NCBI GenBank assembly: GCA_019112635.1
Contig: DXIX01000028.1
Coordinates: 47,971-111,970, forward strand
Reading direction: 5' to 3'
Length of the DNA stretch: 64,000 nucleotides
DNA from: Candidatus Blautia intestinigallinarum
GTDB lineage: Bacteria > Bacillota > Clostridia > Lachnospirales > Lachnospiraceae
Below, in pieces: positions 1 through 64,000 of this stretch; position 1 is the stretch's first letter; every line of letters starts with the position of its first letter. Below the pieces are notes generated by a model. That model was not told the DNA's origin and searched no databases. It saw only the letters and a program-made list of their open reading frames with translations. A program made the position numbers and the translations under genes.

Positions 1-1
1 G

Positions 2-307
2 GCCTTTATCAATTTCATGAAAAACTGTATGGAACATTCACAATCCGGCGGAACTGTCCACTGCGATTATTCAGGAAATCCACTTTACGCGAAAATCCGG
101 ATATGGGACGATGGTGCCGGCTTTGATACCGAAGACCTGCCGCATCTTTTTGAACGTTTTTACCGCGGCAGGCATGCCGTGGGAAGCGGAATCGGAATTG
201 GTCTCGCCCTTGCCCGCTCCGTCTTTGAATTGCAGAACGGAACAGTTACTGCTTACAATCTGCAAAATGGCGGTGCATGTTTCGAGATAAGGATATACTG
301 TCACTGA
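2..307 (+). CDS. Sensor histidine kinase, C-terminal HATPase_c part (truncated by window start)
   Basis: Open from base 2 in frame; N-box-like FINFMKNCMEHS, G1 box DDGAGF, F box LFERFYRG, G2 box GIGIGLALAR. Confidence 0.85.
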   Translation, partial: AFINFMKNCMEHSQSGGTVHCDYSGNPLYAKIRIWDDGAGFDTEDLPHLFERFYRGRHAVGSGIGIGLALARSVFELQNGTVTAYNLQNGGACFEIRIYCH

Positions 308-371
308 GATGTCACTTTCCTTTGCTATACTGTACACAAGACAAATCGTACAACAGAAAGGAATAGCAAAC

Positions 372-1094
372 GTGGAAATATTAAGATGTGAAAATGTTAC
401 AAAAGTTTATGGATCTGGAAATAGTCAGGTTGTGGCCCTGGATCATATCAACCTTTCGGTGCAAAAAGGAGAATTTGTGGCCATTGTGGGGGCATCCGGA
501 TCAGGAAAATCAACTCTGCTGCATATTTTAGGAAATGTGGATCAACCCACAGAAGGGAAAGTGGTGATAGAGGGAACGAATATATCTGAAATGAACCGAA
601 CACAGGCAGCGATTTTCAGGCGTAGAAAAGTCGGATTAGTCTATCAATTTTATAATCTGATCCCAACACTCACCGTCCGAAAAAATATCCTGATACCACT
701 TCTGTTAGACAAGAGGAAACCAAATCAGGAATACTTTGATCATATCGTCCATTCGCTGGGGATCGCGGACAGGCTGGATTTTCTTCCCAATCAGCTATCG
801 GGCGGACAACAGCAGCGTGTGGCCATTGCCCGCTCTCTAATCTATCGCCCGGCGCTTCTGCTTGCTGATGAACCAACAGGAAACCTTGACCGAAAAAACG
901 GAAGAGAAATCATTGACCTGCTGAAATTATCCAACCGCAACCTGAATCAAACCATTCTTCTGATCACCCATGATGAAAAGATTGCCTTGGAAGCGGACCG
1001 CATGATTACCATAGAGGATGGAAAAATCATCCGTGATCAGCTCCGCAATCTGGACAAACAGCGTGAAAAAATCTCTCAGAAGAAAGGTTGGTGA
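372..1094 (+). CDS. ABC transporter ATP-binding protein (BceA/MacB-type)
   Basis: Walker A GASGSGKST, signature LSGGQQQR, Walker B LLLADEPTGNLD; GTG start at 372 follows an AGAAAGGA-like RBS. Confidence 0.9.
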   Translation: MEILRCENVTKVYGSGNSQVVALDHINLSVQKGEFVAIVGASGSGKSTLLHILGNVDQPTEGKVVIEGTNISEMNRTQAAIFRRRKVGLVYQFYNLIPTLTVRKNILIPLLLDKRKPNQEYFDHIVHSLGIADRLDFLPNQLSGGQQQRVAIARSLIYRPALLLADEPTGNLDRKNGREIIDLLKLSNRNLNQTILLITHDEKIALEADRMITIEDGKIIRDQLRNLDKQREKISQKKGW

Positions 1095-3295
1095 TAAGTA
1101 TGTGGAAAGATTATTCCATCGGGTTTATCAAAGAAAACCGGGCCTCCAGCTTATCGGTTCTTGTCGCAGCTTTTATCTCTGCTTTGTTTCTGTCCTTGCT
1201 GTGCGGTCTATTCTACAACTTCTGGAATTACGAGATCGAATCCATCACCTTAACAGAAGGGAACTGGCAAGGCCGCATTACAGGAACATTGGAAAAAAAT
1301 GTGGTGTCTGACATTGAAAACTTTGCCAATGTAAAAACTGCTGTTGTCAATGAAGAATTGTCAGATGGAAAAACCCTTGTGATTGATATCTGTTTTCACA
1401 ACATCAGGACCGTTTATCAGGATATGCCCCTGATCGCCCGACATCTGAATATCCCCGAGAGTTCTGTGTCTTATCATGAACTGCTCTTATCCAGGTATTG
1501 CGTCCACAACCCGCAGGATGAATCCCCACCCTTACTGATCGCTTTCTACCTGGCAGTACTTCTGCTTGCATCTGTGTCTTTGATTTTGATTATTCATAAC
1601 TCTTTTGCCATATCCATGAATGCCCATGTTCATCAGTTTGGTATTTTTTCCAGCATTGGAGCAACACCGGGACAGATCCTCACCTGCCTTTTGCAGGAGG
1701 CAGCTATTCTTTGTATCGCCCCAATTTTTCTTGGAAATGTTATCGGGATTGCCTTGACCTTCGGTATCATACAGATTACAAATATGTTTGCAGAGAATAT
1801 TGCAGCCAGACACGAAGCCGTATTTACATACCATCCCTTTGTATTCGCTGTCACAATTCTGGCATCTGCCTTGACGGTATTTATTTCTGCATGGCTGCCA
1901 GCCAGAAAGTTATACAGACTGACCCCACTGGAAGCCATCAAAAATACAGACGAACTGCAGCTAAAACGTAAGAAAAAATCTCCCATTCTCATGAGGCTTT
2001 TTGGGATCGAGGGAGAACTGGCTGGCAATGCACTGAAAGCACAGAAAAAAGCTCTGCGGACCTCCACCCTGTCACTGGCCCTCTCTTTTTTGAGCTTTAC
2101 ACTCATGCTATGCTTCTTCACTCTCTCAGAAATCAGCACGAACCATACCTATTTTGAACGTTACCAGGATGCCTGGGATGTCATGGCAACCGTAAAAAAC
2201 ACACCGATAGAGGATTTCGCTTACGGAGATGACATCCATGCTTTGAATGATACAGACAGTATCATTTATCAAAAAGCAAACGCTTATAGCTCCATTCCAA
2301 TGAATGCCATCAGCGAGGAAGTCAAAAACCTGGGCGGAGTAGAAGTGTTAGCCAAAACTGCTGTCAGCGCTGCCGATGGTTTCTATTCTGTTCAAGCCCC
2401 TATCGTCATTATGGATGACCGTAGTTTTTCTGAATACTGCGAACAAATGGGATTTTCCCCAGGCGAAACAGGAAGTATCATTCTGAACCGTATCTGGGAC
2501 AGCACAAACAGTAATTTCAGATACAAAAAATATGTTCCCTTTCTGAAAGAAAAGCAGACATCCATCATCTTACAAAATCCCGATGACGCAGCGGCTGCTG
2601 TCACCATTCCTGTCCTGGGCTATACACAAGAACCGCCGGTCTTAAGAGAAGAATATGACAACTATACTTTCGTTCAGTTTCTTTCCGTTTCTACATGGAA
2701 ACAGATCAAAGAAGTGATTCAAAACGCAGAATCTGACCTTTTTATCCGTGTGTTGGCAACAAAGGACAGATCTTTAGCCGAATTAAATACCATAGAGACA
2801 GAACTGAAAAACATGATGGGACATGAATTTACACTGGAAATGGAAAACCGGATTCAGGAAAAAACAGACAATGACGTCATGTTAAATGGTTACAAATGGA
2901 TCATCGGATCGTTATGCGTGTTACTCGCCCTGATCGGAATTGCCAATGTCTTTTCCAACACTTTGGGATTTATCCGTCAAAGAAAACGGGAATTTGCCAG
3001 ATATATGTCTATTGGAATGACACCCGGCGGTATGCGGAAAATATTCTGCATTGAAGTCCTCGTCATTGCGGGACGTCCTGTGCTGATCACCCTTCCGCTT
3101 ACGGTATTGTTTGTAAGTTTTATGATAAAGGCAAGTGTTCTGAATCCTATGGAATTTTGGACAGCAGCTCCGATTCTTCCTATCGTGATTTTTATCCTGT
3201 TGATTTTTGGATTTGTCGCACTGGCCTATTACATGGGAGGTAAAAAAATCCTGAAATGTAATCTGATTGAAAGTATTACAAAGACCCTCCCCTGA
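1088..3295 (+). CDS. FtsX-like ABC transporter permease (BceB-type)
   Basis: 735 aa, multiple TM segments, FtsX-like blocks (SSIGATPGQILTCL, MSIGMTPGGMRKIF); overlaps the ATPase gene. Confidence 0.87.
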   Translation: MVISMWKDYSIGFIKENRASSLSVLVAAFISALFLSLLCGLFYNFWNYEIESITLTEGNWQGRITGTLEKNVVSDIENFANVKTAVVNEELSDGKTLVIDICFHNIRTVYQDMPLIARHLNIPESSVSYHELLLSRYCVHNPQDESPPLLIAFYLAVLLLASVSLILIIHNSFAISMNAHVHQFGIFSSIGATPGQILTCLLQEAAILCIAPIFLGNVIGIALTFGIIQITNMFAENIAARHEAVFTYHPFVFAVTILASALTVFISAWLPARKLYRLTPLEAIKNTDELQLKRKKKSPILMRLFGIEGELAGNALKAQKKALRTSTLSLALSFLSFTLMLCFFTLSEISTNHTYFERYQDAWDVMATVKNTPIEDFAYGDDIHALNDTDSIIYQKANAYSSIPMNAISEEVKNLGGVEVLAKTAVSAADGFYSVQAPIVIMDDRSFSEYCEQMGFSPGETGSIILNRIWDSTNSNFRYKKYVPFLKEKQTSIILQNPDDAAAAVTIPVLGYTQEPPVLREEYDNYTFVQFLSVSTWKQIKEVIQNAESDLFIRVLATKDRSLAELNTIETELKNMMGHEFTLEMENRIQEKTDNDVMLNGYKWIIGSLCVLLALIGIANVFSNTLGFIRQRKREFARYMSIGMTPGGMRKIFCIEVLVIAGRPVLITLPLTVLFVSFMIKASVLNPMEFWTAAPILPIVIFILLIFGFVALAYYMGGKKILKCNLIESITKTLP

Positions 3296-3302
3296 TAGGG
3301 TT

Positions 3303-3348
3303 AAAGGGAGACACACAGTTCCATCTGTGTAATCTCCCTTGTTTTTCT
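3303..3348 (+). terminator. Intrinsic terminator after the ABC permease
   Basis: aagggagacacacag-ttccat-ctgtgtaatctccctt followed by gtttttc. Confidence 0.75.
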
Positions 3349-3353
3349 TCACA

Positions 3354-5372
3354 TTAAGACTCGAAAATTCTACACTGGAACGGACCAAGCTCCAGCATTC
3401 CCTGACAAATCTCCCCGGTCTCCGCATCCGTCCAGGAACCAATTCCTTCCACCTTCGCAGGTTCATTGTTGAAATTCATGACAAACACGAAAGACTGGCA
3501 TTGATCTTCCCGGATTCTCAGGGAAACAGTCACTCCGTGGGGAAGCTTCACGCCCAGCGGATTGGCCAAAGCCAGTTCCTCCAGCAGATCTTCCGTGAAC
3601 CTGCGCAGGAAATTCAACTCCGGCTCAGCTGCCAGATAATAGGCGCTGCCCTCTCCATAGGCGTTTTTGGTGAGAACCGGCATTCCTTTCACATAGTCTT
3701 CCTCATACACGCTAAGAACCTGTGTCCCCTCTTTTGCGTGAATCACCTCTCTGAGCCCGCCTGCCGGATACTGCACACCCTGATAGGAGAAAGTATTCGG
3801 GAACTCTTCACAGGGAGCGTCGATTTCTTCCTGAACCACGCCCAGCACATCTTCCAGCGGATGATGTCCCAGGAAACACAGATCTGTCTCATCCACCAGA
3901 CCGCTGAAGTATGTGGTCACATAGACACCGCCGCCTCTCACGTAATCTCTCACTTTCCCGGCATATCCCTCTTTGTACATATAATTGAAGGGAGCCAGTA
4001 CGAGCTGATAACCTTCCAGGGAATCATCCATACCCACCAGATCCACATCGATACCGGCCTCCCAGAAAGGCTGATAATATAGGAAAATGCTGTCCACATA
4101 GTTCATATCCGTTCTTGGGCCGGAGACATCTTCCAATGCCCACCAGTTCTCCCAGTCAAAGATCATGGCCACCTTGGGCTGATTCACTGTGCCGTCGAGA
4201 AGATCCGTAAGCCCCATCAGGCGCTCTCCCACCTGGGTCACTTCCCGGAAAGTTCTGGTATTGCTTCCGTTTTTATGTCCCACCACAGCACCGTGGAATT
4301 TCTCGAAGGATCCCCTGCTCTTTCTCCACTGGAAATACAGAACCGAGTCTGATCCATGAGCCAGCGCCTGCATGGAGGAAAGCATGTGCATTCCCGGGAG
4401 CTTCGAGGGATTGACCTCCCGCCAGCTGACCATTGACGGTGTGCTCTCCATCAGCAGAAACGGTTTCTTCTTCATGGAGCGCATCAGGCTGTGGCTGGCC
4501 GCAGTACGCATCGCCACAGTCACTTCATCCTTTCTCTTATGCCAGAACGGATAATTATCCCAGGATATCACATCCAGCTCATCGCGCAGTCTGTGATAGT
4601 CCAGCCCCTTGAAAAAATACATAAAATTCGTGGTGACTGGAAGATCCGACGCTGTCCGGACAGCCTGAATCTCCCCGGCGACAAAATCACTCATCTGTTC
4701 CGTAGCAAATCTTCTCCAGTCCAGCTTCAGTCCAGTCATTGTATACTCACCCTGAGGCGCAGGACTGTGAATCTGATCCCAGTCGGTGTACACATGACTC
4801 CAGAATCTGCCCCACCAGGCTTTGTTCAGATTATCCAGGGTCTGATAACGCTTCTTCAGCCATTCCCTGAATGCTCTCTGACACTGTTCACAGTGACAGG
4901 TGGAATCCCCGAAATTTCCTCCCAGCTCATTGGAAATATGCCACAGAACCACATTCTCCTTCTTTCCGAACTTCTGGGACAACGCTCTGTCCAGAGATTG
5001 AATCTTCTGGCGCATCACCGGGGAAGTATAACAGAAATTCTGTCTCTTGCCCGGAAGATTTTTCGTTCCGTCCTCCTGTACCTGCATGACTTCCGGATAT
5101 TTTTCCGTGAGCCAATGGGGCATGGCCCCGGAAGGAGTTGCCAGGATCACCTGGATTCCTTCCCTGCCCAGACGGTCCACAATCTCTTCCAGCCACTGAA
5201 AATCATAGACCCCTTCCTTTGGTTCCAACATTGCCCAGGAAAAAATTCCCAGAGTTACACAGTTGACCTGTGCTTTCTTCATCAATTGAATATCTTCCTC
5301 TAAAATTTCCGGATATTCCAGCCACTGTTCCGGATTATAATCTCCACCGTGAAGAATCCTTCCTCCTATCAT
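3354..5372 (-). CDS. Beta-galactosidase, GH42 family
   Basis: ILHGGDYNPEQW start, WHISNELGG acid/base region, LLMESTPS nucleophile region, C-terminal beta domain. Confidence 0.92.
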   Translation of the reverse strand: MIGGRILHGGDYNPEQWLEYPEILEEDIQLMKKAQVNCVTLGIFSWAMLEPKEGVYDFQWLEEIVDRLGREGIQVILATPSGAMPHWLTEKYPEVMQVQEDGTKNLPGKRQNFCYTSPVMRQKIQSLDRALSQKFGKKENVVLWHISNELGGNFGDSTCHCEQCQRAFREWLKKRYQTLDNLNKAWWGRFWSHVYTDWDQIHSPAPQGEYTMTGLKLDWRRFATEQMSDFVAGEIQAVRTASDLPVTTNFMYFFKGLDYHRLRDELDVISWDNYPFWHKRKDEVTVAMRTAASHSLMRSMKKKPFLLMESTPSMVSWREVNPSKLPGMHMLSSMQALAHGSDSVLYFQWRKSRGSFEKFHGAVVGHKNGSNTRTFREVTQVGERLMGLTDLLDGTVNQPKVAMIFDWENWWALEDVSGPRTDMNYVDSIFLYYQPFWEAGIDVDLVGMDDSLEGYQLVLAPFNYMYKEGYAGKVRDYVRGGGVYVTTYFSGLVDETDLCFLGHHPLEDVLGVVQEEIDAPCEEFPNTFSYQGVQYPAGGLREVIHAKEGTQVLSVYEEDYVKGMPVLTKNAYGEGSAYYLAAEPELNFLRRFTEDLLEELALANPLGVKLPHGVTVSLRIREDQCQSFVFVMNFNNEPAKVEGIGSWTDAETGEICQGMLELGPFQCRIFES

Positions 5373-5419
5373 GTCAATAGCCTCCTGTATATTCTGCTCT
5401 CGTCCGGTTGCATTCTTCC

Positions 5420-8542
<3,123 letters not shown>

Positions 8543-8631
8543 TCATAAATCTATTATAGTATGGATAGACAAAGTATTGTATGGTATGTTAAGCTAAAGA
8601 ATATAATATTTCGAAACAGGTGGTGATTCTC

Positions 8632-9438
8632 ATGCCAATAATCTTCCGCAGCACTCCCATTGTGGAACCCTTTACGTTTGATTCCCTGGGAAATCACTGG
8701 GAGCAAGATCAGATCTTTCGGCCGAAAGGCTATCCCTTCTACCATTATCTCCAGTCCGAATCCGGCACTGGAATCGTGACGGTCGAGGGACAGACACACA
8801 TTCTCCATGAAAAAGAAGGAATTCTCATCGCCCCCTTCCTGCGGCACTCTTATCAGAAGCAGAGCAGCCAGTGGTTCACTCTGTTTGCCACTTTCACAGG
8901 AACGGTGGAGAGCAGCATCCCCCAGATGCTCGGCAACCGCCAAGTTATTCTGACGGACAAGAGCCAGGGGGAGCGCATCGCCCAGCTTCTGTCCGAGTGT
9001 ATCCGAAGATACGATTCCCTCCCTGTGGATGAGAAGCGTCTGTCCATTGACTGTTACAGTCTGCTGATGAATTTTGTGGATGGCGTCCACACTCAGAAAT
9101 TAACCGATGATCCTCTTTATCAGCGTTACATTGCCCCGGTAATAGAAGAAATTGAAAGGCATTATGACCGGGAACTCACTGTGGAATCCCTCAGCGGACA
9201 GGTATACATTACTCCCCAATATCTCTCCAGGCTCTTCCGCCGTTTTCTGAACTGTTCCACCTATGAATATCTCACCTCCTGCCGTATCCGCAAGGCTAAG
9301 GAATTCCTGATCACCAGCCCCAGGCTGGAGGTTCAGCACATCGCCCAGAAAACCGGCTTCTCCGACACCAGCCATTTTATCGCTGTCTTCAAAAAAATCA
9401 CCGGAATGACACCTCTGGAATTCCGAAAATTAAATTAA
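8632..9438 (+). CDS. AraC family transcriptional regulator
   Basis: N-terminal cupin-like domain; C-terminal HTH (YLSRLFRRFLNCSTYEYLTSCRIRKAKEFL, GFSDTSHFIAVFKKITGMTPLEFRK); divergent from lacZ. Confidence 0.9.
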   Translation: MPIIFRSTPIVEPFTFDSLGNHWEQDQIFRPKGYPFYHYLQSESGTGIVTVEGQTHILHEKEGILIAPFLRHSYQKQSSQWFTLFATFTGTVESSIPQMLGNRQVILTDKSQGERIAQLLSECIRRYDSLPVDEKRLSIDCYSLLMNFVDGVHTQKLTDDPLYQRYIAPVIEEIERHYDRELTVESLSGQVYITPQYLSRLFRRFLNCSTYEYLTSCRIRKAKEFLITSPRLEVQHIAQKTGFSDTSHFIAVFKKITGMTPLEFRKLN

Positions 9439-9497
9439 TCTTTGTTTTTCCGCAAAATAGGACTGCCAGCAATGGCAGCCCTATCAAAAAGCATATT

Positions 9498-10337
9498 TTA
9501 TTTCACGGCACCGGTAATACCTTCTGCGAACTGTTTCTGCAGTACGAAGAATACGATCATGGTCGGGATGGAGCAGAAGAGAACGCCCACCATCAACATA
9601 CCATAGTCGGTGGTATATCCGGATGACATATTGGCGATCAACATTGGCATAGTCTGTGCCTCCGGCATCGTCATGATTACCTTCGGCCACAGATAAGCGT
9701 TCCATGCGTTCATAAACGTGATAACGCCTGCCGCTGCGTAGGTAGCCTTCATCATCGGCATATACATACGATAAAAGATCTGGAACTCGTTCAGTCCGTC
9801 AATACGTGCCGCTTCCATCGTGTCAACAGGGAAGTTCCTGGAGTTCTGGCGGAACATCATAATCAGGAACGGCGTTGACAGAGAAGGAAGGATAAATCCC
9901 CATACACTGTTCAGAAGTTTCATGGAAGAAAGCATTTTAAACAACGGGATCATAGTAGCAACCTGCGGAATCATCATAGCGAGCAGCAAGATGGAAAACA
10001 GAAGATCCTTCCACTTGTCATGATACAGCTCGAATCCAAAACCTGCCAGAGAACAGATCAGGATCGCCAGGACCGTCTGTACAACTGCATACAGGAAAGA
10101 GTTTCCCATTGCGCGCCAGAGGTCATAGTTTGCCAACAGGTTGTTGAAGTTTGTCATCAGTTCCCCACCGATCGTGATCTTACCATTTGCAACATCAAAG
10201 GTATTATTTGTTGCGGCAGAAATCATCCAGTAGAACGGGAATACTGATAAAAATGCCACAATAATCAGAAATATGTATGTAGGAATCAGACGGCGCTGGA
10301 TCATACTTCTATTCTTTTTCTCAGTCACGAGTATCAC
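9498..10337 (-). CDS. Carbohydrate ABC transporter permease (MalG/LacG-type)
   Basis: EAARIDGLNEFQIFYRMYMPMMK EAA loop, 6 TM segments. Confidence 0.9.
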   Translation of the reverse strand: MILVTEKKNRSMIQRRLIPTYIFLIIVAFLSVFPFYWMISAATNNTFDVANGKITIGGELMTNFNNLLANYDLWRAMGNSFLYAVVQTVLAILICSLAGFGFELYHDKWKDLLFSILLLAMMIPQVATMIPLFKMLSSMKLLNSVWGFILPSLSTPFLIMMFRQNSRNFPVDTMEAARIDGLNEFQIFYRMYMPMMKATYAAAGVITFMNAWNAYLWPKVIMTMPEAQTMPMLIANMSSGYTTDYGMLMVGVLFCSIPTMIVFFVLQKQFAEGITGAVK

Positions 10338-11223
10338 CTACTTTCATATTGATGAACGCCAGAACCGCAACGAGAATAAATACGAAGAAGCACATTGCCG
10401 TTGCATATCCAAAGTTCGAAACGCCGCCGGCGCCAAACGAATTGTTGTAAATATAGTGAGACATGGTGATGGTTGAGTTTGCCGGACCACCATTGGTCAG
10501 GTTGACAGACTCATCGAACAACTGCAGAGTACCGTTGATAGACATAATGAAAGTCATGATGATTGTCGGTTTCAACAGTGGCACGGTAATTCTCCAGAAG
10601 GTCTTCCATCCATTAGCACCATCGATCTTCGCCGCCTCATATACAGAATATTCAATATTCTGCAGACCAGCCAGATAGAACACCATATTGTATCCAGTCC
10701 ATCTCCAGATCAGGGCGATGATGATGACAGCTTTTGCACTTGCGGAATTTCCAAGAAAGTTGTAGTTTTCCTGAAGGATACCAAGATTTACAAGAATTGC
10801 ATTTACTAGTCCGTCCGTTGCGAACAAAGACTTGAAAATCAACGCATAAGATACAAGGGATGTCGCACAGGGAAGGAACACACATGTACGGAAGAATCCT
10901 TTGAATCTTAAATGCTGGTTATTCAGAAGCTGAGCCAGCAGGATCGCCAGAATCAGCATGATCGGCACCTGGATGACCAGGTACAGGAACGTGTTTCCAA
11001 CAGAAGTCATGAACACTTTGTCAGAGAACATTCTCGTATAGTTGTTGAAAATCGGTTCATTCCAATGCATATTCGCACTGGACCCGGTCTGCAGTGACAT
11101 GATAAATGCCTGAATCATCGGCCAGAATGCCATAATCGCGATGAGAATCGTAGCCGGTGTCAGGAACGCCCAGCCCGCTGCTGACTGTTTACCCAGCAGT
11201 GTCATCTTTCTTTTCTGTTTCAA
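10321..11223 (-). CDS. Carbohydrate ABC transporter permease (MalF/LacF-type)
   Basis: YEAAKIDGANGWKTFWRITVPLLKP EAA loop; overlaps the second permease. Confidence 0.9.
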   Translation of the reverse strand: MKQKRKMTLLGKQSAAGWAFLTPATILIAIMAFWPMIQAFIMSLQTGSSANMHWNEPIFNNYTRMFSDKVFMTSVGNTFLYLVIQVPIMLILAILLAQLLNNQHLRFKGFFRTCVFLPCATSLVSYALIFKSLFATDGLVNAILVNLGILQENYNFLGNSASAKAVIIIALIWRWTGYNMVFYLAGLQNIEYSVYEAAKIDGANGWKTFWRITVPLLKPTIIMTFIMSINGTLQLFDESVNLTNGGPANSTITMSHYIYNNSFGAGGVSNFGYATAMCFFVFILVAVLAFINMKVGDTRD

Positions 11224-11320
11224 CTTTTGGGCCCCCTCCTTTTTAATAAACAGGCAGGGTAGCGGATGTCTCCGCCCCCCGCCCTGTCTTGAATGTTTCC
11301 AATGGCAATTTCTTCAATTG

Positions 11321-12640
11321 TTAATTGCCCATCTCGAAGTTCAGCTGATCTTCTGCCTCCTGCAATGCCTCCATGGTATCCGCGCCGTTAATAATATTGA
11401 CGATCGCTGTTCCCACATAGTTACGTGCAGAATAGTGGTAGTCGCTCTGCTCTACGATCTGTACATGAGTACCCATCTCAACGATGTCTGCATAGATCGG
11501 CTGATCGTTGAAGTATTCAACGCCTTCCTGGTAAACCTCAGTCTCAGCTGCCGGTGCGTATGTAGAGATCACGCCGCCATCTTTCAGAGCATTGTCATAG
11601 GTTGTCGTGCTGCTTCCGAAAGTCTTTGCAAGGAAGTCTTTCGCAAGGTCAACGTTCTTACAGTTGGAGGTAATGTACAGAGAAGATCCGCCGTTACTTG
11701 CGTATCCCTCTCCGCCTTCCAGAGTCGGCATAGATGTGATTTCCCATTTACCGCTGTTCGCTTCTACTTTCTCGATGGTCGGGATAATCCAGTTTCCGTT
11801 CATAACACCAGCAACCTGGTCGCCCTGGATTGCCTTGTCTGTATAATCAGACCAGCTGTTCGGCATCAGAAGTGTGCCATCCTTTGCCATCTGAACCAGT
11901 TTCTCAACGATTGTTACCAGAGTCTCATTCTCAGTGATGTATGGTTTTCCATCTTTGAACTGAGACACGCCCTCAGCCTGCATCATCATGTATGGAAGGT
12001 CATTGCCATCGCTGTTCATACACAGAAGAGCTTTGCCTGTCTTGTCATGTACAGCTTTACCGATTTCCATGAACTCATCCCAGGTGCATCCTGTCAGGTC
12101 ATCAATGGTATATCCAGCCTCTTCCAGAAGGTCTGTACGATATGCGCATACAACGGTACCGTTGTCTACCGGTACACCGTAGTGCTCGCCATCGATGGTG
12201 GAGTAGTCAAGTTTCTCTGCTGCGAAATCATCCCAATTGATATCAATGTCTCCAAGTGGGGTCCATGCATCCGGATAATCTGCTACATATCTCTGAATGT
12301 AATGATCCTGGAACAGAACCAGATCAGGAAGATTGCTGAAATCGCCTGCAGATGCAGCAGTTGTAACTGCTGTCTCCACATCCTGTGAAGCTGCCTGCTC
12401 GATAATCTCAAGCTCAAAATCCGGATTTACATTCTCTTTGTAGTCTGCTGCCGCTGCTTCCAGAGCCGGAATATTAAATGCCGGGTCCCACGCGAATACG
12501 GTAAGCTTGTTTTCGCTGCCTTCCTCTGTCGCTGCATCGCCGCCATCAGATGAGCTGTCGCTTCCGCCACCGCCGCCGCAGGCTGCAAGTGAGAATGCCA
12601 TCACACCGGCAAGTAACACACTAAGTACTTTCTTTTTCAT
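11321..12640 (-). CDS. Extracellular sugar-binding lipoprotein of ABC transporter
   Basis: Lipobox FSLAACGGG; SBP_bac_1-like fold features; upstream of two sugar permeases. Confidence 0.9.
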   Translation of the reverse strand: MKKKVLSVLLAGVMAFSLAACGGGGGSDSSSDGGDAATEEGSENKLTVFAWDPAFNIPALEAAAADYKENVNPDFELEIIEQAASQDVETAVTTAASAGDFSNLPDLVLFQDHYIQRYVADYPDAWTPLGDIDINWDDFAAEKLDYSTIDGEHYGVPVDNGTVVCAYRTDLLEEAGYTIDDLTGCTWDEFMEIGKAVHDKTGKALLCMNSDGNDLPYMMMQAEGVSQFKDGKPYITENETLVTIVEKLVQMAKDGTLLMPNSWSDYTDKAIQGDQVAGVMNGNWIIPTIEKVEANSGKWEITSMPTLEGGEGYASNGGSSLYITSNCKNVDLAKDFLAKTFGSSTTTYDNALKDGGVISTYAPAAETEVYQEGVEYFNDQPIYADIVEMGTHVQIVEQSDYHYSARNYVGTAIVNIINGADTMEALQEAEDQLNFEMGN

Positions 12641-12981
12641 ATTGCATGTCCTCCTTTTTACCGTAAAAAACTATGCCAATCACATGAAATCCGTCACCGG
12701 CATATGTTTTTTACATCAATAACTTATAGCGTTATTATAGCAAAAGATTTTCATGTATTGTATGCGAAACCGCCCACATTATATGCAATTTCAATCATCA
12801 TTATCCATTTTGCACTATTTTACCCTTGCGTCTATGGTACTTTTTATTCATTTCCATTACTTTCTTCACAATTTCGACAAAATCTATTATATTTTTTCGT
12901 CAATAGTACGCAAAATAAATAGCCAAAATTTGCTCACTTTTTTTGTGCATTTTCACGTATTCTGCTATTTTCATATGAGAA

Positions 12982-13503
12982 TTATGCAAAAAAGACTCTC
13001 TCCGGGTACTGTTTTTTCATAATCTGCAGCATCTCTTCATTCAAATCCAGCAATAATTTGATCTTTTGTTTTCCTTCTGTGATAATCATCGTGTAATAGG
13101 GAATGTCATCTTCATAAGATGTATAATCATATTTCCGAAGATGCTCCGTTCCCCCATTCTTGCGGTATTTCGCCACCACCTCATGCCAGTTGGGAGCCAC
13201 AGTCTCCAGATCCTTCAGATTCAGAACGTGAGCTGTTTTGCGGTAGCGCTTCCCGTAAATCACATCAATGGTAAGTTCATTATTGTCCAGAGTGTACTCA
13301 TAGCTTTTCTGCCCGAATATATCATAGACAAAATACAGTACCGCCAGAAGAAATCCCGGCAGCATAAATCCCCGGTTCAAAACGATTCCTTCCAGAATAA
13401 ACACGACACAGAAGAAGATCATGATTCCCTTCAGCAGCCCGGTCATTGCTTTCTTCTTTCTCTCCACCTGTGTCACAACTCGATAATTATACATCTCTAC
13501 CAT
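12982..13503 (-). CDS. Membrane-associated protein of unknown function (DUF6106-like)
   Basis: N-terminal TM pair followed by soluble PH-like domain; intact ORF between AraC gene and AT-rich intergenic DNA. Confidence 0.6.
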   Translation of the reverse strand: MVEMYNYRVVTQVERKKKAMTGLLKGIMIFFCVVFILEGIVLNRGFMLPGFLLAVLYFVYDIFGQKSYEYTLDNNELTIDVIYGKRYRKTAHVLNLKDLETVAPNWHEVVAKYRKNGGTEHLRKYDYTSYEDDIPYYTMIITEGKQKIKLLLDLNEEMLQIMKKQYPERVFFA

Positions 13504-14441
13504 CCTTCCTCTGAGTGAATATCCACGTTCAAAAGCTGTCTCTCATAATTCTCAGGCCTCTTCCGCCATTCCATCGGCGTCACTCCCATAATCTGTTTAA
13601 AATTCCGGTTAAACGTGGAACTGGTTGTAAATCCGCATTTGTGCGCCACATCCACAATCGGCTCTTCTGTCTTCTCCAGATGATCGCAGGCCACATGAAC
13701 ACGCACAAAATTAATATATTCCAAAGGGCTCATCTGCATATAATAAGAAAAGATTCTGCGAAAGTGGGTCTCGCTGATGTGAACCTGATCCGCCAGATCC
13801 TTCACCCGCAGAGGCTCCATATAGTGTACACTGATATAATCCAACACCTTTGTGATCACTGTCGTCAGCTCTTCTCCCTCCGACCACTCCTTCTCTTCCT
13901 CCTTACGGTTGATACGGGCAATGTTCACCAGCAGTCCTAAGAGAACTCCTTTTGCCTCCTCCAGATAGAACTCCTCGCTGGCGCGCATAATGTCCATGAG
14001 TCTGAGAATCATCCGCGCGATCACCGCATATTCCTCCGCCTTCAGAAACATGGCCCTGGAATTAATCCTCTGAATCAGAAATTCTGCCTGCCCCGGATTG
14101 TCATAGTAGAAATGACGCAGAAACCCTTCCACATCCACGAACAGATATTCCCAGCTGCTCAGCTTGCCAGGATCACTGTTGGTAGTGTGGGGATAATTCT
14201 TGGGAATAATGCTGAATTCTTCCCCGTGGAAACGGACGTCTTCTTTTCCCAGCGTCAGAATTCCATCCCCGCTGTAACAGTAACCAATCTCCATATAATT
14301 GTGAAAATGAAGATAGTCAATGTCTCTGCCATATTCCTGGGTCCATTTTTTCCCCAGAAGTGCCTGAAGAGGACTTCCCGGCGGCATCTGATAATACCGA
14401 AACTCAATCTTATCCCTTTTTTTCCTTCTGCTCATCTTCAT
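13497..14441 (-). CDS. AraC family transcriptional regulator
   Basis: C-terminal HTH (HISETHFRRIFSYYMQMSPLEYINFVRV, GFTTSSTFNRNFKQIMGVTPMEWRK); start taken at MKMSRRKK. Confidence 0.87.
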   Translation of the reverse strand: MKMSRRKKRDKIEFRYYQMPPGSPLQALLGKKWTQEYGRDIDYLHFHNYMEIGYCYSGDGILTLGKEDVRFHGEEFSIIPKNYPHTTNSDPGKLSSWEYLFVDVEGFLRHFYYDNPGQAEFLIQRINSRAMFLKAEEYAVIARMILRLMDIMRASEEFYLEEAKGVLLGLLVNIARINRKEEEKEWSEGEELTTVITKVLDYISVHYMEPLRVKDLADQVHISETHFRRIFSYYMQMSPLEYINFVRVHVACDHLEKTEEPIVDVAHKCGFTTSSTFNRNFKQIMGVTPMEWRKRPENYERQLLNVDIHSEEGW

Positions 14442-15798
14442 CACTCCTGCCTTCCGATATTTTGAACTCTTTCTTCTCCCATGCACCGGAATAATACCGA
14501 ACAGCTCCCACAAGAGCCGCACAGATCCAGGTGATCGGGGACACAAACCAAAGACCTCTGTATCCAAAAAGCATTGGAAGCAAAAAAGCACAGCCAATCC
14601 TTGTGATGACTTCGCTGACTCCCATCAATACGGTCACTGCCACATCCCCGGTAGCCCTCAGAATGTTGTGATAGACTACCAGAATGCCTCCGGCCAGGAA
14701 AAATACAGTAAAAATCCGCATATATTCGATTCCATACTGAATCGCCTCCGGTGTACCGGTGAAAGCCCTCATAATCGGCCCTGCCAGGAAGAACACAGCC
14801 GGGCAGAACACACCATAGCAGATCACATTCAGAAGATACGCACTTCGCACTCCCTTTTTCACCCGCAGCAGATTCCCCGCGCCGGCATTCTGCCCGGCAA
14901 AGGTACCCATGGAGGATCCGATGGCGTCCGCCAGCTGAAACCCCAGTCCTTCCACTTTCATGCACACACCGTAGGCGACAATCATCGCTGTGCCATAGGT
15001 ATTGATCACCGCCTGGAGCGTCATATCTGAGATGGAAATGATACTCATCTGCAGTCCCGTGGGCAATCCGTAACGCAGTACCTGTCCCACCAGATACCCG
15101 TCCGGCCGCCATTTTCTTCTCGGCACGCGCAGAACCGGAAGAATCCAAAGGGCGTAGATAAGGCACAGAATTCCCGATACCAGCTGGGATAAGACTGTGG
15201 CAAAGGCAGCACCGGCCACTCCCATGGGCATCCAGGACACGAATGCAATATCCAGAATTACATTCAGAATACTGGACAAAATCAAAAAAATCAGAGGGAC
15301 AACAGAATTTCCCATTGCCCTGAGCACTGCTGAGGCAAAATTATACAGCATAGTGGCCGCACATCCCAGATAGATAACCACAAGATATGTATACGCCTGG
15401 GGCATCAGCTCTTCGCTGGTCTGAAGCACCTGCAGCAGAGGACGGGCTGTCCATACCCCAAGCAAAGTCACAAGAACCGCAACCCACAAAGACACATGGG
15501 CTCCCGCGGTGAATGTCTCCTGTATTTTCTTTTTCTCCCCCGCTCCGTAGAACTGAGAGATCACCACACTCACACCGGTGGTGACTCCCATCATAATCGA
15601 GAACATCATATACATGGCAGATCCGGAGATACTCACGGCCGCCAGTGCCTGGTCCCCCAGATATCTGCCCACAATATAGGTATCCGCGAAATTATAAATT
15701 CTCTGACAGAGCATTCCCAGAAGAACCGGGAGACCAAAAACTGCCATCTGGCGCAGCACAGGTCCCCGGGTCATATCCATTGTCTGTTCCTTCTTCAT
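14410..15798 (-). CDS. MATE family efflux transporter
   Basis: 462 aa, 12 TM; MATE N-terminal block LRQMAVFGLPVLLGMLCQRIYNFADTYIVGRYLG. Confidence 0.92.
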   Translation of the reverse strand: MKKEQTMDMTRGPVLRQMAVFGLPVLLGMLCQRIYNFADTYIVGRYLGDQALAAVSISGSAMYMMFSIMMGVTTGVSVVISQFYGAGEKKKIQETFTAGAHVSLWVAVLVTLLGVWTARPLLQVLQTSEELMPQAYTYLVVIYLGCAATMLYNFASAVLRAMGNSVVPLIFLILSSILNVILDIAFVSWMPMGVAGAAFATVLSQLVSGILCLIYALWILPVLRVPRRKWRPDGYLVGQVLRYGLPTGLQMSIISISDMTLQAVINTYGTAMIVAYGVCMKVEGLGFQLADAIGSSMGTFAGQNAGAGNLLRVKKGVRSAYLLNVICYGVFCPAVFFLAGPIMRAFTGTPEAIQYGIEYMRIFTVFFLAGGILVVYHNILRATGDVAVTVLMGVSEVITRIGCAFLLPMLFGYRGLWFVSPITWICAALVGAVRYYSGAWEKKEFKISEGRSDEDEQKEKKG

Positions 15799-15801
15799 GA
15801 C

Positions 15802-17964
15802 TTAGATCTCATACCAGCGAATCTCATTGGCGCCAAGATCCACCTGGAAGCTGGAACCGTCTCCACGGTAAACGGTTGTACTCTGAGGTTCATAAGTATT
15901 GTTGACCACACAGAACTTGCCGTTTTTGACGTAAGCATGAACTTCCACATTGAAATTCTCACTGAACCACCGGCGCAGATTTTCTTCGTCATGGGCAGCC
16001 CACAGAATTGCCCGATAAAGGATTCTGCTGTTCTCGAAACTATACGGCAATCCACTGATATACACACAGCGTCCCTCTCCGAATTCCTTCACCGCCATCT
16101 GAACCTCCCGGTCTCTCTGCACCAGAATTTTGGTGCCTTCCAGAGCATAGATATTTTTCTTGCCCTCACCGAAATCAATCTCACCGGTACAGTCTTCCTT
16201 GATGAAATGGTCATGTTCTTCCCAGTTATATTTGTCCACATTCAGCGTGAATCCCGTCTCCTTCTCCACTCCCATCACCGTAGCCAGCTGGAAGAAATGC
16301 CCCTCATACTGGTGAGCCGAAGGCTCTCCCACACCGATAAAACCGCCGCCCCGATAGATGAATCTCTTGACGGCTGTGATAATCTTCTCGTCCGTCCAAT
16401 TCTCTCCTCCTGTGTACGCCGTGTCCGCATCTCCCACATTCAGGATCACATCCAGGTCGTCCAGAATTCCGGGATCCCGGCGGATATCATCAAAACTGAT
16501 GAACCGCACGTCAAAAGGAGCACCGCTTAAGGCTTCCATGATGCCTGCATAAGAATAATTCTGCTTATGATAAATAGCATGGTGAACCATATGATTGCCC
16601 CAGGCTCTCATCTTTCCCCAGCAGTTTAAAACTGCCACTTTCTTGATACAATAGGGTGTCGTCCCTTTGATATTCTCATAGAGAGTCCGAAACTCCTCAC
16701 AGACACTCTCCACATAATCTATGAAATCCGGAAATTTCATGGCCAGTTTCAGGTATCCTCCGTAGCCGATCCGGTCAATGGGGCTTCTCAGAATCGCACG
16801 TCTCGCCGTCACCCAGTTCACCTTCGCCTCTTTCACCGGGTCTCCTCCTTCATGGAAGGTATCCGGGAAAAAATAGGGCAGGAACCGACCCTCGGTATAT
16901 TTCACACCTTTGATATCACTGATCAGACGAAGCGTGGCACCGTTTCCCACACTTCCCACCACAGCGTCCAGTCCGATGTCTTGGAATTCTTCCATAAAAG
17001 GCTCCATGCCAATCCAGTGATCTCCCAGGAACATCATGGCTTCCTTGCCGCATTCGTGTGTGATGTCCACCATCTCTCTGGCCAGCTTCGCCACCTCTCT
17101 TCTCTGGAAATTCTGAAAATCCAGAAATTCTTTTGACGGAATCCGGTAGGTATTATTCATATATCCCTGGTCGATGATGAACTCCGGGCGGAACCGGTAA
17201 CCGACTTCTTGTTCAAACTGTTCCAGAATATAAGGGCTTACCGAAGCAGAATACCCATACCAGTCCACATACTTTTCCCGGGCCAGCTCATCAAAAATCA
17301 ACGTAAACTGATGGAAAAAAGTTGTGTACCGGATCACATCCACATAAGGATGGTCCGCAATAAATTTTCTCAGACGTTCCATGGAATACCGGTGCGTCTT
17401 CGGCTGCCGCACATCGAAGGTAATCTGTTTTTCGAAATCTTTCCATCCATTGGTCACGGCATTATACATATGTACCGGATCCCACATGATATAAGCGAGA
17501 AAACTCACGGTGTAATCATGGAATTCTCTGGGATCCCTCAGAATCACATCTCCCTGGTCCGCGTCATAACTCCACTCCCCGGCGGGAACCACCTCTCCTG
17601 TGGTACGGTCAATGACCTCCCACCATCTGGCAATGTCATCCCGGTCGTTCACCTTCAGCATGTCCGGATAGAGGTGATCCATCAGGTGAATTCTCAGACT
17701 GCCGCCCACAGCAGTGTAGAACGACGTCATAATGTACATCTGCTGAATCTCATCCGGATTGGCTTTCGCCCAGGCGTTGTCCTTCCTGGTTGTATAATAA
17801 GTTGAATAGACCTTTGCATCCACATTCTTCAATTCTTCCGGATAATCGGTACCGTCACAGTCGCGAATCGCGTCAGCCCCCCATCTTCTGGCCAGCTTTA
17901 TAGTCTCAGGCACCACATCCACATCTGTGGGGATGGTCACTCTCCCCTTCGTATGTTCTCTCAC
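15802..17964 (-). CDS. GH112 phosphorylase (galacto-N-biose/lacto-N-biose or galactosyl-rhamnose phosphorylase)
   Basis: GRVTIPTDVDVVPETIKLARRWGADAIRDCDGTDYP N-terminus characteristic of GH112; GTG start at 17964 follows AAAGGAGAACCATA. Confidence 0.88.
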   Translation of the reverse strand: MREHTKGRVTIPTDVDVVPETIKLARRWGADAIRDCDGTDYPEELKNVDAKVYSTYYTTRKDNAWAKANPDEIQQMYIMTSFYTAVGGSLRIHLMDHLYPDMLKVNDRDDIARWWEVIDRTTGEVVPAGEWSYDADQGDVILRDPREFHDYTVSFLAYIMWDPVHMYNAVTNGWKDFEKQITFDVRQPKTHRYSMERLRKFIADHPYVDVIRYTTFFHQFTLIFDELAREKYVDWYGYSASVSPYILEQFEQEVGYRFRPEFIIDQGYMNNTYRIPSKEFLDFQNFQRREVAKLAREMVDITHECGKEAMMFLGDHWIGMEPFMEEFQDIGLDAVVGSVGNGATLRLISDIKGVKYTEGRFLPYFFPDTFHEGGDPVKEAKVNWVTARRAILRSPIDRIGYGGYLKLAMKFPDFIDYVESVCEEFRTLYENIKGTTPYCIKKVAVLNCWGKMRAWGNHMVHHAIYHKQNYSYAGIMEALSGAPFDVRFISFDDIRRDPGILDDLDVILNVGDADTAYTGGENWTDEKIITAVKRFIYRGGGFIGVGEPSAHQYEGHFFQLATVMGVEKETGFTLNVDKYNWEEHDHFIKEDCTGEIDFGEGKKNIYALEGTKILVQRDREVQMAVKEFGEGRCVYISGLPYSFENSRILYRAILWAAHDEENLRRWFSENFNVEVHAYVKNGKFCVVNNTYEPQSTTVYRGDGSSFQVDLGANEIRWYEI

Positions 17965-18081
17965 TATGGTTCTCCTTTCGGCTGTGTATTTTGTATTCAC
18001 TTTATTATATTATTTCATAATCTCATCACAGTCAATTTACAGATGAAAAAAATATCTCAAATCTTTCCCCGCTCCATTCTC

Positions 18082-18110
18082 TTGCAATCTTTTTCGATAT
18101 GCGCTATACT
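18082..18110 (+). promoter_or_regulatory. Sigma-A-like promoter for marR gene
   Basis: TTGCAA (18082-18087), 17 bp spacer, TATACT (18105-18110). Confidence 0.65.
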
Positions 18111-18126
18111 TGAAATATCAATTTTG

Positions 18127-18138
18127 TTAAACGTTTAA
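18127..18138. promoter_or_regulatory. Perfect 12-bp palindrome TTAAACGTTTAA, candidate operator
   Basis: Perfect dyad between the predicted promoter and the MarR start codon. Confidence 0.55.
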
Positions 18139-18158
18139 TTATTTCAGAGGTAATCAAT

Positions 18159-18626
18159 ATGGATGATGAATTAAAAGAACGTTTCTTCAACACAATGATG
18201 TGTTTTCGGAAACTGGAAGCCGCCTTCTCCATCGAGTGTGAAATGCAGATGAATGAGATGGCAATTCTACATAACATCACAGGAAACTGCAGCTGCCAGG
18301 AATGTACCTGCATGAATCTGGACGTCCCCAAAATGCAGGAGAAGCTCCAGATCTCAAAGCCTGCCGTCTCCTACATTCTCAATGCCCTGGAGAAGAAGAA
18401 CTATATTGTCCGGGAGATTGACCCCAAAGACCGCAGGAAAATCACCATCTCCACCACACCGGAAGGAGAAGCTGCCGCAGAGCGCTCCCTGGAACGCTAC
18501 GATGCCGTCTGGTCTGATATTCTCACACGTTTCGGTGAAGACAATATGCGCCAGCTGCTGGATCTTCTCACCGATCTCAACGAACTCTACGCTTCCATGG
18601 ATCCAAAGAAAAAGTGTTCCAAATAA
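18159..18626 (+). CDS. MarR family transcriptional regulator
   Basis: wHTH LQISKPAVSYILNALEKKNYIVREIDPKDRRKITISTTPEG. Confidence 0.88.
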   Translation: MDDELKERFFNTMMCFRKLEAAFSIECEMQMNEMAILHNITGNCSCQECTCMNLDVPKMQEKLQISKPAVSYILNALEKKNYIVREIDPKDRRKITISTTPEGEAAAERSLERYDAVWSDILTRFGEDNMRQLLDLLTDLNELYASMDPKKKCSK

Positions 18627-18637
18627 AAGTGAAATAA

Positions 18638-18683
18638 AAAAGGGATTGCAAAAACACTCAACGTTTTTTGCAATCCCTTTTTT
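18638..18683. terminator. Bidirectional intrinsic terminator (marR/clpC)
   Basis: aaaagggattgcaaaaa...cgttttttgcaatccctttttt between convergent genes. Confidence 0.85.
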
Positions 18684-18720
18684 CAATCGAAAAATCTTTC
18701 GCGCCGCGGCATCTGAATAC

Positions 18721-21171
18721 TTATGCCATACTGTACTCCCTTTCCGACACCGTCAGGTGAATCTCTCCCTCCTGTCCCACTGCTGTGAGCAGTTCTTCGG
18801 AATGGAAATCATCTCTGAGCATCTCATCTGCAACCATATTCTGAAGCGTGGACTGGATGGTTCTGCGCAGAGGCCGTGCCCCGTACACGGGATCATACCC
18901 CTTCTCCACCAGCACATCAATGGCACTGTCCTCCACCTTCAGATGGATTCCCTGTCTGTTCATCCTCTCAGAGAACTGCCGGATCATATGAACCGCAATC
19001 TTGCGCACATCCTCTCTCTCCAGCTGATGAAATACCAAAATATCGTCCAGCCGGTTCAGAAATTCAGGCTGGAATGTACGCTTCACTTCTTCCATCACCT
19101 TGCTGCGGATCTCTTCAATACTTCTGGTCTCCCGCTGCTCGCTCTCCTGGGCGAATCCCAGAGAACTTCTCCCCTGTATATCCCTTGCCCCCACATTGGA
19201 GGTGAGAACAATGATGGTATTCTTGAAGCTGACGGTCCGTCCCTGGGAATCGGTGAGACGCCCGTCATCCATAATCTGAAGCAGTGCGTTCCACACATCC
19301 GGATGCGCTTTCTCAATCTCATCAAACAGAACAATGCTATATGGTTTCTTCCTCACCTGCTCCGTGAGTTGTCCGCCTTCCTCATAGCCCACATATCCTG
19401 GCGGTGAGCCAATCAATTTAGATACTGTGTAAGACTCCATATACTCTGACATATCCAGCCGGATAATAGCATTCTCATCCTGGAACAGAGCGTCCGCCAG
19501 AGTCCGGCACAGCTCCGTCTTGCCTACCCCCGTCGGTCCCAGGAACAGAAACGATCCCATTGGACGGTTGGGATCTGCCACACCGGTCCGCCCTCTGCGG
19601 ATAGCCCTTGCCACAGCCGTCACCGCTTCATCCTGTCCGATCACCCGCTCATGAAGAGTCTTCTCCAGGTTGCGGAGCCGCTGAGTCTCATCCTGAGTCA
19701 GCATAGTTACCGGTATTCCCGTCCACATGGATACCACCTGGGCGATATCCTCCTTGCCCACGCTTCCGTTTTGCTCCTGTCTCCAGATTCGTTTCTTCTC
19801 TTTCAGCTCATTTTGAAGTTCTTTCTGTCTGTCACGCAGCACCGCGGCCTTCTCATACTCCTGTGCGTCCGCGGCCTCCTTCTTCTCTCTTCCCACAGTA
19901 TGAATCTCATCTTCGATCACCTGCAGATAGGGCGGAATCTCCATGCTCTTGGTACGGATCCTGGACGCTGCCTCATCAATCAGATCAATCGCTTTGTCCG
20001 GCAGAAATCTGTCCGGAATATACCTCACAGACAGTTCCACCGCCGCACGGACCGCTTCGTCTGTGATTTTCAAATGATGGAACTCCTCGTAAGTCTGCTT
20101 AAGCCCCTGGAGAATCTCTATGGCATCCTCCTGGCCGGGTTCCTCCACCATCACAGGCTGAAACCTTCTCTCCAGAGCCGCATCCTTCTCGATATGCTTC
20201 CGGTATTCCGACAGCGTAGTCGCGCCGATGATCCGCACTTTTCCCCTGGCAAGAACCGGTTTCAGAATATTGGCCGCATCCATGGCCTCACTTCCGCCTG
20301 CCCCGGCACCCATGATGGTATGCAGTTCATCCAGAAACAGAATCACATTCTCCTGAGATTCCGCTTCCTTTAGAAACGCTTTCATACGTTCCTCAAAATC
20401 TCCACGGAATTTAGTCCCGGATATCATCCCTACCAGATCCACCTCAATAATTTTATAATCCTTCAGATTCTCCGGGATATGGCCGACAGCAATTCTCTGG
20501 GCAAGTCCCTCGATGATTGCTGTCTTTCCCACACCTGGCTCTCCCACCAGGACCGGATTGTTCTTCGTCCTCCTGGAGAGAATCTGAACCAGGCGTTCCA
20601 CCACATTCTCCCGGCCGATCATCGGGTCAAATTCTCCTTCTGAAGCCTTCTGGGTGATATCTTCCCCATATTTCAAAAGGGCAGATTCTTCCTTCTCTTC
20701 CTCCGCGGCGGCCGTCTCCTGTGAATCTTCCCATCCGCTCTCGCTCTGGAAATCTTTCTGAATCTCATGAAGGTCGATATCCAGCGAAAGCAAAAGCTGG
20801 GCTGCCGCACTCTCCTCGGTCTCAATCAGTCCCCACAGCAAGTCTTCCGGCTCCGTCTTCTCATGTCCCAGATGATTGGCGTGTACCTCTGAAAGATGCA
20901 AAACCTCATCCGCCTCCTCAGAAATCTGAATGGCCCTCGGTCTGCCTTCTTCCACGATACTTCTGTCATATTTACTTATGTATTTCTCTATCAGCTTATC
21001 GTCCACTCCGTATTTTCTGAGAAATTCTCCTGTATGTCCACCGCTGCGGCTCAAAGCCCACAGGAAATGTTCACTTCCCACGAAGCCATGTCCTTTGCGC
21101 AGTGCGAACTGGAGCGCACTCTGAAAAATCTGCAGCGTCCGCTGGCTGTACGCCCCCAAATTAATTCTCAT
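18721..21171 (-). CDS. clpC: ATP-dependent Clp protease ATP-binding subunit ClpC
   Basis: Two AAA+ domains ([33 protein letters not shown]), Clp_N repeats, UVR-like middle region; 816 aa. Confidence 0.93.
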
Positions 21172-21529
21172 GGGAACACACCTCCTTTTTCATAACCGCA
21201 ATATCATCCCGCAGTTTCGCAGCCTCCTCGTAATCTTCCTGTTCCGCTGCCTGTTCCAGCCTGAACTGGAGCACTTTCAGCTTTCTCTCCTTTTTCAGCT
21301 CTTCCTGGGCGCTCTCCGGGAATGCCCGGTAACCAAGCTTTCTCGGCTCCGGCTTGCCCGGCCACCATCCGGAATAATTTTTAAAAGCTTCTTCCTGACC
21401 GGATGCTTTCGCCTGCTCCCACACCTTATTCAGACAATCCTGACAGATGGAGATCTGATACTGCACACCCATATAATTTACATAGAACACCTTATCGGCA
21501 TCTCTTTGATTACAAAACTGACACTTCAT
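21161..21529 (-). CDS. McsA-like protein with UvrB/UvrC motif
   Basis: MKCQFCNQRDAD... CxxC zinc motifs; C-terminal EQEDYEEAAKLRDDIAVMK UVR motif; overlaps clpC. Confidence 0.82.
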   Translation of the reverse strand: MKCQFCNQRDADKVFYVNYMGVQYQISICQDCLNKVWEQAKASGQEEAFKNYSGWWPGKPEPRKLGYRAFPESAQEELKKERKLKVLQFRLEQAAEQEDYEEAAKLRDDIAVMKKEVCSHEN

Positions 21530-21676
21530 ATAAAAATTCACCTCTTCCACTCCGCGAGGATGCGCAGAGATAAAGTAAAAATTAAATAGTTAAGTTTTTA
21601 ATAATATAGCACATAACAATATAAGTGTCAATATATTTGCAGAATTCACAGAAAAATCACAGGTTTTCCTGCGAAA

Positions 21677-21722
21677 TAAAAAAGATACCAGCCCGCTTTT
21701 TTCGCCGACCGGTATCTTTTTT
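21677..21722 (-). terminator. Intrinsic terminator-like hairpin
   Basis: aaaaaagatacc...ggtatctttttt inverted repeat with T-runs on both strands; presumed to end the Ser/Asp lipoprotein transcript or flank the mcsA promoter. Confidence 0.6.
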
Positions 21723-21767
21723 CAACACAAAACAACGATTTTAGAAATCAATCATCTTATGAAGGGC

Positions 21768-22097
21768 TTAATAGGTATCTGCTGTGCTCTCGCTGTCTGT
21801 GCTGCTATCTGTACTGCTGCTGTCACTGTCATCACTCAGACTGGTACTGCTTTCCGTACTCTCATCTGTGTCATCCGAACTATAACTGTCACTCGTATCA
21901 CTGCTGTCGGTATCATCAGAACTATAGCTGCCCGTATCACTTTCAGTATCATCAGAACTATAGCTGCTCGTATCACTTTCGCTTTCTGTGCTGGTACTGT
22001 CCTCACTGTCTGAACCGCAGCCTGCGAAGGCTCCGATACACAAAACTGCCACGCATGTTGCTGCAAATAATCTCAGATATCTTCTCTTGTCTCTCAT
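21768..22097 (-). CDS. Small lipoprotein with Ser/Asp/Thr-rich low-complexity repeats
   Basis: Lipobox LCIGAFAGCGSD; repeats SYSSDDTESDTG / SYSSDDTDSSDTSD / SYSSDDTDEST. Confidence 0.65.
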   Translation of the reverse strand: MRDKRRYLRLFAATCVAVLCIGAFAGCGSDSEDSTSTESESDTSSYSSDDTESDTGSYSSDDTDSSDTSDSYSSDDTDESTESSTSLSDDSDSSSTDSSTDSESTADTY

Positions 22098-22214
22098 AAA
22101 TTGCTCCTTTCTGCGAAAACAATTCTCTGCTTTTCTTTAACAAGATCAAGTATACCTACGATTTGTGACTGCTTTTTGATCATTTTCCGATTTTTCTGTG
22201 AAAATACGCTTAGT

Positions 22215-22697
22215 TTAGTCGCCTGCACACAGCACAATCACACGCTGGGGAGTCGTCTGAGGCGGAAGACTGCGGGTCGTGGAAGTATAGTACACCAGAA
22301 GATCCGAATTCCCCGGACTGCATAAGAAGCGCTGTCCGTTCATCGTCTCCACATTCGTCATGGGTGACAGATTCAAGGTCAAGGACTGATCCGCCGCTGT
22401 CAGATTCTCATCAAAATAACCAAGCGCCACATCCTGATTTCTTCTCAGAACCGTAACAATCTCTGCCTGATATCTGGGTGGATAGACAGCCGGGACAGGA
22501 AGATTTCCATCGTAAAATGCCGCGATCCGCATCCCCCGGCGAAGCCTCACCCGGTCTATCACAACCGTATCCCCAGATACAATCAGATTCACCATCCCTT
22601 CTCCAGTCCGAACAGTCAGCATCTGTGTACAGCAGGATTCTCCCACTTGAATATTGTGGATCACTCCAATGATTTTCCGGTAAGAAGAATAGTCCAT
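22215..22697 (-). CDS. Conserved hypothetical protein
   Basis: 160 aa ORF with own upstream region and no overlapping better ORF. Confidence 0.6.
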   Translation of the reverse strand: MDYSSYRKIIGVIHNIQVGESCCTQMLTVRTGEGMVNLIVSGDTVVIDRVRLRRGMRIAAFYDGNLPVPAVYPPRYQAEIVTVLRRNQDVALGYFDENLTAADQSLTLNLSPMTNVETMNGQRFLCSPGNSDLLVYYTSTTRSLPPQTTPQRVIVLCAGD

Positions 22698-22757
22698 AGC
22701 AAAAAATTCCTTTTTTTCTTAGCATATGTGTCTTACCGGGAAATGTGTGCTCTGGCA

Positions 22758-23306
22758 TCAGGCAATCAGAAAACAGCTGGTATAAGCGATCGTGCAAGGA
22801 CCATAATAATAAGGAAGCTGGTTATCCTGGCAAACCTGGGTCACCAGCATCCCGTAAGCCTCCATGGAAGCAAAGCTCTGACCAGGAAAACGGCAGGGCT
22901 CATCCGGATAAGTACAGGAAACACACTTGGTACAAGCCCCTGCGCCGATAGCCAGCATTTCTGGATAAACCGGACGCAGCAGCTTCTCCAGTTCCACAAA
23001 ATGCTTTTTGTGGGCACTCTCCGCCTCCATCATTCCCTCTCCATCCAGAGAATCCTCCAACTCTCCCACCGTCTGAACAAGAATTCCCCATTGATACCGG
23101 CGAATTTTCTTCTCACATTCTTCCAGGCTTCCACAGGCCGGAGGGCAGTTCCAGCTTTTGTCATACATATGGCAGGAATTGCTGGCACACATCTGCCGTA
23201 CTTCCGGCATCAGCTGAATGGTGGACACATCCAGAAACGCCGCATGTGTAAACCCTGTCTCTTCTGCCATCTTCTTCAGTCTCTCAAATTCCTCGTTCTT
23301 TGTCAC
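22758..23306 (-). CDS. DUF2284-like cysteine-rich metal-binding protein
   Basis: Multiple conserved Cys: CNYDKSWNCPPACGSLEECE-like region and GACTKCVSCTYPDEPCRFP. Confidence 0.78.
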   Translation of the reverse strand: MTKNEEFERLKKMAEETGFTHAAFLDVSTIQLMPEVRQMCASNSCHMYDKSWNCPPACGSLEECEKKIRRYQWGILVQTVGELEDSLDGEGMMEAESAHKKHFVELEKLLRPVYPEMLAIGAGACTKCVSCTYPDEPCRFPGQSFASMEAYGMLVTQVCQDNQLPYYYGPCTIAYTSCFLIA

Positions 23307-24914
23307 TTATCCTTCCTCCTCATCTTGTTCCGGAAATTCCAGCTCGTCCACAAAGCAATCCTGAAATTCCGGGATCACCGCTAATTCCAGAAAATCCACG
23401 TTACTCATAAGAATCTTTGTCTTCTCCATCTCTCCTCGGTTCAAAAGTGCCAGCTTCGCGCCTTCCCCGGCCGCATTTCCCACTGGAACCACTCTGTTCC
23501 TGAGTTCCGGGGGAAGAAGACCGATGTCACAGGCACTCTTTGGGTCCATATAATTGCCGAAAGCACCTGCTATGTAGACTGTCTGAATCTGTTCATGGGA
23601 AATTCCCAGCTCCCGCTCCATGAGAAGAATGCCTGCCGAGATTGCCCCCTTCGCCAGCTGCACTTCCCGGATATCCTTCTGTGTCAGATAGACAGAATCC
23701 TCCTGCGGATCAAAAAGAAATACCGGCTTCCCATCCCGCATGGCCAGATGTTCGCTCCAAGTTTTCTTTTCCCGTGCTGCCTCTTCTGGAGTGAGCAGAC
23801 GTCCGGATGACTCCATCAAACCGGCACAAAGCAGGCAGGCAATGGTATCAATCAGACCGGAGCCGCAGATCCCAACAGGATTTCCCCCTCCGATCACAGA
23901 GTAATGAAATCCACGCTCATTCCATGTCACATGATCGATAGCTCCCTGGGCGCCCCGCATACCGCATTCAATCTTCGCTCCCTCAAAAGCCGGCCCTGCC
24001 GCTGTGGAACAACAGATCAGCCTCTCTCTATTTCCCAGAACCAGTTCCCCATTCGTTCCGATGTCAAGCATCAATGTAATCTCTTCTTTCTGATCCGGCT
24101 GAATCGTGAGGATACATCCCATCGTGTCCGCTCCTACAAAACCTGCAATCACCGGAAGAAACATCAGCTCTCCCTGGGGATGGATGTGAATCTGATATTT
24201 TGCAGCCTGATCCCGGATCAATCCCCTCTGATAGGGCTCATAGGGGGCACGCACCAGGGAATCCATGGGATACTGGAAAAAGATATGGTGCATACAGGTA
24301 TTCCCCACCAGACAGATCTGTATGATCCTCTCCCTGTCAATTCCAGCCTTACGGCTCAGTTCCCCGATCAACTCATCAATTGCCCCGTGAATACAATCCG
24401 CCAGTTCCCGGCTTCCATGTTCCAGATTATAGTTGGCCCTGGAGATCACATCTGCTCCATAGGCCGCCTGAGGATTCAGGCTGCTGGCCGTACACAGCTG
24501 CTCCCCATTCGCTCCGTCCAGCAGATAAGCGGCAATGGTCGTCGTTCCAATGTCAAAAGCCGCCAGATAATAATTTTCCAAACTGTCCAGGTCAATATTC
24601 TCCGGGAGAGAAGGCGCATAGGAAACCTTCCGGATACTGGACGTGGTCAAAATACGATGATTCCCCGCACTTTTCCCAATATCCACCCAGAGATCCGAAG
24701 TAATCTTTGTCTGACAAGCTTTGACCTCCTGCCAGCTGTCGCCATCCGGCGATATTCTCACCAGGCATTTTCCACAGGTCCCCTGCCCGCCGCAGGGTGC
24801 ATCCAGAAAAATCCCCGCCTGTTTCAGAGCTTCCATAAGCGTCTGCTGTCCTGTCACATCTGCCGTCCGATTGTCTTGAAGAAAAGTAAGTCTAAATGTC
24901 TGTCTCATATCCAA
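23307..24914 (-). CDS. ASKHA/DUF4445 corrinoid-activator-like protein with N-terminal 2Fe-2S ferredoxin domain
   Basis: APCGGQGTCGKCLV ferredoxin motif; AAFDIGTTTIAAYLLDG and LMLDIGTNGELVLGN ASKHA blocks; stop abuts the DUF2284 start. Confidence 0.88.
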   Translation of the reverse strand: MDMRQTFRLTFLQDNRTADVTGQQTLMEALKQAGIFLDAPCGGQGTCGKCLVRISPDGDSWQEVKACQTKITSDLWVDIGKSAGNHRILTTSSIRKVSYAPSLPENIDLDSLENYYLAAFDIGTTTIAAYLLDGANGEQLCTASSLNPQAAYGADVISRANYNLEHGSRELADCIHGAIDELIGELSRKAGIDRERIIQICLVGNTCMHHIFFQYPMDSLVRAPYEPYQRGLIRDQAAKYQIHIHPQGELMFLPVIAGFVGADTMGCILTIQPDQKEEITLMLDIGTNGELVLGNRERLICCSTAAGPAFEGAKIECGMRGAQGAIDHVTWNERGFHYSVIGGGNPVGICGSGLIDTIACLLCAGLMESSGRLLTPEEAAREKKTWSEHLAMRDGKPVFLFDPQEDSVYLTQKDIREVQLAKGAISAGILLMERELGISHEQIQTVYIAGAFGNYMDPKSACDIGLLPPELRNRVVPVGNAAGEGAKLALLNRGEMEKTKILMSNVDFLELAVIPEFQDCFVDELEFPEQDEEEG

Positions 24915-24986
24915 CCTCCGTTCCTATAAAACAGTTATACCACAACCACCCGGCAGATGAAAGTATTTCCGCAAATTCCACCCCTG

Positions 24987-26159
24987 TCATCGGCTTTGGG
25001 AATCTTTCCGTTCATACATTTTCGTCACAGGCAAAATACTCATTCCGGCAATCCATGAGATCACCACTGCCGCCAAAAACATCTTTTTCCCCGAAAATCC
25101 AGATACCAACAGTGCGGACAGAAACTGGCCCAAAAACATGGCCATGGTACACAGGCTGATGTTGGTTCCCTTATTCTTTGGAGTGCTCTTTCTCACAACC
25201 AGGCTGTTAAAGAGAGGAGTGGAAAGCCCGAATCCTGCTCCGGCCAGTAACACCGCAGCTCCCAGTGCTGCTATATGTCCTGACAGAAAATAGATGAGAA
25301 ATGCCGCGCCATAACAGAAAAACGCAATCACCAGACAATTTTTCTCGTGTATCTTCGCGACAATTTTAGGCATCACACCTGCGGCCAGCACAGCAACCAG
25401 ATCCAGAACCGCCAAATAATATCCCGTGAAGGACGGACTATACCCCAGATCATTCTGCAGATAGATCGGCAGGGACACCATCGCTGTGAAAAACATCAGC
25501 ATGCCAAAAAATGCAATCAGCAGTACCAGCCAGACCGGAACTCCCTGCTGCTGGAAAGAATCCTGTGTATCCTGCACCTCTTCCTCTGCTTTTCCACATT
25601 TCGGTACGAATAACAGCAGCATGAAAAATGCCACGAAACCCAACGCATAAATAAAAAACGGATATCGCCATGAAAAACCTGCCAGCATACCGCTGATACT
25701 CAGGAAAATCACACCTCCCAGTTCCATCGACATTCCCTGCAGGGCAATCATTTTCAGCTGCTTCTCTCCTTGAAAGAACACGGTAATCAACGCCACACCT
25801 GCGCTCATAATCGCCGCGGTAGCCGCCCCCAGAAGAAACCTGTCGGCAAAAATTGCCGCTGCATTGGGCATGAAAGCCCCTGCCACACCAAACAATCCAT
25901 AGAACAAAAGTCCAAAGAATGCCGTATAATATGGTCCCTTCTTGTCTATCAGTTTTCCAAACAGCAGTGCCGTGGCCGTCACCCCGAGAGCCGGCGCGGT
26001 GACAAGCCATGACGCATAATTTCCAAGACCGTACACCTCCCCCAATTCCGGCAACGCAGGAGTGATCGCATTGCCGACCATCACCGTCAGACTGCTCGCC
26101 AGCATAATAGCCACGACTCCTGGTATTCCGATTTGCTTTTTTCTTCCTTTCTTTTTCAT
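24987..26159 (-). CDS. MFS transporter (drug-efflux-like)
   Basis: 12 TM; motif-A-like GKLIDKKGPYYTAFFG; 390 aa. Confidence 0.88.
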   Translation of the reverse strand: MKKKGRKKQIGIPGVVAIMLASSLTVMVGNAITPALPELGEVYGLGNYASWLVTAPALGVTATALLFGKLIDKKGPYYTAFFGLLFYGLFGVAGAFMPNAAAIFADRFLLGAATAAIMSAGVALITVFFQGEKQLKMIALQGMSMELGGVIFLSISGMLAGFSWRYPFFIYALGFVAFFMLLLFVPKCGKAEEEVQDTQDSFQQQGVPVWLVLLIAFFGMLMFFTAMVSLPIYLQNDLGYSPSFTGYYLAVLDLVAVLAAGVMPKIVAKIHEKNCLVIAFFCYGAAFLIYFLSGHIAALGAAVLLAGAGFGLSTPLFNSLVVRKSTPKNKGTNISLCTMAMFLGQFLSALLVSGFSGKKMFLAAVVISWIAGMSILPVTKMYERKDSQSR

Positions 26160-26260
26160 CGAAAACTCCTTTCCCTACCTGATGCCGGCCCGAATCCCGC
26201 GCCAAGGCTCCCAAGCGAATCTTAAGAGAAAAAGACCTCCTGCCAGCCGATTTTGAGCCG

Positions 26261-26287
26261 AAAAAAAAGACATCTACGTCAGATGCC
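26261..26287 (-). terminator. Intrinsic terminator in the 5' leader of the MFS gene
   Basis: Minus strand GGCATCT-GACGT-AGATGTC followed by 8 T. Confidence 0.78.
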
Positions 26288-26339
26288 TTCCTGTCTCTTC
26301 CAAAAAATGAGAGTCAAAAAAAGCATCCAAGCTGCTTCC

Positions 26340-26442
26340 TTTCTCCTCTCATCCAGACTTTACTGTCGGCTCCGGGCTTTGACCGGATTAGCTTTCGCTC
26401 GCGGGCTACACCGCCGGTAGAATATATTCTTTTAGAAGAAAT
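26340..26442 (-). ncRNA. FMN (RFN) riboswitch aptamer, divergent variant
   Basis: Minus strand reads TTTCTTCT...ACCGGCGGTGTAGCCCGCGAGCGAAAGCTAATCCGGTCAAAGCCCGGAGCCGACAGTAAAGTCTGGATGAGAGGAGAAA, matching the RFN core; P1 pairs TTTCTTCT with AGGAGAAA. Confidence 0.9.
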
Positions 26443-26541
26443 ATGAAAATAATTATAATCTGGAAAATTCTAAAAGTCAATACGATCCCCCCATTTCGCA
26501 GCGTCTCTCCCGCGGCTGCCTCGAATATTCAGAAGAAAGTA

Positions 26542-26570
26542 TGGACAAAAAAAGAAGAGCAATCTATAAT
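26542..26570 (+). promoter_or_regulatory. Sigma-A-like promoter for MATE gene
   Basis: TGGACA, 17 bp, TATAAT upstream of 26613. Confidence 0.6.
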
Positions 26571-26612
26571 AGGATAGCAAAATATCGAATCATTCCGTAA
26601 GGAGTATTTTTT

Positions 26613-28001
26613 ATGGTAAAAAACACTTTCATGAAGACAAAACCCATCTTTCCCCTCCTGGTCTCTATGGCAGTTCCTATGATGCTGTCCATGTTGATTC
26701 AGTCATTATATAATATTGTCGACAGCATCTATGTATCCAGGCTGGGGACGGACGCCCTGACTGCAGTATCTCTGGCCTACCCCCTTCAGAATATCACCAC
26801 ATCTGTCTCTGTCGGAATCGGTGTGGGAATCACCTCCTCCATCTCCATCCATCTGGGCGCCCAGAATCAGGAGAAGGCCAACCGGGCAGCCACCATAGGC
26901 ATTGCTCTGACTGTTTTGCACTGCCTGCTTTTCATCGTGGCGGGAATTCTGGTTACCCGCCCATTCCTGAAACTGTTCACCGACGATCCGGCCATCTTAT
27001 CCGATGCCTGTGACTACACCTATATTGTCCTGTGCCTCTCTTTCGGATGTCTTCTCCAGGTAACCATGGAAAAGATCTTCCAGGGAATCGGTGAGATGCG
27101 GCTGACCATGTACCTGCTGGCATCCGGCTGTATTATCAATATCATCCTGGATCCCATCCTGATCTTCGGTCTTCTCGGATTTCCGGCCATGGGAGTCAAA
27201 GGTGCTGCCATCGCTACCGTTATCGGCCAGATTTGCGCCTTTTTGCTGTACGTCGTGGTCTATCGGAAAAAGAAGCTGGCCATCTGCATCCATCCGAAAT
27301 ACTTATGTCTGGATAAGCGGATCATTCTGCAGATCTACAGTGTGGGAATTCCATCCAGTATCATGATGACACTGCCCTCGATTCTGGTCAGCATACTGAA
27401 CCGGATCCTGGCTTCCTTCTCCAGCGTCTATGTGGCTGTGCTGGGAGTCTATTTCAAACTGCAGACCTTCATCTACATGCCTGCAAACGGACTGGTTCAG
27501 GGGCTGCGCCCCATCCTGGGCTACAACTATGGAGCCGGTGAAGTCAAACGTGTGAAATCCTCCATCCGCTACAGCCTTCTGATGACTGCGGGGCTGATGC
27601 TTCTTGGCACCCTCCTGTCCCTTCTGGTTCCTTCACAGATCCTGTCCATGTTCGATGCGGACGAGGAACTGATGCAGGCAGGAGTGACCGCCCTGCGCGT
27701 CATCAGTCTGGGATTCCTGGTCTCCACGGTGGGAATCGTCTACTCCGGGACCTTCGAAGCCCTGGGAAAAGGCCGTCAGTCTCTGACCATCTCCCTGCTT
27801 CGCCAGTTCCTGCTCACCATTCCCCTGGGATATCTCTTCTCGAAGATCTGGGGACCGGTAGGCGTCTGGGCAGCCTTTCCCGTGGGAGAACTCACAGCCT
27901 CCATTGTGGCTGTCTTCCTTCTCAACTCCTTTGAGGGAGGGAAATATTCTCCGTTCAAAACCCACGAGCAGGTCTTGACAGGAAAATCTTCCACCGTCTG
28001 A
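26613..28001 (+). CDS. MATE family efflux transporter
   Basis: 12 TM; PMMLSMLIQSLYNIVDSIYVSRLGTDALTAVSLAYP block. Confidence 0.92.
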   Translation: MVKNTFMKTKPIFPLLVSMAVPMMLSMLIQSLYNIVDSIYVSRLGTDALTAVSLAYPLQNITTSVSVGIGVGITSSISIHLGAQNQEKANRAATIGIALTVLHCLLFIVAGILVTRPFLKLFTDDPAILSDACDYTYIVLCLSFGCLLQVTMEKIFQGIGEMRLTMYLLASGCIINIILDPILIFGLLGFPAMGVKGAAIATVIGQICAFLLYVVVYRKKKLAICIHPKYLCLDKRIILQIYSVGIPSSIMMTLPSILVSILNRILASFSSVYVAVLGVYFKLQTFIYMPANGLVQGLRPILGYNYGAGEVKRVKSSIRYSLLMTAGLMLLGTLLSLLVPSQILSMFDADEELMQAGVTALRVISLGFLVSTVGIVYSGTFEALGKGRQSLTISLLRQFLLTIPLGYLFSKIWGPVGVWAAFPVGELTASIVAVFLLNSFEGGKYSPFKTHEQVLTGKSSTV

Positions 28002-28006
28002 CAAAA

Positions 28007-28050
28007 AAAGAGGATACCCGAGTCGTCATCTGACTTTGGTATCCTCTCTT
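28007..28050. terminator. Intrinsic terminator between convergent genes
   Basis: aaagaggatacc...ggtatcctctctttg. Confidence 0.75.
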
Positions 28051-28063
28051 TGTCTTAGAACTC

Positions 28064-28807
28064 TCAATGTCCTCTTGGAATCTGATCCAGCCGCCCCTTC
28101 TCTGTCTTCAAATCCGCATACAGAAGATCAATGAAAAGAATCAGAAGGGGAATCAAAGACAGCCAGATTGCTTTTCCCAGAAAAATATTACAGAAATAAG
28201 TGGACAGCACGCCTCCTGCCACGAACACAGTCAGCATTCCCAAATGTATCCACATTCTGTGAAAATAAGAGCTTTTCTGCGCAGGATGGCGGATCGCCTT
28301 ACAGATGGCAATTCCCACCTGCCGGATATGGTTGGTACAAAATGTGGTTGCCATGGGAACTCCCTGAGCCTGACGAAATGTATTGTACTGCATGGAACAG
28401 ATCAGATTGATCAGTACCTGCGTGATCTGAACCGGGGCACTCTCCGGGAGAAATCCCAGGAAGACCACCACCACAATCTCAATCAGTACAAGCAATGTGT
28501 CCCAGCGGAACAAGTGCAGTCTCTTGATCTGACTGCCCGCGATCTCAGAGATAAATGCTCCCAGACAATAGGCGGAAATCGGAATCACAAAATACAATGC
28601 GTGCAGCCATTCCTGATTTCCAAGTGCCATAGCCATCAGCACAAAGTTTCCTGTCTGCGCGTTGCAAAAGACATTTCCACGTATGGAATAGGTGAAAGCC
28701 CCGAAATATCCGCCCACGAACATCATCAGGATAAAGACACGCCATCTCTCACATTCCAGGAAATCATCTTTCGTACTTTCCACTGTCTGTACAGCTTTCT
28801 TCTCCAT
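28064..28807 (-). CDS. YoaK/DUF1275 family membrane protein
   Basis: GGYFGAFTYSIRGNVFCNAQTGNFVLMAMALG block, several TM. Confidence 0.85.
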   Translation of the reverse strand: MEKKAVQTVESTKDDFLECERWRVFILMMFVGGYFGAFTYSIRGNVFCNAQTGNFVLMAMALGNQEWLHALYFVIPISAYCLGAFISEIAGSQIKRLHLFRWDTLLVLIEIVVVVFLGFLPESAPVQITQVLINLICSMQYNTFRQAQGVPMATTFCTNHIRQVGIAICKAIRHPAQKSSYFHRMWIHLGMLTVFVAGGVLSTYFCNIFLGKAIWLSLIPLLILFIDLLYADLKTEKGRLDQIPRGH

Positions 28808-28880
28808 CTCTTGGTACCTTTCCCTTTGAAATATCAGTCTATTTCATTATAACAGGGTAACCAGAAAAGTAAATCCGTTT

Positions 28881-29708
28881 TTACTCTCTGTTCGAACTTC
28901 CATAAGACATCTGCCGCGGATAATCACACAGCATCTTCTCCAAATCATTTTTGATCTGCATATAGGGCAGAGCTGGGATCGGAATCCGCACGCCGGAGAT
29001 CAATTCTGCCTCATACCGGTAGATGGCCGTGATATACCGGATATTCACCATATAACTCCGATGGATGGGATAAAAATATTCCGGCAGCTTTTCCGCGATA
29101 TTGCTGATGGGAAGGCTGCAGGAAAAAATCCGGTCCAGGCAGTAGAATTCTGTCTTGCGCCCGCTGCTCTTTATAAACAGCACTGTATTCAAGTCCACAA
29201 ACATGGTCCGGCTGCCGCTGGGAACACTGATACGGTTTCCCGGTTTCTGATCCAGCAGCAGACCTTTCACAAACCGGAACGTATACATATCCATGGGCGG
29301 CCTCCCCGGACTTGCTCCATACTCTTCCAAAATCTCCTCCACAGAAGAATGATAAAGAATCAGCTTGGCTCTCTCTCCTGCCGCCTTATAGACAAAACTG
29401 GCCGTGACTGCCCTATGCGATCTTCCCTGATTCTGATTCTCCGTCAGTTTCACAATCACCATCGCCACCTTGGAATTCACCGGCAGAGGCTGGTATTCTT
29501 CCTGCTGAAGCATCTGACCTTTCTTTTTCCCATACTTCTTAAAATATCTCCGGATACATTTATCTCCGATCAATATCGGCGTCTCCTGACTGATCCAGAC
29601 ACTCTTGGAGTCCAGATGGAGGAACCACCGGGCAAAATCCCCCTCATAATAATCATGCACCAGCTTTTTGGTCAGCTCCATCAGTCTCTCCAATTCCGAT
29701 TTCGTCAT
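28881..29708 (-). CDS. LytTR DNA-binding domain protein with N-terminal SnoaL-like domain
   Basis: C-terminal LytTR block (FIKSSGRKTEFYCLDRIFSCSLPISNIAEKLPEYFYPIHRSYMVNIRYITAIYR); no receiver domain visible. Confidence 0.78.
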   Translation of the reverse strand: MTKSELERLMELTKKLVHDYYEGDFARWFLHLDSKSVWISQETPILIGDKCIRRYFKKYGKKKGQMLQQEEYQPLPVNSKVAMVIVKLTENQNQGRSHRAVTASFVYKAAGERAKLILYHSSVEEILEEYGASPGRPPMDMYTFRFVKGLLLDQKPGNRISVPSGSRTMFVDLNTVLFIKSSGRKTEFYCLDRIFSCSLPISNIAEKLPEYFYPIHRSYMVNIRYITAIYRYEAELISGVRIPIPALPYMQIKNDLEKMLCDYPRQMSYGSSNRE

Positions 29709-29742
29709 TTTCCTTCCCCGTCCTCTCACTCAATTAAGCTCA

Positions 29743-30657
29743 CTAAAACAGTCCCTGATAGCCTGGAAGAGGATAATTCAACTCATAGTTTCTGCACAAT
29801 TCAATGAAATCCTTCAAAAGCTTCGTCAGTCTCTTGTCCTTGTGATATACAACATAGAATTCCCTTTGAAATTCCAACCCTTCCACCTCAGCAGTGTAGA
29901 CACTTCCCTTCTGTATAGCGCCAGCCACCATCCTTTTGGGAAGAACCGAGATTCCCAGACCTTTGATCACCGCATTCACCAGTGCTGTCGTACTGATCCC
30001 CTCCCATACCGGTTCCACATGCATCTCATTGGCTGCCAGCACCTTCTCAAACAGTTCCCGCGCGCCGCTCCCCGGCTCTCTCAGAAGGAAATTCTGCCCC
30101 AGAAAGTTCTCCCGGCTCATCACCTGCCCCGGATAAAAAGGTTCCCTGGCAGGCGTAATGACCACCAGAGAATCCTCCATAAACGGCTCTGCAATCATAT
30201 TTTCATGGTGCAGGAAACTCTCCACCAGGGCCAGATCCAGCTCATTGCCGATGAGCTTCTCTTCCAGCCTGTCCGACGGCGCAATCAGAACCCGGACATC
30301 CGCCCCTGGATTCAGTTTCAAAAAAGTCTCCACATAGGAGGGCATGAACTGGGAACCGATGGTGATACTCGCCCCGACTCTTATGGTTCCGGTCAGATTC
30401 CAATTGCGAAATCCCTTCTCCATATCATCGCAGAGTGCCAGAATTCTCATCACATACTCCCTGAATTCTCTCCCGGCCTCCGTCAGATAGAGCCTCTTGC
30501 CAATGCGGTCGAACAGGACAATCCCAAAATACTTTTCAATCTCCTGGATAGCCACCGACACCGCCGGCTGGGTCATATACAACTTTTTCGAAGCTTTCGT
30601 GATATTATTGCCACACTCACAGACTGTCAGAAAAATATGCATCAATTTAATTGTCAT
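29743..30657 (-). CDS. LysR family transcriptional regulator
   Basis: N-terminal HTH FLTVCECGNNITKASKKLYMTQPAVSVAIQEIEKYFGIVLFDRIGKRLYLTEAG; divergent from the chromate transporter cluster. Confidence 0.92.
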   Translation of the reverse strand: MTIKLMHIFLTVCECGNNITKASKKLYMTQPAVSVAIQEIEKYFGIVLFDRIGKRLYLTEAGREFREYVMRILALCDDMEKGFRNWNLTGTIRVGASITIGSQFMPSYVETFLKLNPGADVRVLIAPSDRLEEKLIGNELDLALVESFLHHENMIAEPFMEDSLVVITPAREPFYPGQVMSRENFLGQNFLLREPGSGARELFEKVLAANEMHVEPVWEGISTTALVNAVIKGLGISVLPKRMVAGAIQKGSVYTAEVEGLEFQREFYVVYHKDKRLTKLLKDFIELCRNYELNYPLPGYQGLF

Positions 30658-30767
30658 AGGTCGTTTTCCTTATATAGAATTTCATATGTTTTTTATAAAT
30701 TAATATTATTTTACTTATATATTAACAGAGATTATACTGAACGTAAAGGAAAAAGGAGGAAAACCTT

Positions 30768-31247
30768 ATGCGCTATTACATCCGAGACGGGATTCTGTAT
30801 CCGGAAGACCCCTCAGATATTTCCAAAGCACTGGCTCAAATCCAGGCTCCCGCTTTTTATACCAGAAAAATCATCCTGAATGGCCAGCAAAAGCCACAGC
30901 TGACTGCCGACATTCAGGAAAGCATTCACAAACCCTACAGATCCTATCTGCTCCTGGACTCAAAGGGGACGGTACTCTTCAGAGGAATCCCCCGGGAGAA
31001 TCAGAAACAGGCTGACCTCTTCTTCCAGGAACAGAGATATGAATTGTCCATGAGGGACCCCCGAACCTTTTGTCTCACGGACCAAAAAGGACATCTTGGG
31101 TGGAAACTTACCCACAACGGAATACAGGGAGGATGGAACCTTCTCACTGATCTCTTTTTGTCTCCTGACATTCACCTGGGGCTTTTTGTTTTTACCAGAT
31201 ATCTTGACAAAGAAAAAGAGTCGATCCCGTGTCAGAGAAAGGAATAA
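30768..31247 (+). CDS. Hypothetical protein upstream of chromate transporter pair
   Basis: 159 aa ORF with AAAGGAGGAAAACCTT RBS immediately upstream. Confidence 0.65.
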   Translation: MRYYIRDGILYPEDPSDISKALAQIQAPAFYTRKIILNGQQKPQLTADIQESIHKPYRSYLLLDSKGTVLFRGIPRENQKQADLFFQEQRYELSMRDPRTFCLTDQKGHLGWKLTHNGIQGGWNLLTDLFLSPDIHLGLFVFTRYLDKEKESIPCQRKE

Positions 31248-31250
31248 GAT

Positions 31251-31817
31251 ATGGAAAAGAAAAAATTGTGGAAGCTCTTTCTCTCCACTTTCTATCTCAG
31301 TGCATTCACCTTCGGAGGAGGCTACGTCATTGTCACCCTTCTGAAAAATAAATTTGTAGATGAACTTCACTGGATTGATGAGAAAGAAATGTTAGACCTG
31401 GTGGCCATCGCCCAGTCCTCTCCCGGGGCCATCGCCATCAACGGAGCCATCGTCGTCGGCTATAAGCTGGCAGGTCTGCCAGGTGTTCTGTGCGCAGTCA
31501 CAGGAGCCGTCCTGCCCCCTCTGATCATCCTGACCGTAATCTCCGGCTTCTATAATCTCTTCATCGAGAATGCCATCATCAAAGCTTTGCTGTCAGGTAT
31601 GACCGCCGGTGTCGGGGCAGTCATCGTCTCCGTTGTCTATGATATGGGAAAAGATGTGGTCAAATCCCGGGATCCCGCTCTGATCATCGCCATGGCCGCC
31701 GCTTTCGCAGCAGACTGTTTTCTCAAAATCAATGTCATCTATCTCATTCTTGCCGCTGCTTTGGCCGGAATCCTGCGGACTTTATACCGGAAGCATAAAA
31801 AAAGGAGGCTCTTATGA
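31251..31817 (+). CDS. Chromate transporter family protein (half-size)
   Basis: FGGGYVIVTLLKNKFVDELHWIDEKEMLDLVAIAQSSPGAIAIN. Confidence 0.9.
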   Translation: MEKKKLWKLFLSTFYLSAFTFGGGYVIVTLLKNKFVDELHWIDEKEMLDLVAIAQSSPGAIAINGAIVVGYKLAGLPGVLCAVTGAVLPPLIILTVISGFYNLFIENAIIKALLSGMTAGVGAVIVSVVYDMGKDVVKSRDPALIIAMAAAFAADCFLKINVIYLILAAALAGILRTLYRKHKKRRLL

Positions 31818-32377
31818 TTTATCTGCAATTGTTTCTTGCTTTTCTTCAGATTGGCGCCTTCAGCTTTGGAGGCGGATACGCGGCTCTTCCCCTGATACAG
31901 GATCAGGTCATTGACCGTTTTCACTGGATGACGCTCTCCCAGTTCTCCGATCTGGTCACCATCTCCCAGCTCACGCCCGGCCCCATCGCCGTCAATGCTG
32001 CCACCTTCGTGGGAAATCAGACCGCTGGCCTTCTGGGTGCCCTGGTGGCAACGGCAGGGTGCATTCTGCCATCCTGCATTTTTGTGACAGCCCTTGCCTG
32101 GCTTTACACCAAGTACCGCAGTCTGGATCTGCTTCAGGGTATGCTGGAATTCCTAAGACCCGCCGTAATCGCTATGATTGCCGCGGCAGGTATCGTCATC
32201 TTGCTTCCCGTCTTTTTTGCCGACGGACAGCTTCACTTCCTGGACCACAATTTTCAGCTTAGGCCCTTCCTGCTCTTTGCCGCCGCCCTCTTTCTCCTTA
32301 GGAAAAAAAAGATGGATCCCGTCCTGGTAATGGTACTGTGCGGGATTGCAGAAGCTCTGTTTCATGTGATACAATAG
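31814..32377 (+). CDS. Chromate transporter family protein (half-size)
   Basis: FSFGGGYAALPLIQDQVIDRFHWMTLSQFSDLVTISQLTPGPIAVNAATFVG; overlaps first half by 4 nt. Confidence 0.9.
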   Translation: MIYLQLFLAFLQIGAFSFGGGYAALPLIQDQVIDRFHWMTLSQFSDLVTISQLTPGPIAVNAATFVGNQTAGLLGALVATAGCILPSCIFVTALAWLYTKYRSLDLLQGMLEFLRPAVIAMIAAAGIVILLPVFFADGQLHFLDHNFQLRPFLLFAAALFLLRKKKMDPVLVMVLCGIAEALFHVIQ

Positions 32378-32405
32378 AGAAAACAAACACGGAGGAGGTA
32401 CGCAT

Positions 32406-33026
32406 ATGAGAATAACTTGGCTTGGACATTCCTGCTTTAAAATCACCAGTCAAAACAGCAGCATTCTGATCGATCCTTTTGAACCCGGCAGTGTTCCTGG
32501 ATACTCAGACATCTCCCAGACGGTGGATGGTGTGCTGTGCACCCATCAACACTTCGATCACAATTACACCGCTGGCGCAATCATCCGGGAAAACCCGGAT
32601 CTGTCCGCCTTTCACATCACTGAGATTTCCGCCTGGCATGACGACCAGAATGGCGCTTTGAGAGGAAGCAACACCATTTTCCTCATCGAGGCTGAGGGCA
32701 TCCGCCTGGCACATATGGGGGATATCGGCTGTCCTCTCACACAAGAGCAGGCCACCCTTCTCAAAGGTCTGAAAGCCTGTCTGATTCCCATAGGCGGAAC
32801 CTACACTGTGGACGCCCAAGGTGCTCAGCAGATTCTCGATGTGCTCTGTCCGGAGGTGATCATTCCCATGCATTACCGCGACGGAGAATACGGATTCCCG
32901 GAACTGGGAACACTGGAAGATTTCACGACACTGTTTCTGAATCGTTCCTTCCAGTATTACCGTTCCAACGAGATGGAACTTACAAAAGATACTCCGCCTC
33001 ACATTGCCATTCTGAATCACCCTTGA
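32406..33026 (+). CDS. MBL-fold metallohydrolase (UlaG-like)
   Basis: ITWLGHSCFKI N-terminus, CTHQHFDHN, AHMGDIG, IPMHYRDG. Confidence 0.85.
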   Translation: MRITWLGHSCFKITSQNSSILIDPFEPGSVPGYSDISQTVDGVLCTHQHFDHNYTAGAIIRENPDLSAFHITEISAWHDDQNGALRGSNTIFLIEAEGIRLAHMGDIGCPLTQEQATLLKGLKACLIPIGGTYTVDAQGAQQILDVLCPEVIIPMHYRDGEYGFPELGTLEDFTTLFLNRSFQYYRSNEMELTKDTPPHIAILNHP

Positions 33027-35074
33027 ATGTGAGTGTCTACATAGAAGAAAAAGAGCTCATGGAGCGCTCTGGTTGCCATGATGTAACGAGCCTGTGCATA
33101 GAGGGGGTGGGACTCCCATCCCCCGCACAGAGCAAAGACCTGATCAAACTCCAGGCCTTTTGCCAGATAGAATGTCGTGATCGTCAGCCCCTTCTCAAAC
33201 TGCCTGCTTTCCTTATCCAGATAGGAACAGGAAAAAGACTTCTGTGCCTCTTCTTCCAGCTTCTGATCAAAATACCGCTTCACACGCAGAGCTTCTTCTT
33301 CCGTCATCGTGAGCACAGCTCCCGTCTCATATCTGCCCTGGGATTGCCGCAGCTCCTCCCACACAGCATCCAAAGCCTCTGTCTCCGTCTGAAACTTCTT
33401 CTCTGTCACCGGTTTTCCATGTCTCATGAACAGATCCATATTCCTGATTCCGGTCAGTGCATTGGCAAAAGAAGCGATCTCCACGGTATTCCGGTAACTC
33501 TTTCGCATCTCGATTTTCCGGATTTTCTTTCCGAAAATTCCAGGCAGAAAGCGCATCACATCCTGGGCCGTCTCTTCAATCGTCTGCGCCTTATCCCCCA
33601 GAATCGTCATCTTACAGCGGAAAAGCTTTTCCAGAATCCGGTATTGCATCTGCGAATAATCCTGCATCTCATCGATCACCAGATGTTTGATGTTCGACCT
33701 GGGCGTGTAAGAACACAGCTGGTATTTCAGATACAGGAGAGGATAGACGTCCTCATAGAGAAGCGATCTCTTCTCCCATGGCACCTGGGGAAGGGGCTGA
33801 TAGCCATATTCTTCCAGAAACTGACTGTAGATTTCATATAAATCTTTTGTCTTGTACATCCCCTGGAATTTTTCTGCCAGCTCTGCCGCCGCGTCCTCTG
33901 ACAAGTCTCTCCCCAGCATGGTCTCATACTCATCCACATAGTATTCCATCACTGCGTCCATTCTGGACAGAAGCGGAATATCCGGAAATTTATAGTAGAA
34001 CATCTCCAGCACCTGGCCGGCAGACTTATGAAAGCTCTTATACTCCACATCCTGGAACTGCATCAGGCTGTCCTCCAGTCCCAGAACGAACTCATCCAAT
34101 TCTTCCATGAAAGCCTCCGACTGCTTCTCACGGTATGAGTCCTGCGCGTCCACAAAGTGAAGGTAACGCTCAATCTGATCGTATTTTTCCTCGCAGTCGC
34201 AGACCGTGTCCCTCAGCTCCTGGTAAGCAAATAAATCAAAACTCATCTCCTGAATATTCTCTTCTCCAAGCTCGGGCAGAATCCGGGATATGTAATCGGA
34301 AAAGACCGAGTTGGGAGACAAGATCAGAATGTTGGAAGATTTCAGATAATCTCTCTCATGGTACAAAAGATAGGCAATCCGATGCAGGGCCACAGACGTC
34401 TTTCCGCTTCCCGCCACTCCCTGGATCACAAGAATACGGTCCTTGGTATTGCGGATAATCGCATTTTGTTCTTTCTGAATCGTGCGGATGATATTTTTCA
34501 GCTTCACATCTCCGTTGGTACTCAGTTCTTCTTTTAAGACCTCATCATCAATCTTCACATCACTCTCAAAAGCATAGACCAGCTTTCCCTTACGGATTTT
34601 ATACTGCCACTTGGAGGTAACCTCTCCGGTCATCTCGCCTCCCGGAGCCTGGTAAGAAGCCGGACCTTTGTCATAATCATAGAAAAGCCCGCTCACCGGC
34701 GCTCTCCAGTCGTAGATCAGCGGAACCTTTCCCGCCTCCTCGGCAAAATTGCCGATCCCGATATAGAAGGACTCCGATTCATCCTCTCCCTCATACTGAA
34801 AATCCACACGCCCAAAAAAAGGGGAATCCAGCATTCTCCGAAAACGGTGCCGCAGTACCCGCTGTTCCTGGTTCGCGTTCACCTGGCTTAACAGGGCCTG
34901 CTGATTGTCATAGTTCTCATATCCATACTGGTCCATCTCTGTATAGTTTTCCCAGTAATACTCATGCATCTGCTCAATCTCCCGCTCCCCCTCTCTGAGA
35001 GAACTGTTGATCTTCTCAATACGCTTCTCAATTTTATCCAAAACAAAATCCAGATACTCTTTTATGCCGCTCAT
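33017..35074 (-). CDS. UvrD/HelD-family helicase (RNA polymerase recycling motor ATPase-like)
   Basis: Walker A GVAGSGKTSVALHRIAYLLY; DEMQDYSQMQY; KMTILGDKAQTI; start taken at MSGIKEYLDFVLDKIEKR. Confidence 0.88.
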   Translation of the reverse strand: MSGIKEYLDFVLDKIEKRIEKINSSLREGEREIEQMHEYYWENYTEMDQYGYENYDNQQALLSQVNANQEQRVLRHRFRRMLDSPFFGRVDFQYEGEDESESFYIGIGNFAEEAGKVPLIYDWRAPVSGLFYDYDKGPASYQAPGGEMTGEVTSKWQYKIRKGKLVYAFESDVKIDDEVLKEELSTNGDVKLKNIIRTIQKEQNAIIRNTKDRILVIQGVAGSGKTSVALHRIAYLLYHERDYLKSSNILILSPNSVFSDYISRILPELGEENIQEMSFDLFAYQELRDTVCDCEEKYDQIERYLHFVDAQDSYREKQSEAFMEELDEFVLGLEDSLMQFQDVEYKSFHKSAGQVLEMFYYKFPDIPLLSRMDAVMEYYVDEYETMLGRDLSEDAAAELAEKFQGMYKTKDLYEIYSQFLEEYGYQPLPQVPWEKRSLLYEDVYPLLYLKYQLCSYTPRSNIKHLVIDEMQDYSQMQYRILEKLFRCKMTILGDKAQTIEETAQDVMRFLPGIFGKKIRKIEMRKSYRNTVEIASFANALTGIRNMDLFMRHGKPVTEKKFQTETEALDAVWEELRQSQGRYETGAVLTMTEEEALRVKRYFDQKLEEEAQKSFSCSYLDKESRQFEKGLTITTFYLAKGLEFDQVFALCGGWESHPLYAQARYIMATRALHELFFFYVDTHIQG

Positions 35075-35280
35075 TTCCTGTCTCCTTGTTCCTTTTGATT
35101 TTCTCACGATACAATAGCGGCGCACAAAGGAACCGCCCTCTGTGCACCGGACTTTTCTCATTATATAATATCTTTCCCCATCCTGCAAGGAAGAAGAACA
35201 CCCCGGAAGCACCTTGATAATTTCATAGACTTCACGCCCCAGTTATGATAGTATAAATATACGAAAGCGAGGTCGATCCC

Positions 35281-35655
35281 ATGAGTAATGAAGAATTACT
35301 GCTTGCAATCTCCAATTTGTTGGAAGAAAAACTGGAACAGAAATTAGACCAGAAGCTGGATGAAAAGCTTGACCAGCGGCTGAAAGAATTTGAAGAGAGA
35401 ATAGATCAGAAATTTCAGACAGAGCTTCAGCCGATCAAAGAAGAGATCCACGCTATTCAGGTGCATCTGGAAACTGTCACAGATCGGAATATTGCCATAC
35501 TTGCGGAAAATCATCTGAACCTGGTGCGAAAGCTGAACGAGAATGCTCAAATTACCGATACCCAATTCGCCTACCAGATCAAAGTGAATCCTCTGACCGA
35601 CGAAGTGGAAAAACTGAAAAAAGAAATGGAACTGATAAAAAATAAGATAGCCTGA
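35281..35655 (+). CDS. Small coiled-coil protein
   Basis: Lys/Glu/Leu-rich repeats EEKLEQKLDQKLDEKLDQRLKEFEERIDQKF; GCGAGGTC upstream. Confidence 0.6.
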   Translation: MSNEELLLAISNLLEEKLEQKLDQKLDEKLDQRLKEFEERIDQKFQTELQPIKEEIHAIQVHLETVTDRNIAILAENHLNLVRKLNENAQITDTQFAYQIKVNPLTDEVEKLKKEMELIKNKIA

Positions 35656-35664
35656 CAAACCAGC

Positions 35665-35708
35665 GGCGTGAAGTCTATGAAATAATCAAGACTTCACGCC
35701 GTCTTTCC
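35665..35708 (+). terminator. Intrinsic terminator
   Basis: ggcgtgaagtct...agacttcacgcc then gtctttcctttcc. Confidence 0.7.
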
Positions 35709-35960
35709 TTTCCTGGCAGAGATTTTACCTGTCAAATAGAACATTCCTTTCTTTTACCCGTACAAAATGGCATGTTTTCGCAGAAAATCCCGGTATTTCC
35801 AGCCAAATTACGGGTAAAGCAATAAAAAACTTAAAAGTTCCCGTAAAATCGCTCTAAAATTACGTGTCAACAAAAGAAATATATAAAGTCTCCCGTACAA
35901 GCGCGAACCGTGTGTCCCAGCCTGTAAAGACGAAAGCCTTCCCCATCTGATAAAAAAAGA

Positions 35961-36020
35961 AGAGACAATCCCGCAGAGAATTCCGGCTTTCAAAAGCCTT
36001 CCTTCCGTGGGATTGTCTCT
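35961..36020 (-). terminator. Intrinsic terminator of the Cna-B surface protein gene
   Basis: agagacaatccc...gggattgtctct with T-run on minus strand (TTCTTTTTTTATC). Confidence 0.72.
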
Positions 36021-36068
36021 TTTCTTCCTGGCAGGGGAAAGTTGGTAGAAACCTCCCCCTGTCCTGTC

Positions 36069-39000
36069 TTAGAACTTATCTTCTTTTCTTCTGAGTTTCT
36101 GCAAAACTACCATTGCCGTGCCCAGTCCGGCCAGAAGCAGAATTCCATAGGTTCCCGGTCTGCTGCTGTCCGCAGTGCGGGCATTTTTACTCTGATAGCT
36201 GTCCGTACTGCCGGAGGATCTGCTTCCACCGGAAGTTCCTGTATATCGGCTGCCGCCTGAGGTTCCCGTGGTTCCTCCGCCGGAACCGCCTGGATTTCTC
36301 ACCGTGGTCGTCGGCGTTGGACTTGCCGTCGTTCCCGGTGTTCCGCTTGGCTCTTCACTTGGTGTCGGTGTTGGGCTTCCGCTCGGCTCCACGCTTGGCG
36401 TTGGCTCTCCACTCGGGGTTGGTGTGGAAGTCGGACGCGGTGTACTCGTCGGCCTTGGAATGTCACTCGGTTTCGGGGTCACACTCGGCTCAGGGCTTGG
36501 AAGCTTGTTGGTGATGGTCGTCTTCCCATCCTTTGTACTCTCCAGAACTTCGAATCCAGAATCTTCCACTGACTCATTGCCTACCTTTAACTCCTTGGCT
36601 GTATACTGGTAAAGCTTCCCGTTTTCGTCATATTTTGGAAGCTTGTCAAAAGTTCCTTTCCAAGAATTCTCTGCACTCAAGGTCAGCGTCACTGGTTCAT
36701 CGTTTTCGCCCAAAACTGGCGCCCCATTTGCATAGAGGCCTACCACAACCTCTTTTCGCTGATCCTCTGGGATATCCTCATCCCAGATCTTCTCCACCTC
36801 ATGCTTGGTCAGAATCGTGTTGGTTACGGTGAAAGTAATCAGGCTGCCATCTTCGCTGATGCTGCTGTCATAAGATGGCTCATAGGAATCTGGTACATCC
36901 ACTTCCCGTACGGTGTACTCATATTCCACTCCATTCTCGTCATACTTATCAAGACCAGGGATGGTCCCCTTCCAGATATCTCCTTCGCTTTGGAACAAAT
37001 CTGCAATCTTCTCCAGGATTCCTTCTTCCTGCTTTTCTTCTAAAATTCCATCTTTCCCCAGGGTATAATCTGCAAAATGCTCCCCGTTTCGCAAGAGTTC
37101 AATCTTTATGGGCTCCGATGGGCGATTCTCACTGGAACCATCGTTCCATTTTTTCTCCACTTCGAGATCAACGGTTCCCGTCAGAGTGTTGGTGATGGTC
37201 CAATCACCATTCTCATCCGATTCTATGGTACTCTCATAGCCATCACATGAGCTCTCTGTCACTTTATAAATAATTGGATCGCCATCTTCATCCTCCACTG
37301 GAAGATTGTTAAATTCACACTCCCATTTGTTGCCTTCCGCTGGCAATGTTTTACTCTCCACCTCTTTCCAGAAAACTTTTATTTCTATTGGCTCATCGCT
37401 TGTCTCTTCGGATTGCAATGCCTTTCTTTCTGTATCTGGCTGCAGAGAACTGTCCTCTTTTTCTATTTTTTGCCAGAGTACAATGTTTATAGATTCCGGT
37501 CTTGTGTCGTACTCATTATCATTGTCCTTCCACACCTTGGTGACATGAATACCTTTAAGAGCAAGATTGGTAATTGTAGTTTTATGATAAGTGTCCTGAT
37601 GAGTAAGCTTCTTACCATTGCGGTATTCCAGTTCCCGGCCGAGGGGGCCATACTGATCCATGACCTTAGTCAAGGTGTCGGTCAGCTTCTCTGCATAGAA
37701 ATCATCCATGCTCCCGGTGATACCCGTATTCTGCCACTCATATTCCTTTTCCTGGTCTTGAACAGTGGGGCGGTACTGAAGAGTCAGCTCCACTCTCACG
37801 TCTCCAAACGCGGCCTGGAAGGCTGCCGCTTTCCAGATTTTCTCGGCTGAGACCTGTCTCGTGCCCTTGATCCGATTGGAGAGAGTTCCTCCGTCATAGA
37901 CAAAAGTATTTCCATTGCGACCTTCGTTCTCGTCATCTCCCAGTGTAATCCCCTTCTCACCAGAAGATGTCACTGTTCCTTGTTTATCGCACATATCTTC
38001 AATTGTATAGTAGATACTGCCATCCTCTTTTGTTTTCTCCGTGATCTTACCAAACACCTGCTCATAGTTTCCAGCATTGCTGCCTTCCAGATATTCCCGA
38101 GCCACATAGATGTAGCGGTATCCTTCCGGGTCATCCTTGGGAAGCGTCAATTCTTCACCATCCCGTCCAAAAATAATGGAAAATTTGTCCTGTGTTTTAT
38201 CCAGTTTGACAGTGAGAATCTCTCCCGTGTCATCCCTAACTGCCGCAGCTGTCGTGTAAGGCTCCCCGGCACGGTAACGCCACAGCTGGAATTCTCCCTC
38301 AGGGCGGCTCTCCGGATTCGGATCCAACCATTCCTTTGTGGCTTCATAGTCGGTCACGCCCTTCAGTGTAAGATAGAGTGTACCTCCACTGTGTACCTGT
38401 GTGGTCTCATTGCTGAAGTTTGGCACCGCCGTATTATCATAGGAAGCTTCCATGTAATCTCCGGCGGCTTTGTCCTCCTGACTCAGGAATTCCGGGACAA
38501 AGGTATTGCCCTCTCCTTCTTTCATGCTCAAGGTGTAGGTCGTTCTGCTTCCGTCCAGATTGTAGCGGGGCAACCCTTCGATCTTCAGCGTTCCCATATA
38601 ATTCGGACCTTTTTCGTCTTCCCAGGTAATCGTTAAAGCTCCATCCTCATTAATCTCAGTAAGGTCATAAGGTGTTTTGCCGGAGACATTGGTGTTTACA
38701 TAGAATTGGAAATGCTTAAGCAATTCCTCTTCAATAGTAGTTTTATCGTCCGTCCGGCTTCCCCAGCGCAGGTGGATCGTAATCTCATAATCCGTCTCCA
38801 GCAGATAATACCAGCCGGGATTTGTAGACTCATACTGCTCTTCATCCGTCACGTTGACAAAATAATATCCCTCAACAGAGTTTTCCTGCGGCGGCCGCAG
38901 CTCCCATTTAACATTCTGTACCTTCTCCTCTCCAAATTCATCTGTATACCGTATTTCACTTGGAAGATTGGAGACCGACAAGTGATAAGTACCGACATCC

Positions 39001-39338
39001 TGAGCCTTCACCAAGATCTCCGGCATCTTTGTCAAGCCTACCGAAAGTAATTTCTCTTCGGTGAGCTGCTGCATCGCTCCTCTACCGATAGAGAACCATA
39101 GAGAGGAACCTAACTTGTTCTGATACTCATTTTCCGTAGGACGCTTTTTCAGTTCATCCCGGTTATCAATCCAGTACACCGTCTGCTCAAGAGATGCGTT
39201 TGTCTCAGTAACCTTAACACTGGAATCTGCCAGTGTCTGTACCTCATCATCCGGGAGCGGCACAGGGGTGGTCTCAGGCTCCTCTGTGCCCTCCTGTCCA
39301 GGTTCCGTCTGATCCGGTTCCTGTCCCTCCGGCTCCTC
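36069..39338 (-). CDS. Cna-B repeat cell-surface protein, C-terminal part (frame-disrupted relative to 39274-40299)
   Basis: At least three Cna-B-like repeats (VTKVWKDNDNEYDTRPESINIVLWQ; VEKKWNDGSSENRPSEPIKIELLRNG; VEKIWDEDIPEDQRKEVVVGLYANG), Pro/Ser/Thr stalk, C-terminal TM and KLRRKEDKF tail; frame is open back to about 39338. Confidence 0.8.
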   Translation of the reverse strand, partial: EEPEGQEPDQTEPGQEGTEEPETTPVPLPDDEVQTLADSSVKVTETNASLEQTVYWIDNRDELKKRPTENEYQNKLGSSLWFSIGRGAMQQLTEEKLLSVGLTKMPEILVKAQDVGTYHLSVSNLPSEIRYTDEFGEEKVQNVKWELRPPQENSVEGYYFVNVTDEEQYESTNPGWYYLLETDYEITIHLRWGSRTDDKTTIEEELLKHFQFYVNTNVSGKTPYDLTEINEDGALTITWEDEKGPNYMGTLKIEGLPRYNLDGSRTTYTLSMKEGEGNTFVPEFLSQEDKAAGDYMEASYDNTAVPNFSNETTQVHSGGTLYLTLKGVTDYEATKEWLDPNPESRPEGEFQLWRYRAGEPYTTAAAVRDDTGEILTVKLDKTQDKFSIIFGRDGEELTLPKDDPEGYRYIYVAREYLEGSNAGNYEQVFGKITEKTKEDGSIYYTIEDMCDKQGTVTSSGEKGITLGDDENEGRNGNTFVYDGGTLSNRIKGTRQVSAEKIWKAAAFQAAFGDVRVELTLQYRPTVQDQEKEYEWQNTGITGSMDDFYAEKLTDTLTKVMDQYGPLGRELEYRNGKKLTHQDTYHKTTITNLALKGIHVTKVWKDNDNEYDTRPESINIVLWQKIEKEDSSLQPDTERKALQSEETSDEPIEIKVFWKEVESKTLPAEGNKWECEFNNLPVEDEDGDPIIYKVTESSCDGYESTIESDENGDWTITNTLTGTVDLEVEKKWNDGSSENRPSEPIKIELLRNGEHFADYTLGKDGILEEKQEEGILEKIADLFQSEGDIWKGTIPGLDKYDENGVEYEYTVREVDVPDSYEPSYDSSISEDGSLITFTVTNTILTKHEVEKIWDEDIPEDQRKEVVVGLYANGAPVLGENDEPVTLTLSAENSWKGTFDKLPKYDENGKLYQYTAKELKVGNESVEDSGFEVLESTKDGKTTITNKLPSPEPSVTPKPSDIPRPTSTPRPTSTPTPSGEPTPSVEPSGSPTPTPSEEPSGTPGTTASPTPTTTVRNPGGSGGGTTGTSGGSRYTGTSGGSRSSGSTDSYQSKNARTADSSRPGTYGILLLAGLGTAMVVLQKLRRKEDKF
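36290..36500 (-). repeat. Low-complexity Pro/Ser/Thr stalk-encoding repeat
   Basis: PSVTPKPSDIPRPTSTPRPTSTPTPSGEPTPSVEPSGSPTPTPSEEPSGTP. Confidence 0.75.
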
Positions 39339-40299
39339 CTATGAAGGACAGTGTAAGCGCCAGGTCTTCCATCTCCGCCTCAGGCGTTCCCTCTGCCTGT
39401 CGTGTCAATTGGAGAGTTAAGGTCTGTGCGTCTGTGCGCGTCAGACTGTTCACCGTCATATTCCCCGGCAAGCCTGCGATCTGACCCACTGGAATCTCTC
39501 CTGCCAGAATCACTCCATCACTGCCGCAGGTATAAGTTCCCTCCGGCCAGGAGATTCCTTCTGGAAGAGACACTTTTCCCTCTAAAGTCTGGGAAGCCGT
39601 GTACAGCGCACCAGCCTCGCCACGGTTCTGGGAGGTTCCTGTCACCGTGAAAGCGAAATCTGGAATTGTCCCGTCATCTGAAAGCACAACTGGCTCCGTT
39701 GGGGCTGCTATTTCCAGCATCCAGCCCTGGTAAGCTGCTTCCACCGCCATCTTTCCTGGCTTGACGGTGATCTCAGGCTCCACTGCCTCTCCCTGGTCAT
39801 CGATGACCTCCGCCGAAACGTCCTCCTCTGCTATGTCTATGGAGAAGGGAGTTGTAATCCCATTGTCTGTCTGAATTTCAAGAGTCTTTGTAACTGTTGG
39901 ACATTCTCTTGTCAAACTTATATTTAGAGAAGACGTCCCGTCTTCGAACTCCTCCAGCGAGAGAGTCCCTTTCTCATCGTCTGTCTCAGTTATATAATCA
40001 TCACTGAAATTCTGCCGCAGAGCCTGCGTTTCCTGAGAAGTCAAAGCGATCTGTATCTTTGCGCTTTGTCCCTCCTCCAGTCCCTCTGCGTTGGCATTCA
40101 GAACAATTTTCCCAGCTTCTCCGGTTTTCACAAATTCTGTCTGCGGATTCCATTCCAGCTTAATCGCCGGTTTCGCAGCAGGCGGATCTGTCAATAGCTC
40201 CGCAGCATAGGCCAGGTCCCCAGGTGGAATTACTGACAAAACCATCAAGAAAGCTAGAAAAAGGCTGATTGCCCGGTTTTTGAATGTTTTCCTTCCCAT
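39274..40299 (-). CDS. Surface protein N-terminal part with signal peptide
   Basis: MGRKTFKNRAISLFLAFLMVLSVIPPGDLAYA signal peptide; ends out of frame with the downstream Cna-B ORF. Confidence 0.78.
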   Translation of the reverse strand: MGRKTFKNRAISLFLAFLMVLSVIPPGDLAYAAELLTDPPAAKPAIKLEWNPQTEFVKTGEAGKIVLNANAEGLEEGQSAKIQIALTSQETQALRQNFSDDYITETDDEKGTLSLEEFEDGTSSLNISLTRECPTVTKTLEIQTDNGITTPFSIDIAEEDVSAEVIDDQGEAVEPEITVKPGKMAVEAAYQGWMLEIAAPTEPVVLSDDGTIPDFAFTVTGTSQNRGEAGALYTASQTLEGKVSLPEGISWPEGTYTCGSDGVILAGEIPVGQIAGLPGNMTVNSLTRTDAQTLTLQLTRQAEGTPEAEMEDLALTLSFIGGAGGTGTGSDGTWTGGHRGA

Positions 40300-40593
40300 A
40301 GTTTCCCTCCTTCTGTATATTTTCTACAGTTTATTCTGATTTTGGCAGAACAAATTGGTATTTTCTCCCATTATCTGCAAAAATACAGAATACTTTTTAT
40401 TATAATATAATTTTAAATACAAGAAAATAGCTATTAGGAATTTTTCGATACAAATACACGACTGTTCATGACAAATTACCCTATTCTTTTCTCCAGATAG
40501 CCATAGCCGTCTGTTTTATTCAATGTTATAATACAAATAAGCGAAAAATAGAATTTGGAAAATTGATCCATATTTAATGGAAAGGAGTCCGCT

Positions 40594-42111
40594 ATGCACG
40601 GAATTACACAAAAAATATATCTTTCTTTGACACCGCCTACACAGGAGGATTTCGTCTCCGACCAGGAGCGTATTCTCAGAGAATTAAGAAGACAAGGGAT
40701 TCAGGCTGAACTTCCCCTATCCATACTGCAAAGCCTGTACCCTTTCTGCCCCCGGTCCGACTGGAAATTCACCGTCTCTCTAGCATACAACGGCTCTGTC
40801 TGGTCGGTTGTCCGCATGGAGGCTGGCGACACTACCCGGCAGCATTATGGAATCTGCGCAGACCTCGGAAGCACGACTTTGGTCATGCAGCTTATCGACT
40901 GCGGCACCGGTCAGGTTCTGGGCGAGGCAAGTGCCTACAATCATCAGATTCCATTCGGCGAAGATATTCTGACACGTATCTTTTATGCCAAAGATCAGCC
41001 GGAACATTTGGCTGAAATCCGCCAGGCTACCCTGGACACCTTTCAGGAAGTCCTCACCTCTCTGACGGAGCAGACCGGCATTTTGGCTTCCGACTGCATC
41101 AGCATGGTAGTGGCTGGAAATACGACCATGATTCACTTTCTTCTCGGCATGGACGCATTCTGCGTGTTCTCTGCTCCCTACGCGGTCCACGCTCTGGATC
41201 CCGGTTTTCTCCCCGCCAGAGAATTCGGCTTCTCCCTGCCCGGCTACGTCTACTGCTATCCCGGCAAAGCCAACTACCTGGGCGGCGATATCATCAGCGG
41301 AGCCATCGCGACAGGAATTCACGATAAAGAGGAGCTCTCTTTATTTTTTGATATCGGAACCAATGGAGAACTGATCATCGGCAACCGGGAATTTCTTCTG
41401 TGCGGTGCCGGTGCTGCCGGACCTGCCCTGGAGGGAGGTGTCGTCAAAACAGGCATGCGCGCGGTGGAAGGTGCGGTGGAACGCCTCCAGATTCAGGACG
41501 GTGTCTTTCATCTGCACACCATCAACAATGCTGCTCCCGTGGGGATCTGCGGCTCCGGCATTGTAGACATGCTGGCACAATTGTTCCTGAATGGCTGGAT
41601 TACCATCCAGGGAAAATTTGTGCCGGACAAAAGCCCTCTGATCCATATGGAGGACAACGAATACTGTGTCACCTACGCTCCCGGCCTGTGCTTCTACCAA
41701 AGTGATATCGATGAATTTCTAAAAACCAAAGCCGCCGCTGTCACCATGATTCATTATATGCTGGATCTGACTGGAATCTCTCCGGAAGAAATCAGCCATT
41801 ACTACATGGCAGGTGCTTTCGGGGCACACATTTCCAAGGAGTCCGCCGTCACCATCGGCATGTATCCGGATGTGGACCGGGAAAAACTGGTCCCCGTAGG
41901 CAATGCCTCCCTGAAAGGGGCGAAGATGCTGCTCCTGGACTGTGAACTATTGGACAGACTTCCTGCGCTGCTGGAAAATATGGAATATGTTCAGTTTGGA
42001 GCTGTGGACAACTTCATCAACCTGATGGTTGCCGCCACAGCAATCCCTCACACGAATCTGGAACAATATCCGTCTGTGGTGGAACAGATGAAGCGCCGCC
42101 ACCTTCTCTGA
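40594..42111 (+). CDS. ASKHA/DUF4445 corrinoid-activator-like protein lacking the N-terminal ferredoxin domain
   Basis: GICADLGSTTLVMQLIDCGTG, LFFDIGTNGELIIGN, CGSGIVDMLAQL blocks; no CX5CX2C cluster. Confidence 0.83.
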   Translation: MHGITQKIYLSLTPPTQEDFVSDQERILRELRRQGIQAELPLSILQSLYPFCPRSDWKFTVSLAYNGSVWSVVRMEAGDTTRQHYGICADLGSTTLVMQLIDCGTGQVLGEASAYNHQIPFGEDILTRIFYAKDQPEHLAEIRQATLDTFQEVLTSLTEQTGILASDCISMVVAGNTTMIHFLLGMDAFCVFSAPYAVHALDPGFLPAREFGFSLPGYVYCYPGKANYLGGDIISGAIATGIHDKEELSLFFDIGTNGELIIGNREFLLCGAGAAGPALEGGVVKTGMRAVEGAVERLQIQDGVFHLHTINNAAPVGICGSGIVDMLAQLFLNGWITIQGKFVPDKSPLIHMEDNEYCVTYAPGLCFYQSDIDEFLKTKAAAVTMIHYMLDLTGISPEEISHYYMAGAFGAHISKESAVTIGMYPDVDREKLVPVGNASLKGAKMLLLDCELLDRLPALLENMEYVQFGAVDNFINLMVAATAIPHTNLEQYPSVVEQMKRRHLL

Positions 42112-42128
42112 CCGAAAGGTTTCTAAAA

Positions 42129-42178
42129 TAAAAAAACGGGTGAGAAACATTTCTTCGTCTCTCATCCGCTTTTTTTAT
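42129..42178. terminator. Intrinsic terminator between convergent genes
   Basis: aaaaaacgggtgagaaac...gtctctcatccgcttttttt. Confidence 0.75.
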
Positions 42179-42834
42179 TGCAACGCCAGCAGATTCTCTG
42201 CCTGGATCATGCGTTGTTCAAATTCTTCATAAAAGTTTTTCCTGGGATCAAAGGGCATCCGGTAGAATCGGCTCAGTATGTAGAGGCTCAAATTCTTCAC
42301 CATCTCCTGATCCTGCGCCTGCGCCGCAATCTCTTCCGCCATTCTCAGAAAATGATGCCACCTTTGCACAAACGCTTCATAACTCCTGATATCCGGTGTC
42401 TCAAGCCATTTGTGAATCTTGACTTTCGTCCGGGCAGGGTGATGACACTCTCCCTTCTGAACAAAATATTGAAAGGAATCTCCCTGATAATATCTGCCCA
42501 GCGGGAACAGACGGCATACCCCTGGACGGAACCTGTGAATTCTGCATCGATTCTCTTCCGAGAGAAAAACGCAGGATTCCTGCGGTCCGCTCATCCGCAG
42601 ATTCGGCAGTATCACCCCGTCCACCACCTGGAGCTCCAGAAACTCCGAGAGCATCTCATCGAAAGTTTTTCCCAGATTTTCTGACAGGCGGCAGACATCC
42701 AGAGGATCCAGCACCACCGAACTGCCCATGCCTTTGCAGCATCCGCCGCACCCGGCACAGCCCAATTTCACCATATCATTGGAAGAATAGAATCTGCCGT
42801 CTGAAATCTCCTGGATATCCACATCTCTCTTCAT
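42175..42834 (-). CDS. YkgJ-family cysteine cluster protein
   Basis: CAGCGGCCKGMGSSVVLDPLDVCRL; CRIHRFRPGVCRLFPLGR. Confidence 0.85.
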   Translation of the reverse strand: MKRDVDIQEISDGRFYSSNDMVKLGCAGCGGCCKGMGSSVVLDPLDVCRLSENLGKTFDEMLSEFLELQVVDGVILPNLRMSGPQESCVFLSEENRCRIHRFRPGVCRLFPLGRYYQGDSFQYFVQKGECHHPARTKVKIHKWLETPDIRSYEAFVQRWHHFLRMAEEIAAQAQDQEMVKNLSLYILSRFYRMPFDPRKNFYEEFEQRMIQAENLLALQ

Positions 42835-42851
42835 AGTACATCCTTACCAGT

Positions 42852-43769
42852 TTATTTCAAGAAACCGTTGACAATCTGTTCCTCCGCCTCAGCCTCTGTC
42901 AATCCCAGAGTCATCAGCTTGATAATCTGTTCGCCTGCGATCTTTCCGATGGCAGCCTCGTGAATCATCGCTGCATCCGGATTATTTGCCGTGATCTCCG
43001 GCTGCGCGCTGATCTTGGCATCATCCATGATAATCGAATCACACTCTGTGTGAGCGCTGCATTTGGCATTTCCGATGACATTGGACACAAAGAGCTGATG
43101 GGAAGACTCTCTTGCCACAGATCTGGAGACCACATTCGCGCTGGAGTTTTCTCCGTTAAGCTCCACCTCGAAACGACTCTCCGCCGTCTGAATTCCGTGA
43201 GTCATGATACGCTCCATCACTTCCAGCTTCGCGCCCTTCGCCAGCTTCGCTGTGGTCAGACGTTTCGTGGAATCCACACCTTTGATCTGCACAGAGTCCA
43301 TCTCCATGTAACTGTCTTCTCCGATCTCAATCACGGTCTCCGGATTGAGGATTCTCTTGCCCATTCCGTCTCCGCTTCCATAATGCTTCTCCACATATTT
43401 AATTTTGGAATTTTTTCCGATGAAGAAACGGTGGATTCCGTCATGCTCACTGTTGGAATTTCCACAGTTGTCAATTCCGCATCCAGCTACAATCACCACA
43501 TCACAGTTATCTCCAATGAAAAAATCATTGTAAACCACCTCTGTCAATCCGCTCTGACTCAGCACAACCGGGATATGAACACTCTCATTCTTTGTGCCGT
43601 CCGCAATGCGGATATCAATTCCTTTTCCGTTCTCTTTGCTGGTAATCTGAATATGCTCCGTGCTGTTTCGCTCTACACTCTGGCCGTTGGCACGGATATT
43701 ATAAGCTCCTTCCGGCACTACATGAAGTCCGGAAACTTCTTCTAAAAGTCTCTTCTGAATTACGTCCAT
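42852..43769 (-). CDS. SufB/SufD-family Fe-S scaffold protein (short)
   Basis: C-terminal SufB/D core: AHTECDSIIMDDAKISAQPEITANNPDAAMIHEAAIGKI; 305 aa. Confidence 0.87.
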   Translation of the reverse strand: MDVIQKRLLEEVSGLHVVPEGAYNIRANGQSVERNSTEHIQITSKENGKGIDIRIADGTKNESVHIPVVLSQSGLTEVVYNDFFIGDNCDVVIVAGCGIDNCGNSNSEHDGIHRFFIGKNSKIKYVEKHYGSGDGMGKRILNPETVIEIGEDSYMEMDSVQIKGVDSTKRLTTAKLAKGAKLEVMERIMTHGIQTAESRFEVELNGENSSANVVSRSVARESSHQLFVSNVIGNAKCSAHTECDSIIMDDAKISAQPEITANNPDAAMIHEAAIGKIAGEQIIKLMTLGLTEAEAEEQIVNGFLK

Positions 43770-43771
43770 CT

Positions 43772-44509
43772 CTAATTAACGCCTCCAATCTTGCTGCAGG
43801 CAAACTCTGATGCGTTTGCCGTTCCCAACAGTGTGGGCAGTACTTCTTCTTTCGTTCCATGTTTTACCAATTCTCCATCTGCAATCAGAAGAATCTCATC
43901 TGCGATGTTCAGGATTCTCTCCTGGTGAGAAATAATTAAGATGGAGCCCTGAATCTGGCTGTGCATCTTCTCAAAAACCTGAATCAGGTTCTGGAAACTC
44001 CACAGGTCGATACCCGCCTCAGGCTCGTCGAAGACAGAGACCTTCGTCTTTCTGGCGATGATCGTCGCAATCTCAATTCTCTTGATCTCTCCGCCGGAGA
44101 GGCTGGCATCTACCTCACGGTTGATGTAATCTTTTGCACACAGTCCCACCTCTGAGAGATACTCACAGGCTCCGCTCACGGAGATCTCCTTGCCGGCCGC
44201 CAGGCGGATCAGGTCAAATACTGTGACGCCTTTAAAACGCACCGGCTGCTGGAACGCGTAACTGATTCCCAGCTTTGCCCGCTCTGTAATATTCAAATCT
44301 GTGATATCCTGGCCGTCCCAGAGAATTCTTCCGGAGTTCGGCTTCTCAATTCCCGCGATTACCTTCGCCAAAGTAGATTTTCCGCCTCCGTTTGGTCCTG
44401 TGATTACGACAAATTTATTATCCGGTAAGACAAAACTTACATCTTTTAAAATTTCCTTCTCGCCCTGCTGATCTGCGACTTCAAAGGAAATGTGTTCTAA
44501 TTCTAACAT
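43772..44509 (-). CDS. SufC-family ATPase
   Basis: GPNGGGKSTLAKVIAG Walker A, SLSGGEIKRIEIATI signature, VSVFDEPEAGIDLW Walker B typical of SufC. Confidence 0.9.
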   Translation of the reverse strand: MLELEHISFEVADQQGEKEILKDVSFVLPDNKFVVITGPNGGGKSTLAKVIAGIEKPNSGRILWDGQDITDLNITERAKLGISYAFQQPVRFKGVTVFDLIRLAAGKEISVSGACEYLSEVGLCAKDYINREVDASLSGGEIKRIEIATIIARKTKVSVFDEPEAGIDLWSFQNLIQVFEKMHSQIQGSILIISHQERILNIADEILLIADGELVKHGTKEEVLPTLLGTANASEFACSKIGGVN

Positions 44510-44726
44510 CTCTCTTCCTCCATTCGTATTCTCGCATAAAAGAGGAGTAACTTTGTCTAATTTCTCTCCTCTAGCTTATAGTACCAGTTTTTACAAATTT
44601 TTCAACCCCTTCTGCAAAAATTTTATCTACTTGCCGCGGCAATCTGAGAATATCTTCTGGTCAATTTGCCGGAAATCAGAAAATATGGTATTCTAATTTA
44701 AGACAGATATGCAAAGGAGGCTATTC

Positions 44727-45599
44727 ATGAAAAAAGAAGAATTTTCCAGTTTAATCCAACTCCCATTTCTGCTGGACGGAGCCACCGGTTCCAACCTCAT
44801 GGCTGCCGGCATGCCCAGAGGAGTCTGCACTGAGACTTGGGTGCGGGATCATAAAGAAATCCTTGTAAATCTCCAAAAAGCCTACGTGGATGCAGGCAGT
44901 CAGGCGGTCTATGCCCCTACTTTCGGTGCCAACCGGATTAGTCTGTCCATGCACGGTCTGGAAAAAGAGGTGAAATCTCTCAATGAGATTCTGGTCTCCT
45001 ATTCCAGAGAAGCTGTGGGAGACCAAGCCTATGTAGTCGGTGATATCACCACCACCGGCAAGATGATGGCTCCCGCCGGCGATCTCTCCTATGAGCAGGC
45101 CTTCGAGACCTACCAGGAACAGATTTCCTGTCTCGCCGAAGTCGGCGTGGATTTCCTGGTGGCTGAGACCATGATCAGTATCGATGAGACACTGGCTGCT
45201 CTGGATGCGGCCCAGGCGGTCTGTGGCCTGCCTGTTCTGTGTTCCATGACCATTGAGTCTGACGGAAGTCTGTTCACCGGCGGTAATATTTTTGAGGCCG
45301 CCGCTGCCCTGGAAAGTGCCGGAGCTTCCGCCGTGGGAATCAACTGTTCTGTGGGCCCGGAGCAGCTGGAAGCGATTGTCCGCACACTGGCTTCCACCGT
45401 CAGTGTTCCCGTCATTGCCAAACCCAATGCCGGTATGCCTCAGATCGATGAGCAGGGCCAGGCAGTCTATTCCATGACTGCGCCGGATTTTGCCCGTCAT
45501 ATGAAGACTCTTGTGGATGCCGGAGCTTCCATCGTAGGAGGCTGCTGCGGAACCACACCGGAATTCATACGGTGTCTGGCTGATCTCTTAAAATCTTAA
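44727..45599 (+). CDS. Homocysteine S-methyltransferase family protein
   Basis: LLDGATGSNL N-terminus; zinc-ligand motifs GINCS and GGCCGTTPEFI; start at 44727 after AAAGGAGG. Confidence 0.87.
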   Translation: MKKEEFSSLIQLPFLLDGATGSNLMAAGMPRGVCTETWVRDHKEILVNLQKAYVDAGSQAVYAPTFGANRISLSMHGLEKEVKSLNEILVSYSREAVGDQAYVVGDITTTGKMMAPAGDLSYEQAFETYQEQISCLAEVGVDFLVAETMISIDETLAALDAAQAVCGLPVLCSMTIESDGSLFTGGNIFEAAAALESAGASAVGINCSVGPEQLEAIVRTLASTVSVPVIAKPNAGMPQIDEQGQAVYSMTAPDFARHMKTLVDAGASIVGGCCGTTPEFIRCLADLLKS

Positions 45600-46730
45600 T
45601 CCTTTCACACGGATTGCCTTCTGAGGGCACATCTCCTGACAGCAGAAGCATCGGATACATTTGCGATAATTGTATTCCGGTGCTTTTTTGCCTCTGAACT
45701 GCAGTGCCTTTCCCTCCACCGGGCAGCTCTGCACACAGATTCCGCAGCCGATACATTTCTCCTGGACAATATAAGGTCTTTTCTGAAAGATATGAAAGAA
45801 TTTCGCCATCCACACCCACCAGTCATTTTTCTCAGGTGTCCGGTCCACATCAAAGCCTGGATTTCCAAATCTTCGGACCGCTTCCTCCATGGAGATCTCT
45901 CCATCGGGGAGCAGTACACGGATCTGATCCGGCTGCCAGACTCCCAGTCCCATCTTCTCCCCCTGGTCATTGGTGGGAACCAGTCTGGGATCCAGATGAA
46001 TCAAGTGACAAAAGACGCTGTCCAGTGCCACCGGATCCCTCGACATGAGGATCACATTCATAGACACCGGATCTCCGGAGCCTGGTCCATTTCCCTCCAT
46101 TGCCACGATTCCGTCCATGATATACAGTCTCGGCTTCACATACTGATTGAGATCCACCAGCATCCTGGCGAAGCTGTGGGCGTCCGGATATTGGGTGTGC
46201 CCTTTTGCTTTGTAAAATCCATAGATACAGCCATACATATTCTTCACTGCACCAGTAATTCTCTCCAACTGATGAGTCTTCATCTTGCACAGATTGATCA
46301 CAGCGTCCGCCTCCTCCACCTGGGAGGCCATCATAAATTCCCGGGCCTGTCTGCCCTGGGGATATTCCCGGCGGACACCCTCATCAAAATCCACAATCGT
46401 CACCTGATGTCGCTCCAGAGCTTCATCCATTCCGGAGGCCTGCATGATTTTCCTGGTCGTGCCGGTTCCACAGGAATCTCCGGCCTTCACCTGATGACAT
46501 CCCGCTTCCTCCAACAACAGGGCGAAAGCCCCCATAACGGCAGGATGCGTTATGACGGCTTTCTCTGTCTCTGATTTTTTCAGCAAATTTGGTTTCAGCA
46601 AGATCTTTTCCTGTGGCTTTACTATGGAAGAAATTCCTCCCAGGAGATTCACTCCCGCATTCAACAGTTCCTTGATCTTCTCCTCCTCATAAGAATCACA
46701 GGGAAGAAGTACCACTTTGCTTTTTTCCAT
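45588..46730 (-). CDS. DUF362 domain protein with C-terminal 2x[4Fe-4S] ferredoxin
   Basis: CIGCGICVQSCPVEG and CIRCFCCQEMCPQKAI clusters; DUF362-like N-terminus. Confidence 0.87.
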   Translation of the reverse strand: MEKSKVVLLPCDSYEEEKIKELLNAGVNLLGGISSIVKPQEKILLKPNLLKKSETEKAVITHPAVMGAFALLLEEAGCHQVKAGDSCGTGTTRKIMQASGMDEALERHQVTIVDFDEGVRREYPQGRQAREFMMASQVEEADAVINLCKMKTHQLERITGAVKNMYGCIYGFYKAKGHTQYPDAHSFARMLVDLNQYVKPRLYIMDGIVAMEGNGPGSGDPVSMNVILMSRDPVALDSVFCHLIHLDPRLVPTNDQGEKMGLGVWQPDQIRVLLPDGEISMEEAVRRFGNPGFDVDRTPEKNDWWVWMAKFFHIFQKRPYIVQEKCIGCGICVQSCPVEGKALQFRGKKAPEYNYRKCIRCFCCQEMCPQKAIRVKGLRF

Positions 46731-46750
46731 TCTAATTCCTCTTGTGCTGT

Positions 46751-48373
46751 TTACATTTTCGTCAAGTCCAGATTCCGGACTGCCTTGCGCGCCGGAAGGA
46801 TGCAGGCAGGAGCCATGGACAACGCATCCACATTCAGCTTCAGGAAATAGGGAATCATTGCCTTCTCGGCAGCCAGCTCACCGCAGACCAGAACCTTCTT
46901 GCCTGCCTCATGCGTGGCCTTGATCACCATCTCCATCATGCGCAGAACCGCCGGATGATGCCGGTCGAATTTCTTCTCCAACTGAGGATTCTGGGCATCC
47001 ATGGCCAGCACATACTGTGTCAGGTCATTGGTCCCCAGGCTGATGAAATCGGCCTTCTGTGCCAGTTCGGGAATGATCATCGCCGCAGCCGGTGTCTCCA
47101 CCATGATACCGTTGGGGATATCCTTGTAGGGAATCTCCCTCTGGCTCAGACTCTCCTTCACCTCAGACACAATCTTCCAGATCTCTTCCACTTCTCTCAT
47201 GGAAGTAATCATAGGATACATAATCGACAGATTTCCATAAATACTGGCCCGGTAAATCGCCCGGATCTGTGCGCGGAACATCTTCTTGCGGTCCAGGCAG
47301 ACCCGGATTCCCCGGTTTCCCATGGCAGGGTTCAGTTCCTGGGGAAGATCCATATAGCTGGCCTGCTTATCGGCTCCCAGATCCACCGTCCGGATCACCA
47401 CCTTACGGTCTCCCATAGTCTGGGCCACCTGGCGGTATACCCGGTACAGTTCTCCCTCTCTGGGATAATTCTCTCTTCCCAGATACTGGAATTCACTTCT
47501 CAAAAGCCCGATGCCTGACGCCCCGTTCGACAACACACTGTCCAGATCTTCCAGATTAGCGATGTTCGCCAGCAGCTCCACTTTGGTGCCATCTTTTGTG
47601 ACATCTTTCGCATCCCTCAACTTCAGAAGTTCTGCCTGTTTTTTCTGATCCCTCTGCTGTTTGTCCCGGTATACCCTGAGAGTATCCTCATCCGGCTCTA
47701 CATACAGGGTTCCATTGTATCCATCCACAATTCCTGTGCATCCATCCCACTCTGCGTCCACGCTCACACCGATCAGCACCGGTATGTTGATAGTCTTTGC
47801 CAGGATGGAAGTGTGTGAGATCGGAGATCCCTGTTTGGTCACGATGGCCAGCAGTTTCTTCTGATCCATCTCCACCACATGAGCCGGTGAGAGTTCCCGG
47901 GACACCAGGATCACGGGATCTTCTCCCTGAATCCGATCCTTGCTGATACTGTCCAGGATTCCGATCAGTCTTTCTGACAGATACCGGATACTCTCCACCC
48001 GGGATTTCACATAGGCATCATCCAGCTTTGCGAAAGTGGTGGACAATTCATCTTTCGTGGTCGCAATGGCGTAAGATACGTTTACTTTTTCGGATACCAC
48101 CATGCTCTCAATCGCCCGGATAAAACTGCTGTTCTCCAAAAGCTGTATATAGGTTTCCATCTGCCGCGGACCTCTTCCCAGTTCCGCCTGCTCTTTGCGG
48201 TTCCACTCCTGAAGTTCCTCGATGGCTTTCTTTCTTGCTTTCTGAAAACGAACCAGCTCTTTCTCCGTATCTGTGATCGTATACTTTCTGATATTCTGGT
48301 CGTATCCCCGGTAATACTGTATCTTTCCAATGGCTATTCCTGGAAAAGTTCCCATTCCATGATAGACATCCAT
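46751..48373 (-). CDS. ptsI: Phosphoenolpyruvate-protein phosphotransferase (PTS enzyme I)
   Basis: GSPISHTSILAKTINIPVLIG active-site His region, GIGLLRSEFQYLGR, LGTNDLTQYVLAMDAQNP, VCGELAAE. Confidence 0.92.
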   Translation of the reverse strand: MDVYHGMGTFPGIAIGKIQYYRGYDQNIRKYTITDTEKELVRFQKARKKAIEELQEWNRKEQAELGRGPRQMETYIQLLENSSFIRAIESMVVSEKVNVSYAIATTKDELSTTFAKLDDAYVKSRVESIRYLSERLIGILDSISKDRIQGEDPVILVSRELSPAHVVEMDQKKLLAIVTKQGSPISHTSILAKTINIPVLIGVSVDAEWDGCTGIVDGYNGTLYVEPDEDTLRVYRDKQQRDQKKQAELLKLRDAKDVTKDGTKVELLANIANLEDLDSVLSNGASGIGLLRSEFQYLGRENYPREGELYRVYRQVAQTMGDRKVVIRTVDLGADKQASYMDLPQELNPAMGNRGIRVCLDRKKMFRAQIRAIYRASIYGNLSIMYPMITSMREVEEIWKIVSEVKESLSQREIPYKDIPNGIMVETPAAAMIIPELAQKADFISLGTNDLTQYVLAMDAQNPQLEKKFDRHHPAVLRMMEMVIKATHEAGKKVLVCGELAAEKAMIPYFLKLNVDALSMAPACILPARKAVRNLDLTKM

Positions 48374-48423
48374 TCCTTTGTCACCCCCACTTGACGAAGT
48401 ATTCCTACTTTGCTCTTGTTTTT

Positions 48424-49476
48424 TTAATCGCAGGCAGCCTTGAATTCGGTCCAGTTTTTATTGTACTGGGTATCTGCCTCTTCACTCACGTTCTGTACAA
48501 TCTCAGCGTTGTGAACCGTGTCCGGAACCACCAGATTCGGATCTACCAGATCATCTGCCGCCTGGTTGGTACAGTAATATCCAATGCTGTTAAAGCACTG
48601 AGCCGCAACCTCCGGCTCCAGGATATAGTTGATAAACTGATAAGCCGCATCTTTGTTCGGGGCCTGTGACGGGATGAACATATTCATCACTCCGAATCCC
48701 AGTCCTTCTTCCGGATATACAACCTTCAGATCCGGGTTGGCAGCCAGAGCCTGAGTAACCTGAGATGTATAGAGGAATCCAACGCTTGCCTCCCCGTTCA
48801 GAAGCGCATTCTGTGTGTTGTCATCCTGAATCAGACGTACATTCGGCGCAAGCTCCAGCAATTTCTGTCCCGTCTCCTCAATCACAGACACATCTTCCTC
48901 GTTCATGCTGCGTCCCATGGAGAGCTGGGTGATTCCATTGATTACACGGTAATTGGCAATCAGCGCCACACTGTCCTCCAAAGACGGATCCCACAGGTCT
49001 TTGTATCCTTTGATGTCCACATCCACCTGCTCCGGATCATAGACAATCAGCGGAATTCCGGATCCGTAAGGTACGGTATACGCATCTTCCGGATCATAGA
49101 ACTGGCCCTGGAACAGCGGATTGATATTCTCAAAGTTGCTCAGCTTTTCTTTGTCCAGCTCCTCAGCCAGCCCTTCCTGGATTACAGTCTCCAGAATATA
49201 GTCGTCCGCAATGACCACGTCATAGTCACCGCCCTCTGCCTGAGATAATTTCTCCAGCATGGTCTCATCTGTGTCAAAGTTTGAATAGATAATCTTGATT
49301 CCGGTCTCTTCCTCAAATCCGTCCAGAACTTCCTGTGGAAACATCCCTTCCCAGGTATACAGCACCAGCTCTCCTCCATCGGAATCTGAACTTCCGGAAC
49401 CACCGGAACAGCCGCTCAATACCGCCGTTCCCATCAACACAGCTCCCAACACTCCTGATAAAACTTTTCTTTTCAT
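48424..49476 (-). CDS. potD: ABC transporter substrate-binding lipoprotein, PotD/PotF-like
   Basis: Lipobox TAVLSGCSGG; YTWEGMFPQEVLDGFEEETGIKIIYSNFDTDETMLEKL typical of PotD family. Confidence 0.87.
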   Translation of the reverse strand: MKRKVLSGVLGAVLMGTAVLSGCSGGSGSSDSDGGELVLYTWEGMFPQEVLDGFEEETGIKIIYSNFDTDETMLEKLSQAEGGDYDVVIADDYILETVIQEGLAEELDKEKLSNFENINPLFQGQFYDPEDAYTVPYGSGIPLIVYDPEQVDVDIKGYKDLWDPSLEDSVALIANYRVINGITQLSMGRSMNEEDVSVIEETGQKLLELAPNVRLIQDDNTQNALLNGEASVGFLYTSQVTQALAANPDLKVVYPEEGLGFGVMNMFIPSQAPNKDAAYQFINYILEPEVAAQCFNSIGYYCTNQAADDLVDPNLVVPDTVHNAEIVQNVSEEADTQYNKNWTEFKAACD

Positions 49477-49492
49477 TTCATCCTCCTTTATT

Positions 49493-50296
49493 TTATATTT
49501 CCTGCTTCTTCTCTGATACATCTCTCCCGCTCAGTTTCCGAACCAGGGAATAAACAAATAAGATTACGATACTCGCAATTAACATCAGCGTACACAAAGC
49601 ATTGATCTCCGGCGTCACCCCGGTCTTCATCTGGGTGTAGACCCGGATCGGCAGAGTACTCAGTCTCGGCCCGTTGATGAAGACACTGATTACCACATCA
49701 TCCATGGACATGGCAAAAGCCAGAAGGGCTCCGGAGAACACTGCCGGCATAATCAGCGGCAGAGTAATGTCGAAGAACGTTCTCATGGGAGATGCCCCCA
49801 GGTCCATGGCAGCCTCCTCCAGAGATTTATCCATTCCCACAAGTCTTGCCTTGACTTCCATCAATATATACGGGATACAAAACACTGTATGTCCGATTAA
49901 CAGTGTCACCATTCCGAAAGGTAAATTCAATCTGGAGAAAAATGCCAGGAATACCATACCCAGAATAATCTCCGGAATCATCAAAGGCAGCAAGGAGACA
50001 TATTCCAAAAGTCCCTTGCTCTTATAATGTAATTGAGACAGTCCCACTGCTCCCAGTGTTCCAATCACTGCGGACAGAAGACAGCTTAACACTCCCAGAA
50101 TCAGACTGTTGACCAGTGCCTCCATCAGGGTGTCATCCTGAAACAGAGTCTCATACCACTGGAGGGAGAATCCTTCCCAGCTCACAGTCAGTCTGGAATT
50201 GTTGAAAGAAAAGATCACAACCACCAATATGGGAAGGTACATAATCAGAAAGACCAAAGCCAGATACAGGTTTGATAATTTTGAATTCTTTTTCAA
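49493..50296 (-). CDS. potC: ABC transporter permease, PotC-like
   Basis: EEAAMDLGASPMRTFFDITLPLIMPAVFSG EAA loop. Confidence 0.88.
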   Translation of the reverse strand: MKKNSKLSNLYLALVFLIMYLPILVVVIFSFNNSRLTVSWEGFSLQWYETLFQDDTLMEALVNSLILGVLSCLLSAVIGTLGAVGLSQLHYKSKGLLEYVSLLPLMIPEIILGMVFLAFFSRLNLPFGMVTLLIGHTVFCIPYILMEVKARLVGMDKSLEEAAMDLGASPMRTFFDITLPLIMPAVFSGALLAFAMSMDDVVISVFINGPRLSTLPIRVYTQMKTGVTPEINALCTLMLIASIVILFVYSLVRKLSGRDVSEKKQEI

Positions 50297-51153
50297 TGCA
50301 GTCCCTCCAGTTCTCTCACATTCGTCAGTCTCCGGTACAGATAGATCATCAGACTGGTCAGAATCGTCAGCACCACTGCCAGCGCCGCCGCGAACGGCCA
50401 GTTGCTGCCCCGGGTCATCTGATCCTGAATCAGGCTTCCCACCAGGACAATCTTATTCCCGCCAAGGATATCCGCGATGAAGAACAGTCCCATCGACGGT
50501 ATGAAGGTGAGAACCACTCCTGAGAGCAGTCCCGGCAGAGTCAGCTTCAGCGTGACTGTGCGAAATGTCTGAAATGCCGTGGCTCCCAGATCACGGGACG
50601 CTTCAATCAAAGACCAGTCCAGCTTCTCCGCGCTGGAGTACACCGACAGAATCATAAACGGCAGAAGCACATAGATCATACCGATGACAATCGCCGGATA
50701 ACTGTACAGAATCTTCAGCGGTTCCTTGATAAGCCCAAGCTTCATCAGAACACCATTCAGCATTCCCTTGGTCTGTAAAATGATAATCCATCCATACAGA
50801 CGAATCAGGGAATTCAGCCAGAAGGGGAGCATCAGAAGCAGCATCGCTTTTGATTTCCATTTCTCTGACAGCTTCGCCATGAAATACCCGAACGGATATC
50901 CGATCAGAATAATAATCAGTGTGCTGGTGATAGCCAGCTGGAATGACTGGGTAAAAGTCTGAAGATACACCGGCTCCAGAATCCTGGAATAATTCTCCAA
51001 AGTCAGCTTCCAGGTCACCCCGTATCCCTCGTTGTTTGTGGCAAAACTCAATGCCACCATGTAGATCAACGGCCCCGCCACGAAAACAACGGTGAATAAA
51101 AACAAAGGAAGGGACATGATCAGTCCTCTTTGATTTCTTTTTTTCATGCGCAT
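50293..51153 (-). CDS. potB: ABC transporter permease, PotB-like
   Basis: IEASRDLGATAFQTFRTVTLKLTLPGLLSG EAA loop; 4-nt overlap with potC. Confidence 0.88.
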   Translation of the reverse strand: MRMKKRNQRGLIMSLPLFLFTVVFVAGPLIYMVALSFATNNEGYGVTWKLTLENYSRILEPVYLQTFTQSFQLAITSTLIIILIGYPFGYFMAKLSEKWKSKAMLLLMLPFWLNSLIRLYGWIIILQTKGMLNGVLMKLGLIKEPLKILYSYPAIVIGMIYVLLPFMILSVYSSAEKLDWSLIEASRDLGATAFQTFRTVTLKLTLPGLLSGVVLTFIPSMGLFFIADILGGNKIVLVGSLIQDQMTRGSNWPFAAALAVVLTILTSLMIYLYRRLTNVRELEGLH

Positions 51154-52220
51154 TTACTCCTGTCCACCAGAACTGCCTGGCTGGATTCCCAGCGAAAGCA
51201 GATTCTCTGTCCTACTTTTACATTTGCGTCGATACCATACCGGCTGGAGATCAGGACATTGCCGTCATCCAGTCTGAGAGTCATGCGCAGAAGGCCTCCG
51301 GCGAAAGTCTTCTCCTCCACCGTCGCCTCAAGTCCGCATCCGCAGTCCTCATCCAGATCGATGTTCTCACTGCGCACAGCCATTGTGACTTCCTCTCCGC
51401 TGTGCACCGTTTCTCCGCAGGCGTCCACCAACGCTTTTCCCCCGCAGGTTTTTACCAGAATTTTGTCATCCACCATGCGGTCCACCACACCTTTGATGAT
51501 GTTGGCATTCCCCACAAAAGTGGCCACATAACTGGTCTTCGGATGGTTGTAAATCTCATCGGGAGTTCCGATCTGTTCAAAAACTCCGCGGTTCATCACC
51601 ACGATCCGGTCTGACATGTTGATGGCCTCTTCCTGATCGTGGGTAATATAGATAAAAGTAATTCCCAGACGTTTCTGCAGCTTCTTCAGCTCTGCCTGCA
51701 TGGCTCTGCGCAGCTGCAGATCCAGAGCGCCCAAAGGCTCGTCCAGCAGAAGGACCTTCGGGTTATTGATCAGAGCCCTGGCGATGGCCACTCTCTGCTT
51801 CTGTCCTCCGGAAAGCTCAGATGGCTTTCTCTTCTCAAATCCCTCCAGCTGAACCAGTTTGAGCATCTCGCTGACTCTCGTCTTGATCTCGTTCTTTGGA
51901 ACCTTTTTGATCTTCAGCCCGTATCCCACATTGTCAGCCACCGTCATATGCGGAAAGAGCGCGTAGTTCTGGAATACCGTGTTGACATCCCTCTTATTCG
52001 GATCCAGTCTGGTCACATCTTTTCCCTCGAGAATCACCTGTCCCTCGTCGGGTGTCTCCAGACCCGCGATAATACGGAGTGTCGTCGTCTTGCCGCAGCC
52101 GGAAGATCCGAGAAACGTGATGAATTCTCCCTCTTCTATGGATAAGTTGATTCCCTCCAGAACCTCAACTCCGTCAAATTGTTTTCTTATATTTTTTATC
52201 TCCAATAAGATCTTGCCCAT
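51144..52220 (-). CDS. potA: ABC transporter ATP-binding protein, PotA-like
   Basis: GSSGCGKTTTLRIIAGLE, LSGGQKQRVAIARAL, LLLDEPLGALD, C-terminal TOBE domain. Confidence 0.92.
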   Translation of the reverse strand: MGKILLEIKNIRKQFDGVEVLEGINLSIEEGEFITFLGSSGCGKTTTLRIIAGLETPDEGQVILEGKDVTRLDPNKRDVNTVFQNYALFPHMTVADNVGYGLKIKKVPKNEIKTRVSEMLKLVQLEGFEKRKPSELSGGQKQRVAIARALINNPKVLLLDEPLGALDLQLRRAMQAELKKLQKRLGITFIYITHDQEEAINMSDRIVVMNRGVFEQIGTPDEIYNHPKTSYVATFVGNANIIKGVVDRMVDDKILVKTCGGKALVDACGETVHSGEEVTMAVRSENIDLDEDCGCGLEATVEEKTFAGGLLRMTLRLDDGNVLISSRYGIDANVKVGQRICFRWESSQAVLVDRSKCA

Positions 52221-52232
52221 GATCTCTATCTC

Positions 52233-53582
52233 CTACTTTCTGATTATTCTTCCGCAGCGCCGCCCGGTATATTCACCATTACATACCGTCAGACAGCCAT
52301 TCACCAGCACATATGGAATTCCGTCCGGTTTCGCGTCCGGTTTTCCCCTGTGAGGATAATCTGACCGATCCCTGATCGTTGCCGGGTCGAAAATTGTCAG
52401 GTCTGCGTCCTTTCCTTTTTCAATGGAACCTTTCTGATCAAATCCGAAGACTCTGGCCGGAAGAAGTGTTGCCTTGTATACTGCCTCCTCCAAAGTCAGA
52501 AGCTTTTTCTCCCTGACCATCTTGCGGAAATATCTCGGGTAAGTCCCTGCAATCTGAGGATGCCCTTCTCCCTCAGCGTAAGCGCCAATGTCGGTGGAAG
52601 GCATCACATAGGGTTTGACCAGGCAGTCGTAGACCTCCTGTTCCTTTCCCTCAAAACAGATGATTGCCTCGCACGGATGTTTTTCCTTCATATGATAATA
52701 GAGTTCTTCTGTCATCACACTTCCTGTATGCTCTCCTGTGGCCACAATCATCTGGTCCCATCTCCAATGACTGTTTTGAATGTTTTGGAGATCAAAGGTC
52801 GCTGTATTAAAGTAAGTCGTCCAGTTCGTATACATACCACTGTCCAACTGAATATTCAGATTTTCTTTCATAGCCTTCTCAACCATGCGAAGGCCTTCTT
52901 CCACCAGTCCGTTGCAATACTGGTAGACAAAGTGAGAAATTAAAATATGTACTCCGGTCTTTCTCGCGACCTGGAATAACTCGTACAAAGAATACATATC
53001 TTTATCTGTCAGAAGCCTGGTATGTACCGGACAGATCTTATCATATTCCTTACATACCTGTGCCAGCGCAATCACTTCATCCAGACTGCTGCCTGGAACA
53101 TAATCCAGACCGAATGAGATACCGCAGGCGCCTTCCTGCAGTGCTTTTCTCGCAAGCTGCGTCATTGTCCGAATCTGTTCTTCTGTCGCCGGTTTATACC
53201 GGTCCAGAGCACCGGCTTCCTCCCGCAAGGCAGTCTCATGGCCGATCAGCATCGCCTGATTCACAGGAAAACCCAGACTTTCCTGATTCCTGAAAAAATC
53301 ACCGATACTGGACGGGGAACATCCGCAGTTGCCGCCCACGGTGGTTGTGATTCCCTGATATGCGGAGAGTATTCCAGCATAATCATTTCCATCCACATGG
53401 CCGTGGACATCGATAAATCCCGGCGCAACCGTCAGACCATCCGCCCAAATGACCTCCTGGGCCTCCAGAGGAGTCTCACTGATCTCGACGATTCTTCCAT
53501 TTTCAATCCCCAGATTTCTGCGATGTCTCGTTCCTCGTATAACATCCACAACAATTCCGCCATTAATCGCTGTTGTCAACAT
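52233..53582 (-). CDS. D-aminoacylase / N-acyl-D-amino-acid deacylase-like amidohydrolase
   Basis: GFIDVHGHVDGNDY metal motif, C-terminal GSIEKGKDADLTIFDPATIRDRS typical of the D-aminoacylase family. Confidence 0.83.
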   Translation of the reverse strand: MLTTAINGGIVVDVIRGTRHRRNLGIENGRIVEISETPLEAQEVIWADGLTVAPGFIDVHGHVDGNDYAGILSAYQGITTTVGGNCGCSPSSIGDFFRNQESLGFPVNQAMLIGHETALREEAGALDRYKPATEEQIRTMTQLARKALQEGACGISFGLDYVPGSSLDEVIALAQVCKEYDKICPVHTRLLTDKDMYSLYELFQVARKTGVHILISHFVYQYCNGLVEEGLRMVEKAMKENLNIQLDSGMYTNWTTYFNTATFDLQNIQNSHWRWDQMIVATGEHTGSVMTEELYYHMKEKHPCEAIICFEGKEQEVYDCLVKPYVMPSTDIGAYAEGEGHPQIAGTYPRYFRKMVREKKLLTLEEAVYKATLLPARVFGFDQKGSIEKGKDADLTIFDPATIRDRSDYPHRGKPDAKPDGIPYVLVNGCLTVCNGEYTGRRCGRIIRK

Positions 53583-54140
53583 TACACCATCTACTCACTT
53601 TCTTTTGTATATTTTGGTTTTCACCCCTAACTATGAAAACGATGTTTTCTTTGCAGCTTTCTCACATAATAGCACCAGGAACAGTTCTCCATCTCTGGAA
53701 AACAGCAAAAAAAGATACGGACCCATACTGCACATCCTCTCCATGATAGAGATGGTGCCTGTACAGATAATATCTGTGCCTGGTGTCCGCATGCCTTATG
53801 CCACTGATGTGGCCGCTCTGTCATCAGACACCTCGGCATCCAATGGCAGTTCAGTTCCCTGATCTCACCTTTGCCGGTCCATCCTGTTCCATCCACTCCG
53901 CGCGTACTCCAGTATGCGCAAGGGAAGCATGAACACGCAGTTCCAGTCCACGCAAAAAATCTGCAACTATCGCTGCAGTTCTGTCTTCGTAAAGTTTTCC
54001 TTGCTTCCGGTCATTCATCTGCGTGTCTCCTTCCGTACCAAATGTGAACTGGAACTATTCTATCATAAGTAGCACTTACTTACAAGAGCAGACCTTACTC
54101 TGCCGGAAAATTTTACACACAGACAAACCGCAAAGTATAC

Positions 54141-54166
54141 AAAAAGCATCCCAAAACGGGATGCTT
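54141..54166 (-). terminator. Intrinsic terminator downstream of tRNA-Thr
   Basis: Minus strand AAGCATCCCG-TTTT-GGGATGCTTTTT. Confidence 0.8.
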
Positions 54167-54188
54167 CTCTGCTATGCTCTTATAAAAA

Positions 54189-54261
54189 AGCTGGAAAAGG
54201 GACTTGAACCCTCGACCCCTTCATTACGAGTGAAGTGCTCTACCGACTGAGCTATTCCAGC
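54189..54261 (-). tRNA. tRNA-Thr (anticodon CGU)
   Basis: Minus strand GCTGGAATAGCTCAGTCGGTAGAGCACTTCACTCGTAATGAAGGGGTCGAGGGTTCAAGTCCCTTTTCCAGCT; canonical cloverleaf, anticodon loop CTCGTAA. Confidence 0.97.
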
Positions 54262-54281
54262 TTGTGCTTGACACAAAACAC

Positions 54282-54309
54282 ATTATACATGATTTTCAAA
54301 AAAAATCAA
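54282..54309 (-). promoter_or_regulatory. Promoter for tRNA-Thr
   Basis: Minus strand TTGATT, 16 bp, TATAAT. Confidence 0.65.
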
Positions 54310-54345
54310 GTTCTTTTTTTCATGTTCCATTCTCCTTTCATTATA

Positions 54346-54529
54346 GAACATGCCCCTGACACTGTAAAGGACATCCGTTAAAGACCCGCGGACGAATCCC
54401 GCGTAAGATTCATGTCAGTTTGGTCCAGTATCATAACAGACTCATGCTCAGGGGCCATGTTCCCTATTCTGTTGATCTGTGGGATTTTCCGCAGCAGAAC
54501 TGCCGCGTCTTTCCGGCGGGAACCGCCGG
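54346..54529. other. Candidate structured RNA or regulatory element (strand uncertain)
   Basis: Long-range inverted repeat (54346-54360 with 54447-54462), UUCG-type hairpin 54387-54403, hairpins 54490-54507 and 54513-54529, no convincing ORF. Confidence 0.5.
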
Positions 54530-54588
54530 TTTGAAGTAAGAAAAGCTTATCACATCATTCATGAAAAAACAAGAATGAATTCTTATCC

Positions 54589-55192
54589 TTATTTCGTTCG
54601 GATCATCTTCACCGGCGACCATTCACTGTAGACTTTCTCTCCGTCTATGATCTGGTATCCTCTTACATGGATATAGTAGGTCATATTGGAATGCGCTGTG
54701 GTGCAGGTCTCCCGGTACAGCTTCGCTCCCGTATCCGGGAAATCTTTGGTCATGGCTCTCCAGAAGTTATCCCGGATAGAGTACTGCACTTCCCAGCCGT
54801 CCACACCGTGCACGGTGCTGGAGGTGACCACAAAAGCTTTCTGCGCTGTTCGGCTGGTTACGCTAGGGGTAAAGGTCGGCGTTCCAAGACTTCCCACGGT
54901 CACTGGAATTTCCAGACTTGCTACCTTACACATGTCTGTCTCCGCCGCTGTAAAAATCCCAAAGCTGTATTCCGCTTTTAGCGGTTACATCAGAAGCAGT
55001 AATATTCAAGTTATATGTTACAATAGCAGGTATTACATCCTCAGGTTTACTGGAAGCAGTTACTTTAGAGTTATTGATTGAAAAAGTATCAACAGCAATT
55101 ATTCCTTCATTTGTTGCACCGCTAGCAGTCACAGTACTATCGGCAACAATCAGACTGCTGTCCGTATATATGCCCCTCATACCATTACTCAA
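54589..55192 (-). pseudogene. Remnant of a secreted/surface protein (beta-helix-like repeats plus Fn3-like C-terminus)
   Basis: Two ORFs join through a 1-nt shift at AAAA (54975-54978), giving ...ASDVTAK/AEYSFGIFTAAETDMCKVASLEIPV...; in-frame TAA just upstream of the 5' end and no signal peptide. Confidence 0.75.
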
Positions 55193-55344
55193 AAGTTTTG
55201 ATACTTATAATTAAATACGAATTTATTCTTTTTCATACAGATTCAAGCTAACGCCTTTTCAAAGAAATTTAATATTATCGTTTTAAGAACTATAGTTAAT
55301 AATACGACTATGCGGTATAATAAATATGTCAGGAGGATTAGAAA

Positions 55345-55554
55345 ATGATTTCCTACAAACCATTCTGGGAAACTTTAAAAAACTCAAAAGAAAGCACCTA
55401 TACACTGATCCAAAAACATCACGTGTCTGGTGCCACTATCGATAAGCTACGAAAGAACAAACCTTTAACTACAACTACCATTGATAATCTGTGCAGAATC
55501 CTGCAATGCAGTGTAGATGAGATTATGGAATACCTTCCATCTCACCTAGATTAG
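55345..55554 (+). CDS. Small XRE/Cro-type HTH regulator
   Basis: HHVSGATIDKLRKNKPLTTTTIDNLCRILQCSVDEIMEY. Confidence 0.82.
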   Translation: MISYKPFWETLKNSKESTYTLIQKHHVSGATIDKLRKNKPLTTTTIDNLCRILQCSVDEIMEYLPSHLD

Positions 55555-55636
55555 ACATCCTAAAAATTACTAATTTCATTACTGTCACAGAACTATCAAA
55601 AAACAACAAGATTCCTGTTACAAGGAGGGTGATACT

Positions 55637-56179
55637 ATGCCTCTACCGCAAGAAAAACTCTACACACTCGAAGATATCTACGATCTTCCTAACGGAGAAC
55701 GAGCAGAACTGCTTGATGGGCGCATTTATTATATGGCTCCTCCCAGTACCCAGCATCAGGAAATCGCAGGAGAACTGTACGCAACCATTCGCAATTACAT
55801 CCGTCAAAAAGGCGGAGCATGCAAAACCTTTATCGCTCCTTTTGCTGTATTTCTAAACAAAGATCCTTTCAATTATGTGGAACCGGATATCTCCGTGATT
55901 TGCGATCCCTCAAAGATTGATGAAAAAGGATGCAAAGGAGCACCGGATTGGATTATCGAAGTTGTCTCTCCCAGCAGCATTTCCATGGATTACAATACGA
56001 AACTATTCAAATACCGTGCCGCCAAAGTTCGGGAATATTGGATTGTTGATGCCGTGAAAGATATGATTACTGTGTATTATTTTGAAACCGGAGAAATGAA
56101 TCGATATGGATTTTCAGACATGATTCCATCTGGCATTTTTGAAGACCTAAAAATTGATTTTACACAATTGGATCTATAA
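55637..56179 (+). CDS. Uma2 family (DUF820) restriction-endonuclease-like protein
   Basis: LPNGERAELLDGRIYYMAPPSTQHQEIAGEL, VEPDISVICDPSKID, GAPDWIIEVVSPSSISMDYNTKLFKYRAAKVREYWIVD. Confidence 0.9.
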   Translation: MPLPQEKLYTLEDIYDLPNGERAELLDGRIYYMAPPSTQHQEIAGELYATIRNYIRQKGGACKTFIAPFAVFLNKDPFNYVEPDISVICDPSKIDEKGCKGAPDWIIEVVSPSSISMDYNTKLFKYRAAKVREYWIVDAVKDMITVYYFETGEMNRYGFSDMIPSGIFEDLKIDFTQLDL

Positions 56180-56319
56180 AACAAAGCTCTGTGCATACCG
56201 CAGGGCTTTTCTTTTTCAACTTTTGTCTCACATATAAGCTTTTCAAAAACAACCGATAAAAAAGAGATATCCTGTACAGAATATCTCTTAGCCTCTTTCC
56301 GCGCCAAATGCACTTTTCA

Positions 56320-56823
56320 TTATCCGAGTTTCTTTTTTGCCAGCTCAATTGCTTCTTTGCCGCTCATATGATCAATATGCATTTCCAGCATACACAGCGG
56401 TTTCCACTCCCTTTCAATGGTTTCCCCGCGGTTCTCTGCCGTATCGTTGGGCGCATACTTCAATGCCAATTTATCGATCGCATCTCTTTTTTCATCTTCA
56501 TCCGTCAATATCCGCATCGTACCGAATACAATCACACTGCGAAAATAGGACGTATATTCTTCCGGAACAATCTCATCCTGATCAATGACACAAAAGGACG
56601 CCTTTGCATTTCTGTTGATGGCATCCAGCTTGTGTCCGCTCTTGGCACAGTGGAAATAGAGCTTTTCTCCATCGTAAACGTAACTGATTGGGACGGCATA
56701 AGGATAATCCTGATCTCCGGCAAGAGCCAGGACACCGGAAGTCCCCCGTTTTAAAATGTCGGCACAGTCTTCTCTTGAGAGCGCCTGTTTTTTTCTTCGC
56801 ATTTCTCGAAACATCATTCTCAC
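56320..56823 (-). CDS. Pyridoxamine 5'-phosphate oxidase family protein (NimA-like)
   Basis: GTSGVLALAGDQDYPYAVPISYVYDGEKLYFHCAKSGHKLDAI. Confidence 0.88.
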   Translation of the reverse strand: MRMMFREMRRKKQALSREDCADILKRGTSGVLALAGDQDYPYAVPISYVYDGEKLYFHCAKSGHKLDAINRNAKASFCVIDQDEIVPEEYTSYFRSVIVFGTMRILTDEDEKRDAIDKLALKYAPNDTAENRGETIEREWKPLCMLEMHIDHMSGKEAIELAKKKLG

Positions 56824-56863
56824 CTCTTAGCAAAGCGGGCAGCCCCGCTTCAATTTTCTTTTT

Positions 56864-57706
56864 TCACTCAGTTTTTTGCGGCATATTGCCATTCACTCGA
56901 ACCTCAAGTCTGGAATTTGCCATCCGGATCTGATTCTCATCGAAGGCAATCTTAATCTTCTCATTCAGATTCCACCGGATCCGCCAGTACTCTTCCGTCT
57001 TGACCCAGGCACGCAGCCCCAGAATCATGGAATTATCCGTCAGCTCATCCACGAAGACCACTTTCTCCTTGTCTGAGAGAATTCCCGGTTCCTGTTCAAG
57101 CATATTCTCCAAAAGCTGCTTCGCACACTGGAGATTGGAATCATAGGAAATACCAATCTTAATCTCCAAAAGTCTCAGATCTCTGGCTGTGACATTCGTG
57201 ACACTGCTGTTGGATAAAGCTCCGTTAGGCACCACAATTCTCTTGTTGTCCGTGGAGGCCAGTGTCGTATAACAGATCTCAATCTTCACCACGGTTCCCT
57301 CGCAGCCCGTGTTATTATCGATGATGTAATCTCCCACCAAAAACGGCTTGAAAATCAGGATCATCACGCCGCCAGCCAGATTCTTCAGCCCTTCCTGCAG
57401 GCCAAGACCGATGGTCAGACCTGCGGAAGCCATGAGAGCGGCGACAGAACTTTCTGTCACCCCATATTGAGTCGCAATATTAAAAACCAGGATACAATAC
57501 AGGAGAATCTTAGAGAGAGAACAGATAAACGTATTCACACCCTTGTCGATTCCAGCCTTGTCCATGGACTGGCTGAGCAGTTTCACCATCCATCGGATCA
57601 ACTTGACTCCCACATAAAAGATCAAGATGGAGATCAGGATCTTCAACCCGAAGGAGGCAGCGTCAGGCATCTTCGTCTCCAGCCAGTCGATTATACGATT
57701 CGCCAA
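56864..57706 (-). CDS. Small-conductance mechanosensitive channel, MscS family
   Basis: SSVAALMASAGLTIGLGLQEGLKNLAGGVMILIFKPFLVGDYI TM3/pore block. Confidence 0.92.
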   Translation of the reverse strand: MANRIIDWLETKMPDAASFGLKILISILIFYVGVKLIRWMVKLLSQSMDKAGIDKGVNTFICSLSKILLYCILVFNIATQYGVTESSVAALMASAGLTIGLGLQEGLKNLAGGVMILIFKPFLVGDYIIDNNTGCEGTVVKIEICYTTLASTDNKRIVVPNGALSNSSVTNVTARDLRLLEIKIGISYDSNLQCAKQLLENMLEQEPGILSDKEKVVFVDELTDNSMILGLRAWVKTEEYWRIRWNLNEKIKIAFDENQIRMANSRLEVRVNGNMPQKTE

Positions 57707-57715
57707 ACTTTATTC

Positions 57716-59968
57716 TCACTCCTCCTGCATTTTCTTTTCAATCTCTTCCTTCAGACTTTTCTTTGTCTTGGAAGAGGTTGTCTTTCTCTTTCTCTGTGCT
57801 TTTTTCGCTCCCTGATTGTCCGTCATCTTCTCCACCTTCTGGCTGTAAGAAAAGACAGAAATCCCAAGAGGCGGCACTTTCACGGTGATGGAATTCTCCT
57901 TCTCATCACATTCCACTTTCTTAGACATTTTTATTCTCGGATTGACCGCTCCCGTGCCGCCGAATTTCGCAGCGTCACTGTTCAAAATCTCTTTATATTT
58001 TCCGGGGTACGGTACCCCCACGGAATAATTCTCATAAGTCTCCGGAGAGAAGTTGCAGATCACCAGGAGCGTATCCTCCGGTTTGTCTGTCTTGCGCAGG
58101 AAGGCAATAATATGTTCTTTTGCCTTCATCAGCTGTACCCACTCGAAGCCTTCCGTCTCATCGTCCTTCTGATACAGAGCGGGCTGTCCAAGATACAGTT
58201 CATTCAATGCTTTGATATACTCTTGAACTGGTGCCGGCGCATCTGCGTCGAGCGCCTGCATTTTCTTGCCCGGATGTGTCATAAGATAGCCGTATGCCGC
58301 CCGCAGGGTCGCCTCCTTCTCCTGCTGGCTGCCAGGCAGCTTATCCAGAAATTCCTGGTAGGTTCCCACGTCCCTGGAAGCCAGTGTCAAGATATACTCT
58401 TCACTGTAAGCGTACAGCATGCTCAATGTCAATTCGTCGTGACGCCCTGCTCTCTGCTGCGGATCCACAGACAGATAATCCAGGAAATCTTTGGTCCATC
58501 CGCCGCTCCATTTATAGTCAAATCCCAGATGATCATTCTCCACAGAATCCGTCAGATCCGGCCACAATCCATCTTCCTGGGCAATCAGAAGCACTTCCGG
58601 CACTTTCTTCTTGACAATGGAATTCAGATGTTTCAGAAACTCAATGGCATCCAGATTCTCATTGGTTCCGTACATATTCGGGAGCCACTCGCCATCTTTT
58701 CTTCCATAATCCAAATACAGCATGGCATCCACATCATCAAAACGCAGACCGTCCACATGGAATTCACGGATCCAGTACCAGGCGTTGGCAATCAGGAAAT
58801 TCTTTACCATCGGGCTGCCGTATTTGTAGAGATAGGTTCCCCACATTGCATGGTATTTTCTCTGAATCCAATCCGGCTCATACAGACAGGTTCCGTCAAA
58901 CAGTGCAAGACCTGCGCTGGTGCCCGGAAATTGTGCGGGTGTCCAGTCCAGAATCACGCCGACGCCTGCCTCATGCAGGGTGGAGATCATCTCCATGAAA
59001 TCTTTTCTCTTTCCCAGCCGTCTGCTGGGTGAATAATAGGAAAATGTGGTATATCCCCTGCTTTTCTCATCCAGATATTCCATCACCGGTGTGAGTTCCA
59101 CATGGGTGTATCCCTCCTTGGACGCGTAAGCAGCCAGCTCCCTGCCCAGGCTCTTGTAATCTTCCGGTATTTTCCCGTCCGGAGCCTTCCAGGTGAAGGG
59201 ATCTGCCTCATAGATAGAAAGGGGGACATCCTTCCCCGCATATTTTTTCCTGGCTTTCATCCATTTGTCATCCTGCCATGCATAGGCTGTCTCATCTGGA
59301 ACCACAGAAGCAGTCGCCGGCGGCATCTCACTCTGTCCTCCATAGGGATCCGCCTTGAGAATGGTATTGCCGCCTTTCACTTTGATCTCATATTTGTAAA
59401 GAGCTCCCGGCTTCACTCCCGGAATGAAAAGCTCGTAAATTCCTGACATGGGACAGCGGTGCATCAATGTTCCGCGTCCATCCCATTGGTTGAAGTCCCC
59501 CACCACACTCACATGAACTGCATTCGGAGCCCACACAGCGAAGGAAGTTCCCTCCACTCCCTTATTAGTACAATAATGCGCTCCCAGTTTTTTATAGACT
59601 TCATAGTGGACACCTGCACAGAACTTCTTCTCATCTTCCTCTGTAATCAGAGAAGGAAACGCATAGCAATCTTTTCTTCTGCTGGTCGTTCCTTCTTTAT
59701 TTTCTATCAGAAACTCGTAGGAAGGAATTCGCTTGTAAGGCAAAATGGCTGCGAAATAACCGGCTTCATCTTCCTGCTCCATGACAAATTTATGCCTGCC
59801 TTTTGCAGTCTCCACTGTCACCTTCGCGGCCTCCGGAAAATATCCCTGCACCAGAACACCTTCCGGCACAATCCGAGGCTGCATCACGTCTCTTGGTGCA
59901 TTCTCTTCTCCGTAGACAATTCCCTCAATTCTCGGCCAATTCATATACTCATACGCCTGATTTTCCAT
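57716..59968 (-). CDS. GlgB-like (1,4-alpha-glucan branching enzyme) protein with substituted catalytic residues
   Basis: CBM48-like GTSFAVWAPNAVHVSVVGDFNQWDGR; GH13 blocks VILDWTPAQFP, VDGLRFDDVDAMLYLDY, LLIAQEDGLWP, LTLASRDVGTY. Confidence 0.85.
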   Translation of the reverse strand: MENQAYEYMNWPRIEGIVYGEENAPRDVMQPRIVPEGVLVQGYFPEAAKVTVETAKGRHKFVMEQEDEAGYFAAILPYKRIPSYEFLIENKEGTTSRRKDCYAFPSLITEEDEKKFCAGVHYEVYKKLGAHYCTNKGVEGTSFAVWAPNAVHVSVVGDFNQWDGRGTLMHRCPMSGIYELFIPGVKPGALYKYEIKVKGGNTILKADPYGGQSEMPPATASVVPDETAYAWQDDKWMKARKKYAGKDVPLSIYEADPFTWKAPDGKIPEDYKSLGRELAAYASKEGYTHVELTPVMEYLDEKSRGYTTFSYYSPSRRLGKRKDFMEMISTLHEAGVGVILDWTPAQFPGTSAGLALFDGTCLYEPDWIQRKYHAMWGTYLYKYGSPMVKNFLIANAWYWIREFHVDGLRFDDVDAMLYLDYGRKDGEWLPNMYGTNENLDAIEFLKHLNSIVKKKVPEVLLIAQEDGLWPDLTDSVENDHLGFDYKWSGGWTKDFLDYLSVDPQQRAGRHDELTLSMLYAYSEEYILTLASRDVGTYQEFLDKLPGSQQEKEATLRAAYGYLMTHPGKKMQALDADAPAPVQEYIKALNELYLGQPALYQKDDETEGFEWVQLMKAKEHIIAFLRKTDKPEDTLLVICNFSPETYENYSVGVPYPGKYKEILNSDAAKFGGTGAVNPRIKMSKKVECDEKENSITVKVPPLGISVFSYSQKVEKMTDNQGAKKAQRKRKTTSSKTKKSLKEEIEKKMQEE

Positions 59969-60122
59969 TTTGCATTCCTCCTGCCGTAATTTTGCTTTTA
60001 TTTCTTCTTTATTTTATCATCAATGCCACAATTAGAAAAGACTTTTCATTAAGGAATTGACAAGCCGTGAACTCTGAGCTAAATTAGAAGCAGTGAAAAA
60101 AAGTAATTCATGGAGGTATATG

Positions 60123-61091
60123 ATGAAAAAATATGATGTGACCGCGCTCGGCGAATTGTTGATAGATTTCACAGAAAACGGCCTCAGCGTTCAGAGCAAT
60201 CCTCTTTTCGAGGCGAATCCGGGAGGAGCTCCCTGCAATGTACTGGCGATGCTCACAAATCTTGGAAAGAAGACAGCCTTCATCGGCAAGGTGGGAGAGG
60301 ATCAGTTTGGACATCTCTTAAAGAAATCTCTGGATGATGTGGGAATCTCTACGGAGAACCTGAAAATGGATCCGGAAATTCACACCACTTTGGCCTTCGT
60401 CCACACAATGCCCGGAGGAGACCGTGATTTTTCCTTCTACCGCAATCCCGGCGCTGATATGATGCTTCGCAAGGAAGAGGTTCAGGAAGACCTGATCAAG
60501 GAATCCCGTCTGTTTCACTTCGGAACCCTCTCCTGCACACATAACCCGGTGAAGGAAGCAACCTACGCCGCTTTGGACATCGCCAAGGACAATGGGCTTT
60601 TGATCACCTTCGACCCCAACCTGCGCCCGCCCCTGTGGCCATCCATGGAGGATGCCAAGAGAGAGATTTTGAGAGGCATGGAATATTGTGATGTCCTGAA
60701 AATCTCAGACAACGAGATGGAATTCCTGTTTGGAGACAATGACTATGACCGCGGTGTCGCACAGCTTCAGGAAAAATATAACATTCCGCTGATTCTGGTT
60801 ACCCTCGGCAAGGACGGAAGCTCTGCCTACTACCGCACACAGAAAGTATGTGTGCCAGGTTTCGCCAATGAGAATACCATCGAGACCACCGGAGCGGGAG
60901 ATACTTTCTGCGCCTGCTCCTTAAACTATGTTCTGGAACATGGCCTGGAGAATCTCACAGACGACAATCTCACACAGATGCTCACCTTTGCCAATGCCGC
61001 TGCCTCTTTGATCACCACAAGAAAAGGTGCCCTCAGAGTGATGCCCACAAAGGATGAGGTGCTGGATTATATCAAAGAACGTTCCCGCTAA
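60123..61091 (+). CDS. PfkB family carbohydrate kinase (fructokinase-like)
   Basis: GELLIDFTENG, NPGGAPCNVLAMLTNLG, ETTGAGDTFCACSLNYVL; GGAGGTAT RBS. Confidence 0.9.
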   Translation: MKKYDVTALGELLIDFTENGLSVQSNPLFEANPGGAPCNVLAMLTNLGKKTAFIGKVGEDQFGHLLKKSLDDVGISTENLKMDPEIHTTLAFVHTMPGGDRDFSFYRNPGADMMLRKEEVQEDLIKESRLFHFGTLSCTHNPVKEATYAALDIAKDNGLLITFDPNLRPPLWPSMEDAKREILRGMEYCDVLKISDNEMEFLFGDNDYDRGVAQLQEKYNIPLILVTLGKDGSSAYYRTQKVCVPGFANENTIETTGAGDTFCACSLNYVLEHGLENLTDDNLTQMLTFANAAASLITTRKGALRVMPTKDEVLDYIKERSR

Positions 61092-61102
61092 AGACGGGAA
61101 TT

Positions 61103-61152
61103 AAAAAAACTGGCCCCCGGTTCATTTCAAAAACCGGGACGCCAGTTTTTTT
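61103..61152 (+). terminator. Intrinsic terminator
   Basis: aaaaaaactggc ccccggtt...aaccggg acgccagttttttt. Confidence 0.85.
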
Positions 61153-61238
61153 ATTCTTCTGCGGTTTCGGTAAAGGCTGCGGGAAAATTTCACGCCTCTG
61201 CCGATCAGCTTCCATTTTCCCGCTCTTTTGCCAGCCAT

Positions 61239-62402
61239 TTATTTCACCACTCGGACCCTGGACACATCACTTACTGCCTTCAGCGCTTCCACAGCTGCTT
61301 CTGGAATCTTCGTCTCCAAATCAATCAGCGTGTACGCATAACTGCCGCGGCTCTTGTTGGTCAGGTCCGCAATGTTCATTCCCTCATCACCCAGAATCTT
61401 TGTGAACTGGCTGATCATATTCGGGATATTTTTGTGGGTGATTGCCACTCTGGCCTCACTCTTGCAGACACCCATGTCACAGTTGGGGAAGTTCACGGAA
61501 TTGCGGATATTTCCGTTCTCCAGGAAATCCCTCAGTTCTTTCACTGCCATCACTGCACAGTTCTCCTCTGCCTCCTCTGTGGATGCTCCCAGATGAGGAA
61601 TCACCAGGACACCTTTCTTGCCAGCCACCACCGGATTGGCAAAATCAGTCACATAACGTTTGATCTTTCCTGCCTCCAAAGCTTCCACAATGGCTTCCTC
61701 GTCTGCCAGCAGATCTCTCGCGAAATTCAGGATCACCACATGTTCTTTCATTTTAGCGATGGCATCCTCATTGATCATACGTCTGGTGCTGTCCATCAAA
61801 GGCACATGGATGGTGATGTAATCACACTGCTCATAGATCTCATCCACCGTCTTGCTGTGATGGATATTTCTGGACAGATTCCAGGCAGCATCGATGGACA
61901 GATAAGGATCGTATCCATAGACCTCCATTCCCAGAGCATCCGCTGCGTTGGCTACCAGAGAACCGATTGCTCCCAGACCGATGATACCCAGCTTCTTTCC
62001 GCTGATCTCACAGCCGGCAAACTGTTTCTTCTGTTTTTCTGCCAGCTTTCCGATATTGGGATCTTCCTGGTTTGCTTTGATCCACTCCACACCGCCGACA
62101 ATGTCACGGGATGCCAGGAGCATTCCGGCAAGTACCAGTTCCTTTACTCCGTTGGCATTGGCGCCTGGAGTGTTGAACACGACAATTCCTTTCTCCGCAC
62201 AGTCATAGACGGGAATATTATTCACTCCTGCACCGGCTCTCGCAATGGCAAGAACTCCCCCAGGAATCTCCATCTCTGTCATTTTCGCGCTGCGGACCAG
62301 AACTGCCTGGGCATCTTTGAGTTCTTCCACCTTCTGGTAGGTGTCGGGCAGTAAGTCCAGCCCCCTCTGTGCAATCGGGTTTAAGCAAGTATACTGGAAC
62401 AT
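61239..62402 (-). CDS. serA: D-3-phosphoglycerate dehydrogenase with C-terminal ACT domain
   Basis: GLGAIGSLVANAADALGMEVYGYDPY NAD-binding motif; C-terminal ACT-like domain; directly after serC. Confidence 0.88.
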   Translation of the reverse strand: MFQYTCLNPIAQRGLDLLPDTYQKVEELKDAQAVLVRSAKMTEMEIPGGVLAIARAGAGVNNIPVYDCAEKGIVVFNTPGANANGVKELVLAGMLLASRDIVGGVEWIKANQEDPNIGKLAEKQKKQFAGCEISGKKLGIIGLGAIGSLVANAADALGMEVYGYDPYLSIDAAWNLSRNIHHSKTVDEIYEQCDYITIHVPLMDSTRRMINEDAIAKMKEHVVILNFARDLLADEEAIVEALEAGKIKRYVTDFANPVVAGKKGVLVIPHLGASTEEAEENCAVMAVKELRDFLENGNIRNSVNFPNCDMGVCKSEARVAITHKNIPNMISQFTKILGDEGMNIADLTNKSRGSYAYTLIDLETKIPEAAVEALKAVSDVSRVRVVK

Positions 62403-62403
62403 T

Positions 62404-63486
62404 TTAACTGTTTTCCTCCTCAAATTTTTTCATAAACGCTACCAGCGCCTCGACACCTTCCACAGGCATTGCGTTGTAGATGCTGGCTCTCATACCACCC
62501 ACGGTACGGTGGCCTTTCAGATTCTCCAGACCTGCCTCTTTTGCCTCTTCGACAAATTTGGCGTCCATCTCCTTGCTGCCAGTGACAAATGGAACATTCA
62601 TCAGAGAACGGGAAGCCGGTTCCACAGTTCCCCGGAACAGATTGCTCTGATCCAGATAATCGTAGAGAATCTTGGCTTTTCTCTCATTGCGCTCCTTCAT
62701 TGCCTGAAGGCCGCCCATCTTCTTCAGCCATTTGAATACTTTCCCGCAGATATAGATACAATAGCAGTTCGGTGTGTTATACATGGAGCCTGCATCTGCG
62801 TGGGTCTTGAATTTCATCATGGTGGGGGTTCCTTCCAGCACATCATCCGTGATCAGATCATCCCGGACAATGGAGATCACCATTCCAGCAGGTCCGATGT
62901 TTTTCTGAACGCCGCCGTAGACGATTCCATATTTGCTCACATCCATGGGTTCTGACAGGAAGCAGGAAGATACGTCGGATACCAGAATTTTTCCCTTGGT
63001 ATTCGGCAGTGTCTTGTATTTGGTCCCGTAAATGGTATTGTTCTCACAGATATAGACATAGTCTGCGTCCTCACTGATCGGCAGATCGGAACAGTCCGGA
63101 ATATAGCTGAAGGTCTTATCCTCGGAAGACGCGATCTTGTTGGCCTTTCCGTATTTCTGGCCTTCCTGCCATGCTTTCTTCGCCCACTGTCCGGTCACAA
63201 TGTAGTCTGCCACACGGTTTTTCATCAGATTCATGGGAATCATGGCAAACTGGAGAGAAGCTCCTCCCTGCAAAAACAGAACTTTGTAGTTCTCCGGAAT
63301 CTGCAGAAGATCTCTTAAATCCGCCTCTGCCTCATCAATAATCTGCTGAAAAGCCGAAGAACGGTGGCTCATCTCCATCACGGACATACCCGTTCCGCGG
63401 TAATCCATCATTTCCTCTGCCGCTTCTTTGAGCACTTCCTCCGGCAGGACGGCAGGGCCTGCTGAGAAATTATACACTCGACTCAT
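62404..63486 (-). CDS. serC: Phosphoserine aminotransferase
   Basis: YNFSAGPAVLPEEVL N-terminus; VSDVSSCFLSEPMDVSKYGIVYGGVQKNIGPAG PLP-Lys region. Confidence 0.93.
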   Translation of the reverse strand: MSRVYNFSAGPAVLPEEVLKEAAEEMMDYRGTGMSVMEMSHRSSAFQQIIDEAEADLRDLLQIPENYKVLFLQGGASLQFAMIPMNLMKNRVADYIVTGQWAKKAWQEGQKYGKANKIASSEDKTFSYIPDCSDLPISEDADYVYICENNTIYGTKYKTLPNTKGKILVSDVSSCFLSEPMDVSKYGIVYGGVQKNIGPAGMVISIVRDDLITDDVLEGTPTMMKFKTHADAGSMYNTPNCYCIYICGKVFKWLKKMGGLQAMKERNERKAKILYDYLDQSNLFRGTVEPASRSLMNVPFVTGSKEMDAKFVEEAKEAGLENLKGHRTVGGMRASIYNAMPVEGVEALVAFMKKFEEENS

Positions 63487-64000
63487 TTTTTTATATCCTC
63501 CTCATCAAATACATCTTCCAGATTCGCGCCGGCTGGAACCATCGGGAATACCATCTGGTCTTCGTCGATCACGCACTCAAGCACAATCACGCCTTCACCT
63601 TCCAGCGCGCGCTTCAGTGCCGGCTCCACCTCTTCCTGCTTCGTGACACGGATTCCCTGACATCCCATGGACTCTGCCAGTTTGATATAATCCACCTTAT
63701 CTCTCAGAATGGTCTGAGAATAACGGTTATCATAGAACAGATCCTGCCACTGGTGAACCATACCCAGAACATGGTTGTTCATGATAATCTCAATCAGATG
63801 ATGACCGCTTCTGACTGCTGTGGCCAGCTCATTCATATTCATTCGGAAACATCCGTCACCTGTAATATTGACAATGGTACTGCCCGGTTTTCCGTAGGAA
63901 GCGCCGATGGCTGCTCCCAGGCCAAATCCCATTGTTCCAAGACCGCCGGAAGTCAGAAAGCTCCTCGGTCTCTTATATTTATAATACTGAGCCGCCCACA
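63483..64000 (-). CDS. ilvB: Acetolactate synthase large subunit, C-terminal part (runs off window end)
   Basis: GGLGTMGFGLGAAIGASYGKPGSTIVNITGDGCFRMNMNEL ThDP-binding motif; TGA overlaps serC ATG (ATGA). Confidence 0.9.
   Translation of the reverse strand, partial: WAAQYYKYKRPRSFLTSGGLGTMGFGLGAAIGASYGKPGSTIVNITGDGCFRMNMNELATAVRSGHHLIEIIMNNHVLGMVHQWQDLFYDNRYSQTILRDKVDYIKLAESMGCQGIRVTKQEEVEPALKRALEGEGVIVLECVIDEDQMVFPMVPAGANLEDVFDEEDIKK

Follow-up and report, generated by a model that had tools for sequence, protein, structure and literature searches.

A probable variant FMN riboswitch, with predicted ON logic, upstream of an efflux-like MFS gene in gut Lachnospiraceae

In published structures of FMN riboswitch aptamers, the flavin ring sits between A48 and A85, beside G98 and A99, and the FMN phosphate is surrounded by G10, G11, G32, G62, and G84 (PMC7573352). 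G11 and G62 reach the C31-G84 and G32-C83 pairs through the minor groove in matching fashion (PMC3764141). A rare variant class of these riboswitches, first described in Clostridioides difficile, is also known; it includes the "subtype 2" variant of Atilho, Perkins, and Breaker (2019), as summarized in PMC11477304. The C. difficile variant works as an ON switch, with lumichrome and lumiflavin as ligands but not FMN (PMC11477304). Here we describe a probable occurrence of this class in Lachnospiraceae, a family new to it.

The window (the whole 64,000-nucleotide stretch analyzed) comes from a 2.1-Mb, 75% complete genome of Candidatus Blautia intestinigallinarum; among named organisms, the nearest relatives sharing the MFS gene are Mediterraneibacter. 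The first-pass annotation had read an RFN-type aptamer on the minus strand, and a covariance-model search bore this out: Rfam family RF00050 matched at 26337 to 26444 (minus strand) with 73.2 bits (E value, 5.1e-16), above the curated gathering cutoff of 66.2 bits. The ligand-contacting positions were not all conserved. In the whole window, only this aptamer and one tRNA passed Rfam thresholds. A sigma-70-type promoter (TTGACT-N17-TATAAT, 26452 to 26480, minus strand; 11 of 12 consensus matches) would place the transcription start a few bases 5' of the aptamer. The aptamer comprises P1 to P6, as supported by the RF00050 score and by covariation among relatives. Its P1 5' strand (UUUCUUC, 26435 to 26441) pairs with the 3' strand at 26346 to 26340 (GGAGAAA), which is common to P1 and to an anti-antiterminator hairpin described below. 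The sequence departures quoted in the first-pass annotation were found as read, with J1/2-P2-L2 being UAAAA-GAA-UAUA-UUC and the P5 hairpin being UCCGG-UCAAAGC-CCGGA (26371 to 26387, minus strand). J1/2 (26430 to 26434) thus differs from the A/G-GGG-C-A of ordinary elements, and P2 (26420 to 26429) closes a 4-nucleotide L2 in place of the ordinary 7-nucleotide UGAAAUU T-loop.

All isoalloxazine contacts are kept in the window element, namely A48 (26399), A85 (26366), G98 (26353), and A99 (26352). Of the phosphate contacts, G32 and G84 are kept, G10 and G11 are lost within the altered J1/2, and the conserved G62 is replaced by A (26389). All 141 distinct ordinary elements compared from Clostridia had G at position 62; the six Lachnospiraceae-type variants all had A, as did Clostridioides elements. 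A99, A85, and A48 were invariant across all variants. The retention of ring contacts together with the loss of phosphate contacts fits a loss of FMN selectivity. As judged from the sequence, the phosphate-binding pocket has probably been rebuilt, and a flavin other than FMN is the likely ligand. Outside the pocket, UGAAA T-loops are absent from both L2 (UAUA) and L5 (UCAAAGC), and L6 and L3 are ordinary. The altered loops had been taken for the two arms of a single loop-loop pair, which is wrong, because the tertiary contacts in FMN aptamers are L2-L6 and L3-L5 (PMC3764141). The two T-loops are altered separately, L2 being shortened to four bases and L5 carrying substitutions.

A protein search recovered orthologues of the downstream MFS transporter with 63 to 83% identity. 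The variant aptamer precedes the MFS orthologue in four other genomes (loci L064, L065 [M. glycyrrhizinilyticus], L066, and L068); it was absent upstream of two further MFS relatives, L067 (within about 200 bases upstream) and L069. L067 (Ca. M. intestinavium) carries the closest MFS orthologue, and positions 1 to 202 of this locus contain an inverted repeat (GAGACAGTCC...GGGATTGTCTC) at the expected leader site, followed by sequence nearly identical to that of L065. Gene neighborhoods differ among the MFS loci; since neighboring genes are not common to them, the switch and the MFS gene form a conserved unit that travels together. Among 64 genomes of the genus, both the variant and the MFS gene were found in the window genome only. 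Two weak FMN matches (38 bits each) occurred in the same genus: L071 (G192:C6:145099-145163), apparently truncated, and L072 (G163:C39:2496-2619), strongly degenerate. A more distant variant (L163) with J1/2 GGAAAU and G62A lies before a MATE efflux gene in another Lachnospiraceae genome (G351). Efflux-type transporters lie downstream of the variants, MFS in five loci and MATE in L163. Directly 5' of the latter switch, L163 (348 to 968) encodes a flavodoxin-fold protein of the FMN_red family.

Covariation supported the fold, with 98.3% of cells paired and 19 double-sided changes, versus 7.2 in shuffles. P2 covaries among the relatives (GAA/UUC, GAG/CUC, GGA/UCC, and GGG/CCC), P5 covaries in the L066 and Clostridioides rows, and C31-G84 becomes U-A in L066 and L163.

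The distribution of the variant was surveyed with a signature search built on A62. The window genome was the only match among 397 Lachnospiraceae genomes; L163, whose L6 lacks one base, was missed for that reason. Matches were also obtained in 2 of 386 Clostridia genomes and in seven of the eight genomes of a single genus (genome size, 4 to 5 Mb); the search of the other 63 Peptostreptococcaceae-type genomes gave none. Viral contigs yielded three matches, all without FMN context. Total covariance score fails to part distant variants from ordinary elements: under a model of the window group, the Clostridioides and L163 elements scored 67 to 84 bits, like ordinary ones. Position 62 and J1/2 were chosen as criteria for this reason. 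Short matches (107 to 112 nucleotides) in G600, G524, G338, and other genomes were considered as variant candidates, and all were ordinary.

One genome of this 4- to 5-Mb genus, G751, carries a variant (L184; J1/2 AGAAAU, G62A, and L5 UCAAAUU) before an EmrB/QacA-type MFS gene, and its ribU and ribD each follow an ordinary FMN element, which makes three elements in all. This arrangement matches the one reported for C. difficile (PMC11477304), and from the three FMN elements and their gene context, among other features, the genus of G751 is very probably Clostridioides. A corresponding set of three is present in the window genome, where ordinary switches serve ribU and ribD-ribE-ribBA and the MFS gene has the variant. 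Because the ordinary ribU and ribD switches are kept, FMN sensing in the window genome is already covered.

Between the aptamer and the MFS gene lies an expression platform whose parts were identified by sequence and folding (all on the minus strand). An intrinsic terminator (GAAGGCAUCU / AGAUGUC, then 8 T) occupies 26261 to 26290, and an antiterminator element, GGAUGCUUUU (26319 to 26328), nearly duplicates the terminator 3' arm and pairs with 26290 to 26281. In the minimum-energy fold without P1 held, an anti-antiterminator hairpin (AUGAGAG..AAAGGAAGCA / UGCUUUUUUU..CUCUCAU, 26307 to 26352) consumes the antiterminator element together with the P1 3' strand and some of the GGAUGAGAG core. Two earlier proposals held up here, a terminator with 8 T at 26261 to 26287 and, in computed folding, the pairing of GATGC (26327 to 26323) with the terminator 5' arm.

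We modeled the folding of a transcript ending just before the terminator 3' arm, with P1 either held or free. With P1 held, the terminator 5' arm and GGAUGCUUUU paired with a computed probability of 1.00, which fell to about 0 when P1 was free, and a P1-dependent difference of such size arose in 0 of 300 linker shuffles. With P1 held, the 5' arm was sequestered in all seven variants (computed probabilities of 0.75 to 1.00). The opposite pattern was computed for the ribD switches of the window genome and G751 and for the ribU switch of G751, in which the arm was sequestered at 0.00 to 0.07 with P1 held and at 0.74 to 0.86 otherwise; the ribU switch of the window genome was a less clear control (0.54 with P1 held versus 0.90). 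The Clostridioides platform gave 0.75 in both P1 states, so this simple model under-calls at least one published ON switch, and the L068 platform likewise changed little between states. L066 differs from the others jointly in its terminator, antiterminator, and anti-antiterminator sequences, and the arm sequences covary across loci, with a GGCAUCU set in four loci and a GCACUC set in L066. Since the arm is tied up whenever P1 is in place, ligand binding should permit transcription. On this folding model, the window leader appears to be laid out as a transcription ON switch, its logic reversed relative to most of the ordinary ribD and ribU switches of the same genomes.

The putative controlled gene (24987 to 26159, minus strand) encodes an efflux-like MFS transporter of 390 amino acids (Pfam MFS_1; E value, 9.9e-43), in agreement with the first-pass annotation, and is preceded by a ribosome-binding site (AAAGGAG, 26166 to 26172, minus strand). 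Its product is weakly similar to multidrug efflux models and to the solved QacA-type and EfpA pumps, and the gene is not one for riboflavin synthesis or uptake. About 70 bases downstream of the MFS gene, on the same strand, are genes for a RACo-like corrinoid reductive activator and a DUF2284 protein (22758 to 24914, minus strand), which are not beside the MFS gene in the other loci. A MATE efflux gene (26613 to 28001, plus strand) diverges from the riboswitch in the same intergenic region; it is 29% identical to the MATE gene of G351, which has a variant switch of its own. Farther along, two adjoining short membrane proteins (31251 to 32377, plus strand) resemble, by sequence, a split chromate-transporter (ChrA-type) pair.

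We consider it likely that the window element is a Lachnospiraceae variant FMN riboswitch through which a non-phosphorylated flavin would turn on an MFS pump that exports it; both the ligand and the exported substrate are what we infer. Riboflavin, lumichrome, lumiflavin, or hydroxyethylflavin would stack between A48 and A85 and fix P1, which would withhold the P1 3' strand and the GGAUGAGAG core from the anti-antiterminator hairpin. The freed GGAUGCUUUU would then pair with the terminator 5' arm and allow RNA polymerase to read through, so that the MFS pump would be made and the compound exported. Without ligand, the anti-antiterminator would form, the terminator would fold, and the pump would stay off. 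Because details of the window group differ from the Clostridioides element (J1/2, G10, and L2), the group could bind something else. It is possible, as a tentative extension, that the Lachnospiraceae elements are a distinct subtype (4-base L2, G10 lost) for a flavin catabolite of the anaerobic gut, such as lumichrome or hydroxyethylflavin, and induce a dedicated exporter. A gut Lachnospiraceae species converts riboflavin to lumichrome without oxygen (2026 preprint, PMC12934955), and according to earlier work cited there, hydroxyethylflavin has been reported from a relative. Either compound could be the natural signal. Work cited in the same preprint indicates that human MAIT cells are dampened by lumichrome. 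A second flavokinase gene, a possible mark of riboflavin degradation, was not found in the 75% complete window genome, which has one copy.

The same class and ON logic might instead serve a planar aromatic toxin or antibiotic-like compound, the switch then acting as an alarm for xenobiotics in general that governs a multidrug pump. The varied types of the downstream pumps (the window MFS, EmrB/QacA-type MFS, and MATE), with their multidrug-like similarity, would suit such a role, as would an open side-chain pocket, given that ligands with aromatic side chains already fit the FMN aptamer (PMC7824784). We nevertheless regard this as unlikely, because A99, at the flavin ring edge, and the stacking A85 and A48 never vary among the variants and the C. 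difficile relatives bind lumichrome and lumiflavin (PMC11477304).

Two further readings take the departures from the consensus to be of little consequence or to be damage. The element could be an FMN riboswitch of the ordinary kind whose mutations are tolerated and which represses a riboflavin importer at high FMN. This would be in keeping with a score above the Rfam gathering cutoff, and a C. difficile MFS of similar kind was formerly annotated as a riboflavin importer (PMC11477304). The loss of three phosphate-contacting guanines, including one present in every ordinary element compared (141 of 141), the predicted ON logic, and the presence of ribU already under an ordinary switch make this very improbable. 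Decay into a non-functional element, to which the lost T-loops and J1/2 guanines might point, is more improbable still: the same changes, with compensatory pair changes, are kept in five to six genomes, the terminator and antiterminator sequences covary (the GGCAUCU and GCACUC sets), and the promoter, terminator, and gene are intact.

On our preferred reading, a Lachnospiraceae variant FMN riboswitch, the variant class reaches beyond Clostridioides and takes in gut Lachnospiraceae, a second, distant MFS group, and MATE pumps; the elements also provide independent sequences for ligand tests on this class. Among known systems, the yjdF (azaaromatic) riboswitch is similar in binding flavin-like aromatics (PMC7266159), but it is an unrelated family, and an Rfam search gave no match to it in the window. 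With the ordinary FMN riboswitch (RF00050), the window element shares the six-helix fold, conserved core, and ring-binding bases; it differs in lacking the phosphate-binding G10, G11, and G62, in its altered L2 and L5 T-loops, in its predicted ON rather than OFF logic, and in preceding an efflux-like gene rather than ribU or ribD. Alignment of the window element with the Clostridioides elements (L184 and L193 to L197) showed common pocket changes, namely G62A and an A-rich J1/2 replacing GGG. Also alike are a G-to-C change at position 2 of L5, the kept ring contacts, the downstream MFS efflux-type gene, and, as computed here, a terminator-based ON layout with a duplicated arm. The membership in, or kinship to, the variant class that was proposed earlier is supported by those pocket changes, the L5 change, and the duplicated arm held in common with L184. 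The window group is set apart from the C. difficile variant by its L2 shortened to 4 nucleotides, a J1/2 that is one base shorter with G10 lost as well, a short P4 with a GNRA cap, an MFS that is only distantly related (23% identity), and its Lachnospiraceae host.
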